Source of the DNA: Halorussus rarus
GTDB lineage: Archaea; Halobacteriota; Halobacteria; Halobacteriales; Haladaptataceae
NCBI RefSeq assembly: GCF_003369835.1
Contig: NZ_QPMJ01000002.1
Coordinates: 868,001-932,000, forward strand
Direction: 5' to 3'
DNA length: 64,000 nt
Shown: positions 1-64,000 of the stretch, one piece after another
Position numbering within the stretch: the first letter of the stretch is position 1
Layout: each line of letters starts with the position of its first letter
The notes under the pieces: generated by a model
Databases searched by the model: none
Told to the model about the DNA's origin: nothing
Seen by the model: the letters and a program-made list of their open reading frames with translations, nothing else
Program-made: the position numbers and the translations under genes

Positions 1-276
1 CCGACGTACCTCGTGGTTGCGCGCGCTCCCGAGGAGTACGCCGACGAAGGATTCCATCGTCGGCATCCGGGGCTGAACCACCTGGCGTTCCACGCCGAGT
101 CGCGGTCCCACGTCGACGAGACGACCGAGAAGTTGCGAGCGCGCGGGATGAAGATTCTCTACGAGGACGACCACCCCCACGCGGGCGGCCCGGACCACTA
201 CGCGGTCTACTTCGAGGCGCCCGAGCGCGTCAAGGTCGAACTGGTCGCGCCGACGGAGAGTGGAGTCGAGGAGTAA
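1..276 (+). CDS. VOC-family (glyoxalase/dioxygenase fold) protein, 3' part
   Basis: The reading frame is open from the first base, so the start lies outside the window; 91 residues remain. The visible part contains GLNHLAFHAES, a DETTEKLRARG helix and a DHYAVYFEAPERVKVELVAP ending, which is the beta-alpha-beta pattern of the vicinal-oxygen-chelate fold with a candidate metal-ligand His (HLAFH) and Glu (KVELV). Members include glyoxalase I, extradiol dioxygenases and resistance proteins; the substrate cannot be told from this half. It ends 334 bases before the next gene. Confidence 0.75.
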   Translation, partial: PTYLVVARAPEEYADEGFHRRHPGLNHLAFHAESRSHVDETTEKLRARGMKILYEDDHPHAGGPDHYAVYFEAPERVKVELVAPTESGVEE

Positions 277-610
277 TGCTGTGGAGGAACCCGAGGAAGG
301 GAATGACGACTCGTCAGAGCTAGCTACTGCCGTCACCTCTGTCCCGCACAGCCCCGCAACCGCGCCGCGAGCGCGGGCCTCATCCCTCCCCAGCCTCGGC
401 GGTCGCCTGAACGCCGTCGGACAAACCGCGTCCGACGAGCCTGCGCTCACTTCGCTTGCGCAGACGCGACCGCCTCCCTCGCGCGGCCGGTGCGACGAAC
501 GAGCCGTCGCACCGGCGCGCGCCGATTCGGAACCTCGGGACAGTGCGAGACCGAACGTCGAGAACGCGCGAGTCCGAACATTCACGTACGAACGAGCCCG
601 ACCCGGGAGT
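277..610. repeat. Intergenic region holding dispersed haloarchaeal repeat, copy 1
   Basis: No convincing gene lies here, although the frame of the downstream gene stays open through it. The segment from about 320 to 530 (agctactgccgtcacctctg, then cctccccagcctc, then ttcgcttgcgcag, then gcgcgcgcc-like ends) matches in order the regions near 19,835-20,036 and, inverted, near 2,862-2,965. The downstream zinc-ribbon protein starts at 611, where the conserved part begins. Confidence 0.6.
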
Positions 611-1141
611 ATGTACGCCGTCGTTGGGTGTAGCGACTGTCAGGCGCTCAAGATCGTGGAGGGGCGCCCCGAGACCACCCAGTGTCCCCGGTGCGGCAAG
701 CGCCGGAAGTTCGAGAAGCTCAAGAAGTTCGTGGAGACCGACGACGAGGACCACGCTCGCGAGGTCCGGTCCTCGATGCTCGCCAACCGCCAGGGCGAGG
801 GCGAGGCGTTCGCGGAGCTCGACTCCTTCACCGAGATGGAGGCGCGGGTCGACGACGCGGGCGTCTCCGACGAGGAGTTCCTGGAGGCCTCGGGCATCGA
901 CACCGAGGAGGTCGAGGCCGCCGCCGAGCGCGTCGAGAACCGGTCGGCCAGCACGCGCGGCACCTCGCGGAAGGACACCGTGCTGGCGGCGCTTCGCGAC
1001 CTCGACCGGCCGACCGAAGACGAGGTGGTCGAGTACGCCGGGGAGCGCGGCGTCCCGGGCGACTACGTTCGGTCGGCGTTAGAGAAGCTGACCCGCCGGG
1101 GCGAGGTCAGCGAGAGCCGCGGTCGGTATCGATTGCTGTGA
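611..1141 (+). CDS. Zinc-ribbon plus winged-helix protein (DUF5817-like)
   Basis: Encodes 176 residues. The N-terminus carries C7-x2-C10 and C25-P-R-C28-G, a classic four-cysteine zinc ribbon. The C-terminal third (about residues 120-176, beginning DTVLAALRDLDRP) looks like a winged helix, and the middle is acidic and charged. The frame extends upstream to 260, but that part is low-complexity repeat DNA, so the ATG at 611 is chosen. The arrangement resembles a widespread haloarchaeal family that I recall as DUF5817. Its role is unknown; nucleic-acid binding is inferred from the two domains. Confidence 0.75.
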   Translation: MYAVVGCSDCQALKIVEGRPETTQCPRCGKRRKFEKLKKFVETDDEDHAREVRSSMLANRQGEGEAFAELDSFTEMEARVDDAGVSDEEFLEASGIDTEEVEAAAERVENRSASTRGTSRKDTVLAALRDLDRPTEDEVVEYAGERGVPGDYVRSALEKLTRRGEVSESRGRYRLL

Positions 1142-1168
1142 GGGCCGCGCCGTCTCGGTCGCCGGCGC

Positions 1169-1303
1169 TCAGGCCAGTCCCAGCGCCTTCAGCAGCGAGA
1201 CGGCCAGCGTCAGGACGGTCAACAGGAGCTTCAGCAGGCGGAGCGCGCGGGCGAACCGCGAGTCGGTGAGCGACTCCTCGCTCTCGGATGCTGTCGCGGT
1301 CAT
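1169..1303 (-). CDS. Small single-helix hypothetical protein
   Basis: A 44-residue frame starts with MTATASESEE and ends with a hydrophobic, leucine-rich stretch (RLLKLLLTVLTLAVSLLKAL) that could be one membrane-embedded or amphipathic helix. An acidic head plus a hydrophobic tail is common in small haloarchaeal proteins. It is divergent from hmgA with about 300 bases between them and lies tail-to-tail with the zinc-ribbon gene. It is too short for certainty; function unknown. Confidence 0.45.
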   Translation of the reverse strand: MTATASESEESLTDSRFARALRLLKLLLTVLTLAVSLLKALGLA

Positions 1304-1604
1304 GGCTGACGGCCCCCGGCGCCGCGGCGCGGCGTCGGGTAGGGGTGACAGGCCACGAGTCCGGGGTGGAGACCGAATCGAACTCGTCGCCGCGCCGGAA
1401 CGGAGGCGGGCGGTCGGGGCGGGAGTCATCCACCGGCTCCGTCGGCCGCTCGGGGGCCGAGTACGACTATGCGCGAGAGCGCAATAAACCTCGGCCAGAC
1501 GCGCGGTGAAACTAAAAGTGGTCGGAACGGGGGTCACCCCGGCGCGGGAGCGTCGGTCGGCCCGAATGGGAACTGTTAGGGGCCGCCCGGCAAACCGTTC
1601 GGAC
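1304..1604. other. Divergent intergenic region upstream of hmgA
   Basis: About 300 GC-rich bases between the small minus-strand gene and hmgA. Open frames here are short, arginine-rich and not protein-like. It should contain the hmgA promoter, but I see no clear TATA box; the nearest AT-rich patches are at about 1,480 and 1,505. Confidence 0.4.
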
Positions 1605-2837
1605 ATGAGCGACGATGCCGGCTCCGCCGACCCGGACGCCCTCGCCGAGGCAGTCCGGGCGGGCGAACTGCGACTGCACGAACTGGACGACTGCGCCGAC
1701 GCCGAGACCGCCGCGGCGGCCCGGCGGCGCCTGCTAGCGGCCGAGACCGGCGCCGACCTCGACGCCGTCGGCGACCACGCGATCGACGCCGAGCAGGCCG
1801 CCGACGCCAACGTCGAGAACATGGTCGGCGCAGCCCAGATTCCGATGGGCGTCGCCGGTCCCGTCGAGGTCTCGGGCGGCGCCGCGGACGGCGAGTACTA
1901 CCTCCCGCTGGCGACCACCGAGGGCGCGCTGGTCGCGAGCGTCAACCGCGGGCTGTCGGTCGTCACCTCGGCGGGGGGCGCGGACGCCCGCGTCACCAAG
2001 TCGGGGATGACTCGCGCGCCGGTGTTCCGCGTCGCGGGCATCGCGGAGGCTGAGGAGGTCGTCTCGTGGGTAAGCGACCACACCGACGACCTCCGGGAGG
2101 CCGCCGAGTCGACGACCAGCCACGGCGAACTCATCGACGTCGAGCCCTACGTGGTCGGCGACTCGGTCTACCTCCGGTTCGTCTACGACACCAAGGACGC
2201 GATGGGGATGAACATGGCCACCATCGCGACCCGCGAGGCGGCCGACCTGGTCGAGGACGAGACTCCCGCGTCGCTGGTGGCGGTCTCGGGCAACCTCTGC
2301 AGCGACAAGAAGCCCGCCGCCATCAACGCCGTGGAGGGCCGGGGCCGGAGCGTCACCGCGGACGTGACGATTCCGGCCGAGACGGTCCGGGACCGGCTCC
2401 ACACCACGCCCGAGGCCATCGAAGAGGCCAACACCCGGAAGAACCTCGTCGGCTCCGCGAAGGCCGGCAGCCTGGGATTCAACGCCCACGCCGCGAACGT
2501 GGTCGCCGCGGCCTTCCTCGCGACCGGCCAGGACCCCGCGCAGGTCGTCGAGGGCGCCAACGCCATCACGACGGTAGAAGCCCGGGAAGACGAACTGTAC
2601 GCCAGCGTGAGCCTCGCCAGCCTGGAGGTCGGCACGGTCGGCGGGGGCACGAAGCTCGGGACCCAGTCGGAGGCGCTGGACCTGCTAGGCCTCCGGGGCG
2701 GCGGCGACCCCGCCGGCAGCAACGCCGACGCGCTCGCCGAGATTATCGCCGTGGGCGCGCTCGCCGGCGAACTCTCGCTGCTCGCGGCGCTGGCCTCCCG
2801 GCACCTGTCGAGCGCTCACGAGGACCTGGGCCGGTAG
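1605..2837 (+). CDS. hmgA: 3-hydroxy-3-methylglutaryl-CoA reductase (class I)
   Basis: Encodes 410 residues, the usual haloarchaeal length. It reduces HMG-CoA to mevalonate with NADPH, the committed step toward isoprenoid membrane lipids and carotenoids. Visible signatures: ENMVGAAQIPMGVAGP (from residue 71), TEGALVASVNRG with the catalytic Glu, DAMGMNMAT with the catalytic Asp and dinucleotide contact, SDKKPAAIN with the catalytic Lys, GTVGGGTKL, and a C-terminal HLSSAHEDL with the catalytic His. The open frame begins at 1506, but the ATG at 1605 is where family similarity starts. In haloarchaea this enzyme is the target of statins, so it is an essential gene. Confidence 0.97.
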   Translation: MSDDAGSADPDALAEAVRAGELRLHELDDCADAETAAAARRRLLAAETGADLDAVGDHAIDAEQAADANVENMVGAAQIPMGVAGPVEVSGGAADGEYYLPLATTEGALVASVNRGLSVVTSAGGADARVTKSGMTRAPVFRVAGIAEAEEVVSWVSDHTDDLREAAESTTSHGELIDVEPYVVGDSVYLRFVYDTKDAMGMNMATIATREAADLVEDETPASLVAVSGNLCSDKKPAAINAVEGRGRSVTADVTIPAETVRDRLHTTPEAIEEANTRKNLVGSAKAGSLGFNAHAANVVAAAFLATGQDPAQVVEGANAITTVEAREDELYASVSLASLEVGTVGGGTKLGTQSEALDLLGLRGGGDPAGSNADALAEIIAVGALAGELSLLAALASRHLSSAHEDLGR

Positions 2838-2861
2838 GCAATCGGGAATCAAACCACTCGG

Positions 2862-2965
2862 CGCGCGCTAGCGGCCCCTCGTGGGCCGCCACGCCGCGCG
2901 AGGGACGAGTGAGCGAAGCGAACGAGGAGGCTGGGGAGGCGTGAGGTCTGCGGTTGCAGTGCTGC
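2862..2965 (-). repeat. Dispersed haloarchaeal intergenic repeat, copy 2 (inverted)
   Basis: Reads on the minus strand as gcaaccgcagacctcacgcc, cctccccagcctcc, ttcgcttcgctcac and gcgcgcgcc, the same order as the plus-strand copies near 320-530 and 19,835-20,036. It directly follows the hmgA stop. No coding potential is apparent. Confidence 0.6.
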
Positions 2966-2974
2966 GGGGTGGAT

Positions 2975-3157
2975 GAAAGGGGCCGCCCGGTCGCGTCCGG
3001 AGGACGTGGTCGTCTCAGCGACAGCTATCCGAGGCGACCGGAGGGAGCCGAGGATATGTCGCTGAGACGACCGCGACCGGGCGGGGGCTTTCCGGGCGTT
3101 CTTGATTCAGCTGGAATCGACTCGTAGCGACCGGGCGGGGGCTTTCGGAGCGTTCTT
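2975..3157. repeat. Large nested inverted repeat with a direct-repeat tail
   Basis: The outer arms 2975-2995 and 3072-3092 are nearly complementary (gaaag...cgcccggtcgcg against cgcgaccgggcgggggcttt). The inner arms 3009-3023 (GTCGTCTCAGCGACA) and 3057-3071 are perfect 15-base complements. A 31-base unit starting gcgaccgggcgggggctttc at 3073-3103 recurs at 3127-3157 with two or three changes. The transcript could fold into a long hairpin. It may be a non-coding RNA, a processing site or a miniature mobile element. Confidence 0.6.
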
Positions 3158-3249
3158 CACCACGTCGTCGCCGTCAATCGACACCGAACCACCGATTTCT
3201 CTCCCATCCGGTAGCCACAAGAGCGCCGAGTCCCAACCCCCACGTAGCA

Positions 3250-3573
3250 ATGGCCTCAGTCGCGACGGTCTTCGGGTTCCTGCTCATCATGGTCGTCAAC
3301 ACCGTGCTGGCGGCGGTCGCCATCCGGTTCTTCCGCCTCCGGCTCTCGACGGACTGGGGAGCCGTGGTGTACACCGCCGTCCTCATCCCGCTGCTGTACC
3401 TCGCCACCACCATCCTGCTCTCGGGATTCGTCGGCTTCGGCGGCAGCGGCGTCCGGGACAGGGGGACCGCCCTCATCCTGGTCTGGGTCCTGCCGTTCAC
3501 GCTCGCGGTGTCGCTGGACGTCTTCTGGATGCCCTCGCCCGAGGAAGTGGACCTGCCCGACCAGGCGAGCTGA
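3250..3573 (+). CDS. Small three-helix membrane protein
   Basis: Encodes 107 residues with hydrophobic segments at about 5-27, 38-60 and 73-92, followed by a short acidic tail (SPEEVDLPDQAS). It lies 114 bases upstream of the ribose-1,5-bisphosphate isomerase gene in the same direction. I do not recognise a functional family; it looks like a conserved haloarchaeal membrane protein. Confidence 0.7.
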   Translation: MASVATVFGFLLIMVVNTVLAAVAIRFFRLRLSTDWGAVVYTAVLIPLLYLATTILLSGFVGFGGSGVRDRGTALILVWVLPFTLAVSLDVFWMPSPEEVDLPDQAS

Positions 3574-3687
3574 CGCCCCGCCGCCGGCCCCTCGGCGTGG
3601 ACCCACGCGGCCATCGAATCGACCGTCTCGCCGCCGCGACCGGAGAGACCCGTTCGTTTTTCCCGCCCTGGCCCGTACGTCGCGGCA

Positions 3688-4668
3688 ATGAGCCGGACCG
3701 ACCCCGACCTTCACGAGAGCGTCGAGGAGGCCGCCGCCGACATCGCCAGCATGGAGATCCGGGGCGCGGCCACCATCGCCGACGCCGCGGCCGAGGCGCT
3801 GGCAGCGCAGGCCGAGGACAGCGCCGCCGACGACCCCGAGGCGTTCCGGGCGGAGATGCGGGCGGCCGCCCGCCGACTCCGGGAGACCAGACCGACCGCG
3901 GTCAGCCTGCCGAACGCGCTGCGGTACGTCCTCCGCGGGATGGAGGGGAGCACGGTCGACGAGCTCCGCGAGAGCGTGGTCGACAGCGCCGCGGAGTTCC
4001 GGCGGGAGCTCGACCAGGCCCAGGCCAACCTCGGGCGCATCGGCGCGAACCGCCTCCGGGACGGCGACACCGTGATGACCCACTGCCACTCGACCGACGC
4101 GCTATCGTGCGTCGAGCGGGCCCTCGACCAGGGCAAGGACATCTCGGCCATCGTCAAGGAGACCCGGCCGCGCAAGCAGGGCCACATCACCGCCCGCCAG
4201 CTCCGGGAGTGGGACGTGCCCGTGACCCTGGTCGTGGACAACGCCGCCCGCCGGTACCTCGACGACGCCGACCACGTGCTCGTCGGGGCCGACTCCATCG
4301 CGGCCGACGGCTCGGTCATCAACAAGGTCGGGACCTCCGGACTGGCCGTCAACGCCCGCGAGCGCGGCGTCCCCATCATGGTCGCGGCCCAGACGCTGAA
4401 GCTCCACCCCGACACGATGACCGGTCACACCGTCGAGATAGAGATGCGCGACGAGCGCGAGGTGCTGACCGAGGCGGAGGAGGCCGAGATAAACGGCGAC
4501 GCTGACGCCGATGGCCTCACGGTCGAGAACCCCGCGTTCGACGTGACGCCGCCGCGGTACGTCGACGCCATCGTGACCGAGCGGGGCCAGTTCCCGCCCG
4601 AGAGCATCGTGACGCTGATGCGCGAGTTGTTCGGCGACCAGCAGGGCAGCGAGCCCTGGGAGGAGTAG
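3688..4668 (+). CDS. Ribose-1,5-bisphosphate isomerase (eIF2B-like family)
   Basis: Encodes 326 residues related to eIF2B alpha subunits. The family converts ribose-1,5-bisphosphate to ribulose-1,5-bisphosphate in the archaeal nucleoside/AMP pentose-bisphosphate pathway. Visible features: the helical N-terminus with MEIRGAATIADAAAEAL, then DTVMTHCHSTDALSCVERA with the conserved Cys, KETRPRKQGHITARQL, LVGADSIAADGSVINKVGTSGLA with the conserved Asp, and a C-terminal NPAFDVTPPRYVDAIVTERG. The last is typical of R15P isomerases rather than methylthioribose-1-phosphate isomerase. The RuBisCO and AMP phosphorylase partners are not in this window. Confidence 0.92.
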   Translation: MSRTDPDLHESVEEAAADIASMEIRGAATIADAAAEALAAQAEDSAADDPEAFRAEMRAAARRLRETRPTAVSLPNALRYVLRGMEGSTVDELRESVVDSAAEFRRELDQAQANLGRIGANRLRDGDTVMTHCHSTDALSCVERALDQGKDISAIVKETRPRKQGHITARQLREWDVPVTLVVDNAARRYLDDADHVLVGADSIAADGSVINKVGTSGLAVNARERGVPIMVAAQTLKLHPDTMTGHTVEIEMRDEREVLTEAEEAEINGDADADGLTVENPAFDVTPPRYVDAIVTERGQFPPESIVTLMRELFGDQQGSEPWEE

Positions 4669-4770
4669 GCGAAACGCCCGGTTGACCGGCGGCGGCCCAC
4701 CGAATCCCTCGTTTCGCCGGCGGATTCGCCCGGATAACTTTCAGTCGCAGCGTCGTCGTCCCGGCGAGCC

Positions 4771-5352
4771 ATGAACGAGCCAGAGCGACGCCGGTTCCTC
4801 AGGACCGCGCTCGCGGGCGCGGGCCTCGCGCTGGCCGGCAGCGCGGCCGGCCAGGAGACCACGACCGCAGGCGAGGAGACGAACGGGGGCGACCGGACGA
4901 CGACCGCGGACGGCGAGACGGCCACCTCGGACGGCGAGGAGACCACCAACGCAGCGCCGGACGCCGACGCGGGGCTCGTCACCGTCTCGAGCACCGAGAG
5001 CGTGGGCGCGACCGTCGAGCGCATCGAGGAGGACATCGAGGACAACGACGACCTCATCCTCGTGACGACGGTCGACCACGCGGGGAACGCCCGGAACGCC
5101 GGCCTCGACCTGCGTCCGACGACGCTGATCCTGTTCGGGAACCCCAACCTGGGGACGCAGTTGATGCAGGCGTCCCGGACCGCGGGCATCGACCTGCCCC
5201 AGAAGCTGCTGGTCTGGGCGGCCGAGGACGGGACGGCGAACGTGACCTACAACGACCCGCAGTGGCTCGCCGAGCGCCACGACATCGAGGGCCAGGAGGA
5301 CGTGGTGGGCACTATCGCCGCCGCGCTGGAGAGCCTGGCGACCGGGCGGTGA
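4771..5352 (+). CDS. Tat-exported DUF302 protein
   Basis: Encodes 193 residues. The N-terminus ERRRFLRTALAGAGLALAGS is a twin-arginine signal, so the protein is exported folded. A low-complexity Thr/Glu/Gly linker follows to about residue 70, then a DUF302 domain (VERIEEDIEDNDDLILVTTV, RPTTLILFGNPNLGTQLMQA, LLVWAAEDG). DUF302 proteins are small alpha/beta proteins of unclear function that sometimes bind ligands or heme. No lipobox Cys is visible, so it is probably secreted or anchored by its uncleaved signal. Confidence 0.85.
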   Translation: MNEPERRRFLRTALAGAGLALAGSAAGQETTTAGEETNGGDRTTTADGETATSDGEETTNAAPDADAGLVTVSSTESVGATVERIEEDIEDNDDLILVTTVDHAGNARNAGLDLRPTTLILFGNPNLGTQLMQASRTAGIDLPQKLLVWAAEDGTANVTYNDPQWLAERHDIEGQEDVVGTIAAALESLATGR

Positions 5353-5433
5353 GACCCCGACTCGACGCCGTCCCCTCCGTCGATTTCCGCGGCCGTTCCA
5401 TTCTTCGGTGTCGGTCGGCTAGCCGGTCCCGCC

Positions 5434-5622
5434 GTGCTTGGACAAGACACTTCCGAGAAGCGGTCGCACGCGGGACGGAATTCGATAGTCGACGACTTTC
5501 TGCGGACCGAGAACAGCACCAGCCGCGACGCCGAGTGCGAACTCTGCGAGTCGACGACGGTGACCCAGGTGGAGTACGGCATCCGGGTGTGCCAGACCTG
5601 CGAGCGGACCTACCTTCCCTGA
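5434..5622 (+). CDS. Small zinc-ribbon-like protein
   Basis: Encodes 62 residues from a GTG start. Two cysteine pairs, CELC and CQTC, are separated by 15 residues, which fits the CPxCG-type small zinc-finger proteins common in haloarchaea. The N-terminal half is polar and the C-terminus (CERTYLP) ends at the fold. It is convergent with the ABC permease gene. Function unknown; such proteins are often regulatory adaptors. Confidence 0.6.
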   Translation: MLGQDTSEKRSHAGRNSIVDDFLRTENSTSRDAECELCESTTVTQVEYGIRVCQTCERTYLP

Positions 5623-5720
5623 CCCCGCAGTTCTCCCGCAGCCGTCGGACGAACCGCTCCGCGCGGGAAACGCACACCGGGACGCCGCCCGGCTGACCCC
5701 CTTCGAGCCGACCCCGATCC

Positions 5721-6503
5721 TCAGTCGGTCAGCCCGTAGCCGCGCTTGAACAGCGCGACGTCGAGCGCGATGACCGCCGCGGTCAGCGCCGAGAGGACCG
5801 CCAGCGACCAGTTCGGGTCGACCTCCGAGACGCCCAGGAAGCCGTACCGGACGCCGTTGACCATGTACACCATCGGGTTGAGCATCGAGAGCTCCTGGTA
5901 CGGCGAGGGGAGCTCGCGGACCGCGTAGAACACGCCGCCGAAGAACACCAGCGGGCGGACGATGAACTGGTTCATCATGGTGAGGTTGTCCCAGTCGTCG
6001 GCCCACAGCCCGCCGACCACGCCGAAGCTCGAGAACAGCAGCGTGATGACCAGCGCGAACGCGACCAGGTAGCCCGGCCGGGCGACCCCGACCGGCGTGA
6101 AGAACGCGCCGATGACCGCGATGAGGCTCCCGACCAGCAGGCCCCGGGTCGCGCCCGCGACGATGTAGGCGACCACCATCCGGGAGTAGGACATCGGCGA
6201 GGTCAGCGTCTCCTCGATGTAGTCGTTCCAGCGCCCGTGGAAGATGGAGAACGAGGCGTTCTCGAAGGCGTTCGCGATGGCGCCCAGCACCACGAGCCCC
6301 GGCAGGATGAACAGGATGTACGGGATGGGCTCGCCGCCGAGGCTGACCCCGCCCACGCGGTCGCCCAGGATGACCCCGAACACCGAGAAGTACAGCACGT
6401 TAGTCACGAACGGCGGGACGAAGGTGTTTCGCGGCCGCCGGAGGAACCGCAGGATCTCCCGGCGGGCGAGCGTCTTGAAGCCGGTGAGGCCCGAGAGATT
6501 CAC
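5721..6503 (-). CDS. ABC-2 type transporter permease
   Basis: Encodes 260 residues with about six hydrophobic segments. The N-terminus TLARREILRFLRRPRNTFVP and the central GRWNDYIEETLTSPMSYSRM motif are typical of ABC-2 permeases (NodJ/DrrB type). It is the membrane half of an exporter with the upstream ATPase: the start codon overlaps the ATPase stop by 4 bases, so the two are translationally coupled. The substrate is unknown. Confidence 0.92.
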   Translation of the reverse strand: MNLSGLTGFKTLARREILRFLRRPRNTFVPPFVTNVLYFSVFGVILGDRVGGVSLGGEPIPYILFILPGLVVLGAIANAFENASFSIFHGRWNDYIEETLTSPMSYSRMVVAYIVAGATRGLLVGSLIAVIGAFFTPVGVARPGYLVAFALVITLLFSSFGVVGGLWADDWDNLTMMNQFIVRPLVFFGGVFYAVRELPSPYQELSMLNPMVYMVNGVRYGFLGVSEVDPNWSLAVLSALTAAVIALDVALFKRGYGLTD

Positions 6504-7582
6504 GCCGAGTCACCTCCCGCCTCCGAGCCGGACGCCCCCGCGGCGTCCGACGATTCCACGCCGGCGTCGGTCCCGGACCCGTCGCGGTCGGTTCCGACCT
6601 CGCCGCCGTCGGTCGCCGGGACCGCCTCGGCCGACTGCTCGCTGCCGCCCTCTCGGGTCATGTCGACGAACACCTCCTCCAGGGAGGTCCGGGAGATGTC
6701 GAAGTCGACGATCTCGTGGCCGGCGCGGTCGAGCGCCCGGACCAGGTCGGGGGCGACCAGCCCGCCCTGCGTGGCGGTGACGACCAGTTGGTCGCCGTCG
6801 AGGTCGACGCTCTCGACCCGGCCCTCGCGCTCGCCGGCCGACAGCGTCGGCAGGTCGGGCGCGGTCGCGGGCGCGTCGCGGAGCGTGACCCGAATTTTGT
6901 CGGGGCCGCGGTCCATCAGCTCCTCGGGGCTCGCCACCGTGAGCAGGTTCCCCGAGTCGAGGATGGCCACCTCGTCGCAGAGCCGCTCGGCCTCCTCGAT
7001 GTAGTGGGTGGTGAGCAGGATGGTGGTGCCCGACTCGTTGAGCTCGGTGATGAGGTCCCAGAGGTCGTGGCGCAGTTGCACGTCGACGCCCGCGGTCGGT
7101 TCGTCCAGAATCAGGAGGTCGGGGTCGGTGATGAGCGCCCGCGCCAGCATGAACCGGCGCTTCATCCCGCCCGACAGCCAGTTGAACCGGGTGTCGCGCT
7201 TCTCGTAGATGCCGACCTTCCGGAGCACCTCGTCGGCGCGCTCGCCGGCCTCGTCGGCCGGGATCCCGTGGTAGCCCGCCTTGTGCTCCAGCACCTCGCG
7301 GATGGGGAAGAAGTGGTCGACGTTGAACTCCTGGGGCGCGAGCCCGATGGCGTCGCGGGCCTCGCGGTAGTCGGCCTCGACGTCGTGGCCGAACACCGCG
7401 GCCCGGCCGCCGGTCCGACGGACCAGCCCCACGAGGATGTTGATGAACGTGGTCTTGCCGGCCCCGTTCGGTCCCAGCAGGCCGAAGAAGCTCCCCTCCG
7501 GCACCGACAGCGACACTCCGTCCAGCGCCTGGACCCCGTCGTAGCGCTTCCGGAGGTCCTCGACTTCGATGGCGGCGGTCAT
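6500..7582 (-). CDS. ABC-2 type transporter ATP-binding protein
   Basis: Encodes 360 residues. Walker A GPNGAGKT lies at residues 37-44, the Q-loop is near LAPQEFN, the signature LSGGMKRR and Walker B LLILDEPTAGVD are near residues 140-165, and the H-loop is TTHYIEEAE. The DrrA-like C-terminal domain is followed by an unusually long acidic Ser/Gly/Asp tail of about 45 residues, typical of haloarchaeal salt adaptation. It is first gene of a two-gene operon with the permease. Confidence 0.95.
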   Translation of the reverse strand: MTAAIEVEDLRKRYDGVQALDGVSLSVPEGSFFGLLGPNGAGKTTFINILVGLVRRTGGRAAVFGHDVEADYREARDAIGLAPQEFNVDHFFPIREVLEHKAGYHGIPADEAGERADEVLRKVGIYEKRDTRFNWLSGGMKRRFMLARALITDPDLLILDEPTAGVDVQLRHDLWDLITELNESGTTILLTTHYIEEAERLCDEVAILDSGNLLTVASPEELMDRGPDKIRVTLRDAPATAPDLPTLSAGEREGRVESVDLDGDQLVVTATQGGLVAPDLVRALDRAGHEIVDFDISRTSLEEVFVDMTREGGSEQSAEAVPATDGGEVGTDRDGSGTDAGVESSDAAGASGSEAGGDSA

Positions 7583-7634
7583 CGGCGGAACGTAGGCAAC
7601 TCCGAGCGAAAAGGGCGTTGGTAGCGGTCGGCCG

Positions 7635-9302
7635 TCAGGCGACCTCGCGCTCGAACTCGCGAATCGCCGCGTCGGTGCCGGCCGCGATCAGCCGGTCGGC
7701 CGAGTCGACGACCACCGACCGGTCGGTGAGGAGTTCGCCGTCGCGCTCGACGCCGACGAAGACGCACCCCGCGTCCGTCCCGCGCTCGGCCTCGTCGAGC
7801 GACCGGCCGGCGAACGGCCCGGCCTCGACCCGGACGACCCGGAGCTGCTCGACCGGCGTGAGGACGTCCTCGCCCCGGAGCTCCCGGGCCAGCAGCCGGG
7901 CGCTGACCCGCTGGGTCGAGAGGACGTAGTCCGCGCCCGCGTCGAAGGCGGTTGGGGACTTGGCCGTGTCGTCGACCCGGACCAGGATCTCGATGTCGTC
8001 GGTGAGCGTGCGGGCGATGGCGACCGCGAGCAGCGCGGTCGAGTCGTCGCCGACGGTGACGACGAGCGCGCTGGCGTCCTCGATGCCGGCCGTCTCCAGG
8101 GTCTCGGGGTCGCGCACGTCGCCGACCACGTCCACGCGCCGGCCGTCCTCGCGGTCGATGGCGGTCGCGTCGACGCCCTCGCCCAGCGCGTCGTCGGCCG
8201 CCCGACCGCCGGTGCCCATCCCCGCGATGACGACGCTGGAGTGGCTCCGGGGCGGCCGGAGCCCGGCGGCGAACTCCTGGACGTCGTCGACGGCGTCCTC
8301 GGTCCCGACCACGATGAGGACCGAGTTCGGCGTGATCACCGCGGCGGGGTCGACGGGCAGTCGGAGGTCGCCGTCGATCCACGCCCCGACGAGCGTGAGG
8401 TCGCTGCGGCCGGCGAGCGCGGTGTCCTCGATCCGGACGCCGGCCAGCGGGCTGTTGCGCCGGACCAGCACCTCCCGGATGCGGACGTCGCCGACGGTCG
8501 CGTCACCCATCGGCTCGGGCGACTGGGCCCACGCGTTGGTCTTCTGGCCGAGGCGCCGCCCGATGAGTGCATCGGGCGACAGCACGGTGTCGGCGCCGAT
8601 CTCGCGGAGCGCGCCGTCGTGGGTCGGCGTGTCGGTGAGCGCGACGGTCCGGAGCGAGGCGTTGCGCCGGAGCGCCGTCAGGACGACGCTGACGTTCCGG
8701 TCTCCGGCGTCGGCGACGAGCGCGCTCGCATCGCCGATCACGGCCCGCTCGAGCGTCTCGCCGTCCTCGGCGTCGCCGTGGATCGCCTGGTAGCCGTCGT
8801 CCGAGAGCCGCTTGGCCTCCTCGGTGTCGGACTCGATCAGCACGTAGTCGACGTCCAGGCGCTCGAGTTCGTCGAGCAGGACGCCCGTGTCCCGGCGGTA
8901 CTCGCAGACGACGACGTGGTCGTCCTTCGCGGTCAGGCGGTCGCTCAGATCGAGCGGCGCGCGCTCGAACAGCGGGATGACCAGCACCCGGAGGGTGGCG
9001 AACCCGATGGCGACGCCCGTCAGCTGCATGAAGGTGACGAACACGTTCATGGCGGGGGTCTCCCACGGCGCGTCCGCGCCGTACCCGGTCGTGGTCATCG
9101 TCTCGACCACGGTCTGGAACGACCGGAACAGCGAGTGGTCGTGGCCCTCGAGCGTCCGCATCCCGTAGTTGTAGAGGACCGTGTACACCAGGAGAACGGC
9201 GACGAGAGCGGCGGCGTACGCCATGACGAGGCGCTGGCGCCGGGTCAGCCACGGGAGCAGCGAGTCCTTACCCTCGAACCAGTTCGACCAGTCGGTCCTC
9301 AT
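7635..9302 (-). CDS. Two-TM ion channel with tandem RCK (TrkA-N/TrkA-C) domains
   Basis: Encodes 555 residues. Two membrane helices (about 25-45 and 88-110) flank a pore loop with selectivity-filter-like TTGYG at 71-75. Two TrkA-N/RCK Rossmann modules follow (DDHVVVCEYRRDTG near 125 and SSVVIAGMGTGG near 345), each with a TrkA-C part (VRIREVLVRRNSPLAG; LRVVRVEAGPFAGR). It resembles MthK-like potassium channels or Kef-type gates, but both regulatory units are fused in one chain. The first Rossmann loop lacks the canonical GxGxxG, so only the second may bind nucleotide. Confidence 0.88.
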   Translation of the reverse strand: MRTDWSNWFEGKDSLLPWLTRRQRLVMAYAAALVAVLLVYTVLYNYGMRTLEGHDHSLFRSFQTVVETMTTTGYGADAPWETPAMNVFVTFMQLTGVAIGFATLRVLVIPLFERAPLDLSDRLTAKDDHVVVCEYRRDTGVLLDELERLDVDYVLIESDTEEAKRLSDDGYQAIHGDAEDGETLERAVIGDASALVADAGDRNVSVVLTALRRNASLRTVALTDTPTHDGALREIGADTVLSPDALIGRRLGQKTNAWAQSPEPMGDATVGDVRIREVLVRRNSPLAGVRIEDTALAGRSDLTLVGAWIDGDLRLPVDPAAVITPNSVLIVVGTEDAVDDVQEFAAGLRPPRSHSSVVIAGMGTGGRAADDALGEGVDATAIDREDGRRVDVVGDVRDPETLETAGIEDASALVVTVGDDSTALLAVAIARTLTDDIEILVRVDDTAKSPTAFDAGADYVLSTQRVSARLLARELRGEDVLTPVEQLRVVRVEAGPFAGRSLDEAERGTDAGCVFVGVERDGELLTDRSVVVDSADRLIAAGTDAAIREFEREVA

Positions 9303-9416
9303 CGCCGGAGCAGCTCCCGTCGGGACCGACTATCGGACGCGCGAGCGGACATCTCGCCTGCCCTTGGCCGTCGAGCGTCATGAGTCGTACGACCGGCGAC
9401 AGGTCGGCTCGCGGAC

Positions 9417-10226
9417 TCACGACCTCCTGCGGAGGTTCTCGGTCCGGAGTTCGTCGCGGGCGTGCCACGTCCGGGGCCGGAGCGCGACCCCGGCCGCGAG
9501 GAGGTACCCCGCCGCGACGACCGCGGTCACCGCGAGGCCGGAAATCTGGCCGATGGCGGCGCTCGCGGGCCACGCCAGCGGGTCGAACGCGAGGACCCGA
9601 ATGAGCCAGGCCGCGAGCAGCACCGAGAACAGCGGGAGGTACACCCGGCGGAGCCGGTGGGCCAGCGCCTCCTCGGCGGTGATCTTGATGGTCGGCGTCC
9701 GGTAGTCGTCGGCGAGGGCGGCCCGCCAGTTCTCGTCGACCAGCCCCTTCGTGGGGTCGAGTCCGTAGGCCCAGACGTTCTCCTGGAGGGTCCGGACCCG
9801 CGAGCGCCAGACGTCGTAGGCCCGGTAGCGCCGCGCCTCGACCACCAGGAACAGCCCGACCGCGGCGGCGCCGACCAGCAGGACGTAGTGGGGGTTGCCC
9901 GCGCTGGAGAACGCCCACGTCAGGACGCCCGCCATCACCAGCACCGCCCAGTTGGTCGTCCGGTCGAGCCGCTCGCGCCAGAGCTTCATCCGGTGGATCT
10001 CGCCGCGGTAGAGGTGGGCCAGCGCCGAGCTCGGCCCCATCTCGGCGTCGAGCAGTCCGCGGCCGACCTCCGGGTCGGCCGGTACGTCGTCGCCTGACGG
10101 CCGGTCCGACGCCTCCGCGTCTGGTCCCGAGTCCGGATTCGAACCCGCGTCGTCGGGCGTCTCCGCGTCCGGGTCGAGGGGGTTCGTCGACCCCGGCGCC
10201 CCGTCGTCCGAATCGCCGCCGCTCAT
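9417..10226 (-). CDS. DUF2270 membrane protein
   Basis: Encodes 269 residues. An acidic, low-complexity N-terminus of about 55 residues precedes LLDAEMGPSSALAHLYRGEIHRMKLWRERLDRTTNW, the start of the DUF2270 family. Four hydrophobic segments lie at about 94-108, 116-130, 193-212 and 222-246. The family is of unknown function and occurs widely in haloarchaea. About 115 bases separate it from the downstream channel gene in the same direction. Confidence 0.85.
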   Translation of the reverse strand: MSGGDSDDGAPGSTNPLDPDAETPDDAGSNPDSGPDAEASDRPSGDDVPADPEVGRGLLDAEMGPSSALAHLYRGEIHRMKLWRERLDRTTNWAVLVMAGVLTWAFSSAGNPHYVLLVGAAAVGLFLVVEARRYRAYDVWRSRVRTLQENVWAYGLDPTKGLVDENWRAALADDYRTPTIKITAEEALAHRLRRVYLPLFSVLLAAWLIRVLAFDPLAWPASAAIGQISGLAVTAVVAAGYLLAAGVALRPRTWHARDELRTENLRRRS

Positions 10227-10417
10227 TCGGACGACCCTCCGCGACGTCGATAGTCTTGTGCGTTCATCCCTATATTAGACTAATCCCTCGAGGTTGAAGT
10301 ATTTCACTACGCGCTCTCGTTCGGCCGCGACCCGCGCTCGAAGCTATCGCGCCGCGACGGTCTTGGGAAGTCCGCGTACGCCAGTAGAGGGCGTCGAAAC
10401 CAGAAGCGAGAAACGAG

Positions 10418-11233
10418 TCAGGCGAAGTCCGGGAGGTCGTCGTCGGTCTCGGCCATGTTGATGTTGACCTCGATGACGTTGGCGGCGTTGGTCACCTTCT
10501 CGACGATGCTGTCGTGGTAGTCGGGGTCGTTCATCCGCCGGAGCGGGCCGGAGACGCTGAGCGCCCCCAGGACGTCGCCCCCGCGGTCGCGGATGGGCGC
10601 GCCGATGGCCTGCAACCCCTCGATCTCCTCCTCGTCGTTGTAGGCGTAGCCGCGCTCGCGGACGTCGTCGAGTTCCGCGAACAGCTCCTCGCGGTCGGTG
10701 ATGGTGTTCTCGGTCTTCCGGGCGAGCCCGTAGCGGTCGACGATTCCCTCGACCCGCCCGCGGGGCATGTACGCGAGCATCGACTTGCCGGTCGCCGAGA
10801 AGTGGAGGTAGTCGGGCTTCTGGAGCTTGCTGGTCTGGTAGTCGCTGCCGACCGCCTTCTCGCCTTTCACCTTGTAGAGGTTGACGCTGAGCCCGTGCTG
10901 GACGGTCGCGAGGTGGGCGTACTCGCCGGTCTCCTCGGCGAGTCGCTCGATCTCGCCCTTGCCGGTCTCGTAGAGGGTGTGCTGGTTCCGGACGTACTCG
11001 CCGAGCATCAGGAACTGGAGCGACAGCGAGTAGGTGTTGCCCTCCTTGACGACGAGCCGCTGGTCCTCGAGGGTCATGAGGTAGTTGTACGCCGCGCTCT
11101 TGGAGACGTCGAGGTGGTCGGCGACCTCCGTGACGGTGGCCCCGTCGAGTTCCTCGAGCGCGCGGACGACCTCGAGCGCGCGCGAGACCGTCTGCAGGAT
11201 GCGCGGCGACTCCCCCGAACTCTCCTCGGTCAT
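10418..11233 (-). CDS. IclR-family transcriptional regulator
   Basis: Encodes 271 residues from the ATG at 11233; longer in-frame starts reach 11320 but add unconserved sequence. The winged helix is at about residues 10-70 (ILQTVSRALEVVRALEEL, TVTEVADHLDVSKSAAYNYL), and the IclR effector domain follows (HFSATGKSMLAYMPRGRVE, YNDEEEIEGLQAIGAPI, GALSVSGPLRRM). It is upstream, in the same orientation, of nothing but its own gene, and it sits downstream of the M20 hydrolase gene. Its position suggests control of the adjacent amidohydrolase and importer locus. Confidence 0.9.
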   Translation of the reverse strand: MTEESSGESPRILQTVSRALEVVRALEELDGATVTEVADHLDVSKSAAYNYLMTLEDQRLVVKEGNTYSLSLQFLMLGEYVRNQHTLYETGKGEIERLAEETGEYAHLATVQHGLSVNLYKVKGEKAVGSDYQTSKLQKPDYLHFSATGKSMLAYMPRGRVEGIVDRYGLARKTENTITDREELFAELDDVRERGYAYNDEEEIEGLQAIGAPIRDRGGDVLGALSVSGPLRRMNDPDYHDSIVEKVTNAANVIEVNINMAETDDDLPDFA

Positions 11234-11560
11234 GGGTGTCCGTATCCCCCGGAGGTTCATAGGTGTTCGCGTATCGTGAATCGAGAGAACGGTAGCGTGA
11301 GTCCGAACGTGACCCGGCACCGGTCCGTCGAGCTCGGGACACCGACTCGGTGTTGTTCTTCATTCACCGCCAGAATCGACCGTTGATACCTCTTGTCCCG
11401 TTTCTCGAGATTAGGCGCGTCTGCGACCCGGTCGAACCGTGGCGTTCGCATTTCGTGCAACGGAGAAATCGGGGCGGTCCGGACGCCGAATCGTGATTTC
11501 GGCCGGGAAATATCGCGATTCCCCACTCCCGCTCGCAGCGTTCTCGCCGCAGCGTCGCCC
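11234..11560. other. Intergenic region upstream of the IclR gene
   Basis: About 327 bases with no convincing gene. It should hold the promoter of the IclR gene (minus strand) and the 3' end region of the M20 hydrolase. An AT-richer stretch lies at about 11,345-11,375. I see no clear operator. Confidence 0.4.
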
Positions 11561-12808
11561 CTACTCGACCGCCAGCCGCGCCATCGCGCCGGCCAGCACC
11601 CGGGTCGCGGCCGCGCAGTCCTCCCAGTCGGTCCACTCCAGCGGATTGTGCGAGACGCCGTTCTCGGAGGGCGCGAACAGCAGCGCGGCGTCGGTCGCGT
11701 TCGCCACGTGCATCGTGTCGTGGGCCGCCCCGGAGTGGAGGTCGAGCGTCTCGATGCCCGCGCTCGCGCCCGCCTCGTGGAGCGCGTCGCGGCACCGCTC
11801 GCTCATCGGCACCGGCGCGCGGTCCCACGGCCGGTCGAGGCTGGTCTCGACGCCGCGCTCGGCCTCCAGCCGGTCGAGGCTGGCCCGGGCCTCGTCGACG
11901 ATGCGGTGGACCGAGTCGTGCCGGACGTCCCGGACGTCGATGGTCAGTTCGACCGCGTCGGCGATGACGTTGGGCGCGTTCGGACGGACGTCGAGCTTCC
12001 CGACCGTCGCGACCGCGGTGTCGCTCTCCGCGGCGACGACGTCGTTAGCGGCCGACTCGACGTCGAGGACGAACTCGCTCGCGGCCGCGAGCGCGTCGCT
12101 GCGCTCGTCCATCGCGGTCGACCCGGCGTGGTCGGCCTCGCCGCGGATCTCGACCTCGCACCGCGAGAGCCCGGTGATGGTGGTCACGACGCCCGCCGGC
12201 GCTCCGGCCCGTTCGAGGCGCTCGGCCTGCTCGACGTGGAGCTCGAACCAGGCGCGCCAGTCGCCGGCGTCCACCCGCCCCTCGCCCCGGGCGTCGATGC
12301 CGTCGAGCGCGGCTTCGAGCGAGACGCCGTCGTCCTCGAAGGCGAGCGCCTCTTCGACGCTGAGGTCGCCGGCCGCCACGCTCGACCCGACGAGACCGCC
12401 GTCGAACCGCTGGCCCTCCTCCTCGGTGAACGAGACGACCTCGACCGGGCGATCGGGCTCGACGTCGGCGTCCTGCATCGCCCGGACCGCTTCGAGCGCG
12501 GCGTAGACCCCGAGCGGGCCGTCGAAGATCCCGCCCTCGGGCACCGAGTCGAGGTGGCTCCCGGCCGCGACCGGGGCGGCGTCCGGGTCGGCGCTCGCGG
12601 GCACCCACCGGCCGACGACGTTGCCCACCGCGTCGACCCGCACGTCGAGCCCCGCGTCGCGGAGGCGCTCGATCAGGTACTCGCGGGCCTCGCGGTCGGC
12701 CGCCGTCCCGGTCAGCACGGTCCGTCCCCTGCCCTCCTCGACGGGCACGGCACCGAACTCCCCGTTGGTCTCGATGTCCTCCCGGAGCCGCGTCGTCCGT
12801 ACGTCCAT
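11561..12808 (-). CDS. M20-family amidohydrolase (hydantoinase/carbamoylase type)
   Basis: Encodes 415 residues from ATG at 12808; a GTG three codons upstream is possible. Features: VAAGSHLDSVPEGGIFDG with the first metal His/Asp, SFTEEEGQRF with the bridging Glu, WFELHVEQ with the metal His, a dimerisation domain, and HSGAAHDTM with the final His. This set distinguishes N-carbamoyl-amino-acid hydrolases, beta-ureidopropionases and allantoate amidohydrolases from plain M20 peptidases. The exact substrate is unclear. It is divergent from the ABC importer operon, so it probably processes an imported amide, ureido compound or peptide. Confidence 0.9.
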   Translation of the reverse strand: MDVRTTRLREDIETNGEFGAVPVEEGRGRTVLTGTAADREAREYLIERLRDAGLDVRVDAVGNVVGRWVPASADPDAAPVAAGSHLDSVPEGGIFDGPLGVYAALEAVRAMQDADVEPDRPVEVVSFTEEEGQRFDGGLVGSSVAAGDLSVEEALAFEDDGVSLEAALDGIDARGEGRVDAGDWRAWFELHVEQAERLERAGAPAGVVTTITGLSRCEVEIRGEADHAGSTAMDERSDALAAASEFVLDVESAANDVVAAESDTAVATVGKLDVRPNAPNVIADAVELTIDVRDVRHDSVHRIVDEARASLDRLEAERGVETSLDRPWDRAPVPMSERCRDALHEAGASAGIETLDLHSGAAHDTMHVANATDAALLFAPSENGVSHNPLEWTDWEDCAAATRVLAGAMARLAVE

Positions 12809-13102
12809 GGTTGACACGCCTCCGTTTCACCGACCGGTACTTGATTGTTTCTCACTACCGCGGTTTCCATACGCGACGAAGGCCCGAAACCCCCGAATTC
12901 GCCGCTTTCTGTCGGCGACGAACGTTCGTTTTTATACTTCCGCCCGCATCGCGGCCGAATCGGGTCGACGGCCGGCCGATGCCCCGTTCACATTTCGACA
13001 AACGTTTGGTGTATATGGGGTTTAGAAAAACGGTGGAAGGATTAACCGAGATATAACTTGATTTCCAGAAGTTTTATGAGCCGTAACCCTGAACCGGTAT
13101 GT
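12809..13102. promoter_or_regulatory. Divergent promoter region of hydrolase and importer operon
   Basis: Roughly 290 bases, AT-rich compared with its neighbours. TATA-like cores are at about 12,927-12,936 (gtttttatact) and 13,010-13,016 (gtatatg), with ataacttgatt near 13,052. The paired acgttcg/aacgttt-type sequences near 12,920 and 13,003 could be regulator sites for the neighbouring IclR protein; that link is inference. Confidence 0.45.
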
Positions 13103-14755
13103 ATGCCAAGAGATAGCAATGAAGGCGATGGGAGCGACTCGGGTCTCCCGCTCAATCGGCGGCAGTTCGTCGGCGCGGTCGGGACGTCGGTCCCGCTGGC
13201 GCTCGCCGGGTGTACGAGCGGCGGCGACTCGGACGGGAGCCAGAACACCACCACGAGCGGTGGCGGGGGCGGAACGACCCAGTCCGACGGTGGCAGTGGG
13301 GGCGGGTCGCCCAAAGCCGGCGGGACGCTCCAGTGGGGCGGCGCGGTCCCGGTGCAGGGCCTCGATCCGCACCTCGACAGCGCGGCGGCGTCCAAGCGGG
13401 TCCTCGAGAACATCTACGAGGAGCTGGTCCAGCTCCAGCCCGACTACTCGCTGAAGCCCCATCTGGCGAAGAACCTGAAGAAGCAGGAGAACAACACGCT
13501 GCTCTCGATGGAGCTCCAGCAGGGGGTGACGTTCCACGACGGCACCGAGATGACCTCGGAGGACGTCGTGGCCAGCTACCGGCGGGTCGCCGACGGCGAC
13601 TACCTCGCCAGCGGCTTCTTCAAGTTCGTCGACAGCATGTCGGCCCCCGACGACTACACGTTCGAGATCAAGCTCAAGGAGCCGTTCGCGCCGTTCATCG
13701 CGAAGATGGCGACCGCCGAGCTCGCCATCATGCCGAAGAAGGAGGCCCAGAAGGAGAAGATCGGGAAGCCCGTCGGCACCGGCCCGTACCAGTTCGAGAG
13801 CCGCGAGATCGAGTCGTCGTTCACCATGACGAAGTTCGAGGACTACTGGGGCGCCGGCGACGGCGGGCCCTACCTCGACAAGATCGTCAAGAGCGAGATC
13901 ACCGACCCGAGCGTCCGGCTCCAGTCGTTCCAGGCCGGCGAGTACGACTTCATCAACGGGGTCGCGCCCAAGGACGTCAGCACGGTCAAGAACATGCCCC
14001 AGACCCGCTTCGAGAAGCAGTTCCCGAAGTCGCTGGTCTACCTCGGCATGAACTGCAACCAGAAGCCGTTCGACGACAAGCACGCCCGGCTGGCGCTCGA
14101 CTCCGCGCTCGACAAGCAGAAGATCATGCAGGCGGCGCTGTACGGCACCGGCCAGACCACGGCGACGCCCGCGACGCCGGGCAGCCCGTGGGTCAACGAG
14201 GACATCCAGCCCCGGCCGCGCAACACGGAGAAGGCCAAGGAGCACCTGGAGAAGGCGGGGATGCCCGACGGCTACAAGGCGTCGTTCAAGATCCCACAGT
14301 CGTACCCGACGCAGGTCCAGGCCGCGAAGGTCATCTCCGACCAGGCCAGCGACGTGGGCATCCAGCTCAACATCCAGAAGATCACCTGGAACAGCTGGCT
14401 CTCCGACGTCTACTCCAACCAGAACTTCCAGGCGACGACCAGTTCGTACCTCGCGCTGTGGTACCCCGACGTCTCGTTCTACAAGTTCCTCCACCCCGAG
14501 GGCGCGTTCTTCTTCACCGGCTGGACGAACGAGGAGTACAACACGCTGGTCGAGGAGGCCCGCCACATGTACGACCAGCAGAAGCGCGCCGAGAAGTACC
14601 ACCGGGCGACCGAGATCCTCCACAACCAGCGGGCGGGCCACCTCTTCCTCTGGTGGCAGGCGAACCTCTATGGGGCCAAGAACCAGTACAAGGGCGACAT
14701 CGGCGCGCCCGACGGGTCGACGCTCCGCTTCCAGGACAACTGGCTCGAGAACTGA
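13103..14755 (+). CDS. ABC importer solute-binding lipoprotein, family 5 (peptide/nickel type)
   Basis: Encodes 550 residues. The signal has twin arginines (NRRQFVGAVGTS) and a lipobox LAGC, so it is Tat-exported and lipid-anchored. A Gly/Ser/Thr linker follows, then the family 5 binding fold: GTLQWGGAVPVQGLDPHLD, LAKNLKKQ, GVTFHDGTEMTSEDVVASYRR and the YQFESREI region. It opens an operon with two permeases and a fused ATPase. The ATG at 13103 is chosen over the upstream frame because the signal starts there. Confidence 0.95.
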   Translation: MPRDSNEGDGSDSGLPLNRRQFVGAVGTSVPLALAGCTSGGDSDGSQNTTTSGGGGGTTQSDGGSGGGSPKAGGTLQWGGAVPVQGLDPHLDSAAASKRVLENIYEELVQLQPDYSLKPHLAKNLKKQENNTLLSMELQQGVTFHDGTEMTSEDVVASYRRVADGDYLASGFFKFVDSMSAPDDYTFEIKLKEPFAPFIAKMATAELAIMPKKEAQKEKIGKPVGTGPYQFESREIESSFTMTKFEDYWGAGDGGPYLDKIVKSEITDPSVRLQSFQAGEYDFINGVAPKDVSTVKNMPQTRFEKQFPKSLVYLGMNCNQKPFDDKHARLALDSALDKQKIMQAALYGTGQTTATPATPGSPWVNEDIQPRPRNTEKAKEHLEKAGMPDGYKASFKIPQSYPTQVQAAKVISDQASDVGIQLNIQKITWNSWLSDVYSNQNFQATTSSYLALWYPDVSFYKFLHPEGAFFFTGWTNEEYNTLVEEARHMYDQQKRAEKYHRATEILHNQRAGHLFLWWQANLYGAKNQYKGDIGAPDGSTLRFQDNWLEN

Positions 14756-14779
14756 CGGTCGGCGGTCTCTCTCCTACCA

Positions 14780-15739
14780 ATGTCGATGTACAACTACGTT
14801 GCTCGGCGGGTGGCGTTCATGGCGGTGACGCTGTTCCTCGTGACGGTCATCGCGTTCGTCGTCACCAACATCCTCCCCGGGAACGTCGCGCTGCTCATCC
14901 TGGGGCCGAACGCCTCCCCCGAGTCGATACAGGCGCTGAAGGCACAGATGGGTCTCAACCAACCGCTCTACCTCCAGTACTTCGACTGGGTCCTCGGGCT
15001 GCTCCAGGGCGACATGGGAACGTCGCTCCGGTACGAGGAGCCGGTCGTCGCGCTCATCACGGAGAAGCTCCCCCGGTCGCTCCTGCTGGCGTTCGCCGCG
15101 ACGTTCGTCGCGGTCACGCTGTCGATCCCGCTCGGGGTCTACTCGGCGGTCCACCAGAACGAGCCCTCGGACGTGGCCACCTCGCTGTTCGCGTTCGTCG
15201 GCATCTCGCTCCCCATCTTCCTCTGGGGGCTGGTGTCCATCCTGGTGTTCGCCGTCTGGCTCGACCTCCTGCCGACCGGCGGCTACGTCTCGCCGATGGA
15301 GTCGCCGGTGCGCGCGCTGAAGCACCTCGTGCTGCCGGCGGGGTCGATGGGGTTCGCGCTGACGGCGTACATCATGCGGATGACCCGGTCGTCGATGCTC
15401 GAGGTGTTGAGCGAGGAGTACATCAAGCTGGCCCGCGCGAAGGGGATGACCCAGCGGGTCGTCGTGCTGCGCCACGCGCTCCGCAACGCCATCATCCCGG
15501 TCATCACGGTCATTGCCTTCCAGTTTAGCTACGCCTTCGGCGGGGTCGTCGTCCTCGAGAAGGTGTTCTACTGGCCGGGCATCGGCCAGCTCACGCTGAC
15601 CGCCATCCAGAGCCGGGACATCCCCCTGATTCAGGGGTGCATCATCGTCGTCGCACTGATATACATGGCCTCGAACTTCGCCGCCGACCTGCTGTACGCC
15701 TACTTCGACCCGCGCATCCGCTACGGGGGTGAGGAGTGA
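14780..15739 (+). CDS. dppB: ABC importer permease, DppB/OppB type
   Basis: Encodes 319 residues with six membrane helices. The N-terminus YVARRVAFMAVTLFLVTVIAF and the central EEYIKLARAKGMTQRVVVLRHALRNAIIP (EAA loop that docks on the ATPase) are diagnostic. It starts 24 bases after the binding protein and its TGA overlaps the start of the next permease by one base (TGATG), so the operon is coupled. Substrates of the family are peptides or nickel complexes. Confidence 0.94.
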   Translation: MSMYNYVARRVAFMAVTLFLVTVIAFVVTNILPGNVALLILGPNASPESIQALKAQMGLNQPLYLQYFDWVLGLLQGDMGTSLRYEEPVVALITEKLPRSLLLAFAATFVAVTLSIPLGVYSAVHQNEPSDVATSLFAFVGISLPIFLWGLVSILVFAVWLDLLPTGGYVSPMESPVRALKHLVLPAGSMGFALTAYIMRMTRSSMLEVLSEEYIKLARAKGMTQRVVVLRHALRNAIIPVITVIAFQFSYAFGGVVVLEKVFYWPGIGQLTLTAIQSRDIPLIQGCIIVVALIYMASNFAADLLYAYFDPRIRYGGEE

Positions 15740-16644
15740 TGTCGACCGAGCCCGGGAACGCGCTTCGCGCCCGGCTGTCGATGTCCGAGTCCCAGCGCGA
15801 GCGCGTCTCGACGTTCGTCCGGAAGTTCCGCGGCAACACCAAGGCGATGGTCGGCCTCGTCCTCGTCGTGACGCTGATCGTGGTCGCGATCTTCGCGCCG
15901 ATAATCGCGCCGTACTCCATCTCGGAGACCGACATCGACGCGCGGAGCGAGGCGCCGTCGCTCGACCACCCGTTCGGGACCGACGAGCTCGGCCGCGACA
16001 TCTTCAGCCGGGTCGTGATGGGGAGCCGCATCTCGCTGTACGTCGGCTTCGGCGCCATCGGCGCGGCGCTGGCGGTCGGCACGCTCATCGGGGTGGTCGC
16101 GGGCTACTTCGGCGGCCTCACCGACGAGGTCCTGATGCGGGTGATGGACGCCGCGATGGCGTTCCCGCCGGTGCTGCTGGCGCTGACGCTGATGGTGGTG
16201 CTGGGACCCGAGCTCCGGAACGTCATCCTGGCGCTGGCGTTCGTCTACACGCCGTACATCGCCAGGGTCGCACGGAGCGCGGCGCTGACCGAGCGCAACG
16301 AGGCGTACGTCGAGGCCGCGGTCGCGCGCGGCGAGTCCGACACCCGAATCGTCTTCGGCGAGGTGCTGCCCAACTGCGCCGCGCCGCTGCTGGTCCAGGG
16401 GTCGCTCAACGTCTCGTTCGCCATCCTGGCCGAGGCGAGCCTCTCGTTCCTCGGCCTGGGCGCACAGCCGCCGACGCCGTCGTGGGGACTCATCATCGAC
16501 ACGGGCCGCGGGTTCATCGAGACCGCCCCGTGGATGATCCTGTTCCCGGGACTGGCCATCGGCATCACCGTCATCGGGTTCAACATGCTCGGCGACGGCC
16601 TGCGAGACGTCCTCGACCCGAAGGTCGACACGGAGGAACGATGA
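15739..16644 (+). CDS. dppC: ABC importer permease, DppC/OppC type
   Basis: Encodes 301 residues. The N-terminal helix follows FRGNTKAMVGLVLVV, then DHPFGTDELGRDIFSRVVMGSR (typical of DppC), the EAA loop NEAYVEAAVARGESDTRIVFGEVLPN, and a GWGLII-like TPSWGLIIDTGRGF. It pairs with the upstream DppB-type permease. The start at 15739 overlaps the previous stop, and its own stop overlaps the start of a 26-residue mini-ORF by ATGA. Confidence 0.94.
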   Translation: MSTEPGNALRARLSMSESQRERVSTFVRKFRGNTKAMVGLVLVVTLIVVAIFAPIIAPYSISETDIDARSEAPSLDHPFGTDELGRDIFSRVVMGSRISLYVGFGAIGAALAVGTLIGVVAGYFGGLTDEVLMRVMDAAMAFPPVLLALTLMVVLGPELRNVILALAFVYTPYIARVARSAALTERNEAYVEAAVARGESDTRIVFGEVLPNCAAPLLVQGSLNVSFAILAEASLSFLGLGAQPPTPSWGLIIDTGRGFIETAPWMILFPGLAIGITVIGFNMLGDGLRDVLDPKVDTEER

Positions 16645-16721
16645 AGGTACCACGGACTGCGAATCCACGAGCGAGTCGAGCGGCTACCGAACGAGGAGCG
16701 TCGAGGACGGTGGCAGCATGA
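16641..16721 (+). CDS. Coupled 26-residue mini-ORF between permease and ATPase
   Basis: ATG at 16641 overlaps the permease stop as ATGA, and the TGA at 16719-16721 overlaps the ATG of the ATPase gene, again as ATGA. The peptide is arginine-rich and basic (about seven Arg, few acids), unlike normal haloarchaeal proteins. It therefore looks like a translational-coupling leader that carries ribosomes into the ATPase gene rather than a functional protein. No family is known. Confidence 0.4.
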   Translation: MKVPRTANPRASRAATERGASRTVAA

Positions 16722-18877
16722 GCGCGCACACGCCGAACGACGAGGAATCGGCCGGAGTCGCATCGCCGAGGGACGACGAGGGCCACCTGCTCGACGTCCG
16801 GAACCTCCGCACGGAGTTCCTGACCGGGGAGGGGTCGGTCGTCGCCGCCGACGACGTCTCGTTCGCGCTCGACCGCGGCGAGACGATGGGCATCGTCGGC
16901 GAGTCCGGCGCCGGCAAGAGCGTGACCGCCCGGTCGATCATGCGGCTCATCGACTCGCCCGGCGAGATAACCGGCGGGCAGGTGCTGTTCGAGGGCAGGG
17001 ACCTGCTGGAACTCGCCGAGTCGGAGATGCAGGGCGTCCGGGGCAAGGACATCGCGCTCATCCCCCAGGACCCGATGTCCTCGCTCAACCCCGTGCTGAC
17101 GGTGGGCTCCCAGATAATCGAGACCATCCGACACCACCAGGGGCTCGGCGAGGAGGAGGCCCGGCGCCGCGCCGTCGAGGCGATGCGGGAGGTCGGCATC
17201 CCCGACGCCGAGGCCCGCATCGACGACTACCCCCACGAGTTCTCCGGCGGGATGCGCCAGCGCGTCCTGCTGGCCATCGGGCTGTCGTGCGAGCCCGACC
17301 TCATCATCGCCGACGAGCCGACCACCGCGCTCGACGTGACGACCCAGGCCAAGATGCTCGACCTCCTGAACGAGCTCCAGGAGGAGATGGGGATGGCGGT
17401 GCTGATCATCACCCACAACCTCGGCGTGGTCGCCCAGACCTGCGACCACGTCGGCGTGATGTACGCGGGCAACCTGGTCGAGACCGCCGAGCTCGGCGAC
17501 CTGTTCGACGACCCGCAACACCCCTACACCCGGGCGCTCATCGACTCGATTCCCGAGGTCGACGCCGACTACGACGAGCTGCCGACGCTGGAGGGCGCGA
17601 TGCCCGACCTGACCGACCTCCCGGAGGGCTGCAACTTCGCGCCCCGGTGTCAGTACGCGACGGAGGCGTGTCGCACCGGCGGGGACCCGCCGCTCGAACC
17701 GGTCCCCGGCACGAGCTCGAAGGCGGCCTGCATCCACGCCGAGGAGCTCGACCTCTCGGAGAGCGACGTCCGCGAGACCGGCGCGGGCCGGGCGGACGTC
17801 GACCGCAGCGGCGACCCCCTGTTCGAGGTCAGGAACCTGAAGAAGCACTTCAGCGCGGGTGACGGCGTGCTCGGGGACCTCAGCCTCTCGTTCGACGGCG
17901 GCCTGCCGTCGGTCGAACGGCAGTACGTCAAGGCGGTCGACGGCGTGAGCTTCGACATCTACGAGGGCGAGACGCTCGGGCTCGTCGGCGAGTCGGGCTG
18001 CGGGAAGTCGACGGTCGCCCGGACCGCGCTCAAGCTGCTCGAACCCACCGACGGCGAGGTGTACTTCGAGGGCGAGCCGGTCCACGAGATGGGGAGCTCG
18101 GACGTCCGGAGCCTCCGCCGGGAGATGCAGATGGTGTTCCAGGACCCCCAGAGCTCGCTCAACCCCCGCAAGACCGTCGGCCAGATCGTCGGCCGGGCGA
18201 TGGAGAAGCACGGCATCGCCACCGGCGAGGAGAAGGACGAGCGCGTGCGGGATCTGCTGGAGCGGGTCGGCCTCTCGCGCGACGCGGCCCAGCGGTACCC
18301 CCACGAGTTCTCGGGCGGCCAGCAGCAGCGGGTCGCCATCGCCCACGCGCTGGCGGTCGAGCCGAAGCTCATCGTCTGCGACGAGCCGGTGTCGGCGCTC
18401 GACGTGAGCGTGCAGGCCCAGATCCTCAACCTGCTCAACGACATCCAGGCCGAGCGGGGCATCTCGTTCCTGTTCATCTCTCACAACATCGGCGTGGTCC
18501 GCCACATCTGCGACCGAGTGGCGGTGATGTATCTGGGCACCATCGCCGAGATCGGCACGGTCGAGCAGGTGTTCGGCCCGCCGTACCACCCCTACACCGA
18601 GAGCCTGCTGTCGGCGGTGCCCCACGCCGACCCCGACCGGGAGACCGACCGCATCCTGCTGGAGGGGTCGGTCCCGAGCCCCATCGACCCGCCGTCGGGC
18701 TGTCGGTTCCACACGCGCTGTCCGAAGAAGATCGGCGAAGTGTGCGAGCGGGAGGTCCCGGAACTGGAGGAGAAGCGGGCCGGAACCGGCCACGAGATAT
18801 CGTGTCACCTCTCGGTCGAGGAGATGAGCGAGCGCGACTTCGAGACCGAGTCCGAGACTGCGGTGCGGGGCGACTGA
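16718..18877 (+). CDS. Fused double ABC ATPase (DppD-DppF type)
   Basis: Encodes 719 residues with two full nucleotide-binding domains. The first has Walker A GESGAGKS near 65, signature FSGGMRQR and Walker B LIIADEPTTALD, followed by an oligopeptide-type C-terminal Cys motif (CNFAPRCQYATEAC). The second has GESGCGKS near 425, FSGGQQQR and LIVCDEPVSALD, followed by CRFHTRCPKKIGEVC. The two cysteine motifs are the iron-sulfur/oligo_HPY regions of DppD and DppF. The fusion guarantees a 1:1 heterodimeric engine for the importer. Confidence 0.95.
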   Translation: MSAHTPNDEESAGVASPRDDEGHLLDVRNLRTEFLTGEGSVVAADDVSFALDRGETMGIVGESGAGKSVTARSIMRLIDSPGEITGGQVLFEGRDLLELAESEMQGVRGKDIALIPQDPMSSLNPVLTVGSQIIETIRHHQGLGEEEARRRAVEAMREVGIPDAEARIDDYPHEFSGGMRQRVLLAIGLSCEPDLIIADEPTTALDVTTQAKMLDLLNELQEEMGMAVLIITHNLGVVAQTCDHVGVMYAGNLVETAELGDLFDDPQHPYTRALIDSIPEVDADYDELPTLEGAMPDLTDLPEGCNFAPRCQYATEACRTGGDPPLEPVPGTSSKAACIHAEELDLSESDVRETGAGRADVDRSGDPLFEVRNLKKHFSAGDGVLGDLSLSFDGGLPSVERQYVKAVDGVSFDIYEGETLGLVGESGCGKSTVARTALKLLEPTDGEVYFEGEPVHEMGSSDVRSLRREMQMVFQDPQSSLNPRKTVGQIVGRAMEKHGIATGEEKDERVRDLLERVGLSRDAAQRYPHEFSGGQQQRVAIAHALAVEPKLIVCDEPVSALDVSVQAQILNLLNDIQAERGISFLFISHNIGVVRHICDRVAVMYLGTIAEIGTVEQVFGPPYHPYTESLLSAVPHADPDRETDRILLEGSVPSPIDPPSGCRFHTRCPKKIGEVCEREVPELEEKRAGTGHEISCHLSVEEMSERDFETESETAVRGD

Positions 18878-18880
18878 TTC

Positions 18881-19732
18881 TCAGAAGTCGGTCAGCTTCG
18901 CCTCGGTCGCCCCCTTGGCGTCGGTGTCGAACTCTTCGAGGCCGACGAACTCCAGGCCGTTGTCCCGGAGCGCCCGCTGCACGCGCTCGGAGGCCGCGGG
19001 CGCGACGAGCATCCCGCGGACCTCGTCGTTGGTCTCTTCATACAGCGAGACGTACCGCTGGAGCTGGTCGAAGTGGTTCAGCGTCGCCTGGATGCGCTTG
19101 ACCTCCACGACGACCGGCGTGCCCTCGGCGTCGCGCGCGAAGAAGTCGATGAAGCCGTACTTGCTCTCGCGCTCGTGCTCGACGATGCGCAGCCCCTCCT
19201 CCAGCACGTCGGGGTTGGCCTCGATGTACTCGTGCATCTCGGCCTCGGTGCCCGACTCCTCGTAGGTCGCGCCGTCGGTGGCGTCGAACCGGGTCAGGCC
19301 GTAGGCGTCCAGAATTCTCGCCTCGACGCGCTCGCTCGGGTTGGTCCGCCGGGCGAGCAGGACCGCCACTCGCGGTTCGTCACCGTCGTCGCGCGGCGTC
19401 GCCGCTTGACTGTCCGCGGAGCCTCGCTCCGCGCTACTCGTCGATTCCGCGGCGGTGCCCGCCGCGCCCCCGTCGCTGGTGCGCGCGGAGACGCTGCCGC
19501 CGCCGGGCATCCAGTTGACGGGCTTGTGCCCGGTGGGCTGGTGGACCAGGAAGGTGCCGTCGGGCTTGGCGACCAGCACGCGGTCGCCCGGGCCGAGGTA
19601 GCCCGAGGTCCGGCCGTCGTACTCCACCTCGCAGCGGGCCTGCACGGTCAGCATCGCGCCGTCCCGGAACGCCGCCTTCGCCTCGGCGACGAGGGCGTCG
19701 GGGTCGGGCGCGTCGAGTTGCTCGGCGACCAT
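18881..19732 (-). CDS. nucS: Endonuclease NucS (mismatch/flap nuclease)
   Basis: Encodes 283 residues from ATG 19732; a GTG at 19756 is an alternative. The N-terminal DNA-binding/dimer domain contains CEVEYDGRTSGYLGPGDRVL and DGTFLVHQPTGHKPVNWMP. A haloarchaeal low-complexity insertion (about 85-125) follows, and the C-terminal RecB-like nuclease shows YGFIDFFARDAEGTPVVVEVKR with the D and E-x-K catalytic residues and FDQLQRYV. The enzyme cuts double strands at mismatches in archaea and actinobacteria. It is convergent with the importer operon, 3 bases apart. Confidence 0.95.
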   Translation of the reverse strand: MVAEQLDAPDPDALVAEAKAAFRDGAMLTVQARCEVEYDGRTSGYLGPGDRVLVAKPDGTFLVHQPTGHKPVNWMPGGGSVSARTSDGGAAGTAAESTSSAERGSADSQAATPRDDGDEPRVAVLLARRTNPSERVEARILDAYGLTRFDATDGATYEESGTEAEMHEYIEANPDVLEEGLRIVEHERESKYGFIDFFARDAEGTPVVVEVKRIQATLNHFDQLQRYVSLYEETNDEVRGMLVAPAASERVQRALRDNGLEFVGLEEFDTDAKGATEAKLTDF

Positions 19733-20075
19733 CGGTCGTTGCGGGGTGGTCAGCACCGGAGCAAAAAGGTATGGGATTCTGGGTCAGGGTTTCGAGGAAT
19801 CTGAAAATGAGCTACAGACGCGGCAGTCTGGAGGAAGCTAACTACTGCCATCACCTCTGTACCGTACAACACCGCAACCGCGGGCCTCACGCCTCCCCAG
19901 CCTCCTGCGGTGCTTGCGGTGCTGCGCTCCTCGTCCACCGTCGGAGGCAAGCTCCGACGAGCCTTCGGTCACTTCGTTCCCGAAGACCTCGCACGCACTG
20001 GCGCGGCACGGAGGCCGCGCCAGCGCGCGCCGGACAGTTTGCCGAGGAAGCGCCAGAGAACGGATGCGTCAGTCT
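19733..20075. repeat. Intergenic region with dispersed repeat, copy 3
   Basis: About 19,831-20,036 carries the same ordered blocks as the copy after the first gene: aactactgccatcacctctg, gcaaccgcgggcctcacgcc, cctccccagcctcctgcggt, then a Leu/Arg-coding-like Cys stretch, gacgagccttcggtcacttc and gcgcgcgcc. The rest is spacer upstream of nucS and downstream of the P-loop kinase gene. No gene is supported here. Confidence 0.55.
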
Positions 20076-20612
20076 TCAGAACGCCTCGTCGACCTGCCGG
20101 GCGGTCGCGTCGCGGCCGTCGGAGTTGTCGACCGTCACGTGGTCGGTCGCGATGGCGTCGAACTGCTCGCGGTACAGCTCGTGGACCTCGAAGTCGGCGT
20201 CGCTCGCGTCGCCCTCGCGGCGCGCGATCCGCTCGCGGACCACGTCCTCGGCGCACTCGACCTTGACCAGCCGGAACTCGGCGCCGAGCGATTCGGACAG
20301 CTCCGCGGCGCGGTCGCGGTCGCCGGCGTCCTTGAACGTCCCGTCGAGCACGGCGCTCCGGCCCGCCTCGACGATTTCGCTCGCGCGGTCGAACAGTTCG
20401 CGGTAGACCATCCGGGACTCCTCCTCGGTGTAGTCCGGGTCGGTCAGGAGCTCCTTGCGGACCACGTCGGTCCGGAGCAGGCGTCCGTCGAGGCGGTCGG
20501 CGATGTCCTCGGCGACGGTGGTCTTGCCGACGCCGGGCAGGCCGCAGACCACGATCAGTCGGGGCGTCTCGGGCCGTCGGTCGAGGGCGTCGGTCTCAGC
20601 CACGGTGACCAC
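20076..20612 (-). CDS. P-loop kinase of the gluconate/APS-kinase-like AAA_33 type
   Basis: Encodes 178 residues from GTG. Walker A GLPGVGKT lies at 24-31 in RLIVVCGLPGVGKTTVAEDI, a DVVRKEL switch follows, then AVLDGTFKDAGDRDRAAEL and a lid-like region VRERIARREGDASDADFEV. Such proteins phosphorylate small metabolites or tRNA ends, and the substrate is not deducible. The start is uncertain by three codons (second GTG at 20603). Confidence 0.8.
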   Translation of the reverse strand: MVTVAETDALDRRPETPRLIVVCGLPGVGKTTVAEDIADRLDGRLLRTDVVRKELLTDPDYTEEESRMVYRELFDRASEIVEAGRSAVLDGTFKDAGDRDRAAELSESLGAEFRLVKVECAEDVVRERIARREGDASDADFEVHELYREQFDAIATDHVTVDNSDGRDATARQVDEAF

Positions 20613-20824
20613 CGACCGCCACTGTACGCTGTGTCGCGCGGGTCCGGGTCATCTCGGTTACTGTACTCCACGAAGTCGACTCTTTATCAAAGTGTGGAAA
20701 CGGCGTCGGGCGGGCGCGGTCGGAACTCGGCGTGCGGGGTTCCCCGTCCCCGCAAATCGGTCCTTAGAAACTCCCGGCCGCCACCGCGGCTTTCCCGACC
20801 GGAGCCGTACGAGCGGTGTTCACC

Positions 20825-21748
20825 ATGGCGCGCAACTCCGACGCGGACGGACTCGTCTCGGTCGTCGTCCCGACCCACTACCGCAACGACCGGCTCCGCC
20901 AGGCGCTCGACAGCGTCGCGGCCCAGGAGTACCGACCGATAGAGGTCGTCGTGGTCGACGGCTCGGACGACGAGCACGCCCGGCCGGTCGTCGCCGAGTA
21001 CGAGGCGGCCCGGTACGTCCGCCAGCGCCGCGACGAGGGGCCCCAGGCGGCACGGAGCATCGGTGCGGAGGCGTCCGACGGCCGGTACGTGCAGTTCCTG
21101 GACGACGACGACCGGCTGGCGCCGTCGAAGATCCGCAAGCAGGTGGCCCTGCTCGACGACGCGGAGCGAGTCGGCGTCGCCTACTGCGGCATGCGCGACG
21201 AGGTTCGGGGCGAGATCCCCCCGAACCCGGTCGTCCGGGGCGACGTCATCGAGCGGGCGCTGGAGATGCGGACGTTCCCGTGCATCAACTCCACGATGCT
21301 GATCGACCGCGAGGTGCTCGCCCGGGCCCTCCCGCTCCGGCACCGCCACGGCGCCGACGACACGGGCCTGAAGGTCGACCTCGCGCTCCAGACCGAGTTC
21401 GACTTCGTTGCCGAACCGCTGGTGGTCCGGGGCCGGCCCGGGGGTTCGCTGTCGGAGTCGTGGGGCTACCTCGACGGCCGGCTGGAGGTCATCGCCACGT
21501 ACGACCGGCTCTACCGACAGTTCCCCGACCGAGTCCGTCGGCGCGCGCTCCGGGAGACCCGCTACCAGGCCGGCCGGAAGCTCCTGGCCGAGCGCGGCTG
21601 GTCGCCCCGCGCCACCGCCCAGTTCGCCCGGTCGGCGCGCCTGACGCCAGACGACCGCGCCTACCACCTCGCGGCCGCGCTCGGGTCGCTGGCGGGGCGG
21701 CCGGGGCTGGCGGCGGTCGACCGGCTGTTCGGCCGCGACGGCACCTGA
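20825..21748 (+). CDS. Glycosyltransferase, family 2
   Basis: Encodes 307 residues. The GT-A fold shows VSVVVPTHYRNDRLRQAL at the N-terminus, VVVDGSDDEH, and the metal-binding DDDD acid cluster in YVQFLDDDDRLAPSKI near residue 95. It transfers a sugar from a nucleotide donor in cell-surface glycan or protein N-glycosylation; neighbours do not identify an acceptor. ATG 20825 is chosen, with a GTG at 20816 as an alternative. No membrane anchor is visible, so it is cytosolic or peripheral. Confidence 0.92.
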   Translation: MARNSDADGLVSVVVPTHYRNDRLRQALDSVAAQEYRPIEVVVVDGSDDEHARPVVAEYEAARYVRQRRDEGPQAARSIGAEASDGRYVQFLDDDDRLAPSKIRKQVALLDDAERVGVAYCGMRDEVRGEIPPNPVVRGDVIERALEMRTFPCINSTMLIDREVLARALPLRHRHGADDTGLKVDLALQTEFDFVAEPLVVRGRPGGSLSESWGYLDGRLEVIATYDRLYRQFPDRVRRRALRETRYQAGRKLLAERGWSPRATAQFARSARLTPDDRAYHLAAALGSLAGRPGLAAVDRLFGRDGT

Positions 21749-21832
21749 TCCAGGAGTCTTGCGACCAAGGCGGACGTGCCGACACCACCGGGACTACTAT
21801 CGCCCTGGGAGCCAAAGCGCGACCTGTTACCG

Positions 21833-23074
21833 ATGACCGCTTCACGCGACGAGCTCGCCGACCTCGCGGGCGATCTCGTCGCCATCCCGACCGAGAATCC
21901 GCCGGGCGACGAGCGCCCGGGCGCCGAGTTCGTCGTCGACTGGTTCGACGAGCGCGACATCCGGGCCCGCCTCGTGGAGGAGCCCGACCCCGACCGCGCC
22001 CAGGCGGTCGCGTGGGTCGGCGACGACCCGCGGGACGCGCGCTCGGACCCCGACGCCACCGCGCTCGTGCTCAACGGCCACCTCGACGTGGTGCCGGCGG
22101 GCGACCGCGCTGAGTGGCACCACGACCCCTTCGCGGGGACCGTCGCTGACGGCCGGCTCTACGGCCGGGGCAGCGCCGACATGAAGACCAACCTCGCGGC
22201 GGCCATGCTGACGCTCCGGGACCTCGCGCCCGCGTTCGAGGCCGGCGACCTCGACGGGTCGCTCGTCTTCCACGCCGCGATGGGCGAGGAGACCGGCGAC
22301 CCCGGTACCCGGACGCTCGTGGAGGCGGGCTACGGCGGCGACTGCGCCGTCGTGCTGGAGCCGACCGATTGCCGGGTCGGGACCAGCGCGAAGGGCGTCG
22401 TCACGTATCGCGTCGGCGTCTCCGGGGCGTCCTCGCACGCGAGTCGCCCCGACCAGGGCACCAACGCCATCGACGCCGCCAGGCCGGTCCTCGCGGCGAT
22501 AGACGACTACGACGCTCGACTCCGCGAGCGCGAGGACCCCCTCGTCGGCCGGGCATACGCGACCGTCACCGAGTTCGAGGCCGGCACCGACTCCAACATG
22601 GCGGTGGTACCGGGCCGGGCCGAGTTCCTGCTCGACCGACGCATCCTGCCCGACGAGGACATCGACACGGTCCAGGGGGAGGTCGAGGACCTGCTCGCGG
22701 CCGCGGAGCGCGAGGCGGGCGTCGAGACCGACCTGACCCGGATCATGCACTACGCCTCGGCTGGGATTCCGACCGATCATCCGCTGGCCGAGCGGTTCCG
22801 GGCGCTCTCTGCCGAGCGGGCGGACGCGCCCGGCGAACCGTGGGGGCTGGAGGCCGCGACCGACGCCCGGGAGTTCGTGGCGGCCGGAATCCCGGCCATC
22901 ATCTGGGGGCCGGGCGAACTCGCGCAGGCCCACACCGCCGACGAGCACGTCGACCTCGACGACGCCGCGCTCGGCCTGGAGATCCTGCGGGAGGCCGCGG
23001 GGGAGATTCTAGCCGGTGAGTCCGGCGGATTCAGAGACGGACGCGAGACGGAGGAGCGGTCGGACGGCTCCTAG
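21833..23074 (+). CDS. M20-family metallopeptidase (ArgE/DapE-like)
   Basis: Encodes 413 residues. Metal and catalytic motifs in order: LVLNGHLDVVPAG (His, Asp), YGRGSADMKTNLAA (Asp), AAMGEETGDPGT (Glu-Glu), VVLEPTDCRVGTSAKG, the dimerisation domain with GASSHASRPDQGTNAI, and a final AQAHTADEHVDL with His. The family removes acyl or succinyl groups or cleaves dipeptides; the substrate is unclear. ATG 21833 precedes the conserved part. Its stop overlaps that of the convergent gene by CTAG. Confidence 0.9.
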   Translation: MTASRDELADLAGDLVAIPTENPPGDERPGAEFVVDWFDERDIRARLVEEPDPDRAQAVAWVGDDPRDARSDPDATALVLNGHLDVVPAGDRAEWHHDPFAGTVADGRLYGRGSADMKTNLAAAMLTLRDLAPAFEAGDLDGSLVFHAAMGEETGDPGTRTLVEAGYGGDCAVVLEPTDCRVGTSAKGVVTYRVGVSGASSHASRPDQGTNAIDAARPVLAAIDDYDARLREREDPLVGRAYATVTEFEAGTDSNMAVVPGRAEFLLDRRILPDEDIDTVQGEVEDLLAAAEREAGVETDLTRIMHYASAGIPTDHPLAERFRALSAERADAPGEPWGLEAATDAREFVAAGIPAIIWGPGELAQAHTADEHVDLDDAALGLEILREAAGEILAGESGGFRDGRETEERSDGS

Positions 23075-23790
23075 AGCGACACGCCGTCGAGGCTCGCGTC
23101 GAGGTCGTCGACGTACTCGTTGAACGCCTCGACGAACGCCGGCACGTCCTCGGCGAGGTTGCGCACGTCGGGGGCCGACGGCGGCTGGTACTGCGAGAGC
23201 AGGTAGATTCCGCCCTCGCCGCCGACCCGGAGGTACGACGCCTCGCCGCCCTCCCACTTGAGCTCCCACCGGTCGCCGGCGACCCGCGACGCGAACGACC
23301 CGTAGTCGCCGCCCTCGTAGCGGTAGAGCTGGTGGGCCATCTTGTTCGCGACGTCCCGGACCCGGCCGAGGATGCGCTCCCGCTGGGCCACGACCGACTC
23401 GGTCGAGGCGACCGCCGGGAAGTCGGTCGGCACCTCGTCGAGCACGCCGTCGAGCGACCGGACGTGGCGGTTGAACGCCGCGACGAACGCGTCGTAGTCC
23501 TCGAGCGCGGTCTCGAGCGCCTCGGGGTCGGGCGGCTGCTTGGTCGAGACGACGTAGGTGTCGGTCCGGCCGCCGTCGAACCGGAGGTACTGGAGGTCGC
23601 CGGCCTCGTACTTGACCGTCCACTCGCCCTCGTCGGTCTCGAAGGTGCGCTCGCCGTAGTCGCCGCCCTGGAGGAGCGCGAGTTCGCGGGCGATCGTTCC
23701 GGCGTGCTCGCGGACCTGCGCGACCACCTCGTCCCGGCGCTCGGCGGGGTCCCCGGCCGACTCGACCGGGAGGTCGAACTGCTCGGTCAT
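23071..23790 (-). CDS. Hypothetical protein with a tandem duplicated domain
   Basis: Encodes 239 residues in two related halves. Each half has a basic-acidic helix (VRE/VRDVANK), a GGDYG motif at about 43 and 151, a Trp-containing W-x-V/L-K-Y/W-E strand, a YLR-G strand, a Q-P-P-x-x-P turn, and an AFVxAFNxxVxxLDxxLD helix. The duplicate is clear by eye, and identity is moderate. No known family comes to mind. It ends tail-to-tail with the M20 gene, and its role is unknown. Confidence 0.7.
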   Translation of the reverse strand: MTEQFDLPVESAGDPAERRDEVVAQVREHAGTIARELALLQGGDYGERTFETDEGEWTVKYEAGDLQYLRFDGGRTDTYVVSTKQPPDPEALETALEDYDAFVAAFNRHVRSLDGVLDEVPTDFPAVASTESVVAQRERILGRVRDVANKMAHQLYRYEGGDYGSFASRVAGDRWELKWEGGEASYLRVGGEGGIYLLSQYQPPSAPDVRNLAEDVPAFVEAFNEYVDDLDASLDGVSL

Positions 23791-24001
23791 TGGTGTCGGG
23801 AGGGACGCAGGGGGTAAAAGGGGCGCGACATCCCGGTTCGGAGGCGGCCGGTCCCGTCCTCGCCGGGCAGCACGCCCGCCGGCCGGATTACGGTCCGTCG
23901 CTGCGACGGCGAAAATTCCAGTAAGTTTTGCGACCTATCCCCGTTTCCGATAGATATTTACGGCGATTCTGCTACGGTCTGGACAGTATTGGTCAGAACG
24001 C

Positions 24002-25063
24002 ATGAATCACAAGCGACGTGAAATCTGCCGAACGGTCGGAGTCGGACTCGGAACGGGCGCGCTGGCCGCGTCTGCGTCGGGCGCCGCGGCGGCCGGCGGA
24101 GGGTCGGGCGGCGAATCGGCGGCCGCGCGCGAGGTAGGTGCGGTCGCGACGGGCGCGGACCTCAGGATCAAGTCGGTCACGCTCCCGGACGAGATAGTCC
24201 TCGGCGAGCCGTTCTCGGCCGGCGCGGTGGTCGAGAACGCGGGCGACGCCGCGGTGACGACCGAGGTCAACTACACCTTCCGGAACCGGATAATCGCCGG
24301 CGTCGAGAAGGAGTTCGAGCCGGGGTCGGAGGTGATGGCCAGGCTCCCGAACATGAAGTCGGAGTGGCTCGAACGCGACGCCGACCTCGACCCGGGGACG
24401 TACACGCACGGAATCGGGATCGAGGCGGGGCCGCGCGAGTCGGCGTCGGTGAAGGTGACCGAGTCCTCGGGGACCGCCACCGAGACGGCGACCGGCGGGA
24501 ATCTCGCGATCGACTCGGTCAGACTTCCGGACGTCATCCGACCGGGGTCGTCGTACAGCCCCTCGGTCCGCATCCGGAACACCGGCGACGACCCCGTGAG
24601 CGCGAAGGGCTCGTACAAGTTCGACGGACAGATGGTCATGGAGACGATGTCCGAGACCATCCAGCCGGGCAGGACCGAGTCGTTCAGCTTCCCGGAGGTG
24701 ACCCTCGACATGATCGAGACGAGCGTCGGGTCCGTCGAGGCCGGCGAACACACCCACAGCATGGGGAAGACCGGCGGACCGCGGGCGTCAGAGACGGTCG
24801 TGGTCGGGGCGGACGCGACCGCTTCGTCCGATCAGTCGTCCGGGACGACTGACTACGAGACGGGAGGATCGGACGGGACGGACTCCGAGTCGGCCGGGCT
24901 GAGCGCCGAGGGGAGCCGGTCGGAGCGCCCCGAGCGGCGGACCCGCGGGTTCTTCTCGAACGACGGCGACGCGCCGGCGTTCCTCGGCGACGTGTTCAAC
25001 CTCACGTTCGCGGGGTTCCTGCTGTCGGTCGCCGGGATCGTCCACCAGATGCTCAAGGGGTGA
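24002..25063 (+). CDS. Secreted/anchored protein with two CARDB-like repeats
   Basis: Encodes 353 residues. The N-terminus (KRREICRTVGVGLGTGALAA) is a Tat-like signal ending in an Ala/Gly-rich region. Two beta-rich repeats start at ADLRIKSVTLPDEIVLGEPF and NLAIDSVRLPDVIRPGSS, each with an N-x-G-D turn, which is typical of CARDB/adhesion-type extracellular domains. A Ser/Asp/Gly-rich linker and a C-terminal hydrophobic helix (FNLTFAGFLLSVAGIVHQML) would anchor it. It is probably cell-surface. The next gene overlaps it by frame and is likely co-transcribed. Confidence 0.75.
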   Translation: MNHKRREICRTVGVGLGTGALAASASGAAAAGGGSGGESAAAREVGAVATGADLRIKSVTLPDEIVLGEPFSAGAVVENAGDAAVTTEVNYTFRNRIIAGVEKEFEPGSEVMARLPNMKSEWLERDADLDPGTYTHGIGIEAGPRESASVKVTESSGTATETATGGNLAIDSVRLPDVIRPGSSYSPSVRIRNTGDDPVSAKGSYKFDGQMVMETMSETIQPGRTESFSFPEVTLDMIETSVGSVEAGEHTHSMGKTGGPRASETVVVGADATASSDQSSGTTDYETGGSDGTDSESAGLSAEGSRSERPERRTRGFFSNDGDAPAFLGDVFNLTFAGFLLSVAGIVHQMLKG

Positions 25064-25068
25064 CAGAG

Positions 25069-25704
25069 ATGGCACGAGGACTACCAGCCGTCTGGAGCAC
25101 GCTCGTCGGGTTCCCGTTCGTCGCGACCGGCGCGTACGTCGCACTCGGGAACGCGAACGTCCCGTCGAACGTCGGGATCCCGACCGCGATATTCGGGCTG
25201 TTCGTCGTCGTCGTCGGGATCTACATCCACGTCGTCGCGACCCCGGACCCGCCCACGATGCGGGACGGCGAGGAGGTCGTCGACAGCCGCCACCCCGCCC
25301 AGCGGGCCGCGCTCGCCAAGATTCTGGTCGGGTTCGCCGGCCTCGCGGTCACGGCGTACCTGCTGTTCTTCACGTTCGTCCCCTACGTCTACCCGACGGC
25401 GTCGTTCGCGGTCGGGCTCTACCTGTTCTCGACGGGGCTGTACACCTACTGGACGAACACGCTGACGACCTACTACGTGACGACCGAGCGACTCATCAAG
25501 GAGTACCGGTTCGTCTCGCTCGTCCGCCAGGAGCTCCCGTTCGAGAAGGTCCGCGGCGTCGAGGAGCGCCGGTCCATCTGGGAGGCGCTCGTCGGCCTCG
25601 GCAACGTCCGGGTCGCGTCCGGCGGCGGCGGGACGCTCGAGATCGTCGTCCGGAACGTCTACTCGCCGACGCGGTTCTCCGACGAGATCAGGGACCTGCT
25701 CTGA
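25069..25704 (+). CDS. PH-domain (bPH2/DUF304-like) membrane protein
   Basis: Encodes 211 residues from ATG 25069; a GTG at 25060 would overlap the previous stop. It has about four hydrophobic segments (8-30, 38-58, 80-105, 108-128), then a bacterial PH2 domain with YYVTTERLIKEYRFVSLVRQ, LPFEKVRGVEERRSIWEALVG and GNVRVASGGGGTLEIVVRNV. Such proteins (YdbS/YdbT type) sit in the membrane and have no defined reaction. Its pairing with the surface protein suggests a common envelope role; this is inference. Confidence 0.82.
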   Translation: MARGLPAVWSTLVGFPFVATGAYVALGNANVPSNVGIPTAIFGLFVVVVGIYIHVVATPDPPTMRDGEEVVDSRHPAQRAALAKILVGFAGLAVTAYLLFFTFVPYVYPTASFAVGLYLFSTGLYTYWTNTLTTYYVTTERLIKEYRFVSLVRQELPFEKVRGVEERRSIWEALVGLGNVRVASGGGGTLEIVVRNVYSPTRFSDEIRDLL

Positions 25705-25753
25705 CCCGTCGGAGGCGCAGCGACGCTCCCGTTCTCTCCTCCGCTCGACGGAT

Positions 25754-26392
25754 TCACTCCGCGTTCAGCGGGTCGGCCAGCGCGTCCTCGACGGGCTCGT
25801 CGCCCGAGAGCACCTCGAACGTGAGCCCGTAGGTGGCCTCCATCTCCAGGGCGGCGACCAGCGTCTCGGCGGCGTCCTCGCGGGGGATGTCGCCGTCCTT
25901 CCGGTCGAGGTCGGCGCCGGTCCGGATGCGGCCGGTGCCGTCCTCGTTCGTCAGCGCGCCCGGCCGGACGATGGTGTACGTCAGGTCGCTCTCGCGGAGT
26001 CGCTCGTCGGCCGCGGCCTTCGCGTTCAGGTACGGTCGGAGCTCTTCGGGGCTGTCCTCGGGCGAGTCGGCGTTGATGGAGCTCAGCATCACGAACCGGT
26101 CGGCGTCCTCGCGCTCGGCGGCCTCGATGAGGTTGATGGCGCCGTCGCGGTCGACGCCCTCCACGTCCTCACCGCCCGAGCCCGCGGCGAACACGACGGC
26201 GTCGCACCCCCGGACTGCGCTGGTGACGTCCTGCGTCAGGTCGGCGAGGACCGGCTCGGCGCCGAGCTCCTCGACGTCGGTGGTCTGGGCCTCGTCGCGG
26301 ACCATCCCGTGGACCTCGTGGTCCGACGCGGCCAGCAGCCGGGTGACGTGCTGGCCGACCTGCCCGTGCGAACCGGCTACGAGTACGTGCAT
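25754..26392 (-). CDS. Short-chain/NmrA-like NAD(P)-binding oxidoreductase
   Basis: Encodes 212 residues from ATG 26392; the longer frame upstream is a shadow of the SIMPL gene. The Rossmann motif GSHGQVGQ lies near residue 7-14, then DAVVFAAGSGG, the loop VMLSSINADSPEDSPEEL, and the YLNAKAAADERLRESDLTYTIVRPG region where Tyr/Lys-like residues sit. This is the SDR atypical (SDR_a5, YwnB-like) type that often binds NADPH without a clear reaction. It is common in haloarchaea. Confidence 0.9.
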   Translation of the reverse strand: MHVLVAGSHGQVGQHVTRLLAASDHEVHGMVRDEAQTTDVEELGAEPVLADLTQDVTSAVRGCDAVVFAAGSGGEDVEGVDRDGAINLIEAAEREDADRFVMLSSINADSPEDSPEELRPYLNAKAAADERLRESDLTYTIVRPGALTNEDGTGRIRTGADLDRKDGDIPREDAAETLVAALEMEATYGLTFEVLSGDEPVEDALADPLNAE

Positions 26393-26544
26393 GCGATACG
26401 AGAAGGGCTCGCGCTCGCAAGAGGCTTGTGACCGGGCGGGCGGCAGTCCCGTCGCGTCCGGTCGACGAGCGTCGGTCCCGCGGCGCGAGCGGTCGGGGGA
26501 CACGGTCGAGGAAAACCGGGGTGAGCTTCGAGTCGATGCGCCGG

Positions 26545-27306
26545 TCAGGCGCCGGTGGCGTTGTAGACGACCACCGCGTCCGCGGTGACGGTGACCGACC
26601 CGCTCTCGAAGGAGGTGGGCGCGCCGTTGCCGCCGGCGCTGGCCGCCGCGTAGTCGAGCGACTGCCGGATGACCGGGGAGGTCGAGACGTCGACCGTACT
26701 GACGGTGTGGACGCCCGCGAGTTCGAGTCCGGTCCCGTTCGCGGCCACGGCCGCCTTGCCGCGGGCGTTCTCGATAGCCTTGGCCAGCGCCCGCTCGCGA
26801 AGGTCGTTCCGGGTGTCCTGGGTGATTGTGAACCGGACGTCCTCGACGCGGGTCGCGCCGTTCTCGACCGCCGTGACGACGATCTCGCCGGCGCGCTCGG
26901 TCTCGTCGACCGTCACGACGAACGCGTGCTGGCCCCGGAACTTGGGCTCGGACGGGCTCTCCTCGTGGCGGTAGTTCTGGCCGATGTCGTACCGGGTCGA
27001 CGTGACCTGGTCGTCGCCCAGCCCCGCCTCCTCGAGCGCGCTCCGGAGCTGCGAGGCGTTCTCGGCGAGTCGCTGCCGGACGGTCTCGACCGAGTCGGCC
27101 CCCGCCGTGACGGCGACCCGGACGACCGCCCGGTCGGGCGCGGTCTGGACCTGTCCGGATGCCGACACCTGAACGGTCCGGTCGGCGTTCTGCGTCGGTC
27201 CGTCGACCGACTGCGGCGATGCGTTCGTGCTCAGCGAGCCGAATCCGGCGCAGCCGGCCGTCGCGGTCAGCAGCGCGAGCGCGAGGACGGCGAGTTTCCG
27301 TCTCAT
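26545..27306 (-). CDS. SIMPL (DUF541) lipoprotein
   Basis: Encodes 253 residues from ATG 27306. The signal RRKLAVLALALLTATAGC contains a lipobox Cys at about 19, so it is a Sec-type lipoprotein. The SIMPL domain follows: TVQVSASGQVQTAPDRAVVRVAVTA, TSTRYDIGQNYRHE, FVVTVDETERAGEIV and ALAKAIENARGKAAVAA. SIMPL proteins are exported, and several have oxidative-stress or lipopolysaccharide-binding roles in bacteria. It is convergent with nothing and head-to-head with the LOV regulator gene, 164 bases apart. Confidence 0.92.
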   Translation of the reverse strand: MRRKLAVLALALLTATAGCAGFGSLSTNASPQSVDGPTQNADRTVQVSASGQVQTAPDRAVVRVAVTAGADSVETVRQRLAENASQLRSALEEAGLGDDQVTSTRYDIGQNYRHEESPSEPKFRGQHAFVVTVDETERAGEIVVTAVENGATRVEDVRFTITQDTRNDLRERALAKAIENARGKAAVAANGTGLELAGVHTVSTVDVSTSPVIRQSLDYAAASAGGNGAPTSFESGSVTVTADAVVVYNATGA

Positions 27307-27470
27307 ACGCACGGCGGTTGTGCGGGATGGAAGAAAGCAGTACCGTAGAGTGAAAGAAACGTTTGAGCCATCGCGCCGCGAGCGAGAACTGTCGACCGTA
27401 GGGGCCCCGCGACCGCGGCCGGCGCGCAATTGAGGGGAACTTACAAATCAGCGGCCCCTCAGTCCGACGC

Positions 27471-29060
27471 ATGGCCGGGACTGAGGGAGAGCCCGAGGTC
27501 GACTTCGAGCTCAAGGAGCGCGCGATGGACGAGGCCCCGGTCGGGATCACGATCTCCGACCCGGACCGCGAGGACAACCAGCTGATCTACGCCAACGAGG
27601 CGTTCGAGCGCCTGACGGGCTACCCCAGCGAGGAGATCCTGGGCCGGAACTGCCGGTTCCTCCAGGGCGAGGAGTCGGACTCCGAGGCCGTCGCGGCGAT
27701 GGGCGAGGCGGTCGCCGCCGAGGAGGCGGTGACGGTCGAACTGGTGAACTACCGGGCCGACAGCGAGGCGTTCTGGAACGAGGTGACAATCGCGCCCCTC
27801 AGGGACGGGGACGGCGAGGTCACCCACTTCGTCGGGTTCCAGAACGACGTCACGGCCCGCAAGGAGGCCGAGCTGGAGGTCGAGCGGCGCAAGCGCGACC
27901 TCGAACACCTCGTCGGTCGCATCAACGGACTGCTCGAGGACGTCACCGAGACGCTGATGCGCTCGACCTCCCGGGCGGAGGACGAGCGCGGCGTGACCGA
28001 GCGCCTCGCCGCCGCAGACCCGTACGCGTTCGCCTGGTTCGGCGAGCTCGACCTGGTCGCGGAGGCCGTCGTCCCGTCGGCGTGGGCCGGCGAGGGCGAC
28101 GCGCTCGACGGCGTCGCGATAGACGTCGACGCCGACGACCCGACCGCTCGGGCGTTCGACGCGCAGTCGATACAGACGGGCGTCGTCGACGGGACCGCCT
28201 GCGCCGACCGCGTGCCGGGCGCCCGGTCGCTGGCCGCGGTCCCGGTCGCGTACCGCGACACGGTGTACGGCGTGCTGACCGTCTACTCGGACGAGCCCGA
28301 CGCGTTCGACGAGCGAGAGACCGTCGTCCTGGAGGCGCTGGGTCGGACGGTCGGGACCGCCATCAACGCCCGGGAGAGCAGCAAGGCGCTCACTGCCGAC
28401 AATCCGGTCGAACTCGAGTTCGGCGTGCGCGACCGGGGGCTGTTCTTCGTCGACCTCTCAGCCCGAGGCGACTGCCGGCTCGAGTACCTGGGGTCGGTCA
28501 ACCAGGAGGGCGCGGCGCTCTCGATGTTCTTCACGACCGACGCCGCGCCCGAGCGCATCGAAGAGCTGGCCGCCGACGTCCCGGAGGTCGAGGACGCGAC
28601 GCTCGTCAGCGGCGACGACGAGTCGAACCTCTTCGAGTTCCGGCTCGCCGACGGCACGGTGGTCGCCGACCTCGCCGAGCGGGGCGCGAAGACCCGAGAG
28701 ATGTCGGCCGAAGGCGGGACGGGGCGGCTCATCCTCGAACTCCCGCCGGCGGTCGACTCCCGGGCGATCGCGGACCTCGTCCGGGAGCGCGTGCCCGGAA
28801 GCGAACTCCTCGCCCACCGGGAGCGCGACCGCCCGGCGACCACGCGGGGCGAGTTCGTCGCGGCGCTGGGCGAGCGGCTCACCGACCGGCAGGTCACGGC
28901 GCTCCAGAAGGCATACTTCGGGGGGTACTACGACCCCAGTCGCTCGACCACGGGCGACGAACTGGCCGAGTCGATGGGCATCTCGCGGGCGACGTTCCAC
29001 CAGCACCTCCGGGCGGCCGAGCGGAAGCTGATCGGCGAGTTCGTCGACGCGGGTATCTGA
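27471..29060 (+). CDS. LOV-PAS/GAF/HTH-10 regulator of bacterio-opsin-activator (Bat) type
   Basis: Encodes 529 residues. The N-terminal PAS domain is a canonical LOV photosensor: GRNCRFLQG at 58-66 with the adduct Cys61, plus flavin-contact Asn93 (NYRAD), Asn103 (FWNE) and Gln124 (FVGFQ). A coiled linker (VERRKRDLEHLVGRI), a GAF domain (about 155-300), the bacterio-opsin-activator region (about 315-470), and a C-terminal HTH-10 helix pair (LTDRQVTALQKAYFGGYYDPSR, SMGISRATFHQHLRAAERKLI) follow. Bat proteins activate bop/brp and carotenoid genes. The adjacent phytoene synthase supports that role; light sensing is inferred from the residues. Confidence 0.93.
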   Translation: MAGTEGEPEVDFELKERAMDEAPVGITISDPDREDNQLIYANEAFERLTGYPSEEILGRNCRFLQGEESDSEAVAAMGEAVAAEEAVTVELVNYRADSEAFWNEVTIAPLRDGDGEVTHFVGFQNDVTARKEAELEVERRKRDLEHLVGRINGLLEDVTETLMRSTSRAEDERGVTERLAAADPYAFAWFGELDLVAEAVVPSAWAGEGDALDGVAIDVDADDPTARAFDAQSIQTGVVDGTACADRVPGARSLAAVPVAYRDTVYGVLTVYSDEPDAFDERETVVLEALGRTVGTAINARESSKALTADNPVELEFGVRDRGLFFVDLSARGDCRLEYLGSVNQEGAALSMFFTTDAAPERIEELAADVPEVEDATLVSGDDESNLFEFRLADGTVVADLAERGAKTREMSAEGGTGRLILELPPAVDSRAIADLVRERVPGSELLAHRERDRPATTRGEFVAALGERLTDRQVTALQKAYFGGYYDPSRSTTGDELAESMGISRATFHQHLRAAERKLIGEFVDAGI

Positions 29061-29170
29061 CTGGTAAGGTATCCTCCTTTTCCGAATCCGACGCTTTCGT
29101 CCATCCGAGCGGGGGCCTCCGCGCCGGCGCGGGCGCCGCGACCCGGATGCGAAGCGCCCCCGAGAGACCC

Positions 29171-29317
29171 ATGCCGAACTGTGACCACTGCGGAAGCTAC
29201 GTTTCGAACGCCTTCGTGCGCGTCTTCGCCGACGAGCGCGGCCGGATAGGCGCCTGTCCGGAGTGCTCCGCGAACGCGGGCATCGTCCAGGTGGCGATGA
29301 GCAGGACCGAGTCGTGA
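29171..29317 (+). CDS. Small zinc-finger protein (DUF7563-like)
   Basis: Encodes 48 residues: CDHCGSYVSNAFVRVFADER then CPECSANAG. Two CxxC pairs about 25 residues apart match the small haloarchaeal zinc-finger family I recall as DUF7563. It lies between the Bat-type gene and crtB, both same strand, so it may be co-transcribed and adjust their expression. Function unknown. Confidence 0.7.
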   Translation: MPNCDHCGSYVSNAFVRVFADERGRIGACPECSANAGIVQVAMSRTES

Positions 29318-29354
29318 CCGTCGGCGTCCCGACCCCCGAACGGAGACGATACCC

Positions 29355-30365
29355 ATGGTGACGAACGAGCAACTCCGGACGAGCAGAGCGGTACAGCGAC
29401 GGACCGGCCGGACGTTCCACGTGGCGACCCGGTTCCTCCCCGAGCGGGCGCGCTATCCGACGTACGTGCTGTACGCGTTCTTCCGGACCGCCGACGACGT
29501 CGTCGACGACCCCGACCCGGACGCGCCGGCCGAGCAGCGGGCCGAACTCGCCCGACTCCGCGAGGCCGCGCTCGGCGAGCGCGAGACCGACGACCCGGTG
29601 CTCGCGGCGTTCGACGACGTGCGCGAGCGCCGGGGCATCCCCGACCGGGAGGTCCGCGAGTTCGTCGACGCCATGGCGGCCGACGTCGACCCGGAGGGGT
29701 ACGACACCGGCGACGAACTGGCGGGCTACCTCCGGGGGTCGTCGGTCGCGGTCGCCTACATGATGCTGGCCGTGATGGACCCCGAGAATCGCGAGGCGGC
29801 CCGACCCCACGCGAAGGCGCTCGCCGAGGCGTTCCAGCTCACGAACTTCCTCCGGGACGTCCGGGAGGACGTCACCGAGTACGGCCGGGTGTACCTCCCG
29901 CGCGAGACGCTCGCGGAGCACGGCGTCTCGACGGACGCGGTCCGCGACCTGCGCTTCTCCGAGGGGGTCGCCGCCGCGGTCCGGGCCGAACTCCGGCGCA
30001 CCGAAGAGCGCTACCGCGAGGGGGTCGCCGGCATCGAGCACCTGCCCGCGGACTGCCAGTTCCCCGTGCTGCTCTCGGCGGTGCTGTACGCCGAGCACCA
30101 CCGGCTCGTCCGCGAGCGCGACTACGACGTGATCTCGGCGACGCCGAGCCTCGGCTACCGCGATTACCTCCGACTGGTCGCGCGGACCTGGTGGCACTGG
30201 CGGCGCGAGCGCGACCCCGAGGCGGTCTTCTACCGGGCGAGCGCGATTTCAGCAGAGGACGGGATGGAACCGGAGGAGGGGACCGGGCTGTCCGGTGCGA
30301 CCAGACGGACGGGGTCGGGCTGTCAGGTCGTGGATCGGCTGCGGTCGTGGTGGCCCGTGGGGTGA
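29355..30365 (+). CDS. crtB: Phytoene/squalene synthase
   Basis: Encodes 336 residues. It condenses two geranylgeranyl diphosphates to phytoene, the first committed step of C40/C50 carotenoids. Aspartate-rich motif 1 is DDVVDD at 47-52, motif 2 is in LRDVREDVTEYGRVYLP near residue 170, and YAFFRTADD and FQLTNFLRD are conserved. The C-terminal about 40 residues are haloarchaeal and not conserved. The gene lies two genes downstream of the LOV/Bat-like regulator, a linkage known around bop loci. Confidence 0.94.
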   Translation: MVTNEQLRTSRAVQRRTGRTFHVATRFLPERARYPTYVLYAFFRTADDVVDDPDPDAPAEQRAELARLREAALGERETDDPVLAAFDDVRERRGIPDREVREFVDAMAADVDPEGYDTGDELAGYLRGSSVAVAYMMLAVMDPENREAARPHAKALAEAFQLTNFLRDVREDVTEYGRVYLPRETLAEHGVSTDAVRDLRFSEGVAAAVRAELRRTEERYREGVAGIEHLPADCQFPVLLSAVLYAEHHRLVRERDYDVISATPSLGYRDYLRLVARTWWHWRRERDPEAVFYRASAISAEDGMEPEEGTGLSGATRRTGSGCQVVDRLRSWWPVG

Positions 30366-30526
30366 CTGGGGGTCGGTGATTTATTACCGAGTTGACGTTC
30401 TAACTAGTAGTCGGTTCCCGCGTCACACGAGACGCTCTCGAACGCTACCCGACTGACGTAGTGCTGGAATTGCTCCTCGAAAGACGAACCAGAAAGCATT
30501 CATTCTGGTTGTCAATCAGAAATGAC

Positions 30527-31384
30527 ATGCAACGGCGTCAGTTCCTCGCAGGCGGAGCCGCCCTCCTCTCCGTCAGTCTCGCCGGATGCGCCCACCCCTC
30601 TGTCGTTCTCGATCTGGACGACGCGACGGCGGACGAGATCGCCGACGAAGTTTCGATGACCGCCGAGCCGGGTTCCGAGGAGTACAACCTCCTGACATCG
30701 GCCCGCGAGAACGGCTCGGCGACACGGAGCGGCCGATACGAGCTTTTCGACCGCACCAGCGCTGTCCGGGTCAACGATACCTTCTACAGCGTTTCCGAGA
30801 CGCGACTCGAGAGCAGCGAGGTGACGGTCTACGAGGTCCTCATCGACTTCGATCCGGAGAATACGACGCCGGAACTCGGCAAGATAGAGTACGAGGACCT
30901 CCCCGAGGTGGACCGCGACAACCTCGCGTCCGTTTTGTCGGAGGAACGCCGGACGGGCCACGACGGATACGACGTGGGCGTCGGTTATGGAAGCGCCGAA
31001 GAGGTGGGGAACGACTCGGTGTTCGTCCCGGAGCGACAGTACGACATCCTCGTCCACGATGGGAACCGGTATCGGGTCGCAGTCGACTCCCGAGACGCCT
31101 CCGAGGCCGAGTACCGATACGAGGTGACGGAGATCGCTCCCGATGTCCACACCTTCGTTGACCAGATTCGCGAGCGGTACCTGTTCGCGCTCACGGATCT
31201 GTCCGACGACGAGCGGGCGGTCGTCGAGGGAGCAATTGAGGGAGGGTACTTCGAGGACGATGACGCCTTCCGGTCGGTGATCGACCGCATTCGAGAGCAC
31301 CGGGGATTGAGCGTACACGATTTCTACGGGACGTGGCTCCTCGAGTACGAGGGTGTCGAGTACATCACCTACGTTGAGTGGTGA
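30527..31384 (+). CDS. Tat-exported lipoprotein, unknown
   Basis: Encodes 285 residues. The start is set by the signal MQRRQFLAGGAALLSVSLAGC, which has twin arginines and a lipobox Cys at 21, although the frame extends upstream to 30461. The mature part is acidic, mixed alpha/beta, with no recognised domain; a FYSVSE and VYEVLIDFDPEN pattern suggests repeats of beta strands. It is the last gene before GC content falls. Function unknown. Confidence 0.82.
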   Translation: MQRRQFLAGGAALLSVSLAGCAHPSVVLDLDDATADEIADEVSMTAEPGSEEYNLLTSARENGSATRSGRYELFDRTSAVRVNDTFYSVSETRLESSEVTVYEVLIDFDPENTTPELGKIEYEDLPEVDRDNLASVLSEERRTGHDGYDVGVGYGSAEEVGNDSVFVPERQYDILVHDGNRYRVAVDSRDASEAEYRYEVTEIAPDVHTFVDQIRERYLFALTDLSDDERAVVEGAIEGGYFEDDDAFRSVIDRIREHRGLSVHDFYGTWLLEYEGVEYITYVEW

Positions 31385-31431
31385 GTACTGCGCTTCGCCG
31401 ACCAGTTCCTCGACCGACGACGCGGCCGGAA

Positions 31432-31560
31432 TCACCCGCTCGTCCAGTTGTGCTCGAAGTTCTGGTACAACTGCACGATCCCGTCCGCCGGCCGAATCTC
31501 GAACGTGAACGTCAGCAGCTCCGCGTCCCACGAGACGCAGTGGTCGTAGCTGGCCTCGGC
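31432..31560 (-). pseudogene. C-terminal gene fragment without a start
   Basis: On the minus strand, a frame reads AEASYDHCVSWDAELLTF and then a FEIRPADGIVQLYQNFEHNW ending before a TGA at 31432-31434. The composition looks like a real protein tail, but no start or upstream domain is present: the frame runs directly into the DUF3592 stop at 31562. It is probably the remnant of a gene cut by rearrangement at the edge of the core region. Parent family not recognised. Confidence 0.4.
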
Positions 31561-31561
31561 A

Positions 31562-32023
31562 CTACCCCTTGATTGCCGAGCGAGCAGCACCCACGAGGAA
31601 CAAGGCGCCGAACCCGATCACGAGAAACGGCTTGTTGCTACTCTCGTGTCTCAGATACGCGTTACCGGGAGACGCTGTCGGGACGTATGCCGTCACGGTC
31701 GCTCCGGACTCGTACCCCTTCAGTTGAGCCCTGGCTTTCTCCTCGCTCCCGAATTCCCTCGGGAGTTCGCCCGGATACACGTTCGAGGCGGTGTAGGTCT
31801 CGCCCTCGTAGGTGTAATTGAACGTCGCACGTGGCGTGTACGTGTTACCCTTCCCCGTGTTCGTCTCCACCGACGTCGAGATGATCGTCGCATCCACCTC
31901 CTCCGCGGAGTCCAGAGCGGCTGTCTGTTGACTGTAACTGTAGACACCGTATGCCATCGTAGCGAGTCCGACAAGCAGGGCTCCGATGATTCGGATTTTT
32001 CTGGAGGGGGCGTTGAACTCCAT
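31562..32023 (-). CDS. DUF3592 membrane protein
   Basis: Encodes 153 residues. A first hydrophobic helix (about 9-28, GALLVGLATMAYGVYSY), a beta-rich extracytoplasmic-like middle with TPRATFNYTYEGETYTASN and YPGELPREFGSEEKA, and a second helix (about 132-149, FLVIGFGALFLVGAA) match DUF3592. The family is small, membrane-bound and of unknown function. It lies directly upstream (minus direction) of the gene fragment. Confidence 0.82.
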   Translation of the reverse strand: MEFNAPSRKIRIIGALLVGLATMAYGVYSYSQQTAALDSAEEVDATIISTSVETNTGKGNTYTPRATFNYTYEGETYTASNVYPGELPREFGSEEKARAQLKGYESGATVTAYVPTASPGNAYLRHESSNKPFLVIGFGALFLVGAARSAIKG

Positions 32024-32080
32024 GCCAAAACGTTCAAATCCGTGACTGATGTCTCTGTTGGAATATTATCGTGTATTCGG

Positions 32081-32560
32081 TTATACCGAAGAATGCGTTG
32101 ACATTGACGGCCCAAAGACCGAGTACAGAGTCCTGTTCTTCGACGCCGAATGAGGAAATGACCGCTCCTCGATTTCGATCTTGAACGAGCCCCTCCGCCG
32201 ACGGGTTACCGGGAATCCCGACCCGCTCAGGAGGTCCTGCTCCAGGTCGGCGTACTCCTCGCCCATGTCGGCCAGCGTCGAGAGCCGATCGCCGTCGACG
32301 TGGTGCGGACAGTCCATCGCGTCGTCGACGACCAGCTCCGGGTGCTCGTCGCGCTCGATCAGGACCTCCACGTGGAGGAGGGTCTCCTCGAAGCGCCGGA
32401 GGAGAATTACGTCGACGTCGAGCGGCAGACCGTCGGTGAGTTCCGTCTCTGCACGAGGTCCGGAGGTCGAGAGGTTTCGGCGGAAGGCGCTCTTGATCTT
32501 CGAGCGCATTTCGTCGGTCAGCACGCGATCCATCGGCCAGTCGGTGTTGAGTTTGCTCAT
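32081..32560 (-). CDS. Hypothetical protein
   Basis: Encodes 159 residues from the ATG at 32560 (MSKLNTDWPMDRVLTDEM); the frame extends further upstream but with an atypical Leu/Arg-rich leader. It is acidic and mostly polar, with a DVDVILLRRFEETLLHVEVLIERDEHPEL segment suggesting a beta-alpha domain. No family is recognised, and there are no TM segments. It is alone, 57 bases from the DUF3592 gene. Confidence 0.6.
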   Translation of the reverse strand: MSKLNTDWPMDRVLTDEMRSKIKSAFRRNLSTSGPRAETELTDGLPLDVDVILLRRFEETLLHVEVLIERDEHPELVVDDAMDCPHHVDGDRLSTLADMGEEYADLEQDLLSGSGFPVTRRRRGSFKIEIEERSFPHSASKNRTLYSVFGPSMSTHSSV

Positions 32561-32910
32561 GGTGAGTCCGTGGTGCAGCTCGTGGTGGTCGGTCGCTTCG
32601 ACGTAGCGTACTGCGGAGAGAGGCGGTAAGAAGCTCAGCCATGGACGGAGTGGAAGTGAAGAGGTCTTGTTTAGGCGAAGTGAGACAGCCAGATTTCTTG
32701 CGCTGAGGGCGTCAGCACCGTGCACAGTGTAGAACAGATATATAAGACAAATAACGAAACTGTTAATTGAATTGTTGCTACATCTTCATTTGTGACAGCC
32801 CTCCAACCCCGAATCACAATTATTCATCAGTGCCCTGTCTCCGGTTTCTTTGGGCGAAGTGAGCGTTTTCAACCGAACAGTCTCTGTTGGCCACCTCATG
32901 GTGATAGCGA
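32561..32910. promoter_or_regulatory. AT-rich divergent promoter region before the ABC-2 exporter
   Basis: About 350 bases. A TATA-like core, cagatatataagac, is at about 32,735-32,747, and a run of AT-rich DNA follows to 32,830. The phrase ggcgaagtgag occurs near 32,667 and again near 32,852. No gene is supported; the region likely drives the ABC operon at 32,911 and the minus-strand hypothetical gene. Confidence 0.45.
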
Positions 32911-33786
32911 ATGAAACTCAGCATCGAAAACCTCGGAAAGCAGTACGGTGGAGACACCTGGGGGATTCGAGAAATCTCGTTGGAACTTGAAGATGGTATT
33001 CATGGGCTTCTCGGACCAAACGGTGCTGGGAAGTCGACGTTGATGGGGATTCTTTCGACAGTAGTGAAGCCGACGACGGGAACGGTGTACTGGAACGGGA
33101 CCGACATCGTTGAGTCGCCTGGTGTCGTTCGCTCGGTTCTCGGGTATCTCCCGCAGGAATTCGGGCTCTATCCGGATCTGACACTCGAGGAGTTCTTGGA
33201 ATACGTCGCCGCGCTCCGTGGTCTTGATAGCGAAACTGCCAGTGCTCGTATCGACGAGATGATCACACTCACGAATCTCGTCGACGTCAGGAATCGAAAA
33301 CTAAAGACTTTCTCCGGCGGGATGCGTCAGCGTGTCGGAATCGCGCAAGCGCTGCTCAACGATCCGGATCTGCTCATCGTCGACGAACCGACTGTCGGCT
33401 TGGATCCAGAAGAGCGTGTCCGTCTGCGGAGTGCACTTGCAAACACTGCTACGGATCGCATCGTTCTCCTCTCGACGCACATCGTCCCGGATGTCGAAGC
33501 AACCGCAAACGAACTTGCGATCCTCGAAAACGGACGGCTGGTGACACACTCGACCGTGGATCAGTTCGTCGAACGCGTATCCGGCACAGTCTATGAGTGC
33601 CTCGTCTCACAGTCGGAACTCTCCGCGCTCAGAGGGGACTATCAGGTGTGTAGCACAGTCCAGCGTTCCGATGGCGTCAAAGTTCGACTAATCGCCGAGA
33701 CACGCCCGACCGAAACTGCCGAGGTAGTACCCGCGACGCTCGAGGATGCATATCTCGACGCGGTCGACCAACCCACTGAGGTGTGA
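32911..33786 (+). CDS. ABC transporter ATP-binding protein (ABC-2 exporter)
   Basis: Encodes 291 residues. Walker A GPNGAGKS lies near 37-44, the Q-loop is YLPQEFGLYPDLTL, the signature FSGGMRQR is followed by LLIVDEPTVGLD, and the H-loop is STHIVPDVEAT. GC content and codon use are lower than upstream, suggesting transfer. It is followed after 1 base by a 551-residue ABC-2 permease; together they form an exporter of unknown substrate, possibly peptide or lipid. Confidence 0.94.
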   Translation: MKLSIENLGKQYGGDTWGIREISLELEDGIHGLLGPNGAGKSTLMGILSTVVKPTTGTVYWNGTDIVESPGVVRSVLGYLPQEFGLYPDLTLEEFLEYVAALRGLDSETASARIDEMITLTNLVDVRNRKLKTFSGGMRQRVGIAQALLNDPDLLIVDEPTVGLDPEERVRLRSALANTATDRIVLLSTHIVPDVEATANELAILENGRLVTHSTVDQFVERVSGTVYECLVSQSELSALRGDYQVCSTVQRSDGVKVRLIAETRPTETAEVVPATLEDAYLDAVDQPTEV

Positions 33787-33787
33787 A

Positions 33788-35443
33788 ATGCGCCAAGTAT
33801 ATCATACTGCCCGTGCGGACTTCCTCCAGCGGGTGCGTTCACGTCGGCTGCTGGTCGTCCTCGCCGTCGTCGCGTTCTTCGGGTACCTCGTCAACGTCGG
33901 ACAAATCGAGCTCGCGTATCAAATCGAGCGCGGTGACACCCTGACGAACGTCGCCGGCGCGAACACGGCTTCGTTCGTCGGGTTGAAAGCAGCCATGACC
34001 GGGTCGATGGTGTTGCTGTTCGGCGGCTTCTACCTGATGAAAGGGACGCTCGAACGGGATCGGACCCACAACGTTGATCAGTTGGTCGCGAGCACTCCAA
34101 TCTCCGACCAGACGTACCTGTTCGGGAAGTGGCTGAGCAATATCGGTCTCGGCGTCGTCATCCTCACCACACTCGGACTCGCGACGGTCATCAATCACGC
34201 AGTCCACGGTGTTGGACCGACGAAACTGGTCGCACTGGTGGGACCGGTCTTCGTTATTGCACTCCCATTGAGCGCGCTCGTCGGTGCCGTTGCACTCCTG
34301 TTTGAAACCGTCGATCGACTGAGCGGAACGCTCGGAAATATCGGGTACTTCTTCCTCGCAACGTTCGCCCTCGCTGGACTGCAATCGGCCGAGGGATACG
34401 CCCCGAACGAACTGCCGATTTTGGTTAGGGCGGTAGACATCATGGGTCACCTCACCGTCTACACGCTGACTGCCGATGCATTGCTTACGGAGGTTCCCGG
34501 TTCGATCGGCGTACTTCCGTCGTTCGGGACGCTCAGCGGTGATAAGCGGATCTTTCGCTACAGTGGCCGGCCATGGCCGTTGTGGATCTATGTTCAGCGA
34601 GCCGAACTTCTGCTGCTAGCCATCGCGACCGTCTTCATTGCAACGATACCGTTTACGCGGAGATCGCTGAACACTGATTCGGAGGGCACAGGTTGGCTAT
34701 CGTGGCTCGGAACACGGGTACCCAACATTAGTCGCAGTCCCGATCCAGTCGAGAACGCGGCCGACGCTCCGACCGTCGATTCCATGTCGCTGACGAGTGT
34801 CGAAGACCGAACCAGCTGGAGCTTCTGGCGACTGGTTGCTGCAGAGACGCGACTTGCAGTTCGTGGCCAACGGTGGTGGTGGTACGTCGGCGCTGTCATC
34901 CTGGTCATGACCCCTCTCGGACTTCTCGCGGGATTCGGTTTCTCGAGTGTCTCGCCCGAACTCGCGCGAAGAGTGTTGCTACCGCTCGCATTCATCTGGC
35001 CGATCTTCGTCTGGTCCGAACTGGGTGTTCGAGTCACCAAACACCGGGTTGCGGATCTCGTACTCTCGTCGAATCATCCGGTCAAACAACTCGTTGCGGA
35101 ATGGGTCGCCGGCGTCATCATGGCTGTCGGTGTCAGCAGCGGGCTAATCACTTTGTTCGTCGCCACCGGTCAGATGGGCGCACTCCTGGGGGTCGCAAGC
35201 GGGGTACTGTTTGCTCCGGCGCTCGCGATCGCTATGGGAATCTGGAGCCGCTCGTCGTGGCTGTTCGAGATGATATACCTGTTGGTCTGGTACATTGGAC
35301 CACTCAATGGAGCGACAGCGGTCGATTTCATAGGTACGATGTCAGCAAGCGTGGAGAAGGGAATTCCGCTTGTCTTCATTGTACTAAGCGTTGTATTGGT
35401 CGGTCTTGCGCTCGCTCGGCGAACGATGGAATTACGGCGTTGA
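33788..35443 (+). CDS. Large ABC-2 type permease
   Basis: Encodes 551 residues from ATG 33788 (a longer in-frame start at 33746 overlaps the ATPase). It has about 12 hydrophobic segments: a first half typical of ABC-2 permeases (LQRVRSRRLLVVLAVVAFFG, STPISDQTYLFGKWLSNIG), a long soluble linker around 310-360, and a second six-helix half beginning FWRLVAAETRLAV. The size suggests a fusion of two permease halves, so one chain may form the whole channel with two ATPases. Confidence 0.88.
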   Translation: MRQVYHTARADFLQRVRSRRLLVVLAVVAFFGYLVNVGQIELAYQIERGDTLTNVAGANTASFVGLKAAMTGSMVLLFGGFYLMKGTLERDRTHNVDQLVASTPISDQTYLFGKWLSNIGLGVVILTTLGLATVINHAVHGVGPTKLVALVGPVFVIALPLSALVGAVALLFETVDRLSGTLGNIGYFFLATFALAGLQSAEGYAPNELPILVRAVDIMGHLTVYTLTADALLTEVPGSIGVLPSFGTLSGDKRIFRYSGRPWPLWIYVQRAELLLLAIATVFIATIPFTRRSLNTDSEGTGWLSWLGTRVPNISRSPDPVENAADAPTVDSMSLTSVEDRTSWSFWRLVAAETRLAVRGQRWWWYVGAVILVMTPLGLLAGFGFSSVSPELARRVLLPLAFIWPIFVWSELGVRVTKHRVADLVLSSNHPVKQLVAEWVAGVIMAVGVSSGLITLFVATGQMGALLGVASGVLFAPALAIAMGIWSRSSWLFEMIYLLVWYIGPLNGATAVDFIGTMSASVEKGIPLVFIVLSVVLVGLALARRTMELRR

Positions 35444-35766
35444 TTAATTCAGAGGGGTGGTTCTCTGGCACGGCCTGAGCGGCGCGATTTACGTAGCTGT
35501 TGCATTATGCCACTCAGAGGTAGGATTCAGGTTTATTGGTTGCCTACATTCAGCTAAAATTCACCTCAATATTTTGGATAGCGTGTAAGCCCCCAGGGGT
35601 CGCACGCGCCCATAATCGCTCGCCCAGAATTGCACACGTGATCCGCGCACAGCGTGTGCAGAACTCCCCGCGCTCGACCGCGACCGCGCGCTCCCACTCC
35701 TGCTAATCGCGCTCGTGCGCTCGCACTTATATAAGCACACCCACTCGCTCACCCAAGCAAACTAGG
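35444..35766. promoter_or_regulatory. Intergenic region with strong TATA box
   Basis: No gene is supported in these 320 bases. A palindromic TATA core CTTATATAAG lies at 35726-35735, 32 bases before the next ATG. Between about 35,580 and 35,720 the region is GC-rich with many gcgctcg-like short repeats. Confidence 0.5.
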
Positions 35767-36072
35767 ATGTGGGGGTACGTGTGCAATTTCATGCGACTCC
35801 GAATGACCGACTCGCGGGAGCGTCGACTTGACCAGCTCTGCGAAGCCACCGGCGAGAACACCAAGAGCAAGGCCCTCGATCGGGTCGCCGTCTTCTACCT
35901 CAAGATGGCCGGCGACGCCACCGCCGTCCCGACCGGCGCGTTCGTCGAGCTCATGCAGCGCGCCGTCGACCAGGTCTCAGTGACGCCCGAAGAGATTGCT
36001 GCGATCCTCGATACCGACGAACTTCCGGTACAGGCCGAGACCAGTTGGGCGGTCGGAGAATCAGAACCGTAA
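35767..36072 (+). CDS. Small hypothetical protein, possible ribbon-helix-helix
   Basis: Encodes 101 residues from the ATG at 35767, about 30 bases after a TATA box (a later ATG at 35791, MRLRMTDS, is an alternative). The stretch MRLRMTDSRERRLDQLCEAT followed by GENTKSKALDRVAVFYLKM resembles small haloarchaeal RHH-like DNA-binding proteins: strand, then two helices. The C-terminal half is acidic. Function unknown, regulatory role inferred. Confidence 0.6.
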   Translation: MWGYVCNFMRLRMTDSRERRLDQLCEATGENTKSKALDRVAVFYLKMAGDATAVPTGAFVELMQRAVDQVSVTPEEIAAILDTDELPVQAETSWAVGESEP

Positions 36073-36197
36073 GCGGAAATCGTCGGACGGTTTCCGCTAC
36101 CCACAGAGTGGAAACTGTGGTGGCACACTTCGGCAAGTATGTGGTGCGAATTGATCAGGGGAATTCCTGGCAGATTCATAAGGTAATATCGAGGGCG

Positions 36198-36211
36198 TGC
36201 TGAATACAGAG
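36198..36211 (+). repeat. Cassette-bracketing repeat, right-type end R1
   Basis: TGCTGAATACAGAG, followed about 26 bases later by CGCTAGA. It is the first of three R copies (36198, 37181, 37569) that each precede a gene, with matching L copies (CTCTATTCARCA) after each gene. It stands 74 bases upstream of the MBL hydrolase start. Confidence 0.7.
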
Positions 36212-36284
36212 TATACATTTAGCAAACCGTTAGCTTCCGCTAGACGGACGGAACTGCTATCAGCCATGTGTACGTAGGGAGACT

Positions 36285-37037
36285 ATGAGCGTCTCCTCAA
36301 CCGGCGACGAGATAGATTTTACGAACCGCAAGGTGGTTGAGGGCGTCTACCGGTTCGGCACGCGTCGGATCAACTGGTACGTCCTCGAAGCGGACGACGG
36401 GTTAACAATCATCGACGCGGGTCTTCCTGCCCACTGGCCACAGCTCGACAACTGGCTCGACGAAAATGGCTACGAATTCGACGACGTTGCTGCAATCGTG
36501 CTGACGCATGCGGACGTAGATCACGTCGGCTTCGCCAGAGTCTTGGCCGATCGGGGAGTCCCCGTCTACTGTCATCCGGACGACTTGCCCCTGCTGCGCA
36601 GCCACCCACAGAGCCCTCCCGGATGGTTTTTGCGGAACCTTTGGCGGCCACGTTTCTTCGCCTACGCGCTCGAGGTGATCCGCGACGGTGCCAGGTCGGT
36701 CAAGCCCATTGCCGATGTTGAATCGCTCAACGACGGGGATGTTCTCCCCGTGCCGGGTGAACCGCGTGTAATCTTCGCGCCCGGTCACACCCCCGGGTCG
36801 TGTGCGTTGTTCGTCGAAGACCGCGATCTTCTCTTCTGTGGCGACGTACTCGCCACGCGGAACATCTTCACCCAACGGGAGGGAGACCCGCAACTGCTCG
36901 GTTCCGCCGACGAAGACAACGATGAGGCCAACGCGTCGCTCGCTTTCCTCGAAGGATTGGGGTCGGTGACGCTCCTGCCCGGACACGGTAACCCTTGGCG
37001 CGGAGACATAGACACGGCACTTGCCCTCGCACGCTAA
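36285..37037 (+). CDS. MBL-fold metallohydrolase
   Basis: Encodes 250 residues. The metal-binding motif HADVDH is at 75-80 (LTHADVDHVG), followed by PGHTPGSC near 167-174, a FCGDVLATRN Asp near 186, and LLPGHGNPW near 232. These are the standard two-metal ligands, so an active hydrolase is likely, possibly glyoxalase II-, lactonase- or persulfide-type. It is a single-gene unit between repeats R1 and L1. Lower GC than the core suggests transfer. Confidence 0.92.
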   Translation: MSVSSTGDEIDFTNRKVVEGVYRFGTRRINWYVLEADDGLTIIDAGLPAHWPQLDNWLDENGYEFDDVAAIVLTHADVDHVGFARVLADRGVPVYCHPDDLPLLRSHPQSPPGWFLRNLWRPRFFAYALEVIRDGARSVKPIADVESLNDGDVLPVPGEPRVIFAPGHTPGSCALFVEDRDLLFCGDVLATRNIFTQREGDPQLLGSADEDNDEANASLAFLEGLGSVTLLPGHGNPWRGDIDTALALAR

Positions 37038-37099
37038 CACCGAATCTCAATTGATTTTGTATCGAGTCTATCCGCGTATCGTACTGGGCGACTCACGCC

Positions 37100-37194
37100 C
37101 TCTATTCAGCATGCAGTTTCTACCAGCCACGCGGTAGGTCAATACCGGGCGTGATACATTCACGCTCTGTACTATTGGCTTGCTGAATACAGAG
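37100..37194. repeat. Left/right repeat pair L1-R2 between two genes
   Basis: CTCTATTCAGCA at 37100-37111 and TGCTGAATACAGAG at 37181-37194 face each other across about 70 bases with no coding potential. The arms are inverted but differ by a two-base indel in every copy, so they are two distinct ends rather than perfect TIRs. The L-side homology with L2 begins at TCACGCCCTCT. Confidence 0.65.
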
Positions 37195-37285
37195 GATGAA
37201 TCCAACATATCGGTAACGATAGGGTAGAGCGTTACCGGTAGGATCCGTGGCCAACGATAATATGCTGTGACCTTGTTGTCATTCC

Positions 37286-37456
37286 ATGGTCAAATGTGCT
37301 CGATGCGGCCGTGATGTGGATGATCTTCAAAACATCTCGCCGGATGTTATCACGAAAGAACTAATCGACTCAATCGATCACGGCGAAGAAGACTTCGCCG
37401 GAGAGGGTGATCTAAAAGTTTGCGCCGAGTGTATGGATGAACTGAAGGGAGACTGA
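37286..37456 (+). CDS. Tiny zinc-binding protein
   Basis: Encodes 56 residues starting MVKCARCGRDVDDLQ and ending with CAECMDELKGD. Two CxxC pairs at residues 4/7 and near 47/50 predict one zinc site around an acidic helix pair. It is complete, with its own stop, and lies in the R2-L2 cassette. No function is known. Too short for standard length cut-offs, so it may be missed by annotation. Confidence 0.65.
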   Translation: MVKCARCGRDVDDLQNISPDVITKELIDSIDHGEEDFAGEGDLKVCAECMDELKGD

Positions 37457-37516
37457 AAACGAAGCAGGTGTCGTTACTGACGATTTCGGCACGATCTGGA
37501 TTACAGGATTCACGCC

Positions 37517-37582
37517 CTCTATTCAACATACCGCTTCTGACAGTGACTGAGCAGGTCTTCGTGGTCCGTGCTGAATACAGAG
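37517..37582. repeat. Left/right repeat pair L2-R3 between two genes
   Basis: CTCTATTCAACA at 37517-37528 and TGCTGAATACAGAG at 37569-37582. The spacer is about 40 bases. L2 shares about 28 of 34 bases with L1 starting at TCACGCC; R3 shares the TGCTGAATACAGAG core and a downstream CGCTAGA with R1 at nearly the same spacing. Confidence 0.65.
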
Positions 37583-37643
37583 GGTGTAGTCAGAAAATTC
37601 ACGTTCCCGCTAGATGGGTTTCAGCACGCTGTTGGACTTTCGA

Positions 37644-38453
37644 CTAATCCCCGCCCCGGACAACGTGGCCGTACTTCAACAGGGCAACGAACACAACCCC
37701 GCCGACTGCGTTTCCCATCGTGGCCAACGCGAGGAACGATACGTAGTCCATCACTGATACGAGGGGCGAGAGAAAGACGCCGAATAGCACCTCGACGTTA
37801 CCCGCAATTGAATGAGGGAGGTGGAGGATACCGATCACACCCGTGACGATCCAGATGATGATGAGACGGCTTGTCGTCTCTTGAGCAGCGGTAACTAGCC
37901 ACGCTAGCAGTCCCATCAGCCACCCCGCAAGCACGCCAGCGACGAATAGCCACGTGAAACCGTGGGTAACGAGTGAGAGAGCGATAGTCTCGAAGGCCTC
38001 CGGCGAGGCGACACCTAGATCGGGCAGCACCGTGACGATGAGTGCGACGAACGCCGCACCACCGACGATATTACTGACGTAGACCAGGCCCCAGAGACGG
38101 CCTAGTTCCGCGAGTGACGCTCGTCCGTCGAGGACCGGCATCACGGCCACGGTCGTATGTTCGGTGAACAGTTCCAACCGTCCTAAGATGACGAACATGA
38201 ATCCGACGGAGTAGGTACTTGCGAGTAGCAGCTCCGTCCCGAGATCACCGTACCCACCCGATGAAAGGGTGAGTATCACCGCCATCAGTAATGGCCCGAA
38301 CCCAATATCGAGACCGGCCGAGAATCCAGACAGTAACAATCCGTTCGTCTCGCGGTTGATTTCGTGGAACCCGCTTTCGATCAACGAATTGAGGACCTCC
38401 GTAACTCGCATCGGATCAGCCGTGTCCTTGCTTTCCGGTCCTGAATCCTTCAC
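37644..38453 (-). CDS. Formate/nitrite transporter (FNT) family channel
   Basis: Encodes 269 residues with six membrane helices. The N-terminal helix (SLIESGFHEINRETNGLLLSGFSAG) and GRLELFTEHT (an FNT loop analogous to L-F-T-x-N), NIVGG, and the fifth-helix region are visible. FNT proteins are pentameric channels for formate, nitrite, hydrosulfide or lactate. The usual central His is not clearly placed, so substrate is uncertain. It is transcribed opposite to the other two cassettes. Confidence 0.88.
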   Translation of the reverse strand: MKDSGPESKDTADPMRVTEVLNSLIESGFHEINRETNGLLLSGFSAGLDIGFGPLLMAVILTLSSGGYGDLGTELLLASTYSVGFMFVILGRLELFTEHTTVAVMPVLDGRASLAELGRLWGLVYVSNIVGGAAFVALIVTVLPDLGVASPEAFETIALSLVTHGFTWLFVAGVLAGWLMGLLAWLVTAAQETTSRLIIIWIVTGVIGILHLPHSIAGNVEVLFGVFLSPLVSVMDYVSFLALATMGNAVGGVVFVALLKYGHVVRGGD

Positions 38454-38882
38454 GTACTTCCTCCGTGTCCGTCACTCCAAAAGCATACTGACCGACGCGA
38501 ATCAGACTCATCTACGTGACCAATTCGGGAGAGTTCTGCCCCGACCAAAGCATAATGAACGGCATCCAGTGACAGATACGCGCCCTCTATTCAGCACGCC
38601 CTACGGAATCTATCATTCACTACGAAAATTTCGCGCGCCCCTTCGGGGCCGTTTCGCGTGTGCTCTGCCAACCGTCTGCGGTGATGTTTTGGGATTGTGG
38701 CCTTAGCCACACCTCTAACACGAATCTCGACCCCCGCCGTCGCGATCGGCGCACCGGCCACGCGCCGCTACTCATCGAGCGGCCACCAGAACACAACCAC
38801 AGTTGCAAACCTTCCGGATATGGGCAAACAGTAGTTGTAGAAATCAGGGTGCTGGACAGTGATGCCTCTCAGCAGTCGGTGG
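38454..38882. other. Intergenic region between FNT transporter and DUF7845 remnant
   Basis: About 430 bases with no supported gene. It contains L3 and a short GC hairpin (gccccttcggggc near 38,638-38,650). Frames on the plus strand from about 38,660 rightward are shadows of the minus-strand remnant. Confidence 0.4.
38585..38596 (-). repeat. Cassette-bracketing repeat, left-type end L3
   Basis: CTCTATTCAGCA, preceded by cgcc as in the other L copies. It closes the third unit, after the FNT transporter start side. No R copy occurs within the next 100 bases, so the array ends here. Confidence 0.65.
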
Positions 38883-39392
38883 CTACAGGAACTGCCAAGC
38901 GACCCCGTAGCCTTTCTCACCGGGCTGCAGCTGGGCCTCGCGGAGCCGCGCCGGATCTTTCCCAGCGTCGCACCACAACCGATACGCTTGCTCGACGCGC
39001 CGGCCCACGTCGCGCACGCCGTCCATCCGCAACGTCAGGCGCGCGTCCGAGCGATCGTCGACCTCGACACCGTGCTTCGCGCAGAATGCGACGAACGCGC
39101 TCGTCGTCTCGTCGAGTCCACGTTCCGCGGCCTCCGCCGCCTTTGCCGTCGCTTCGACCGCGCACCGCGTCGCGTCACGCGCTTGCTCGACTGCTTCATA
39201 AACGTACTCCGCGACGTGGTTACTCCGGAGCTTCACGCTCCCGTAATCGTGGTCAACCAGGTCGGGCAACCGGTTGAGCGCCCGCCGAACTGAATCGACG
39301 TGCCGGCCGTATTCGTCGGCGATGTCCGCAGGCGAAACCTCACCGCCGTCGGTCACGCACTTCCGACGGAGTTCGACGCCGCCGTGTCGGTC
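38883..39392 (-). pseudogene. Truncated DUF7845-like protein (C-terminal part)
   Basis: About 170 residues: GGVELRRKCVTDGGEVSPAD, ADEYGRHVDSVRRALNRLPD, a long helical stretch with many Ala/Glu (EAVEQARDATRCAVEATAKA), RGLDETTSAFVAFCAKHGVE and a C-terminal WCDAGKDPARLREAQL. This is the C-terminal part of a haloarchaeal family I recall as DUF7845, often in integrated elements and much longer. No start lies upstream in frame except inside another small gene. It is probably a remnant left beside an integration site. Confidence 0.5.
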
Positions 39393-39595
39393 GTCGTCGT
39401 GCTGGGGGTCAGGTGGTCGACGTTCTTGCCGCACGCGGACCGCGCCTGAAGCCGGACCCAAGAGTCGCACGCGGGGCAGCGCTTCGCGCGGCGGTCCTCG
39501 GTCCCGTATGTCCGCCGGAAGTCCGCGGTGACGTGCGCGCCGCAGTAGTCGCGCGTAGAGCGGTCGCTATCGGAGTCGGGAAGCTGGACCGCCAT
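39353..39595 (-). CDS. Small zinc-finger-like protein, one Cys missing
   Basis: Encodes 80 residues. The core CGAHVTADFRRTYGTEDRR then CPAC resembles DUF7563-type small zinc proteins, but the first CxxC keeps only one Cys (preceded by RDY), so the zinc site is incomplete. The 3' part overlaps the upstream frame of the DUF7845 remnant. It may be decaying along with it. Confidence 0.45.
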   Translation of the reverse strand: MAVQLPDSDSDRSTRDYCGAHVTADFRRTYGTEDRRAKRCPACDSWVRLQARSACGKNVDHLTPSTTTTDTAASNSVGSA

Positions 39596-39914
39596 CAGAA
39601 CGAGCACCCCCTAAACCGGCCACTAACTGTCAGAGAATGCGGGGAAAGGGGTATATACGTAGTGGGCCGGCACGAATTTGAATCGCGCGAGACTCGCTAC
39701 GCTCGCCTCGCGTACTCTCGTTCGCTTCGCTCACGAGAACGCGGTTACGGATCGAGCGTTCCAAACGATTTCGCGGGTCCTGCCGGGCATGCGGCCCTCC
39801 GGGCCGTTCCGGGCGGGCTTCCACCGTCCAAGGCCGACGGGTCTCACGCGGACTTCACCGGCAGGGTGCAGTCAAGCCAATCCCGGCCCGCCAACCCGCC
39901 CGTGCCCCAGAACA
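39596..39914. other. Intergenic att region upstream of the integrase
   Basis: About 320 bases containing a TATA-like gtatatac at about 39,651-39,658, the att-like tRNA end, a hairpin tctcgt...acgaga near 39,715-39,740, and a GC-rich hairpin cggccctccgggccg near 39,791-39,805. The frame of the integrase is open through it, but the peptide is Arg/Pro-rich and unlikely. Confidence 0.45.
39661..39690 (-). other. tRNA 3'-end-like attachment site
   Basis: On the minus strand the sequence reads as a T arm, CGCGA-TTCAAAT-TCGTG (39671-39687), then an acceptor 3' strand CCGGCCC and discriminator A (39663-39670). No D arm, anticodon arm or 5' acceptor strand follows, so it is only the 3' end of a tRNA. 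Such fragments are left by integrases that use tRNA genes. It lies 225 bases before a tyrosine recombinase gene. Confidence 0.6.
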
Positions 39915-40943
39915 ATGGCACGAAACTCTCCCGACAACGGGCTTGAACCCCTCACACCACGCGACGCAGTCGAACTGTACAAACAAGACCGAGAACGCGA
40001 ACTCTCAGACGCAACCCTGCAGTCACACGGATACCGGCTGAAACGATTCACCGAATGGTGCGATAAAGAAGACATCGACAACCTGAACGACGTCACCGGC
40101 CGCGATGTTCAACGCTTCAAGATCTGGCGTAAACAGACGGTGAGTGACGTAACACTCAAATCCCAAATGGACACACTCCGTGTCTTCTTACGGTTCTGCA
40201 TCAGCATCAACGGGTGCATCGACGGCCTCGATGAAACGGTCAACTCCCCCTCTCTCGCTGACCCGGGCGCGAAAGGCACCGACACGGTCCCCCGGCAGAA
40301 AGCCGAGCAAATCCTGCAGTACCTCGATAAGTACCAGTACGCGTCCCTACAACACGTTCTCTTCCGGATTCTCTGGGAAACTGGAATGCGTATGGGTGCG
40401 GCTCGGTCAATCGACCTGCAACACTACCACCCGCGCGATGAATACTTGGAGCTCCGGCACAACCCAGAGACGGATACTCCGTTGAAGAACAAACGAAAAG
40501 GGGAGCGGGCAGTCGCAATCAGCACGCGTACTTGCAGAATCATCGATGACCACATCGAACACCACCGTCACGACGTGCAGGACGACCACCGCAGAGACCC
40601 GCTGCTGACCACGGAATTCGGGAGGATCACGAAGAATACGATCCGCCTCAACGTGTACCGTGTTACCCGGCCGTGCACGTTTAACGCCGGTGACTGCCCG
40701 CATGACCGTGATCCGGGCGAGTGCGAGGCGATGAACAATATGACTGCGAGTAAGTGCCCGTCCAGCACTGCTCCTCACTCGATCCGCCACGGGGCGATCA
40801 CTGATTATCTCGCGTCAGATGTCGCTGCAGACGTCGTCAGCGACCGTATGAACGTCGGTACGGATATCATTGAGGAGAGATACGATCACCGTGATTCGCG
40901 GTCGAAAATGCGGCAGCGGAGAGAACGCATCGACTGGCTGTAA
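39915..40943 (+). CDS. Tyrosine recombinase / integrase
   Basis: Encodes 342 residues. The N-terminal SAM-like core-binding domain (about 10-100, LQSHGYRLKRFTEWCDKEDI) is followed by the catalytic domain: Arg159 in ETGMRMGAARS, a Lys in the beta hairpin, His288-x-x-Arg291 (HSIRH) and Tyr323 (ERYDHR). A Cys cluster (C254, C261, C270, C281) before HxxR is typical of archaeal integrases and may bind zinc. It sits at the left edge of an integrated element next to the att-like sequence, so it probably catalyses integration and excision. Confidence 0.93.
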   Translation: MARNSPDNGLEPLTPRDAVELYKQDRERELSDATLQSHGYRLKRFTEWCDKEDIDNLNDVTGRDVQRFKIWRKQTVSDVTLKSQMDTLRVFLRFCISINGCIDGLDETVNSPSLADPGAKGTDTVPRQKAEQILQYLDKYQYASLQHVLFRILWETGMRMGAARSIDLQHYHPRDEYLELRHNPETDTPLKNKRKGERAVAISTRTCRIIDDHIEHHRHDVQDDHRRDPLLTTEFGRITKNTIRLNVYRVTRPCTFNAGDCPHDRDPGECEAMNNMTASKCPSSTAPHSIRHGAITDYLASDVAADVVSDRMNVGTDIIEERYDHRDSRSKMRQRRERIDWL

Positions 40944-40977
40944 CCCGCGGGTTGAGGGGCAGGCACCCCAGACCCGC

Positions 40978-41724
40978 TCAACGAAGATTATACATCGACG
41001 GGCGATCCAACGCGTTCCCAACCGTCGCGCGAACGCACCCCAACATCGAAGCAGCCTCACGCTTCGACGTCTTCGAATCTCTGACCTGCTGCAGTACCGT
41101 ACACACCTCATCGTAGCGGTCGGAGGGGACGAGACGCCCACCCTCAGCTTTGAAGCCCAGCGGAGGACGACCGCCAGTGTGCTGATACGTATTCTCTCCC
41201 TCAGCCGCACGGGGCTGCAACGAGTCAGCCAACGCCGTCACAACACGCTTCCGCGCGCCCTCAATCCGCTGCCCAGCGAGCAGTGCAATCTTTTGCGTTC
41301 CGATATGTAGAGTCGCACCACCATCTGTTACGAGCGCGTTCACATGATCGACACCGGCGGAACTGTCAACGAGGGAGTCAACGTCGTGAGCGATGACGTG
41401 ACGGACGTGGTCATCGCGTTCAGTTTCAATCACCAGTGACTGCAACCCTGCATCGGTCCCGGCGCGATCGTGGTAGATGCGTAGCTTATTGAGTTTGTCT
41501 TCGAGCCCCTGCTCACGTAGTGTTGTGACTTCGCCGGGCTGTGAGGTTTCCATTGAGTTCATCGCACTGCTCACAGCTTGATTGATGTCGAGTTGGCGGA
41601 GCCAGGTTTCACCGGATCGGTTCGACGCGTGGACCAGGGAGGCTTTGAGATGCTCCGCTCGCTCAGTCTCACTGGTGCCTGTGACGTAGATGCTGGTCGA
41701 TGCTGGTTTGTATTCCTGTGGCAT
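40978..41724 (-). CDS. Serine-recombinase homologue lacking catalytic residues
   Basis: Encodes 248 residues. The C-terminus GGRPPLGF (194-201), RLVPSDRYDEVCTVLQQV and TSKREAASMLGCVRATVGNAL matches the linker and HTH of haloarchaeal serine recombinases. The middle (HVRHVIAHDVDSLVDSSAGV) aligns with the catalytic-core strand, but E-x-x-R-L-x-R-S is replaced by HDVDSLVDS, and the nucleophile region YVRVS is YVTGT (13-17). It is thus predicted to bind DNA without cutting. Convergent with the integrase. Confidence 0.6.
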   Translation of the reverse strand: MPQEYKPASTSIYVTGTSETERAEHLKASLVHASNRSGETWLRQLDINQAVSSAMNSMETSQPGEVTTLREQGLEDKLNKLRIYHDRAGTDAGLQSLVIETERDDHVRHVIAHDVDSLVDSSAGVDHVNALVTDGGATLHIGTQKIALLAGQRIEGARKRVVTALADSLQPRAAEGENTYQHTGGRPPLGFKAEGGRLVPSDRYDEVCTVLQQVRDSKTSKREAASMLGCVRATVGNALDRPSMYNLR

Positions 41725-42742
41725 CTTACTAGAACATAACACGTCCAGAACCATAAATGACAGGGGATTCCAACATGTGAAGAACGAAAATGACAGTGTA
41801 ACGCGCCGCGAAACACGCGAAAAACACCGCTCAGGGCATATCCCATAACACGAATCAATTACACCAAATCGGAGGGGGTCAGACAGGGGTGAAATCCGGG
41901 GGTGCCAGGGTGTAATATCGGCGTTTTTCAAGCCGGGGCTTCTAAGCCGATTAAAAAGTTTTTCGAGTGCTTTGCTGTCGTAACTGGGGGTCGAAATCAG
42001 TAAATGACACTGTTTTTTCGTCCGAAGGTGTGGGTGTGGTATAGAGGGATTTACCCTCCGCGCGATGGGGCGTTGTTGATGGGCACTCATGCGCCGCTGG
42101 GCTTCGTAGAGTGTCACGACCCGCGGTTACGGTCAGTGTCACGCACAACACCTGGGGGTGCAGGGGGGGCGACGATAGTCACAATCGACACGACACCAGC
42201 GACACTGTCAACGACCAACCGCTCACACGCCGCCACCGGCTCACCCGACAGTAACACGACGCCGCAGCAACCGCTCACACGACGCGTAACACGTGCGCTG
42301 CCCGCGGCAGTGTCACGACCCTTAACGACCCTGACAGCGCGCGCACGCAACAGCAGAAACACCACGACCATCGATACTGACGCGGAGACGCTCACCAACA
42401 GACGAGCACACCTCGCCCCTTTCGCTCGCGCCCTATCGGCACCCGTCCGGGTTCACTACTATTGTTGGTGGTCATTTCGCTGGGACCATGCGCCCAAACT
42501 ATCATATAATTTAGCACCAATTGTTATAGTTGATGTGTATTGGTAGTCAGATAGTTGATACTTTGGGGAGAGTGGCTCAGCAAAATGAACCACAACATAA
42601 TCGCGCGCGGAGGAACAGCGGGTCTCTGACGATCTGTTAACGACACTGTCTCCCCCAGTGAACCCCCAGGGGGTCGGCACTCTACCAGGTTTAAGCGTGA
42701 CAGAAGGTTGTAAGTCGTTGTCAGCAATTGATGCAGTCCACC
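41725..42742. other. About 1 kb of element DNA without a supported gene
   Basis: Frames exist but are low-complexity or Arg/Thr/Val repeats. The segment 42,100-42,450 is rich in gtgtcacgac/gacactgtc-type words: gtgtcacgac near 42,111 and 42,309, GACACTGTC at 42,201 and 42,642. AT-rich patches near 41,745 and 42,500-42,560 may be promoters. It could hold an origin or packaging/partition region. Confidence 0.4.
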
Positions 42743-43024
42743 TCACCCCTGCAGCAAGCGCCAGAACCCACCTCGATCTTCCCGGTACATGTCGAGGTTA
42801 TCAGCCGCGCGTTCACCAAGAGTGGTGAGTTCGTAGATACCCCGGTCAGCTCGTTCCACCAGATCGTTGTCGCGGAGATGTTTGAGCCGGTTCTGGACGT
42901 ATTGTTTCGATTCTGTGCTTTCGACGGAATTGAGGAGCATGTTTGGGGTTTGCCGGCTTTCCTCACTGAGGAGTTCGAGCAGTTCCTGGTCGGTATCGAG
43001 AAGGGATGGATGTTGGGTCATCAT
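42743..43024 (-). CDS. Winged-helix regulator (PhiH1-repressor-like)
   Basis: Encodes 93 residues from ATG 43024 (a second ATG follows directly). The pattern DQELLELLSEESRQTPNMLL, KQYVQNRLKHLRDNDLVERA and GIYELTTLGERAADNL is a winged helix with a terminal wing, like PhiH1-type repressors of haloarchaeal viruses and plasmids. It is divergent from the replication operon, as expected for a switch repressor. Confidence 0.75.
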   Translation of the reverse strand: MMTQHPSLLDTDQELLELLSEESRQTPNMLLNSVESTESKQYVQNRLKHLRDNDLVERADRGIYELTTLGERAADNLDMYREDRGGFWRLLQG

Positions 43025-43050
43025 TCCTATCTTTATCTTTGCCCCCCAAA

Positions 43051-43087
43051 CACTTATATATACCAGGTCATTAACAGGTGATAAGTG
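43051..43087. promoter_or_regulatory. Promoter/operator dyad near repressor
   Basis: CACTTAT (43051-43057) and ATAAGTG (43081-43087) are perfect 7-base inverted repeats, the left one overlapping a TATA-like cttatatata, 27 bases upstream of the minus-strand repressor start. Binding would cover that gene's promoter, as in autoregulation. Confidence 0.5.
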
Positions 43088-43138
43088 GTGAAGCGCGGGG
43101 CTGGACGGTCACCTAACCAGTGATCGGATGAAAGGACA

Positions 43139-43161
43139 GCGGGAGGGGACCACCCTCCCGC
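43139..43161. terminator. Perfect 9-bp GC hairpin in the divergent region
   Basis: GCGGGAGGG (43139-43147), loop gacca, CCCTCCCGC (43153-43161). It lies between the repressor and the replication operon. It may be a terminator or attenuator-like structure, though a T run is absent. Confidence 0.45.
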
Positions 43162-43356
43162 CTGGTACCGCGGAGTTCACCTGACCTCGATCATGTGCGG
43201 ATGCGAGTCGAATCGATCGCCAATCAATCGATGCGATCCGCGAGTACCAATGCGACATAATACACGAAACCTTAAAAATCGTCCTACAACGGACGAACGC
43301 GACGACGTACAGCCCGCGACGACCCATCCTGTCACCGCTAACTGGGGTGAAGAGTA

Positions 43357-44613
43357 GTGGCAACGGAGAGCCAACCGGACGACGTCAGCATGCCGGACAC
43401 GGACACACCAACTGCCCGGCTCAACGCAGCATTCGAAACATACCTGGAAGACGTGCAAGACGCGGATAACGCAGGGACCGCGATGAAGTTGTGTCTCGAT
43501 GCTGCAGAGGACTTCGCCGAGTTAGAAGTTGAAGCCAGTGACGACAGCACCGACAGTATTCACGCGATGGCGAAAGCCTACCTGAACCAGCTGTCGGATT
43601 CGAAGAGCGGTGTTGCGCGGAAGAACGTACGGAAGCACTGGTTGGACAAGATTGACGAGTTGGAGAAGAAGCAAAAGCTCGCAGACGGTGAAGACGTCTG
43701 GTTCCACCAGATCATCAGCAACCACCTGGTTGCTGTGACGAAGAAGGTGAACACGGACAGGTCGAGCACGGAAGAGACAGAGTACGTGCTGGAATTCGAC
43801 GCCGGCCCGAATCTCACCGTCACGCAGTCAGTGCTGTTCAACCGCCGAAAGTTGTGGAAGACGTACACGAGCTCCCGCGAAGGCGAGTACCCGGACAAGA
43901 GCGTTGATGACGATGACGAACAGGAAGCCTGGGATAACCTGATGGGGAGCATCATCGAGAACGTTGGGGAAGTCGTTGAGCGCGAACCCGGGCCGCGGAC
44001 GGCAGCGCTGCAGAGCTTAGAAGACTACGTGTCGAACACGGTCGCGTACGGGAACCGGCAGGACGCAGTTGAGAACGGTGGCGTGTACGTCGATACGGAA
44101 CCACCGGGGCACAACGAGGTAGTCGTGCCGCGGGAGGCGATCGCATCGATCACGAACACGCATGAAATCACGGACCGCGCGCTGCAGTCAGAGATTGCAG
44201 CGCGTGGCCTGTCGGGCCCGTCAACTGCGGGGAAGACAGTGTCGCAGTCAACGACAGTGCACGGGAACTGGCAGACGTTCTGGTACCTCGATGGGGACCA
44301 CTTCGATCAGGTGGGTAACTACAAGGATGAAGCCGATGACCCCATCGACCGGATGCCCGATGCGCCCGGTGACAGCGACGACGACAACGGTGCCGGTGAT
44401 GCGAACACGTCCGGTGACAACGACGATGATGACGGCAGCGACGACGGGTCAGATGCAGACACGACCAGCAACAACACCGACAGTGACGGTAGCGGTGAAG
44501 TTGTAAACGACGCGGACGCGCAGTCCGACGCGGATAGTGACAGCGCCGACGGCGAGGATAGTGGTCCCGGGAAAATCGGGTCATACGGCCCCGAAACGGA
44601 GGGTGATGCGTGA
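43357..44613 (+). CDS. Unknown acidic protein, first gene of replication operon
   Basis: Encodes 418 residues from GTG. Residues about 1-330 are mixed and soluble, with a NHLVAVTKKVNTDRS segment, an ENVGEVVEREPGPRTAAL helix and HGNWQTFWYLDGDHFDQVGNY near 310-330. The last about 85 residues are almost entirely Asp/Ser/Gly/Asn, a flexible acidic tail. Its stop overlaps the helicase start (TGATG). No family is recognised; the tail may interact with the replication proteins. Confidence 0.65.
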   Translation: MATESQPDDVSMPDTDTPTARLNAAFETYLEDVQDADNAGTAMKLCLDAAEDFAELEVEASDDSTDSIHAMAKAYLNQLSDSKSGVARKNVRKHWLDKIDELEKKQKLADGEDVWFHQIISNHLVAVTKKVNTDRSSTEETEYVLEFDAGPNLTVTQSVLFNRRKLWKTYTSSREGEYPDKSVDDDDEQEAWDNLMGSIIENVGEVVEREPGPRTAALQSLEDYVSNTVAYGNRQDAVENGGVYVDTEPPGHNEVVVPREAIASITNTHEITDRALQSEIAARGLSGPSTAGKTVSQSTTVHGNWQTFWYLDGDHFDQVGNYKDEADDPIDRMPDAPGDSDDDNGAGDANTSGDNDDDDGSDDGSDADTTSNNTDSDGSGEVVNDADAQSDADSDSADGEDSGPGKIGSYGPETEGDA

Positions 44614-46778
44614 TGCCCCGAGAAGCAACCAATTACGATGCAGCGACGGACTACGAGGACGCGACGCCCCCTGAAGCGGTCCGTGACGGCCTGCCGGACG
44701 AGCTCAAAGACGCACACGTCAAAGGCGCGGGGACACACCCGGTCACCGACAGTGTCCGCCTCAACGGCCCGCCTGGCGTGGGGAAGACCACGCAGGTGTG
44801 CCTGCGGCTCGCAGTGCTCATCGAGACCCACGATGTCGATCCCGGCGATATTACAATCGTGACGTACCGCCGGTCGCTCGCGGGGGAAATCACGGAACGG
44901 CTCCAGTCGTGGGGAATCCTCCATGAGGACGCTGATCCGGAGATGTGGACGACAGCGCACGCAGTTGCAAACCGTGTCACTGGCCTACTGTCCCGCGATA
45001 AAGCCGACTACAAGCAGAACAGCGGCCGTGGGCTCGGGCCAGCTGTTACGGCTTTCGAGCAGTCGTACTTTTGCGGTGAAGTGCTCAACGTCCAGTACTG
45101 GGCCCCGCAGCCGTGGGAGACAACGCGCGGACAACTGTTGTTCGACGTGTTCGAGTACGCTGCGAACAATCTGTTAGACGTTCACGACGAAAGTGACCTG
45201 TTCGATATCCCGGCGTACGAAGACCTCCGTGAGGAGTGGCCCGGGGTGGACGTCGGCACCCTGCATGACCGGTGGGAGGAGTTCAAGGACCGGCAGGACT
45301 TGGTTGAGTTCGCAGAGCTCCTCGATGCCGCCGTTACCGGTCCGCTGCCACCGACTGAGGTGGTTGTCGTGGACGAGTACCACGACGCGTACCCAGCGCT
45401 CGCACGAGTCGCCGAACGGTGGGTTGACGCGGCCAACACGGCAATCGTGGCGGGCGACCCGTTACAGGTTGTTAACGCCTACGCTGGCGCGGACCCCCGG
45501 TTCTTCACGGATCGGATGGACCACCTGCCGGAGGTGCTCCTCGATAAGTCGTGGCGGGTGCCGGAAGAACACTGGCAGGCTGCGACGCGGATGCTGCAGA
45601 AAGAGTTCGAAGCCCCCCCGATCGACCGTCACGGCCGTGGGGAGATTCACGAGTACGAGTCGCCGGAGTTCGGGTACGCGCAGGGTGCTGGGTGGACCGC
45701 CCCGTCGGCAAATCAGCCCGGGTCGCCAGGCGCGTTAGTAGACGAGTACATCGCCGGGAGCGACGACAGTGACATACTGTTGCTGGCGAGGACGCAGAAA
45801 CAAGCGCAGGGCATCAGTGTCGCCCTTGACCGTGACGGTATTGTGCACGAGACACAGGACGTGGATGACGTCGGTGGATGGACAGAACACCGTCTCAACA
45901 CGCTGAACGCGGTCCTGAAGCTGGCTGTCGTGCCCGGGTCGTACGGGCAGGACAGTAGCCAGTACGGTCTGCAGAAGTACGGTGATGCAGCTGCAGAGCT
46001 CCGGCTCACGACTGACGGGACGGCAGCGATCCTTCAGCACGCGCACGGCGGGACGCTTGACTTGACGTCGGACGAGGTTGACCAGAGGATTGAGTCGCTC
46101 CGTGACGACGACACGGACCGAACAGTGACTGCAGACGACCTTGATGGCCTTGTCACCCCGGCGTTCTGGCGGAAGTACACGGACGGGTCGGCATCGGTGA
46201 AACGACTCACGAAGGCCGGTGAATTCGAGGATGAAGACCTGAAAGCGCTGCAGAACGCCACCGTCAGGTACGACGACCCCGTGCCGGCGGATGCGTTGAA
46301 GAACGTCCGTGTGCTCACCATTCACGCCAGCAAAGGCAGTGAAGCGACGGACGTCGTGATTTACGACGGGATCACATCCACGATCGCCACCGAGATGGAA
46401 CGGTCACGGGAGACACGGGAGAATGAAGCCCGGACGTGGTATGTCGGTCTCACACGGTCGAGCGAACGGTTGCACATCATGCGCGGAGGGTTCTCGTGGA
46501 TGCAGCCGCACCTCCCGCGAGACATCGCGCCCGTGGCAGCGGCAGCTGCCGAACGCGCCACCACGGATGACACCGGCACGGACTCCGGCACTGACACGGT
46601 CGGGAGCACTGACGAGCCGGTTGACCCCGTGGAGCTGTACGCGGCTCAGTACGACGGTGAGAGCGCGGTGTCAGTTGCAGGACGCGTGTCCCGGGCAGTC
46701 AGTGGAGACGTGAACGTATCGGACCTGAAGGCGCGCGTTGAAGCTGCCCGTTCGGACGGGGGTGGTGCCGATGCGTGA
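44613..46778 (+). CDS. UvrD/Rep-like superfamily 1 helicase
   Basis: Encodes 721 residues. Walker A GPPGVGKT is at 52-59, motif Ia TYRRSLAGEI, Walker B VVVDEYHD near 250, a motif III GDPLQVVNAYAGAD near 285, motif V TIHASKGSEATDVV and motif VI WYVGLTRSSERL near 608. These are 3'-5' SF1A helicases of Rep/PcrA type, typical of rolling-circle and plasmid or viral replication. The motif II DEYHD deviates from DExQ. It is translationally coupled to both neighbours. Confidence 0.9.
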   Translation: MPREATNYDAATDYEDATPPEAVRDGLPDELKDAHVKGAGTHPVTDSVRLNGPPGVGKTTQVCLRLAVLIETHDVDPGDITIVTYRRSLAGEITERLQSWGILHEDADPEMWTTAHAVANRVTGLLSRDKADYKQNSGRGLGPAVTAFEQSYFCGEVLNVQYWAPQPWETTRGQLLFDVFEYAANNLLDVHDESDLFDIPAYEDLREEWPGVDVGTLHDRWEEFKDRQDLVEFAELLDAAVTGPLPPTEVVVVDEYHDAYPALARVAERWVDAANTAIVAGDPLQVVNAYAGADPRFFTDRMDHLPEVLLDKSWRVPEEHWQAATRMLQKEFEAPPIDRHGRGEIHEYESPEFGYAQGAGWTAPSANQPGSPGALVDEYIAGSDDSDILLLARTQKQAQGISVALDRDGIVHETQDVDDVGGWTEHRLNTLNAVLKLAVVPGSYGQDSSQYGLQKYGDAAAELRLTTDGTAAILQHAHGGTLDLTSDEVDQRIESLRDDDTDRTVTADDLDGLVTPAFWRKYTDGSASVKRLTKAGEFEDEDLKALQNATVRYDDPVPADALKNVRVLTIHASKGSEATDVVIYDGITSTIATEMERSRETRENEARTWYVGLTRSSERLHIMRGGFSWMQPHLPRDIAPVAAAAAERATTDDTGTDSGTDTVGSTDEPVDPVELYAAQYDGESAVSVAGRVSRAVSGDVNVSDLKARVEAARSDGGGADA

Positions 46779-48123
46779 AATGTTCCGCGAACTGGAACGC
46801 GCGGAGAGTGCGGTTGAAGTCGTTGAGGTGGGCAAAGAGTACGTCACACTGGATGTCCCTGAGTCAGTGCACGATGCGCCGCGAGCGGTGCCGTACGAAC
46901 TGGTAGAGTTCGGGCAAGACGCCCGGAACTGGTTCGTGTGGGACATGGCGGAGAAGCAGCCGCGCGCCCCGCACAACGGCGGCTACGCTGGGAAAGTACA
47001 GTGGGGGCGACCGAATGTGGCCTGGGATAACCGCGCCGGAGGGACGTTCGAGGACGTGATGGACGCCCTTGACGGGAATATCAACGGACACGTCGCTGAC
47101 AGTTGGCGGTGGGGAACCGTGGAAGACGAACACGGGAACGAGGTTCCGGAGGAACCCCGTGAACTGTACCCGATGGCGATTGTTCCGCACGCGGACTTCA
47201 GCCCGGAGCCGGGGTTGATGTTCTTCGACTTCGACGACGTCGTCGAACTGCAGGGCGACGGGACGGCGGTGATGACACGGGAAGTGTGGGGCATCATTCA
47301 GCGGCTTGATTGCTACGCTGAACTAAGCACGTCGTTGACGGGCGTTCACTGCTTTGCGCTCGGTGAAATGCCGGCGCGGGTTGATGGGAAGAAGGTCCTG
47401 AAAGACCTGAGTCAGTCGCTCCCGGGCGGGGAAGTCGGTCACATCGAGATCTACGGGTACCCCGCGAACGGTCGTGTGATGGGGACGACGTGGATGCATA
47501 TCGATGCTACTCCCCGTCACACTGTTACGGAGCGGCAGGAGACGATCGACGCGCTTGCCGACGAACTGTTGGATGAAGAAGACACGATCACTGACGGTGA
47601 GCAGGCTCAACAGGCGTTTGACGAACGGACGGACGTGGACCACGGTAACACCGGTGGCGGGTCGAAGTCGGCGTACTACGGGCTCAATCCGGAGGTTATC
47701 GCTGACACGGGCCCGTTCAGCAGGCATGGTCGGAACGGGCAGGGCCCGCACCCAACCCACGGTGGCACCAGCACCCCGGATTCGGAGTCTACGAACTTCG
47801 GCGTGGACGCCGATGACGGGTGGAAGTGCTGGGCTCACGACGACGGTGGCGGTGCCCTGCAACTCATTGCAGTCATCGAAGACATCCGGCAGTGTGGAAA
47901 TGCGTCTGACGTGATGGGCGACCCGATCGATGCGTTTCGAGTATGCTTGGCGGCGCGGGACAAGCACGCCAGCGCTGCATTGGAGGGTGAGAACCCGCCA
48001 ACGCAGGCGCTCCGGGGTGTGTTGGAGGTTCAGGGCGTGGACTACAACGAAGACGGGCGGTTGTCGAAGGCGAACTATGCGTTAGCGATTGGGCTGTTCG
48101 AGGAAATGGAGTACACGGGGTGA
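46771..48123 (+). CDS. Primase-polymerase-like protein
   Basis: Encodes 450 residues, overlapping the helicase stop by 8 bases. The core has MFFDFDDVVEL (near 150) with catalytic-type Asp residues, ELSTSLTGVHCFALGEMP (near 184), a basic KKVLKDLSQSL and HIEIYGYPANGRVMGTTW, a pattern seen in archaeo-eukaryotic primases (PrimPol) of plasmids. The C-terminal GWKCWAHDDGGGALQLI (near 349) resembles the zinc/helical region of such proteins. Together with the helicase this should start replication of the element. The primase call is by motif, not search. Confidence 0.7.
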   Translation: MREMFRELERAESAVEVVEVGKEYVTLDVPESVHDAPRAVPYELVEFGQDARNWFVWDMAEKQPRAPHNGGYAGKVQWGRPNVAWDNRAGGTFEDVMDALDGNINGHVADSWRWGTVEDEHGNEVPEEPRELYPMAIVPHADFSPEPGLMFFDFDDVVELQGDGTAVMTREVWGIIQRLDCYAELSTSLTGVHCFALGEMPARVDGKKVLKDLSQSLPGGEVGHIEIYGYPANGRVMGTTWMHIDATPRHTVTERQETIDALADELLDEEDTITDGEQAQQAFDERTDVDHGNTGGGSKSAYYGLNPEVIADTGPFSRHGRNGQGPHPTHGGTSTPDSESTNFGVDADDGWKCWAHDDGGGALQLIAVIEDIRQCGNASDVMGDPIDAFRVCLAARDKHASAALEGENPPTQALRGVLEVQGVDYNEDGRLSKANYALAIGLFEEMEYTG

Positions 48124-48129
48124 ACGAGA

Positions 48130-48771
48130 TTGTCAACAACTGATTCAACGACGACGACGGCGACGTGGCAGTCGAACCGCGCGAGAGACTTCAAGAGCAG
48201 GACGGAAGGCAAACTCGCGGCTCACTGGGAAGAGATCCGCCGGCACCTCGCACCCCCGACCGTGACCTGGCGGTGGGGGGAGTCGGGCTTGTCAATGGAG
48301 ATGAAGTATTACCTGAATGACAAGAGCCTCATCGAACGTGCGCCCAGCGGGTCGGAGTGGATGACCTCGATGGACCTGTGGCTGTACGTCATCGAGAAGG
48401 CTGGTGACGACGAAGTCGTTGGCGCGGACGTCGAAGGTCAGCAGTTGTTGTTAGAGGACATAGTGGGCGAGTCACGGGCGACGCGGTACTTGGGTGAAAC
48501 ATCCGCGCGCCCGAGTCGCGCGGAACAGGCGACGCTCACAGGCGACACAGCCGACCAGCGAGTTGTTCGAGCGCAGCACGAACCAGATTGGGCGGTTGTC
48601 AATCAGCAGAAGGGTATGCACGGCGACGACGACGGTCGCGCGGAAGCCATCAGGCACCCGGGGCAGTCGCGGTTGCAGACGTTCGAGGATCACGACACTG
48701 GAAAGTGGGACGTGTCAGTGCAGTGGTTCCGTGACAGTGTCGTGAGGACGCCTGCAGGCAGAGTGTACTAA
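48130..48771 (+). CDS. Unknown protein, last gene of replication operon
   Basis: Encodes 213 residues from TTG, 6 bases after the previous stop. The N-terminus is Thr/Ser-rich; then RARDFKSRTEGKLAAHWEEI, WRWGESGLSMEMKYYLNDKS and WLYVIEKAGDDEVVGADVEG suggest a compact alpha/beta domain. The C-terminal 90 residues are polar with GQSRLQTFEDHDTGKW. No family is recognised. Confidence 0.6.
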   Translation: MSTTDSTTTTATWQSNRARDFKSRTEGKLAAHWEEIRRHLAPPTVTWRWGESGLSMEMKYYLNDKSLIERAPSGSEWMTSMDLWLYVIEKAGDDEVVGADVEGQQLLLEDIVGESRATRYLGETSARPSRAEQATLTGDTADQRVVRAQHEPDWAVVNQQKGMHGDDDGRAEAIRHPGQSRLQTFEDHDTGKWDVSVQWFRDSVVRTPAGRVY

Positions 48772-48823
48772 CCCCTCCCCCGTGACACCTCCCCCGTGAC
48801 ACTGTTCCTGACCGCGGGCCGTT

Positions 48824-48905
48824 GTTGCAAGGATTCTCGATTATAGTGTTGCGCGGTTTGAATAGCGTGTTTTTCGCAGATGCACACTTTCTGCGCGATA
48901 CTGTT
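48824..48905 (+). repeat. Flanking direct repeat with GTTGCAAGGA iterons, left
   Basis: About 80 bases (gttgcaaggattctcgatta, then tagtgtt, then cgcagatgcaca, then atactgtt) that recur at 49641-49720 with roughly three quarters identity. Iteron GTTGCAAGGA occurs at 48824-48833 and 48923-48932 on this side. Confidence 0.65.
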
Positions 48906-48965
48906 CCTGCAGTGGTTGTGTCGTTGCAAGGACGTTAATAGGCGTGTTTTGGCTGCGTGACACTG

Positions 48966-49589
48966 GAAATACTGGCTCTGTTGAAACCCTCTCCTTTATA
49001 GATCTATTCGCGTGAATTTACTACACATCACACGTGCAAACTGAATGCGGAGATTCCTATCAGTTTCAGTTGAGGATGCTTAAGTCGAGGCGGATACACA
49101 TCATTCGACGGACTTCAACACGACTTCGGTGGACGATACAGTTACGCGGTATCCGTAGTACGTGAACGATACCTCCACATCCCTTTGCTCATCGGTGAAG
49201 AGTTGGTTGAGCGCATCGGCGGCTACAACATCATAAATTGGGGGCAAACTCGCTGGATCCCGGTTTTCAGCGGCAGCGATGGTGGCCACAATGACTTCTA
49301 CAGGGGACTCGTCATCGCGGATGCGGTGAGTTGTTTCGTATCCCACGACATTCAACCTTTATTCTGTAGGTTGAAAAGTTGAAAGGTGTATCCTACCACT
49401 CAATATAAAAATATTACAGATTACTGCTTAATTGCTGGTAGAATGATCAGTGGTTTCTTCCTTAGAAGAGCAGACCGCTCGCATCTCACCCTCACGGCTA
49501 AGAAGGGAGTGATAAATTAATTATCTGCACTGAACGCAGACGGTCCCATTCTTATCATGTTCTAAGGGTTTCAACAGAGCCGAAATACT
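48966..49589. mobile_element. Non-autonomous IS6-type element with 8-bp TSD
   Basis: The element spans 48974-49581 (608 bases). Its ends are perfect 17-base inverted repeats: GGCTCTGTTGAAACCCT at 48974-48990 and the complement at 49565-49581. Both sides are flanked by GAAATACT (48966-48973; 49582-49589), a perfect 8-base target duplication. IS6-family elements make 8-bp duplications and have GG(T/C)TCTGTTG-like ends. There is no transposase gene inside, only a HalOD1 gene, so it depends on a transposase elsewhere. Confidence 0.8.
49101..49355 (-). CDS. HalOD1 domain protein carried by the mobile element
   Basis: Encodes 84 residues: PVEVIVATIAAAENRDPASLP, PIYDVVAADALNQLFTDEQR, VEVSFTYYGYRVTVSSTEVV. 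This is the haloarchaeal output domain 1 (HalOD1) pattern, a small module found as single proteins or at the end of signalling proteins. It is inside the 608-base element and is its only gene. Its role is unknown. Confidence 0.8.
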   Translation of the reverse strand: MNVVGYETTHRIRDDESPVEVIVATIAAAENRDPASLPPIYDVVAADALNQLFTDEQRDVEVSFTYYGYRVTVSSTEVVLKSVE

Positions 49590-49601
49590 GTAAATACAGT
49601 C

Positions 49602-49611
49602 GTTGCAAGGA
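49602..49611 (+). repeat. GTTGCAAGGA iteron, third copy
   Basis: Exact GTTGCAAGGA just right of the mobile element. Removing the element and one TSD would put it about 60 bases from the second copy. Followed by a fourth copy in the right direct repeat. Confidence 0.6.
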
Positions 49612-49640
49612 GTTGTACAGCCCTGATTCACCGTGCGCCT

Positions 49641-49720
49641 GTTGCAAGGATTCTCGATTCTAGTGTTACGTGCACTGAAGGTTGTGTTTTCCGTGGATGC
49701 ACAGATTCTGCAGTACTGTT
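49641..49720 (+). repeat. Flanking direct repeat with iteron, right
   Basis: Right copy of the about 80-base direct repeat, starting with iteron GTTGCAAGGA at 49641-49650 and ending cagtactgtt. With the left copy it brackets the mobile element and the two middle iterons. Confidence 0.65.
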
Positions 49721-49802
49721 GCATAATCACCCCCGTAACACGAATCCCGACCGCGACCCTACCGGCTCTGTCAACGATCGTGGTGTTATCCGAAGAACTC
49801 CC

Positions 49803-50141
49803 CTACCGTCGCCACCCGTACCCGGCTTCCGGGTCGATGAACACCACAAGATCCTCCCCAGCAGCGATATCGAGCGCATCCACGACATCGAATCCTCGAA
49901 GTGAGCGAAGATTTCCCGCCGGTTCGAGCACGTCAGCACCGTGGCAGATCCCCGCACTCCGGTCGAGAATCGCCAACGGACCCGATGAGTGACCCGGTAT
50001 CGGTACCGTCTCCAGCGTGCGATTACCGACCGGTATCTCTGCTCCGGGTTCCAGTGGATCGACGCCGGACACCGGCTCGATTGCGTACGATTCGAGGTCA
50101 AAGCCTTCGGGGAAGGCATGCGCGAGCGCGATCAAGCGACC
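49803..50141 (-). pseudogene. Fragment of an MBL-fold hydrolase
   Basis: The minus-strand frame reads ALAHAFPEGFDLESYAIEPV, LEPGAEIPVGNRTLETVPIP and GHSSGPLAILDRSAG, the strand around the PGH ligand of an MBL hydrolase, then degenerates into CHGADVLEPAGNLRSL. The first metal motif HxHxDH is absent. It is a truncated remnant, not functional. Confidence 0.55.
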
Positions 50142-50192
50142 GGAGCGCGGGTGAGATCCCGATCGATGAAGTGGGTGAAACACGTAAACTGA

Positions 50193-50290
50193 ATGCCGCC
50201 CGAACGCAGCCGGGCGGCATGTTCCCGGCAAGAGAGAGTGAGAGTCCCGGTCGTGGTGGGCCGGGGCTCACCCGGACCGCCGTACCGCCG
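50193..50290 (+). ncRNA. Structured repeat element A (candidate RNA or element end)
   Basis: Starts with a perfect 10-bp stem (50193-50202/50211-50220, loop aacgcagc) followed by tgttcccg-like, agagagagtgag, tcccggtcgtggtgggcc, and a second hairpin of nine pairs near 50,272-50,294. A near copy lies at 52968-53031. The mix of stem and conserved linker suggests a folded RNA or a mobile element end. No coding frame is supported. Confidence 0.4.
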
Positions 50291-50294
50291 GCGG

Positions 50295-50445
50295 TCCGTA
50301 CATACTGACGGACGGACAGACGTACACAGGGACGGACGTAAGTACGTACACGAGCACGGACGTGAGCACGTACATATCGGTGTACACGAGCACGACCACA
50401 GCCACTCAATGACGTACGCGTCTACGTACCTGCGTGACGATGGAG
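50295..50445. repeat. Tract of GTACGT/ACGTAC-type short repeats
   Basis: About 150 bases of gacggacg, acgtacac, gtaagtacgtac and cgagcacg words. Another such tract lies at about 52,600-52,720 in inverted-looking orientation. They contain several ACGTAC palindromes and no coding frame that is protein-like. Confidence 0.45.
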
Positions 50446-50520
50446 GTGCTACCGCACACGTTTTCGCCGCCACAGACGCCGGTTTTCATTTGGTATCCGC
50501 GGTATTCACGGTCAGGATCA

Positions 50521-50548
50521 GTGTTACCCCTCTTGTCTGTGTAATAAC
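50521..50548 (+). promoter_or_regulatory. Operator-like dyad, copy 1 (GTGTTAC...GTGTAA)
   Basis: GTGTTACCCCTCTTGTCTGT then GTAATAAC, 14 bases upstream of a small gene. Similar words lie at 50865-50892 and 52299-52324, and the GTTAC/GTAAC halves form a dyad. Candidate regulator site. Confidence 0.45.
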
Positions 50549-50561
50549 CTTACTGAGAGAC

Positions 50562-50828
50562 ATGATGCTACTCACAGCGATCGAACGTGCAGTCTCAGCG
50601 ATTACAGAGACTCAAGACACGGACCACGTCACCATCATAGAGTGGAACACGAAGATGATGCTTGAGTCAGACGATGGTTCGCGGATGTACCGTACAAACG
50701 AACTACCACACCTTCGCGCCCCATCCCAAGAGGAGACCCGCGCGATCATGGAGAATCTCGATGATTTTGAAGCCCCGGAGGAAATGGAAGAAGCGATTGA
50801 ACGGCATCGAGAACGCCTGGACGGGTAA
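50562..50828 (+). CDS. Small hypothetical protein
   Basis: Encodes 88 residues from ATG 50562; an upstream extension is made of repeat DNA. Acidic with TAIERAVSAITETQDTDHVT and a C-terminal helical DFEAPEEMEEAIERHRERL. No Cys or TM. Preceded by the operator-like dyad. Function unknown; probably a regulatory or anti-restriction-size protein. Confidence 0.55.
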   Translation: MMLLTAIERAVSAITETQDTDHVTIIEWNTKMMLESDDGSRMYRTNELPHLRAPSQEETRAIMENLDDFEAPEEMEEAIERHRERLDG

Positions 50829-50864
50829 CACTTGAGTTCCGGACACACCCCGTCCCCGCGAACA

Positions 50865-50892
50865 GTGTTACCTCTCTCTATAGGTGTAACCC
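50865..50892 (+). promoter_or_regulatory. Operator-like dyad, copy 2
   Basis: GTGTTACCTCTCTCTATAGG then TGTAACC, with GTTAC and GTAAC as inverted halves, 13 bases upstream of the next small gene. Confidence 0.45.
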
Positions 50893-50904
50893 CTGGATTC
50901 GAAT

Positions 50905-51120
50905 ATGCAGGACCCAGCAGACGAGTATCGATCTTCCCTCCGGCAGTGGACAGTGTTGTGGGGCGGTGGCGGGTTGTTGAGTGTCGCCGCCGGGGATCAC
51001 GCCGGTCAGACGGACGCAATCGTGGTTGGTGTAGTCGCGTTGGCTCTTGCCGCGCTCGCAATCTGGCGGGAGCACCAGGACAGGCAGCGCTGGCGTGACA
51101 CGACCGGTGAGAGGCGATAA
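50905..51120 (+). CDS. Small membrane protein
   Basis: Encodes 71 residues. Two hydrophobic stretches (about 17-30 and 39-55, AIVVGVVALALAALAIW), then a basic-acidic tail EHQDRQRWRDTTGERR. The first gene of a short run with a membrane/zinc protein and a recombinase. Function unknown. Confidence 0.55.
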   Translation: MQDPADEYRSSLRQWTVLWGGGGLLSVAAGDHAGQTDAIVVGVVALALAALAIWREHQDRQRWRDTTGERR

Positions 51121-51155
51121 GATCCACTGTCACCGAAGCCGATCTCAAATTCACC

Positions 51156-51440
51156 GTGTCAGTACTGGCCCTGGCCGGGATCATCATTATGGTCACTGGT
51201 GCGCCCGGGGAGGTCAGTCGGGCCCTGGTTCTTGGACGTCTCGCAGCGGTAGGCGTGACTACACTACTCATATTCCAACTGTCACCAGCCAGTCGTGACA
51301 GATGGGTCAATGTCACGGATAAGGACGTCGAGGGCCTGAACCAGGATTACTGGTGTGCAGAGTGTGGGCGTAACCGTGAGACAGGCGGACGACCATCTGT
51401 ATGTGACGACTGCCGCTCCGCCCGCGAGAAGGAAAACTAA
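51156..51440 (+). CDS. Membrane protein with C-terminal zinc ribbon
   Basis: Encodes 94 residues from GTG. Two hydrophobic segments (about 2-16 and 27-41), then a cytosolic tail with CAECG and CDDC, a small zinc ribbon. No family is recognised. It is 61 bases upstream of the serine recombinase gene. Confidence 0.55.
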   Translation: MSVLALAGIIIMVTGAPGEVSRALVLGRLAAVGVTTLLIFQLSPASRDRWVNVTDKDVEGLNQDYWCAECGRNRETGGRPSVCDDCRSAREKEN

Positions 51441-51501
51441 TGTTTCCCGCACCGTCAAGGAATCCTACTTCTTTGATAAGGGCATACCGACTAAGGTAGG
51501 T

Positions 51502-52221
51502 ATGCAGGAATCACCCCAGAATGTCGCCGGTTATGTCCGTGTCAGCACAGACGACCAGGACGACGACCGGCAGCGCGAATCGATCCTCCAACACTACAAC
51601 ACCAGTGAAGTCGCGTGGCACGTGGACATCGAGTCCGGTGCGAGCATGTCCCGCGAGCAGTACAACCAGCTCCGGGAGACCATCGACCAGTACGACGTCG
51701 TCGTCACCACAGAAATCGATCGACTCGGCCGATCGTTCAGTGAGCTCGCCAGTTTCGTTGAGGAACTCCGCGAGAAGGACATCGACCTGCACTGCACAGA
51801 GCAACCCATCAGCACAGTCGATAACGACGACTGGATGGGAGACCTTCTACTCAACCTCATGATCGTGTTCGCAGACGCGGAACGACGGATGATTGCTGAT
51901 CGCGTGCAGCAGGGCATCGACAAAGCGCGTAGGGATGGAAAGCGCGTTGGACGACCGCCTGCAGGGTACGACGTTGATGAAGACGGATTCCTGTACCAGG
52001 ATCCAGCTGAGTACGCGAAGGTGCAGAACTTCATCCGCGAGCTCAAGAAAGGCCGTCCGAAGACGACGACAGCAGAGTACTTCGGAATCCCGGAGTCCTC
52101 GATCCAGTCGATCCTGAAGCGCGCGGAGAAGAACTACGAGATTGAGTTCGACAACGACTTGTGGACGATCGAACGGGCGAAGGTCGAAGCCGGGGAGAAA
52201 CTGTTAGAACCGCTTGAATAG
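51502..52221 (+). CDS. Serine recombinase / resolvase
   Basis: Encodes 239 residues from ATG 51502. Catalytic core: GYVRVSTDDQ with Ser15 and Arg13, EIDRLGRS with Arg74 and Arg77, IVFADAERRMIADRVQQGI (long E helix), then GRPPAGYDVDEDG and a C-terminal HTH with TTTAEYFGIPESSIQSILKR. All key residues are intact. It is smaller than large serine integrases, so it fits a resolvase or invertase. Likely maintains or mobilises the element. Confidence 0.92.
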   Translation: MQESPQNVAGYVRVSTDDQDDDRQRESILQHYNTSEVAWHVDIESGASMSREQYNQLRETIDQYDVVVTTEIDRLGRSFSELASFVEELREKDIDLHCTEQPISTVDNDDWMGDLLLNLMIVFADAERRMIADRVQQGIDKARRDGKRVGRPPAGYDVDEDGFLYQDPAEYAKVQNFIRELKKGRPKTTTAEYFGIPESSIQSILKRAEKNYEIEFDNDLWTIERAKVEAGEKLLEPLE

Positions 52222-52298
52222 GACGACGACTGGCGACGACGCGAGCGACAAAGAAGACAACGCTGACGAAGGCTGACCGGATCGTCTCCTCGCAAGCC

Positions 52299-52324
52299 GT
52301 GTTACCTCTCTTATCGGGGTCATC
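52299..52324 (+). promoter_or_regulatory. Operator-like dyad, copy 3
   Basis: GTGTTACCTCTCTTATCGGGG, the third match to the GTGTTACC-type word. No small gene follows at once, so it may be a relic of the unit. Confidence 0.35.
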
Positions 52325-52967
52325 GACCTACCCACAAGTAGACCAACAGCGTTTATCGCCGATATCCCGGGCAGATCCAAGTGCTCGTAGCGCCGCGGAC
52401 AGAATCCTGGAATTCGTACGGTCAATGGGTGGGGCAATCGGGGTGTTCTGACAGGCTAGCGACTCAGATCTCGATGACGACGACTCAGGCCTGGATCCAC
52501 TTCTACGTGGAGACAAAGGGCCATGATCGTAGACAACATAACACAAGATCGGTCCGTCAACAAGCTTACTCTGGCCCATCTCTCTCTAATATGGTCGATG
52601 ATGTGCCCGTCCGCCCGTCAGTCCGATATCCGTGGCTGACACACGCACGTACGTAAGGACGCGCGTACGTGATGATGTACGTGATCGCGTACGTACCTGT
52701 GTACGTACGTCGATCCGCCCGGTCGAACCTACCTGTCTCGGTATTTGCGAGCGCAAAAGAACAATCGAGTCTGTCCGTAACAGACACTGTACCGCAGCTA
52801 CCTTGGTGAGTACGACGGAGAAAGCATTCCAGCTTGGTGTGCCGAGACACGTCAGTCTCCCAAATCCAAGACTGGCCGTCGTGGTATGTAGCGTGCGCTG
52901 CGCCTATCAACCCGCCAAGCAACTGAATATGCCACCTTTGAAGACAGTAGGAGCGCGTCGACAAACT

Positions 52968-53031
52968 GCCGCCCGTATGGGGCGGCTGTTCCCGAAGAGA
53001 GAGTGAGCGGTTCCCGGTCCGTGGTGGGGCC
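52968..53031 (+). ncRNA. Structured repeat element B (candidate RNA or element end)
   Basis: Stem GCCGCCC (52968-52974), loop gtatg, GGGCGGC (52980-52986), then tgttcccgaagagagagtga and gcggttcccggtccgtggtg. The linker matches element A at 50221-50260 closely. Confidence 0.4.
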
Positions 53032-53096
53032 GTGACCCACTCCCTGCCGTAGTGGCGTGCGGCCAGTCACTCGTCACTACTCTCGAAGCAATCCGT

Positions 53097-53216
53097 ATGG
53101 TTGAGACTGGATCGACCTACCGTGAAGTGGAGGACGAACTGGATATTGCCCCATCAACGAGGCCCGGTATAATGGACAGGAGAGAGCAATATCTCAGCGT
53201 CAGTAAGAACGGTTAG
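53097..53216 (+). pseudogene. Small HTH-like fragment
   Basis: A 39-residue frame (MVETGSTYREVEDELDIAPS, then TRPGIMDRREQYL) whose pattern fits the C-terminal helix-turn-helix of a recombinase or similar regulator. It is too short to be a domain by itself and may be a remnant; in-frame residues upstream (LVTTLEAIR) fit a lost N-terminal part. Confidence 0.35.
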
Positions 53217-53221
53217 ATGAA

Positions 53222-53243
53222 TATTGGCCCCTGCGGGCCAATA
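53222..53243. terminator. Perfect 9-bp hairpin before the restriction genes
   Basis: TATTGGCCC (53222-53230), loop CTGC, GGGCCAATA (53235-53243). It marks the boundary between the element and the defence genes; no T run follows. Confidence 0.5.
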
Positions 53244-53270
53244 GGAATCTGCTTGGCTCTTGAACGGGAT

Positions 53271-53278
53271 TTTATATA
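53271..53278 (+). promoter_or_regulatory. TATA box of the McrBC operon
   Basis: tttatata lies about 24-31 bases before the ATG at 53302, which places the transcription start at or within a base or two of the start codon. This predicts a leaderless transcript, common in haloarchaea. Confidence 0.65.
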
Positions 53279-53301
53279 CTCAGAACTACCTGTATCTGGT
53301 A

Positions 53302-54531
53302 ATGAGCGATTCGTCGGACGACTATACGCTTGAGGATGCGCAAGACGAAGTCGGAATTCTTCGCCGCGTAACCGACGACGTCGTCGAAGCAATCCAGAAT
53401 GCGGAGAACGAGGAGGTACTGGAGTTCCTGATTGAGGACGAAAAACTCGACGTGATCCACGACGGCGAGCGTGGGTTGGGCCAGGTCCGACGTGCCGTAC
53501 TTGAGTCTCCATTGGCGTCAGATCGACTCAAGCGTGTCGTGAGTCTCCGCGGTGACGAAACGCCTAAAGAGATACTTGTTCCGAACGACGTTGAGCGGAA
53601 CGCGAAGGTCGCGCTGGAAGCGGGCAAGCCAGTCGTCCTGTATGGGCCGACCGGGACAGGGAAGACGACGTTTGCTAAGCAACTCGCTCGTGAAACCGGA
53701 ATCGGATACACCCTCAACACTGCCACTCCCTCGTGGACGCCGTCGGACATCATCGGTGGAATTAGCCCGGATTACACCGGCGACTCGCTAAGCTACCGGA
53801 CGAAACTCGGCTGCGTGTCTGAAGCTGTTCAGCGTGCTCGCCGGTTCGACGTCGAATACGGCGTCATCCTCGATGAGATTACGCGAGCGGACATCTCGAA
53901 GATCTTTGGTCCGCTGTACACTGCAATCGAGAACCCACACCAAACCATCTTTGAGACCGACGAAGGTGAGACTATTGAGTTGGACGAGCGGGTGAACATC
54001 ATCTGTACGATGAACATGTCCGACCGGACAGTGAACGAACTCGATAACGCCATCACCCGCCGGTTCGCCATGATCGAGTTGGACGAGTACGAGGAGGACA
54101 AGCGCCGACAGCTGTTCAAAGACTGGATCACCACGCACGTCACCGACCACACAGATCTCGGAGAAAGCGAGATTCTCCGGCTGTTCGAGCGGGACTACCA
54201 GGGGATCAATCACGGCCACGAATCGACGTCGCAGGGGTCGATCATGCGGTTCGGTCCGATGCACTACCGCGACGTCGCCGTCTTCCTCGGTGTCGGCTGT
54301 CGGGAGGGTGGAGAGTACGAGTACGACCAGACAGACGCGGTCGGACAGGCATTCCGGACGTATATCGTTCCGCGACTCCTGAACGCCGCTGCGTTCCCAC
54401 AGATCGAGCGGATCGCGGAACACTACCGCGCGATGAACGGCGAGTTCGAGGAGTTCGATCTCGCCCCTGCTGCTGAGCTCGCCGAACGGGAACTCGAACA
54501 GGAACGACGTCAGATGGGCTCCTACGAGTAA
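53302..54531 (+). CDS. McrB-like AAA+ restriction ATPase
   Basis: Encodes 409 residues. A helical N-terminal part (about 1-85) is followed by an AAA+ module: Walker A GPTGTGKT at 115-122, Walker B VILDEITRAD at 188-197, sensor CTMNMSDRT near 245-253 and ITRRF near 261-265. The Asn-rich sensor MNM is typical of McrB/dynein-like AAA (AAA_5). No GTP-specific McrB motif such as an obvious NKxD is seen beyond MNMSDRT. The ATG is 4 residues into a TATA-defined leaderless start. Overlaps the next gene by one base. Confidence 0.88.
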   Translation: MSDSSDDYTLEDAQDEVGILRRVTDDVVEAIQNAENEEVLEFLIEDEKLDVIHDGERGLGQVRRAVLESPLASDRLKRVVSLRGDETPKEILVPNDVERNAKVALEAGKPVVLYGPTGTGKTTFAKQLARETGIGYTLNTATPSWTPSDIIGGISPDYTGDSLSYRTKLGCVSEAVQRARRFDVEYGVILDEITRADISKIFGPLYTAIENPHQTIFETDEGETIELDERVNIICTMNMSDRTVNELDNAITRRFAMIELDEYEEDKRRQLFKDWITTHVTDHTDLGESEILRLFERDYQGINHGHESTSQGSIMRFGPMHYRDVAVFLGVGCREGGEYEYDQTDAVGQAFRTYIVPRLLNAAAFPQIERIAEHYRAMNGEFEEFDLAPAAELAERELEQERRQMGSYE

Positions 54532-56288
54532 TGAGTACGGTTGACGAAGTTTACGAGTACGGGCAGGACACCTTCAACGTCCCCGAGCGCGGGGAGATCC
54601 GGATAGAGGGCTGTCCGTCGTCCATCGGGGACCAGCTTCGTCGCGCGTCCTTCACACAAGAGAGCCCCGGCGTCTTCACGAAGAGCCAGGCGGCACTCGA
54701 CGGCGAGCAGGAGTACGAGGTCGTAACGGTCACCGTAGACGGCGACGAAAACGAGGTACTCCACGTGGAGGCGACGGACATCATCGGCGTCGTGAGTCTC
54801 ACGCCGTCGTCGAAGGTGCAGGTCGATCCGAAGATCGACTGGGAACACATCTTCGACATGCTCCTGGCCGTCTACGACCAGAACCGGTCTATCGAGTATC
54901 ACGGAATCCCGCTGCAGGATTTCCTCTCCGACGACATCCATCTTGACGACGTGTTCGTAGTGCTGGCGATCAACTACTTGGATGGCTTGGAGACTATTCA
55001 CCGGCAAGGCTACATCCGTGACCTGGTGATTCGTCGGCTCGATAGTCTCGATGGGCGTGGGGAGATCGACGTCGAACAAACGCTGTTGAACCACGGGCGC
55101 GGGACGTTGGAGCCACACTGGATCCGCAACGAAACTGAGTACGACAACGCCGCAAACTCGCTGCTCCACTTTGCTGGAAAGACGCTCCTTCGACTCTTCC
55201 GACAGAACACCCACGAAAACGACCACCCTGCATACGATCGAATCTTCTCGGAAGTACACCGCGAGGTGGAGCGCCTGGAGAGTATGGGTGTCAGCAGCGG
55301 GTTGGACCGGATGGACGAGTATCGACGCCTCTCGCTCAGCGACCTTCCGAAGCAGCGACGGTACTACCAGAAGGCGTTCGATGTCGCCAAGGCAGTGATG
55401 TCGTCGTCGCTCGGCCAGCAACTCCGTGACGGCCCACGAGAGCTGGTCGTGGACTACGTCCTGAATATGGAGTCGCTGTTCGAGCAGTACTCGCAGGTCG
55501 TCATCGAGCGCGAACTCTCGTACATCAAGTCCTACGACCACCTCGGAGACCTCGACGACGTGACTCCCGTTCGGTCACCATCGGTGAACCCATTCGAGGG
55601 TGAAGGGCAGATATACCACGAACCGGACCACGCCCTGCAGGAAGGTGACGAGACACTGGCTGTACTGGACTCGAAATACTATGCAGAGGGTCACGATCCG
55701 GTGAAGGAATCCCCGTCCAGATCACGGCTCTTCAGTTACGCGTATCTGCTTCACTCCGATCGACTCGCGTTCCTGTGCCCACTCCTCGAACCGAAGCGAC
55801 GGCGAGTCACCCAAACAGGTGCCGAACTGCAAATCGTTTCGCCCGAGCAAGAGTTCACGTTGGGCGGATACGGCGACGTCGTCCACGACTATCTGCACGA
55901 CGTACTCGTCCGCAAATCCGCGGAACTCGAAGCCTTCCGCGCCGTTGCGGAGAACCGACTCTGCCTCGATGGCGTCGAAGAGACGGATCTTAGCAACGCG
56001 AAGTCGATGAGCGGTCCGTTCACGTTCAAGGATGCTCGGGACTTCTCCTTGCGTGTTCTCAAGGCTGCCGCCGACGAACACTCCTGGGAGGTCCGAAACC
56101 GGTACGACTTAGAGCAAGATGGCGACTGGACACGAGAGCAGATCGAAACACGATGTGAACAGCGCTACGAGCATACGACGACATGCGTACCGGTGTTCTG
56201 TCGTGAACAGGGACAAGAGTGGATCGACCTCTACTTCCTAGGCGGAGGGGGAGACGTTGAGAAGGAGGGCCCATTGAAGCTCTTATAG
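54531..56288 (+). CDS. mcrC: McrC-like nuclease subunit
   Basis: Encodes 585 residues. The N-terminal half contains VVSLTPSSKVQVDPKIDWEH and a helical FDMLLAVYDQNRSIEYHGIP typical of McrC. The nuclease core has FEGEGQIYHEPDH and LAVLDSKYYAEG near 377-385 (D-x-K of a PD-(D/E)xK fold). It partners McrB to cleave modified DNA. A C-terminal extension of about 170 residues (LHDVLVRKSAELEAFRAV, WTREQIETRCEQRYEH) is unusual and could recognise DNA. Confidence 0.85.
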   Translation: MSTVDEVYEYGQDTFNVPERGEIRIEGCPSSIGDQLRRASFTQESPGVFTKSQAALDGEQEYEVVTVTVDGDENEVLHVEATDIIGVVSLTPSSKVQVDPKIDWEHIFDMLLAVYDQNRSIEYHGIPLQDFLSDDIHLDDVFVVLAINYLDGLETIHRQGYIRDLVIRRLDSLDGRGEIDVEQTLLNHGRGTLEPHWIRNETEYDNAANSLLHFAGKTLLRLFRQNTHENDHPAYDRIFSEVHREVERLESMGVSSGLDRMDEYRRLSLSDLPKQRRYYQKAFDVAKAVMSSSLGQQLRDGPRELVVDYVLNMESLFEQYSQVVIERELSYIKSYDHLGDLDDVTPVRSPSVNPFEGEGQIYHEPDHALQEGDETLAVLDSKYYAEGHDPVKESPSRSRLFSYAYLLHSDRLAFLCPLLEPKRRRVTQTGAELQIVSPEQEFTLGGYGDVVHDYLHDVLVRKSAELEAFRAVAENRLCLDGVEETDLSNAKSMSGPFTFKDARDFSLRVLKAAADEHSWEVRNRYDLEQDGDWTREQIETRCEQRYEHTTTCVPVFCREQGQEWIDLYFLGGGGDVEKEGPLKLL

Positions 56289-56295
56289 AGATAGT

Positions 56296-56934
56296 ATGTA
56301 CCAAACACCGTACCAGTGGACGACCAACGAAGGAACGACACACGTCTTCTACGACAATAATCTGCCTCCGAGCGAAGGATTCGGCTGGGATAGTCTCTGT
56401 GACGAAGGGAGAATTCCCATTGAAGGAGAGCACTTCGAACTCCAAGAGGATGTTACAGAGGAGTCGATAACGTGCGAACGCTGCCGTGACCAGCTCGGCA
56501 AATCGTATGTATGTCTTGGTGACGATGATACCGCAGGTATTCGAAGTTGCTTGGTTAGAGTTCGCCGGGATGGTGATGGGGTACTAATCGGTGCTCGTCG
56601 TCTCTGTCGGGGGAGACCTCTCCACTATGAAATCTCGTTCGAGCCTACGTCCTTTACTGGTGATCTTCAGACAGAGATGGACGAGGTTTGCGAAGACTGC
56701 TGGCAGAACTACGTTGATCGTCAGTGGAGCGGCGACGTCGAAGGAGGAGAGCTTCAAGTCGAATTCTGGGTGGATGGTGAGAAAGAAACGAACTATGCAG
56801 CCTCCGTTGAAGCAGTTAATACGGGCCCGAAAGCGAAGCTTCGACTGACCAGTGAGAATGGTCTCAAACAGGAGCTTGCCAGAGAGAAGATCGACTCAAT
56901 CACACTAACGCCAGCACAAATCGTGGACTACTGA
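56296..56934 (+). CDS. Unknown zinc-binding-like protein downstream of mcrC
   Basis: Encodes 212 residues, 7 bases after mcrC, so likely in its operon. A CERC near residue 55 and CEDC near 133 could form one zinc site; the N-terminus has TTHVFYDNNLPP and a possible beta-rich region with VRVRRDGDGVLIGARR. No family is recognised. It may be a third component of the restriction system. Confidence 0.65.
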   Translation: MYQTPYQWTTNEGTTHVFYDNNLPPSEGFGWDSLCDEGRIPIEGEHFELQEDVTEESITCERCRDQLGKSYVCLGDDDTAGIRSCLVRVRRDGDGVLIGARRLCRGRPLHYEISFEPTSFTGDLQTEMDEVCEDCWQNYVDRQWSGDVEGGELQVEFWVDGEKETNYAASVEAVNTGPKAKLRLTSENGLKQELAREKIDSITLTPAQIVDY

Positions 56935-56992
56935 TTCCGTCAGCCGGGCAGTTTCTTCAGAGAGTCTACTGGTTCCTTGGTTCAGGTTTTGG

Positions 56993-57376
56993 TCAGAACG
57001 GTGCGACGAGCCACTTGCCATCTTCTTTCCGTTCAAGTTGAGGGCCGAAAACCTGCTGGAGAGAGTGAAGTTCACCCTCGTACCGAAGGTCGTACGTTTT
57101 CCCACTACGATGGAACGAACCTTCGACGACAAACTGTACTGTCGGACTCTGGTACTCTAAATCGTTTGCGCGTTGGTCCATCTCGCGGGCCAACTCATTC
57201 GCCAGATCCTCATCCGCCAAGGCATCTGCGAGACCAACAACACTCACACTATCTGGAACATCGTCTTCTTGGAGCCGCTGTACAAACTCTTCCACAGGAA
57301 TCTGATGCTCGAAGGTCTCATACGCACCTTCGATAACGAGATTGTAGCGTCCGGGTATCTGTCCGGGACCTGCCAT
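56993..57376 (-). CDS. Hypothetical protein, tail-to-tail with restriction operon
   Basis: Encodes 127 residues. A beta-strand start (RYNLVIEGAYETFEHQIPVE) and a mid helix (GLADALADEDLANELAREM) then VQFVVEGSFHRSGKTYDLRY. Two similar strands (VIEG, VVEG) suggest an internal repeat. Acidic, no TM. Function unknown; 58 bases after the previous gene ends. Confidence 0.6.
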   Translation of the reverse strand: MAGPGQIPGRYNLVIEGAYETFEHQIPVEEFVQRLQEDDVPDSVSVVGLADALADEDLANELAREMDQRANDLEYQSPTVQFVVEGSFHRSGKTYDLRYEGELHSLQQVFGPQLERKEDGKWLVAPF

Positions 57377-57795
57377 TACGCATACAACGTCTCCGAAGGG
57401 ACAAAAATGGATACGGTACCGTAGTTCCCAGTAGTTGCTAACGGGTTTTTCTATATTCAGATAGGTGTCTAAAGCTCAAACAACTGCGTTGAGAAGTAAA
57501 TCTGCGTGCTGTGGTATTCGATACCAAAGGTGAGAACAGCGGGTGGGGGCCTGGAAGATGCCACGAAAGCACTATCTCGGTGTAGTCCTGCTAATTTTGA
57601 GCAGACATGACTAGTCTTAGGTCATCGGGTTCCACAGTACCCCATCAGTTGGCGACGATGTCACGTCGCGTTCTAAGCCCACACATCTAAACCTGGTTGA
57701 GTGGAGCGCAACTCTACCCCGTCTAAACGTAGAGCGGCCCGATGGTATACCGGGGGCTGAGCTTTATACGTGGCAGCAGGGTATAACGACATGTA
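57377..57795. other. Intergenic region before a small gene
   Basis: About 420 bases with no supported gene. It should hold the promoter of the minus-strand 127-residue gene. A TATA-like ctttatac at about 57,762-57,769 precedes the ATG at 57,796, consistent with a leaderless start. Confidence 0.45.
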
Positions 57796-58092
57796 ATGGG
57801 AACAGCGAGCACATCTGACCGCATCGACCAGCAAACCCGGGATGACATCTACTCATTCTATACGGAACACCTCCAGGAGATCAGTGAGAAGTACGATGTC
57901 GCGTACGAGACTGAAGACATCGTCGTGATTACTGGTGCGAACGCTGAAATCAACGCTATCGCTGATTACTACGATGTCACGTACTCCGCAGTATGCAGTT
58001 TAATGCGCGAAGAATACCCCGAGCATCTCGGACGCAGTCTAAACACCTCGATAGAATACGGCACGCCACTCGTCATCCTCAAAACCGCGTAA
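57796..58092 (+). CDS. Small hypothetical protein
   Basis: Encodes 98 residues. The N-terminus is Thr/Ser-rich, then RDDIYSFYTEHLQEISEKYD, DIVVITGANAEINAIADYYD and SAVCSLMREEYPEHL, a mostly helical pattern. The ADYYDVTYSAVCSLM stretch could be an HTH. Function unknown. Confidence 0.55.
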   Translation: MGTASTSDRIDQQTRDDIYSFYTEHLQEISEKYDVAYETEDIVVITGANAEINAIADYYDVTYSAVCSLMREEYPEHLGRSLNTSIEYGTPLVILKTA

Positions 58093-58117
58093 CAGGCGAT
58101 ATCCTCTCAAGTAACCC

Positions 58118-58130
58118 TGTTGAAACCCTA
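58118..58130. repeat. Solo match to the IS6-type element end
   Basis: CTGTTGAAACCCT, 13 of the 17 end bases of the mobile element found at 48974. There is no partner arm nearby, so it may be an old insertion scar or chance. Confidence 0.35.
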
Positions 58131-58272
58131 GTGGCCAGACACTTTTCCCCCAACAGGTAATTGAATAAATATACAATAGGGGCGTAGAGAGGTCTAAGGT
58201 GTTCTCAATCTACGATACGAACTGGACAGAAAGTGAAGCCGACGCGATCTTCTAAGAATATTCAGTCAGAAA

Positions 58273-58866
58273 TCAGGTCGTCCACATCAGCTGGTCGGAT
58301 TCATCAGGTTTCGGTATCTCTGGATCTGAGTCAGCAAAACTCGACAAGAACGTCTGTTTCTTGCTTCTTGGAGGAAGCACCGCGGAATCATTAATCATGA
58401 TCTCTGTTGCTGGTGCAACTGTCGGATCAATCTCCTGCAACAGTCGGTAGGCATGTGGCGTAGTGAGTACCATCATACATTCACCACAGATCAACTCCGG
58501 ATCTGACTCATCGAGATGAATCTGATATCTGGCGGATCCGTCACACCAACGGCACTCTGGTCTTCCGCGTTTTAATCGTTCTATCAGTTCCTCTGACCTC
58601 ATCCACCGTTTGGCGATCTCTTTCAGTTGGCTATGTTCTCTTCTCTCCAAGTTGATTGTCAAACTTTGGCGATGGAGAGTGTTGCGTAGGTGTTGCAACC
58701 ACGGACTCACCTGAGAGATATCGTCGCTCTGAGATTGGAACTCAATCTTATCATCTATATCATGTAGGATTTCCTGTCGTTCTTCCCATGTGATCGAGAT
58801 TGTACTGAATGCCTCTATCTCTTCTACGATCAGGACTCTACGCTCCGTTGCTGCCACCAGCACCAC
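58273..58866 (-). CDS. Hypothetical protein with a zinc knuckle
   Basis: Encodes 197 residues. N-terminal helical region with ATERRVLIVEEIEAFSTISI, a middle coiled part (LERREHSQLKEIAKRWMRSE), then CRWC near 103-106 and CGEC near 127-130, a CxxC-x20-CxxC zinc site. C-terminal tail is proline-rich and polar. No family recognised; lies between the restriction and methylase genes. Confidence 0.6.
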   Translation of the reverse strand: MVLVAATERRVLIVEEIEAFSTISITWEERQEILHDIDDKIEFQSQSDDISQVSPWLQHLRNTLHRQSLTINLERREHSQLKEIAKRWMRSEELIERLKRGRPECRWCDGSARYQIHLDESDPELICGECMMVLTTPHAYRLLQEIDPTVAPATEIMINDSAVLPPRSKKQTFLSSFADSDPEIPKPDESDQLMWTT

Positions 58867-59247
58867 CTCTCATTATATAGGAACTCACTGGTCGAACTCT
58901 TCGTGGTTGGTGGATGGTTTCGGTAGACAGCCACCGAACCAGATTTTGAATCATCGGGTCGGGATGTTTCATCGCTATCATACTCCGGAATAGGTGGAGT
59001 AACCAGGTAGGTAAAAACCTCTGCCCCCGGAACACCGTGATATCGATCCCATAGAGGCTATACGGCCAATATTCGGATTGAGAGTCGGGGCAGCAGACTC
59101 ACAGCACGACCATATCGCCGACTCACCTTAGACAGACCGTAGGGAGATGGGCTACCGCAAGCAACGGGGGCACTCTCAGTGAGGGTCTCGAAATGGATTA
59201 TCGAAAATCGCCACCGGGAGTTGTCTTCGCGTCCATCTTCGGGGTTC
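58867..59247. other. Intergenic region before the methyltransferase gene end
   Basis: About 380 bases, no supported gene; a shadow frame on both strands is short. It probably contains the promoter of the zinc-knuckle gene and the methylase terminator, but I see no clear signals. Confidence 0.4.
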
Positions 59248-61926
59248 CTATTCGCCGTAGCTCGTGATGTCTCGATCCCCGAGTACGCGCGTGTACGTGT
59301 CGTCGCCGGTCACGTCGGCGAGCCGACCGGCGAGTTCGCGTAGGTCATCATCGACGTCCCACTTTTCGACGTAGTTCTGGACCGCCTGTCCCTTCTCGTA
59401 GCGATACCGCAGGAACTGGAGCTTATCGAGGTTCGAGAGGTGTTCGCCGCCGTCGCCGTTGACGCGTTCCTGGATGTACGCCTGGCGCTTCTCGTTGTCC
59501 CACGTGCCGAGTTCGAAGCCGTCGTCCTGGTTGTATAGGTGCGTCTCCTTGAGATCTTCCGGGGCAGCGTTCGTCCCACGGCAGAGCTTGTTGACGTCGT
59601 CGAAGGAGGGGTTTGACGTGTCGAGCAGGTCGATGAACACGTCTTCGACGCCGATGTCGCTGGCCTCCTGGATGATGCCGTAGATCTCCTGAACGACCTC
59701 CTTCGCGCTCATGATCTCTCCGTCGCGCTGTACCTTTCCGTGGTGCTTGGAGTACTCACGGAAACATGCGCCCATCTCCATCACACCGATGTCACCGCGC
59801 GAGAGGTCACGGTTTTCTTCGAGTTGCTTGCGGGTGCGCCGGGCCGTGCGGTAGATGTCGCGGCGAAGGGAGTTCCACGAGGCGGGTTCGGTGTCGTCAA
59901 TAGGGCGGGCAACGACGACGATGTCGAAGGAGACCGCTTCACCTTCTATGAATTTATTGATGTCTGCGGTGATCGGGTACGTGGCAGTCACCTCGAAACC
60001 GACGTTACACAGCGATTCGAGGAGTTCCCCCCAGGATTCGGAGTCGCTGTGATGATAGGTGAACGTGAGCGTTCCATCGTCCTTGAGCGCTCGCTTGACG
60101 ACGGAGAACGCCTGTCCCAGTTCGGATTCGAAGTCCTCTGCCGTCTTCTCTAGGTACGGGTTCGTTACGATGGACTCTGAGCGTGGCGTTTTATCTTGGG
60201 TAAATTCAGGGTACACGTCTTCGAGAAGTACCTTCTGCCAGACATAGAAGTAGTCGGCAACCTCGGAGTAAATGATGTTATCGTAGTATGGAGGATCAGT
60301 GATAACCGCGTCAAACTCGTTCTCGTAGTCGAGTTGGCGCATATCTCCTTGGTGGATTTCAGCAGATTCTCCAATAGATTGTGAGAACTCTGGCGTCTCC
60401 ACAGACTCACCATCTTCTACGTAGCGTTCGGTGGGTGAATTGGCATATTCAACGCCTGTCTTCACCATGTCAAACATCGCACTAAACGTTCCACTCCCCC
60501 ACTTCGCACCCCAGACGTTGTTTTCAACTGGATAGGTCGGTGGCGTGAAAGAGTTATTCCGGAAGAAGTCCCCAATTTTATTATATGTAGTATTATAGGA
60601 TACCATCTTATTCGTATATCGCAGAGATTCAGAAGCCGCTAAAAGAAGGTATTCAGAGATATTCTGATCGTCCACAGATTCGATTGAGCGTAGGAGCTTA
60701 GCAAGCGACAATAGCTGGCGTTCTGTGAACATATCTCGCCAAGTCTCATAGCCGTGTTGGAACACGTCATTACCACTGATAGACGAAGCCGCAGTTATCG
60801 CTCCCTCTGGTATCTTCTCATCGGGAACGTATTCATAGAGTTCTTCGCTCTCCTCCCACTCATTCTTTGCTTCCTCAAAAAGCTCAATGTCGTAGCTTTC
60901 CGCCTGCTTGTACCCTTTGTATGCGCTCTTGTCTTCACCTGCGTTATCGCAATGTTCGCAGTAATACTCCAGAGCATAGAGGCGCAAATCAGGTGGGCCC
61001 TGCTCTTGAATCGCATCTGTAATCGCGTACTTCTGGCCACAGTCAGGGCAGTTGTACTTCCCACCGCGCGAGACGTTCCCTTCCTTCGGAACGAACCCGT
61101 GTCCACAGTCGTTACAGACACTCTCTGACTGCCAGTCGTCTACTAGAGTGACCGAGCCACAGTCCGGGCAAAGAACGTTGTACTGGTCGTCGTTCTCGTA
61201 GCGCCCTGCAGCGACGCGATAGTCCTTGAACAGTGGAACCGTGTGCCCACACGAGACGCAGTCCAACTCCTTCACCCAGAAGTTGTACATCACGTCTGCG
61301 TCGTGATCGCCGTTCGGGCATTGCGTCTTGTAGTACTGCGTGATTTCGTCGGCGACGTCTTCCTTCACCTGCTCGAAGGCCTCTTCGAGCTCTTCGACAT
61401 CAGTCTGGCCCGCTTCGAGTTCCTTCTTCGTGACGAACCACGCGACAGGGTTCAGGTCGTTGCCGACTACCTCTGCGCCAAAGCGAGAAGCCTCCACGAG
61501 CGACGTGCCGCCACCCATGAACGGGTCGAGAATCTTCTTGTCCTCAACGCGAACGTCCTTTGGGTAGAGCTCCCAGAGGCTCTCCGGATCAGTCATGTCC
61601 ACGCGTTCGAGCAGTGAGGCGATGTCAAGATCGGACTCGCCGTCGGCATCGTCGCCATAGTCCGCAAGCGTGCCGCCTTCGTGGCCCGGCTCATACACCG
61701 AGACCTTCTCCGGATCGTCCAGCAGCGTGTAGAGCGAGATTGCGCGGAAGACACAGCCCAGACGTCGCGCCCACCACTTGTGCATCGTGTAGATCGGGCG
61801 ATAGTACATCTTCGCCCGGCCCTCCTTCTCGGCGATCTCGTTGACGCGCTCGATGGGGAACCCGCGTTCGATGGGGAGTTCGGTCCGCTCCTGCCGGCCC
61901 TGTGAAGATCCAGATTGTTCCGACAT
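59248..61926 (-). CDS. DUF1156-type DNA methyltransferase
   Basis: Encodes 892 residues. The N-terminus (ELPIERGFPIERVNEIAEKE, YRPIYTMHKWWARRLGCVFR) is the DUF1156 region. Methylase motifs: DPFMGGGTSLVEA near 132 (SAM binding) and DPPYYDN near 545 (catalytic DPPY). Four or more CxxC pairs between about 205 and 345 form zinc ribbons (CVSCG, CPDCG, CNDCG, CEHC). The family occurs in predicted anti-phage clusters and modifies adenine or cytosine. Adjacent genes differ from the classic partners I know. Confidence 0.88.
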   Translation of the reverse strand: MSEQSGSSQGRQERTELPIERGFPIERVNEIAEKEGRAKMYYRPIYTMHKWWARRLGCVFRAISLYTLLDDPEKVSVYEPGHEGGTLADYGDDADGESDLDIASLLERVDMTDPESLWELYPKDVRVEDKKILDPFMGGGTSLVEASRFGAEVVGNDLNPVAWFVTKKELEAGQTDVEELEEAFEQVKEDVADEITQYYKTQCPNGDHDADVMYNFWVKELDCVSCGHTVPLFKDYRVAAGRYENDDQYNVLCPDCGSVTLVDDWQSESVCNDCGHGFVPKEGNVSRGGKYNCPDCGQKYAITDAIQEQGPPDLRLYALEYYCEHCDNAGEDKSAYKGYKQAESYDIELFEEAKNEWEESEELYEYVPDEKIPEGAITAASSISGNDVFQHGYETWRDMFTERQLLSLAKLLRSIESVDDQNISEYLLLAASESLRYTNKMVSYNTTYNKIGDFFRNNSFTPPTYPVENNVWGAKWGSGTFSAMFDMVKTGVEYANSPTERYVEDGESVETPEFSQSIGESAEIHQGDMRQLDYENEFDAVITDPPYYDNIIYSEVADYFYVWQKVLLEDVYPEFTQDKTPRSESIVTNPYLEKTAEDFESELGQAFSVVKRALKDDGTLTFTYHHSDSESWGELLESLCNVGFEVTATYPITADINKFIEGEAVSFDIVVVARPIDDTEPASWNSLRRDIYRTARRTRKQLEENRDLSRGDIGVMEMGACFREYSKHHGKVQRDGEIMSAKEVVQEIYGIIQEASDIGVEDVFIDLLDTSNPSFDDVNKLCRGTNAAPEDLKETHLYNQDDGFELGTWDNEKRQAYIQERVNGDGGEHLSNLDKLQFLRYRYEKGQAVQNYVEKWDVDDDLRELAGRLADVTGDDTYTRVLGDRDITSYGE

Positions 61927-62070
61927 TATTCAGTATGTAGAAGCGATACGCCACGAGCCACATAAGTGTGCGTTCTTTCCACCAATAAGCAGCTCCAGCG
62001 AGCACTCGACCCCCTGTTCGCCAACACTGCCAATATCCATATATAGCGGCTGAGAGATGGATGAAAGCGA

Positions 62071-63174
62071 TTAGAACGAAAGCTCAAAATGGTCCGTGTC
62101 GGGGTCAGTGGAAGTCATCTCGTAGTCGGGTACTGCGGTACAGTACTCCAGCATCTCTGGAAAGAGGTGTGCAAACGAGATGGCGAGGGAGTGTGTTACC
62201 GAATTAGCCGATGCATCGGTGTACTCCGCTGCGAACCCAGAAATTGCGTCACTATCGAATCGCCCCGAATCTCCGTTACCCGGTGCAACGGTGAAGTCAG
62301 CAATTTTCCCGTCAGAGATTGCTACAGCAATCTTCTCGGTAGTGGATGTCATGACCGCAAGTTCGATGTCTACTGAAGTCTGGTAGTGGCGAAGATCCTG
62401 AACGCGGAAGGATAGAATATTCTCCATCGAAAGATGATCTTCATCGTATATTGCTGTGAGTATCGGCTGATTCGGATCGTCAGTCGAATCTACAACAGAA
62501 TCCTCCTGAATTGTCACCGAGGAGACTGTCCACGGATGGGCGGCGTGCGAGTCAAGAAGTAGCTCGTGATCTGGAGTCTGAAGCAGATCAACCAAATGGT
62601 CGTATGGAGACTTTCCGAAACCTTCCCCATCAAGGTGCTCGTCACACGCCTTCCGATCCGCTTCATCCATTACTGCGGAAGGAAGCCACTGCTGGATCCG
62701 TCGCTTCGTCTCCCTCGTGAAATCCTCTGAAACGGTACTGAAATCCACCGGGGGAGTTCGTTCAAACAATTCCTGCAAGTCGAAGTCGGAATCCGCTTCC
62801 GACTGTGTACTAACTTCGATGCGGTCTGCCAACTGTTCAAGATCTTCAGCATACTCGCCAGTATATGAATCGACGTATTGCTGAATACGTTCGACATCCT
62901 CCTGTGCGAGAACTGGTGCCGACTCTCCCGTTGGTTTAGAAGCGTCCGAGCGAGAAATGCCACTCTCCCCCGTCCAGTGGAGGTCCAGTTCGTATAGTGC
63001 CCAGACGAGTTGGTCCGGAATCTGATCACCGGCAGTGTAACCAGTGGATTGGTAAAAATCCGCAATCTCATCAGGGGTCTGAAGTGGGATAGGGTGATCA
63101 GCCCCCGGTATAGAGATATGCACGTAGTAACCCTCTTTCTCGTATCCCGATGAGTATTCCTTGAAAACAGCCAT
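62071..63174 (-). CDS. Unknown protein, partner of the DUF1156 methylase
   Basis: Encodes 367 residues, the gene before the methylase on the same strand (144 bases apart). It is acidic, with an N-terminal GYEKEGYYVHISIPGADHPI, a middle helical part (ERIQQYVDSYTGEYAEDLEQ) and a C-terminal beta-rich stretch (DLRHYQTSVDIELAVM, KIAVAISDGKIADFTVAPG). No TM, Cys or known motif. Context suggests a defence role. Confidence 0.6.
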   Translation of the reverse strand: MAVFKEYSSGYEKEGYYVHISIPGADHPIPLQTPDEIADFYQSTGYTAGDQIPDQLVWALYELDLHWTGESGISRSDASKPTGESAPVLAQEDVERIQQYVDSYTGEYAEDLEQLADRIEVSTQSEADSDFDLQELFERTPPVDFSTVSEDFTRETKRRIQQWLPSAVMDEADRKACDEHLDGEGFGKSPYDHLVDLLQTPDHELLLDSHAAHPWTVSSVTIQEDSVVDSTDDPNQPILTAIYDEDHLSMENILSFRVQDLRHYQTSVDIELAVMTSTTEKIAVAISDGKIADFTVAPGNGDSGRFDSDAISGFAAEYTDASANSVTHSLAISFAHLFPEMLEYCTAVPDYEMTSTDPDTDHFELSF

Positions 63175-63408
63175 ATATCAGATAACCTACCGTCCGCCTC
63201 TTCAATCTGGTGTGTTAGCCATACCTGACCCCCGATCAGAATGCTCGGTGGAGTGTTCGGCCATTGATGATGCCGATGCAACCTCAAAGATGTCTCTCGG
63301 AAGGGGCCACAGTACGCCAGTCACCCTTCCAAGAGGAATTTAGAGAAGTACAAGGAACTGTTATCACGTTCGAGTGTCAGTTGGCTGTATACAGACTCTG
63401 AGGGCACG

Positions 63409-64000
63409 ATGGTTGATAATCTAATTCTCACTGTGAAGGATGTCGTTGAAGATGGAAACGAACTGGTTGTCGCATTTGGCAATCAGAACACAATTCTGGT
63501 GTACAATGACACAGGGGAAGAACTATCTCCCGGAGCAACGGTGCGGCTTGATGAAGACCAGATTAATGCAGTAGAGGTGATCCAGCCAGATGGATCCGAT
63601 TCGGGAAACTTAGTCGGTGTCGTCAAGCGAATATCTTCTGAGAGAATAATTGTTCAGACAGAGAATACACACCTCAGCGTGTTGTATCCCGATGAATTGG
63701 ATCTAAGTGTTGAGGACACTGTTGAGTTGGATTCTACTTCTGGAAGAATACTAGGTAAGATTGAGGATATTGATCCACCCACGTTTGATTCTTCGAACGA
63801 AATCTCCGATTTAAGTCGCTACCGAACAGAGAATCCGGACAATTCTTTCGACGATATTGGAGGGTTAGAGACCATCAAGGAGCGAGTTAAAGAGGTGGTC
63901 GAATTACCATTGAGCAAAAGCGACGAGTTTAGCGAAATCGGAGCAGATCCACCAACCGGTGTTCTATTCCACGGTCAACCAGGAACAGGTAAGACGCTGT
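63409..64000 (+). CDS. PAN/CDC48-like AAA ATPase, 5' part
   Basis: At least 197 residues before the window ends. The first about 110 residues look like small beta (OB-like) domains (VVEDGNELVVAFGNQNTILV, RISSERIIVQTENTHLSVL). The AAA domain then begins FDDIGGLETIKERVKEVVEL and GVLFHGQPGTGKT (Walker A) at the edge. The ATG at 63409 is the first start after an in-frame stop near 63273. It is divergent from the unknown gene and methylase. It could unfold proteins for the proteasome or act in defence. Confidence 0.75.
   Translation, partial: MVDNLILTVKDVVEDGNELVVAFGNQNTILVYNDTGEELSPGATVRLDEDQINAVEVIQPDGSDSGNLVGVVKRISSERIIVQTENTHLSVLYPDELDLSVEDTVELDSTSGRILGKIEDIDPPTFDSSNEISDLSRYRTENPDNSFDDIGGLETIKERVKEVVELPLSKSDEFSEIGADPPTGVLFHGQPGTGKTL

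Follow-up and report, generated by a model that had tools for sequence, protein, structure and literature searches.

A 608-bp HalOD1-carrying insertion in Halorussus rarus as a probable mobile insertion cassette of an IS5-family (ISHla2-type) group with exchangeable cargo

MITEs, mobile insertion cassettes (MICs) and transporter IS (tIS) are established kinds of element (PMC3129680, PMC7986276). Among haloarchaea, ISH2 is known as a MITE that holds an open reading frame between ISH8-type ends and gives 10-bp duplications (PMC3119063, PMC10264941), and a transposon passenger gene is mentioned in one haloarchaeal paper (PMC10544981). HalOD1, the haloarchaeal output domain, occurs in up to 49 stand-alone copies per genome as well as in response regulators (PMC5847659), and one HalOD1 protein, DdfA, is needed for disk shape in Haloferax volcanii (PMC10869688). 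Here, we describe a 608-bp element at positions 48974-49581 of a 64,000-nucleotide stretch of Halorussus rarus DNA (the window), bearing GGCTCTGTTGAAACCCT in inverted orientation at both ends. We consider it very likely to be a mobile insertion cassette of the haloarchaeal IS5-family (ISHla2-type) group, moved in trans, with a HalOD1 gene as its passenger and exchangeable cargo. Its features, in window positions, are the following.

48966-48973, no strand: left copy of the 8-bp target site duplication, GAAATACT, read directly from the sequence and present as a single copy at the empty site of sister genomes.
48974-49581, no strand: the 608-bp non-autonomous element, assigned as an IS5 (ISHla2)-type mobile insertion cassette (17/17 inverted ends, 8/8 duplication, single copy in its own genome).
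48974-48990, plus strand: 17-bp terminal inverted repeat, transposase-distal (IRR-type) end (17/17 match; the identical 17-mer lies at both ends of the host's 1304-bp autonomous element).
48974-49045, plus strand: conserved 72-bp end (LE), with homology to the right end of IS5-type elements that bear a transposase (83% to the family consensus; closes transposase-bearing elements with 8/8 duplications).
49101-49355, minus strand: single-domain HalOD1 gene, 84 aa, TTG start with an alternative in-frame GTG at 49346 (PF18545, E 1.6e-19).
49403-49409, minus strand: TATA-like box (TTTATAT on the minus strand), a putative promoter read from sequence only, 48 nt upstream of the HalOD1 start and inside the element.
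49525-49581, minus strand: 57-bp conserved opposite end (RE), common to other transposase-less cassettes (alignment; profile match E 1.2e-17).
49565-49581, minus strand: 17-bp terminal inverted repeat, second end (17/17 match).
49582-49589, no strand: right copy of the 8-bp target site duplication, GAAATACT, read directly from the sequence.

A preliminary description of this DNA had reported perfect 17-base inverted ends and a perfect 8-base target duplication, and both were borne out (17/17 at 48974-48990 on the plus and 49565-49581 on the minus strand; GAAATACT at 48966-48973 and 49582-49589). By our own arithmetic, the chance of a perfect 17-bp inverted pair within 1 kb together with an 8/8 duplication is about 1e-7 for the window, which holds three end sites at up to three mismatches against 0.10 expected from shuffles. 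The description had also named the lack of an empty site in relatives as grounds for its own refutation. When the two flanks were joined and searched against 18 genomes of the same genus, the insertion point was found uninterrupted, with one target copy, in three of them (L255, L256, where it occurs twice in tandem, and L257), the homologous DNA being intergenic and 69-72% identical. The proposed transposition is therefore upheld by the ends, the duplication and the empty site; that it was recent is undatable and argued only by the perfection of the ends and the duplication. No further copy of the 608-bp unit was found in the host genome, a check that the description had called for, and the unit is thus single-copy. 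The end match that it had placed at 58118 is real as a three-mismatch sequence, AACCCTGTTGAAACCCT at 58113-58129, just after a gene end; no partner end or duplication was found for it, so it was rejected as a second element and represents at most a solo remnant. The insertion is also flanked by intergenic 72-nt repeats (48823-48894 and 49640-49711, 79% alike), to which arrays in the sister genomes, once in tandem, are homologous; these repeats lie near a helicase-like gene and could be replication or regulatory repeats.

The only substantial gene in the unit is the open reading frame at 49101-49355. Its length alone is ordinary, being reached in 106 of 500 shuffles, and we accept it as real because of its Pfam match: the protein aligns to positions 1-70 of the 74-position HalOD1 profile (PF18545) with 70.2 bits against a cut-off of 26.3. 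DdfA (HVO_2176, Haloferax volcanii) is likewise a HalOD1-domain protein, yet the cargo protein falls under its equivalog cut-off (NF053557, 63.9 versus 70 bits, a near miss) and is therefore not assignable as DdfA. Since a TATA-like box sits inside the unit, the gene probably brings its own putative promoter. HalOD1 matches number 33 in the host genome. The closest HalOD1 protein (65% identity, Natrialba swarupiae, L013) was rejected as a copy of the element, no ends being found around its gene, and neither a relative of the window HalOD1 nor an exact copy of the conserved 28-bp end was found in viral contigs. Within 48974-49581, no transposase gene or transposase remnant was found, in agreement with the preliminary picture of a transposase-less unit carrying one complete HalOD1 gene as cargo. 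The accompanying term 'MITE-like' was imprecise: MITEs are short, non-coding and devoid of genes, and this unit holds an intact HalOD1 gene (E 1.6e-19). Its IS terminal inverted repeats, target duplication, missing transposase and passenger gene are instead those by which a mobile insertion cassette is defined.

The family of the unit could be read from the host genome itself, where the exact 17-mer occurs at four sites, namely the two ends of the unit and the two ends of a 1304-bp element (G000:C2:946667-947970; duplication GAATCTCC) about 29 kb downstream. This element encodes a 90-aa predicted membrane passenger and an intact 273-aa IS5-family (ISHla2-type) transposase (NF033579, 217 bits against a cut-off of 140, E 3.6e-64; Pfam DDE_Tnp_1), the only one of its type found in the host genome. 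The transposase had no match to an IS6 model, and RefSeq names the plasmid relatives of the element IS5-like ISHla2 and ISHxa2. An autonomous host element with these ends, which the preliminary description had suggested seeking, thus exists, but its transposase belongs to the IS5 family and not to IS6. The 8-bp target duplication of ISHla2-type IS5 elements is present in the window unit (GAAATACT) and perfect (8/8) in 48 transposase-bearing elements. An IS of the IS5 family encodes its own transposase; the unit has none, and for that reason it is an IS5-family derivative and not an IS.

The earlier label 'IS6-type' would make the unit a non-autonomous IS6-family derivative moved by an IS6 transposase. 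Its GG tips and TGTT...AAA motif do resemble the IS6 end consensus, IS6 elements give 8-bp duplications (PMC7986276), and the host genome contains two IS240/IS6-type matches, one of them above cut-off. However, the elements that bear these ends encode an IS5 transposase, no inverted repeat of the unit's type was found flanking either of the two IS6-type genes of the host, and a haloarchaeal IS6, that of Halobacterium salinarum KBTZ03, has ends (GGCACTGTCTAGTTTA) that share no more than the GG tip and a TGT motif with those of the unit. An IS6 origin was rejected on transposase type and IS6 end sequence, and we regard it as extremely improbable; the misassignment is explained by haloarchaeal IS6 elements, which likewise start with GG and produce 8-bp duplications. 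In H. salinarum KBTZ03, an IS6 element (L102:2463-3206, duplication TCATTGAC) is inserted in the transposase of a 1922-bp element of the ISHla2-type group.

Inward of the 17-bp repeats, the two ends of the unit have different relatives. At the threshold applied in the search, a conserved sequence to which the 72-bp LE has about 83% identity was found in 143 of 391 haloarchaeal genomes, although many weak hits span no more than the terminal 30-40 bp. At many loci, LE-type sequence forms one end of an element, an IS5 transposase follows the other end, and the 8-bp duplications are perfect; examples are a 1382-bp element of Natrialba magadii (duplication ACTCTTCT) and a 1412-bp element, two copies of which lie at differing duplications in a single genome. 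This makes the left end of the unit the transposase-distal end of IS5-type elements. The opposite 57-bp end, RE, is common to transposase-less cassettes of N. magadii (638 bp, lipoprotein gene, 7/8 duplication), Natrinema sp. DC36 (716 bp, GATGGTTT), Natrialba swarupiae (375 bp, GAATAATT) and Natrinema sp. SYSU A 869 (1398 bp, regulator genes, 7/8 duplication), and it leads none of the 48 transposase-bearing elements (0/48).

These end types bear on whether the unit is a cassette built by end-pairing or an internally deleted transposase-bearing element whose HalOD1 passenger survived the loss of the transposase. Transposase-bearing elements with a HalOD1 passenger do exist (L209/L261), as do elements that combine a decayed transposase remnant with a passenger (L067, L075), and internal deletion would accord with both. 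Against it, the transposase-side end of the unit is the distinct 57-bp type of the transposase-less cassettes, found as the leader of 0 of 48 transposase-bearing elements, and the unit retains no transposase remnant; we therefore judge internal deletion unlikely and prefer a cassette built by end-pairing and moved in trans. A transposase recognising the 17-bp ends would move the unit while cutting an 8-bp staggered target; in the host, the 1304-bp element some 29 kb downstream, whose transposase is intact, is the obvious source of that enzyme. The HalOD1 gene would travel as a passenger with a putative promoter inside the unit. The trans-mobilisation is inferred; a cognate intact transposase with identical ends is present. 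The single-copy state of the unit in the host genome counts against this reading. Since the 1304-bp element matches the unit only in the terminal 17-18 bp and the inner ends of the unit are closer to Natrialbaceae-type elements, the unit may in fact have been moved by another transposase that is no longer present.

The transposase-bearing relatives were assembled by fetching loci with the transposase as query, which yielded 48 distinct elements with perfect 8-bp duplications. In all 48, the transposase starts 52-53 nt inside the left end; total length runs from 1193 to 4019 bp and the distance from the transposase stop to the right end from 316 to 3142 bp. The left end and the transposase are common to these elements, and the content after the transposase stop, the slot, differs. 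In plasmid records (megablast), likeness to the 1304-bp element likewise spans the left end and the transposase and stops at bases 879-889, within about 10 bases of the transposase end. The full 1304-bp sequence occurs identically in four genomes at four different targets with different duplications, which shows that transposase and passenger move as a unit. Where 5 kb of sequence downstream was available (38 loci), end-like sites were found 42 times in right-end orientation and 6 times in the opposite one.

The slots hold mostly unrelated genes, including small membrane proteins, kinases, regulators, transporters and enzymes, and the transposase-less cassettes show a similar diversity of cargo. 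Scanning slots and cassettes gave 110 open reading frames in 97 blastp groups, a minority being transposase fragments or doubtful frames. In 30 of 47 elements, the longest slot frame is longer than in shuffles (p<0.05), and most of the smallest slots give no significant excess; since the shortest slots (about 320-390 bp) mostly lack frames beyond shuffle expectation, some elements may carry non-coding DNA, not genes. Identified signalling or regulatory cargo includes HalOD1, DUF7344, a PAS-histidine kinase, a 7TM histidine kinase, HTH_10/BAT, and Lrp-type and HxlR regulators. Other identified cargo includes a RibD_C-type reductase, a methyltransferase, a redoxin, a PLP enzyme, GNAT, an alpha/beta hydrolase, GST and CMD, along with a binding protein, a formate/nitrite transporter, TrkA_C, an HD domain, RDD and DUF6653.

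Further members of the group were encountered in the course of this survey. The host genome contains a second cassette of 881 bp (L011:670-1550, G000:C2:517669-518549; 7/8 duplication), whose 214-aa protein had no Pfam or NCBIfam family match. Outside the window, the 1304-bp element splits a TIR-like-domain gene, the frame being broken at the duplication (L009:2025-4606, G000:C2:946024-948605); the split gene sits between two degenerate ends of the ISHla2-type group, which suggests an older cassette carrying a TIR-domain gene. A non-coding MITE of 124-125 bp with the ends of the group recurs in several haloarchaea (L081, L082, L058, L167 and L145:5301-5425), its full-length copies being 82-94% identical to each other.

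The group would combine constant ends with an exchangeable cargo region. For new cargo to enter, two elements lying close together, or an element and a solo end, would have their outer ends paired, and all the DNA in between would move with them. Other IS are known to move as composites through paired outer ends. Two loci have the appearance expected if the transposase pairs the outer ends of neighbours, and they may represent cargo-capture intermediates. In L145, a 125-bp MITE of the group comes first, then a HalOD1 gene and finally another element's 72-bp end; the duplication encloses all three, and the MITE's own right flank, TCTATTTT, mismatches its left flank. L155 is a 5278-bp composite in which 1.6 kb separates a transposase-bearing element from a distinct cassette; its outer bounds are AATTATTG, and its inner flanks, AACACATT and GTTGTGGT, mismatch. 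By analogy with other IS, paired-end composite movement would then be the cargo-loading route in the ISHla2-type group.

The expectation that HalOD1 genes would lie within related elements elsewhere held in two further cases. The first is the 701-bp unit L145 (from G091, a genome grouped by genus with the Natrinema records; duplication AAACGGGC), and the second a 2042-bp transposase-bearing element on Haloarcula taiwanensis plasmid pNYT2 (L209/L261; duplication GGTATTTT), where HalOD1 lies beside a DUF7344 gene and both genes are annotated as hypothetical. Each of these proteins, from L145 and from Haloarcula, is 33% identical to the window HalOD1, so these are separate captures, and the group has taken up HalOD1 at least three times. 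On two Natrinema zhouii plasmids (L108:2501-3149 and L110:2502-3149), a unit holding a response regulator gene begins exactly at the conserved end, the two units being 79% alike; their right end is lost, and each adjoins a different HalOD1 gene. These HalOD1 genes, next to the right ends, were rejected as cargo, as the repeated unit stops before HalOD1.

Three independent units with HalOD1, and the often regulatory nature of the other cargo (histidine kinases, DUF7344, HTH_10, HxlR), could be taken to mean that the function of HalOD1 is selected for by the element, in regulating transposition or the state of the host, and that the gene is no accidental passenger. We give this reading little credence: HalOD1 genes are so common (33 in the host genome) that two further cases in about 70 elements are not a significant enrichment, and most cargo of the group is unrelated to HalOD1. 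Set against about 0.75% of genes, the two cases would be weak evidence, and we claim no enrichment of HalOD1 among the cargo. An accidental passenger remains our preferred reading, and the elements provide one concrete vehicle for moving stand-alone HalOD1 genes, picked up at least three times.

The ISHla2-type group with variable cargo is widespread among haloarchaea, and its shared ends and transposase with near-unique passengers suggest that simple IS5-type elements are a route of gene shuffling in these organisms. Passenger genes of IS have otherwise been treated as exceptional, and many found here bear no annotation beyond 'hypothetical protein' next to a transposase. In the literature searched, we found no earlier description of the group with variable cargo; key older papers lay outside that search, so prior absence is unproven. 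More tentatively, and a little short of an even balance in our estimation, ISHla2-type elements may be a general gene-capture system, in which both the end with the transposase and the one opposite are kept unchanged, the slot content is replaced almost entirely from copy to copy by neighbour-end pairing, and small regulatory genes such as stand-alone HalOD1 are dispersed class-wide. If so, they would be the transposon counterpart of integron gene cassettes.

Compared with described systems, the unit has the same 17-bp ends, with few mismatches, as ISHla2 and ISHxa2 (IS5 family; Halorubrum lacusprofundi and Halopiger xanaduensis), the 2490-bp ISHxa2 unit also giving a duplication of the same 8-bp length (CACCGTCT), and their transposases share about 81-82% identity with the one encoded by the 1304-bp element of the host. 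They differ in carrying their own transposase, which the 608-bp unit lacks, and in their passenger. ISH2 (Halobacterium) and HqIRS32 (Haloquadratum) are, like the unit, haloarchaeal, transposase-less and equipped with a short open reading frame, at about 520-531 bp, and are mobilised in trans, as is proposed for the unit; ISH2 differs in its ISH8-related ends and 10-bp duplications (PMC10264941), and belongs to another family with other cargo. The transposase-bearing relatives resemble tIS, IS copies with passengers unrelated to transposition, but the ISHla2-type group has a slot of 316-3142 bp in 48 of 48 resolved copies, with mostly non-homologous content, and the 608-bp unit itself is without transposase. 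The closest likeness in structure is to the MICs of the Bacillus cereus group and of qnrD/qnrS2, which also have inverted ends, a target duplication, no transposase and one passenger gene, and for which mobilisation in trans is expected. Whereas the MICs described are bacterial, the 608-bp unit is archaeal and IS5-type, and stands in a family with conserved subterminal ends and many cargos.
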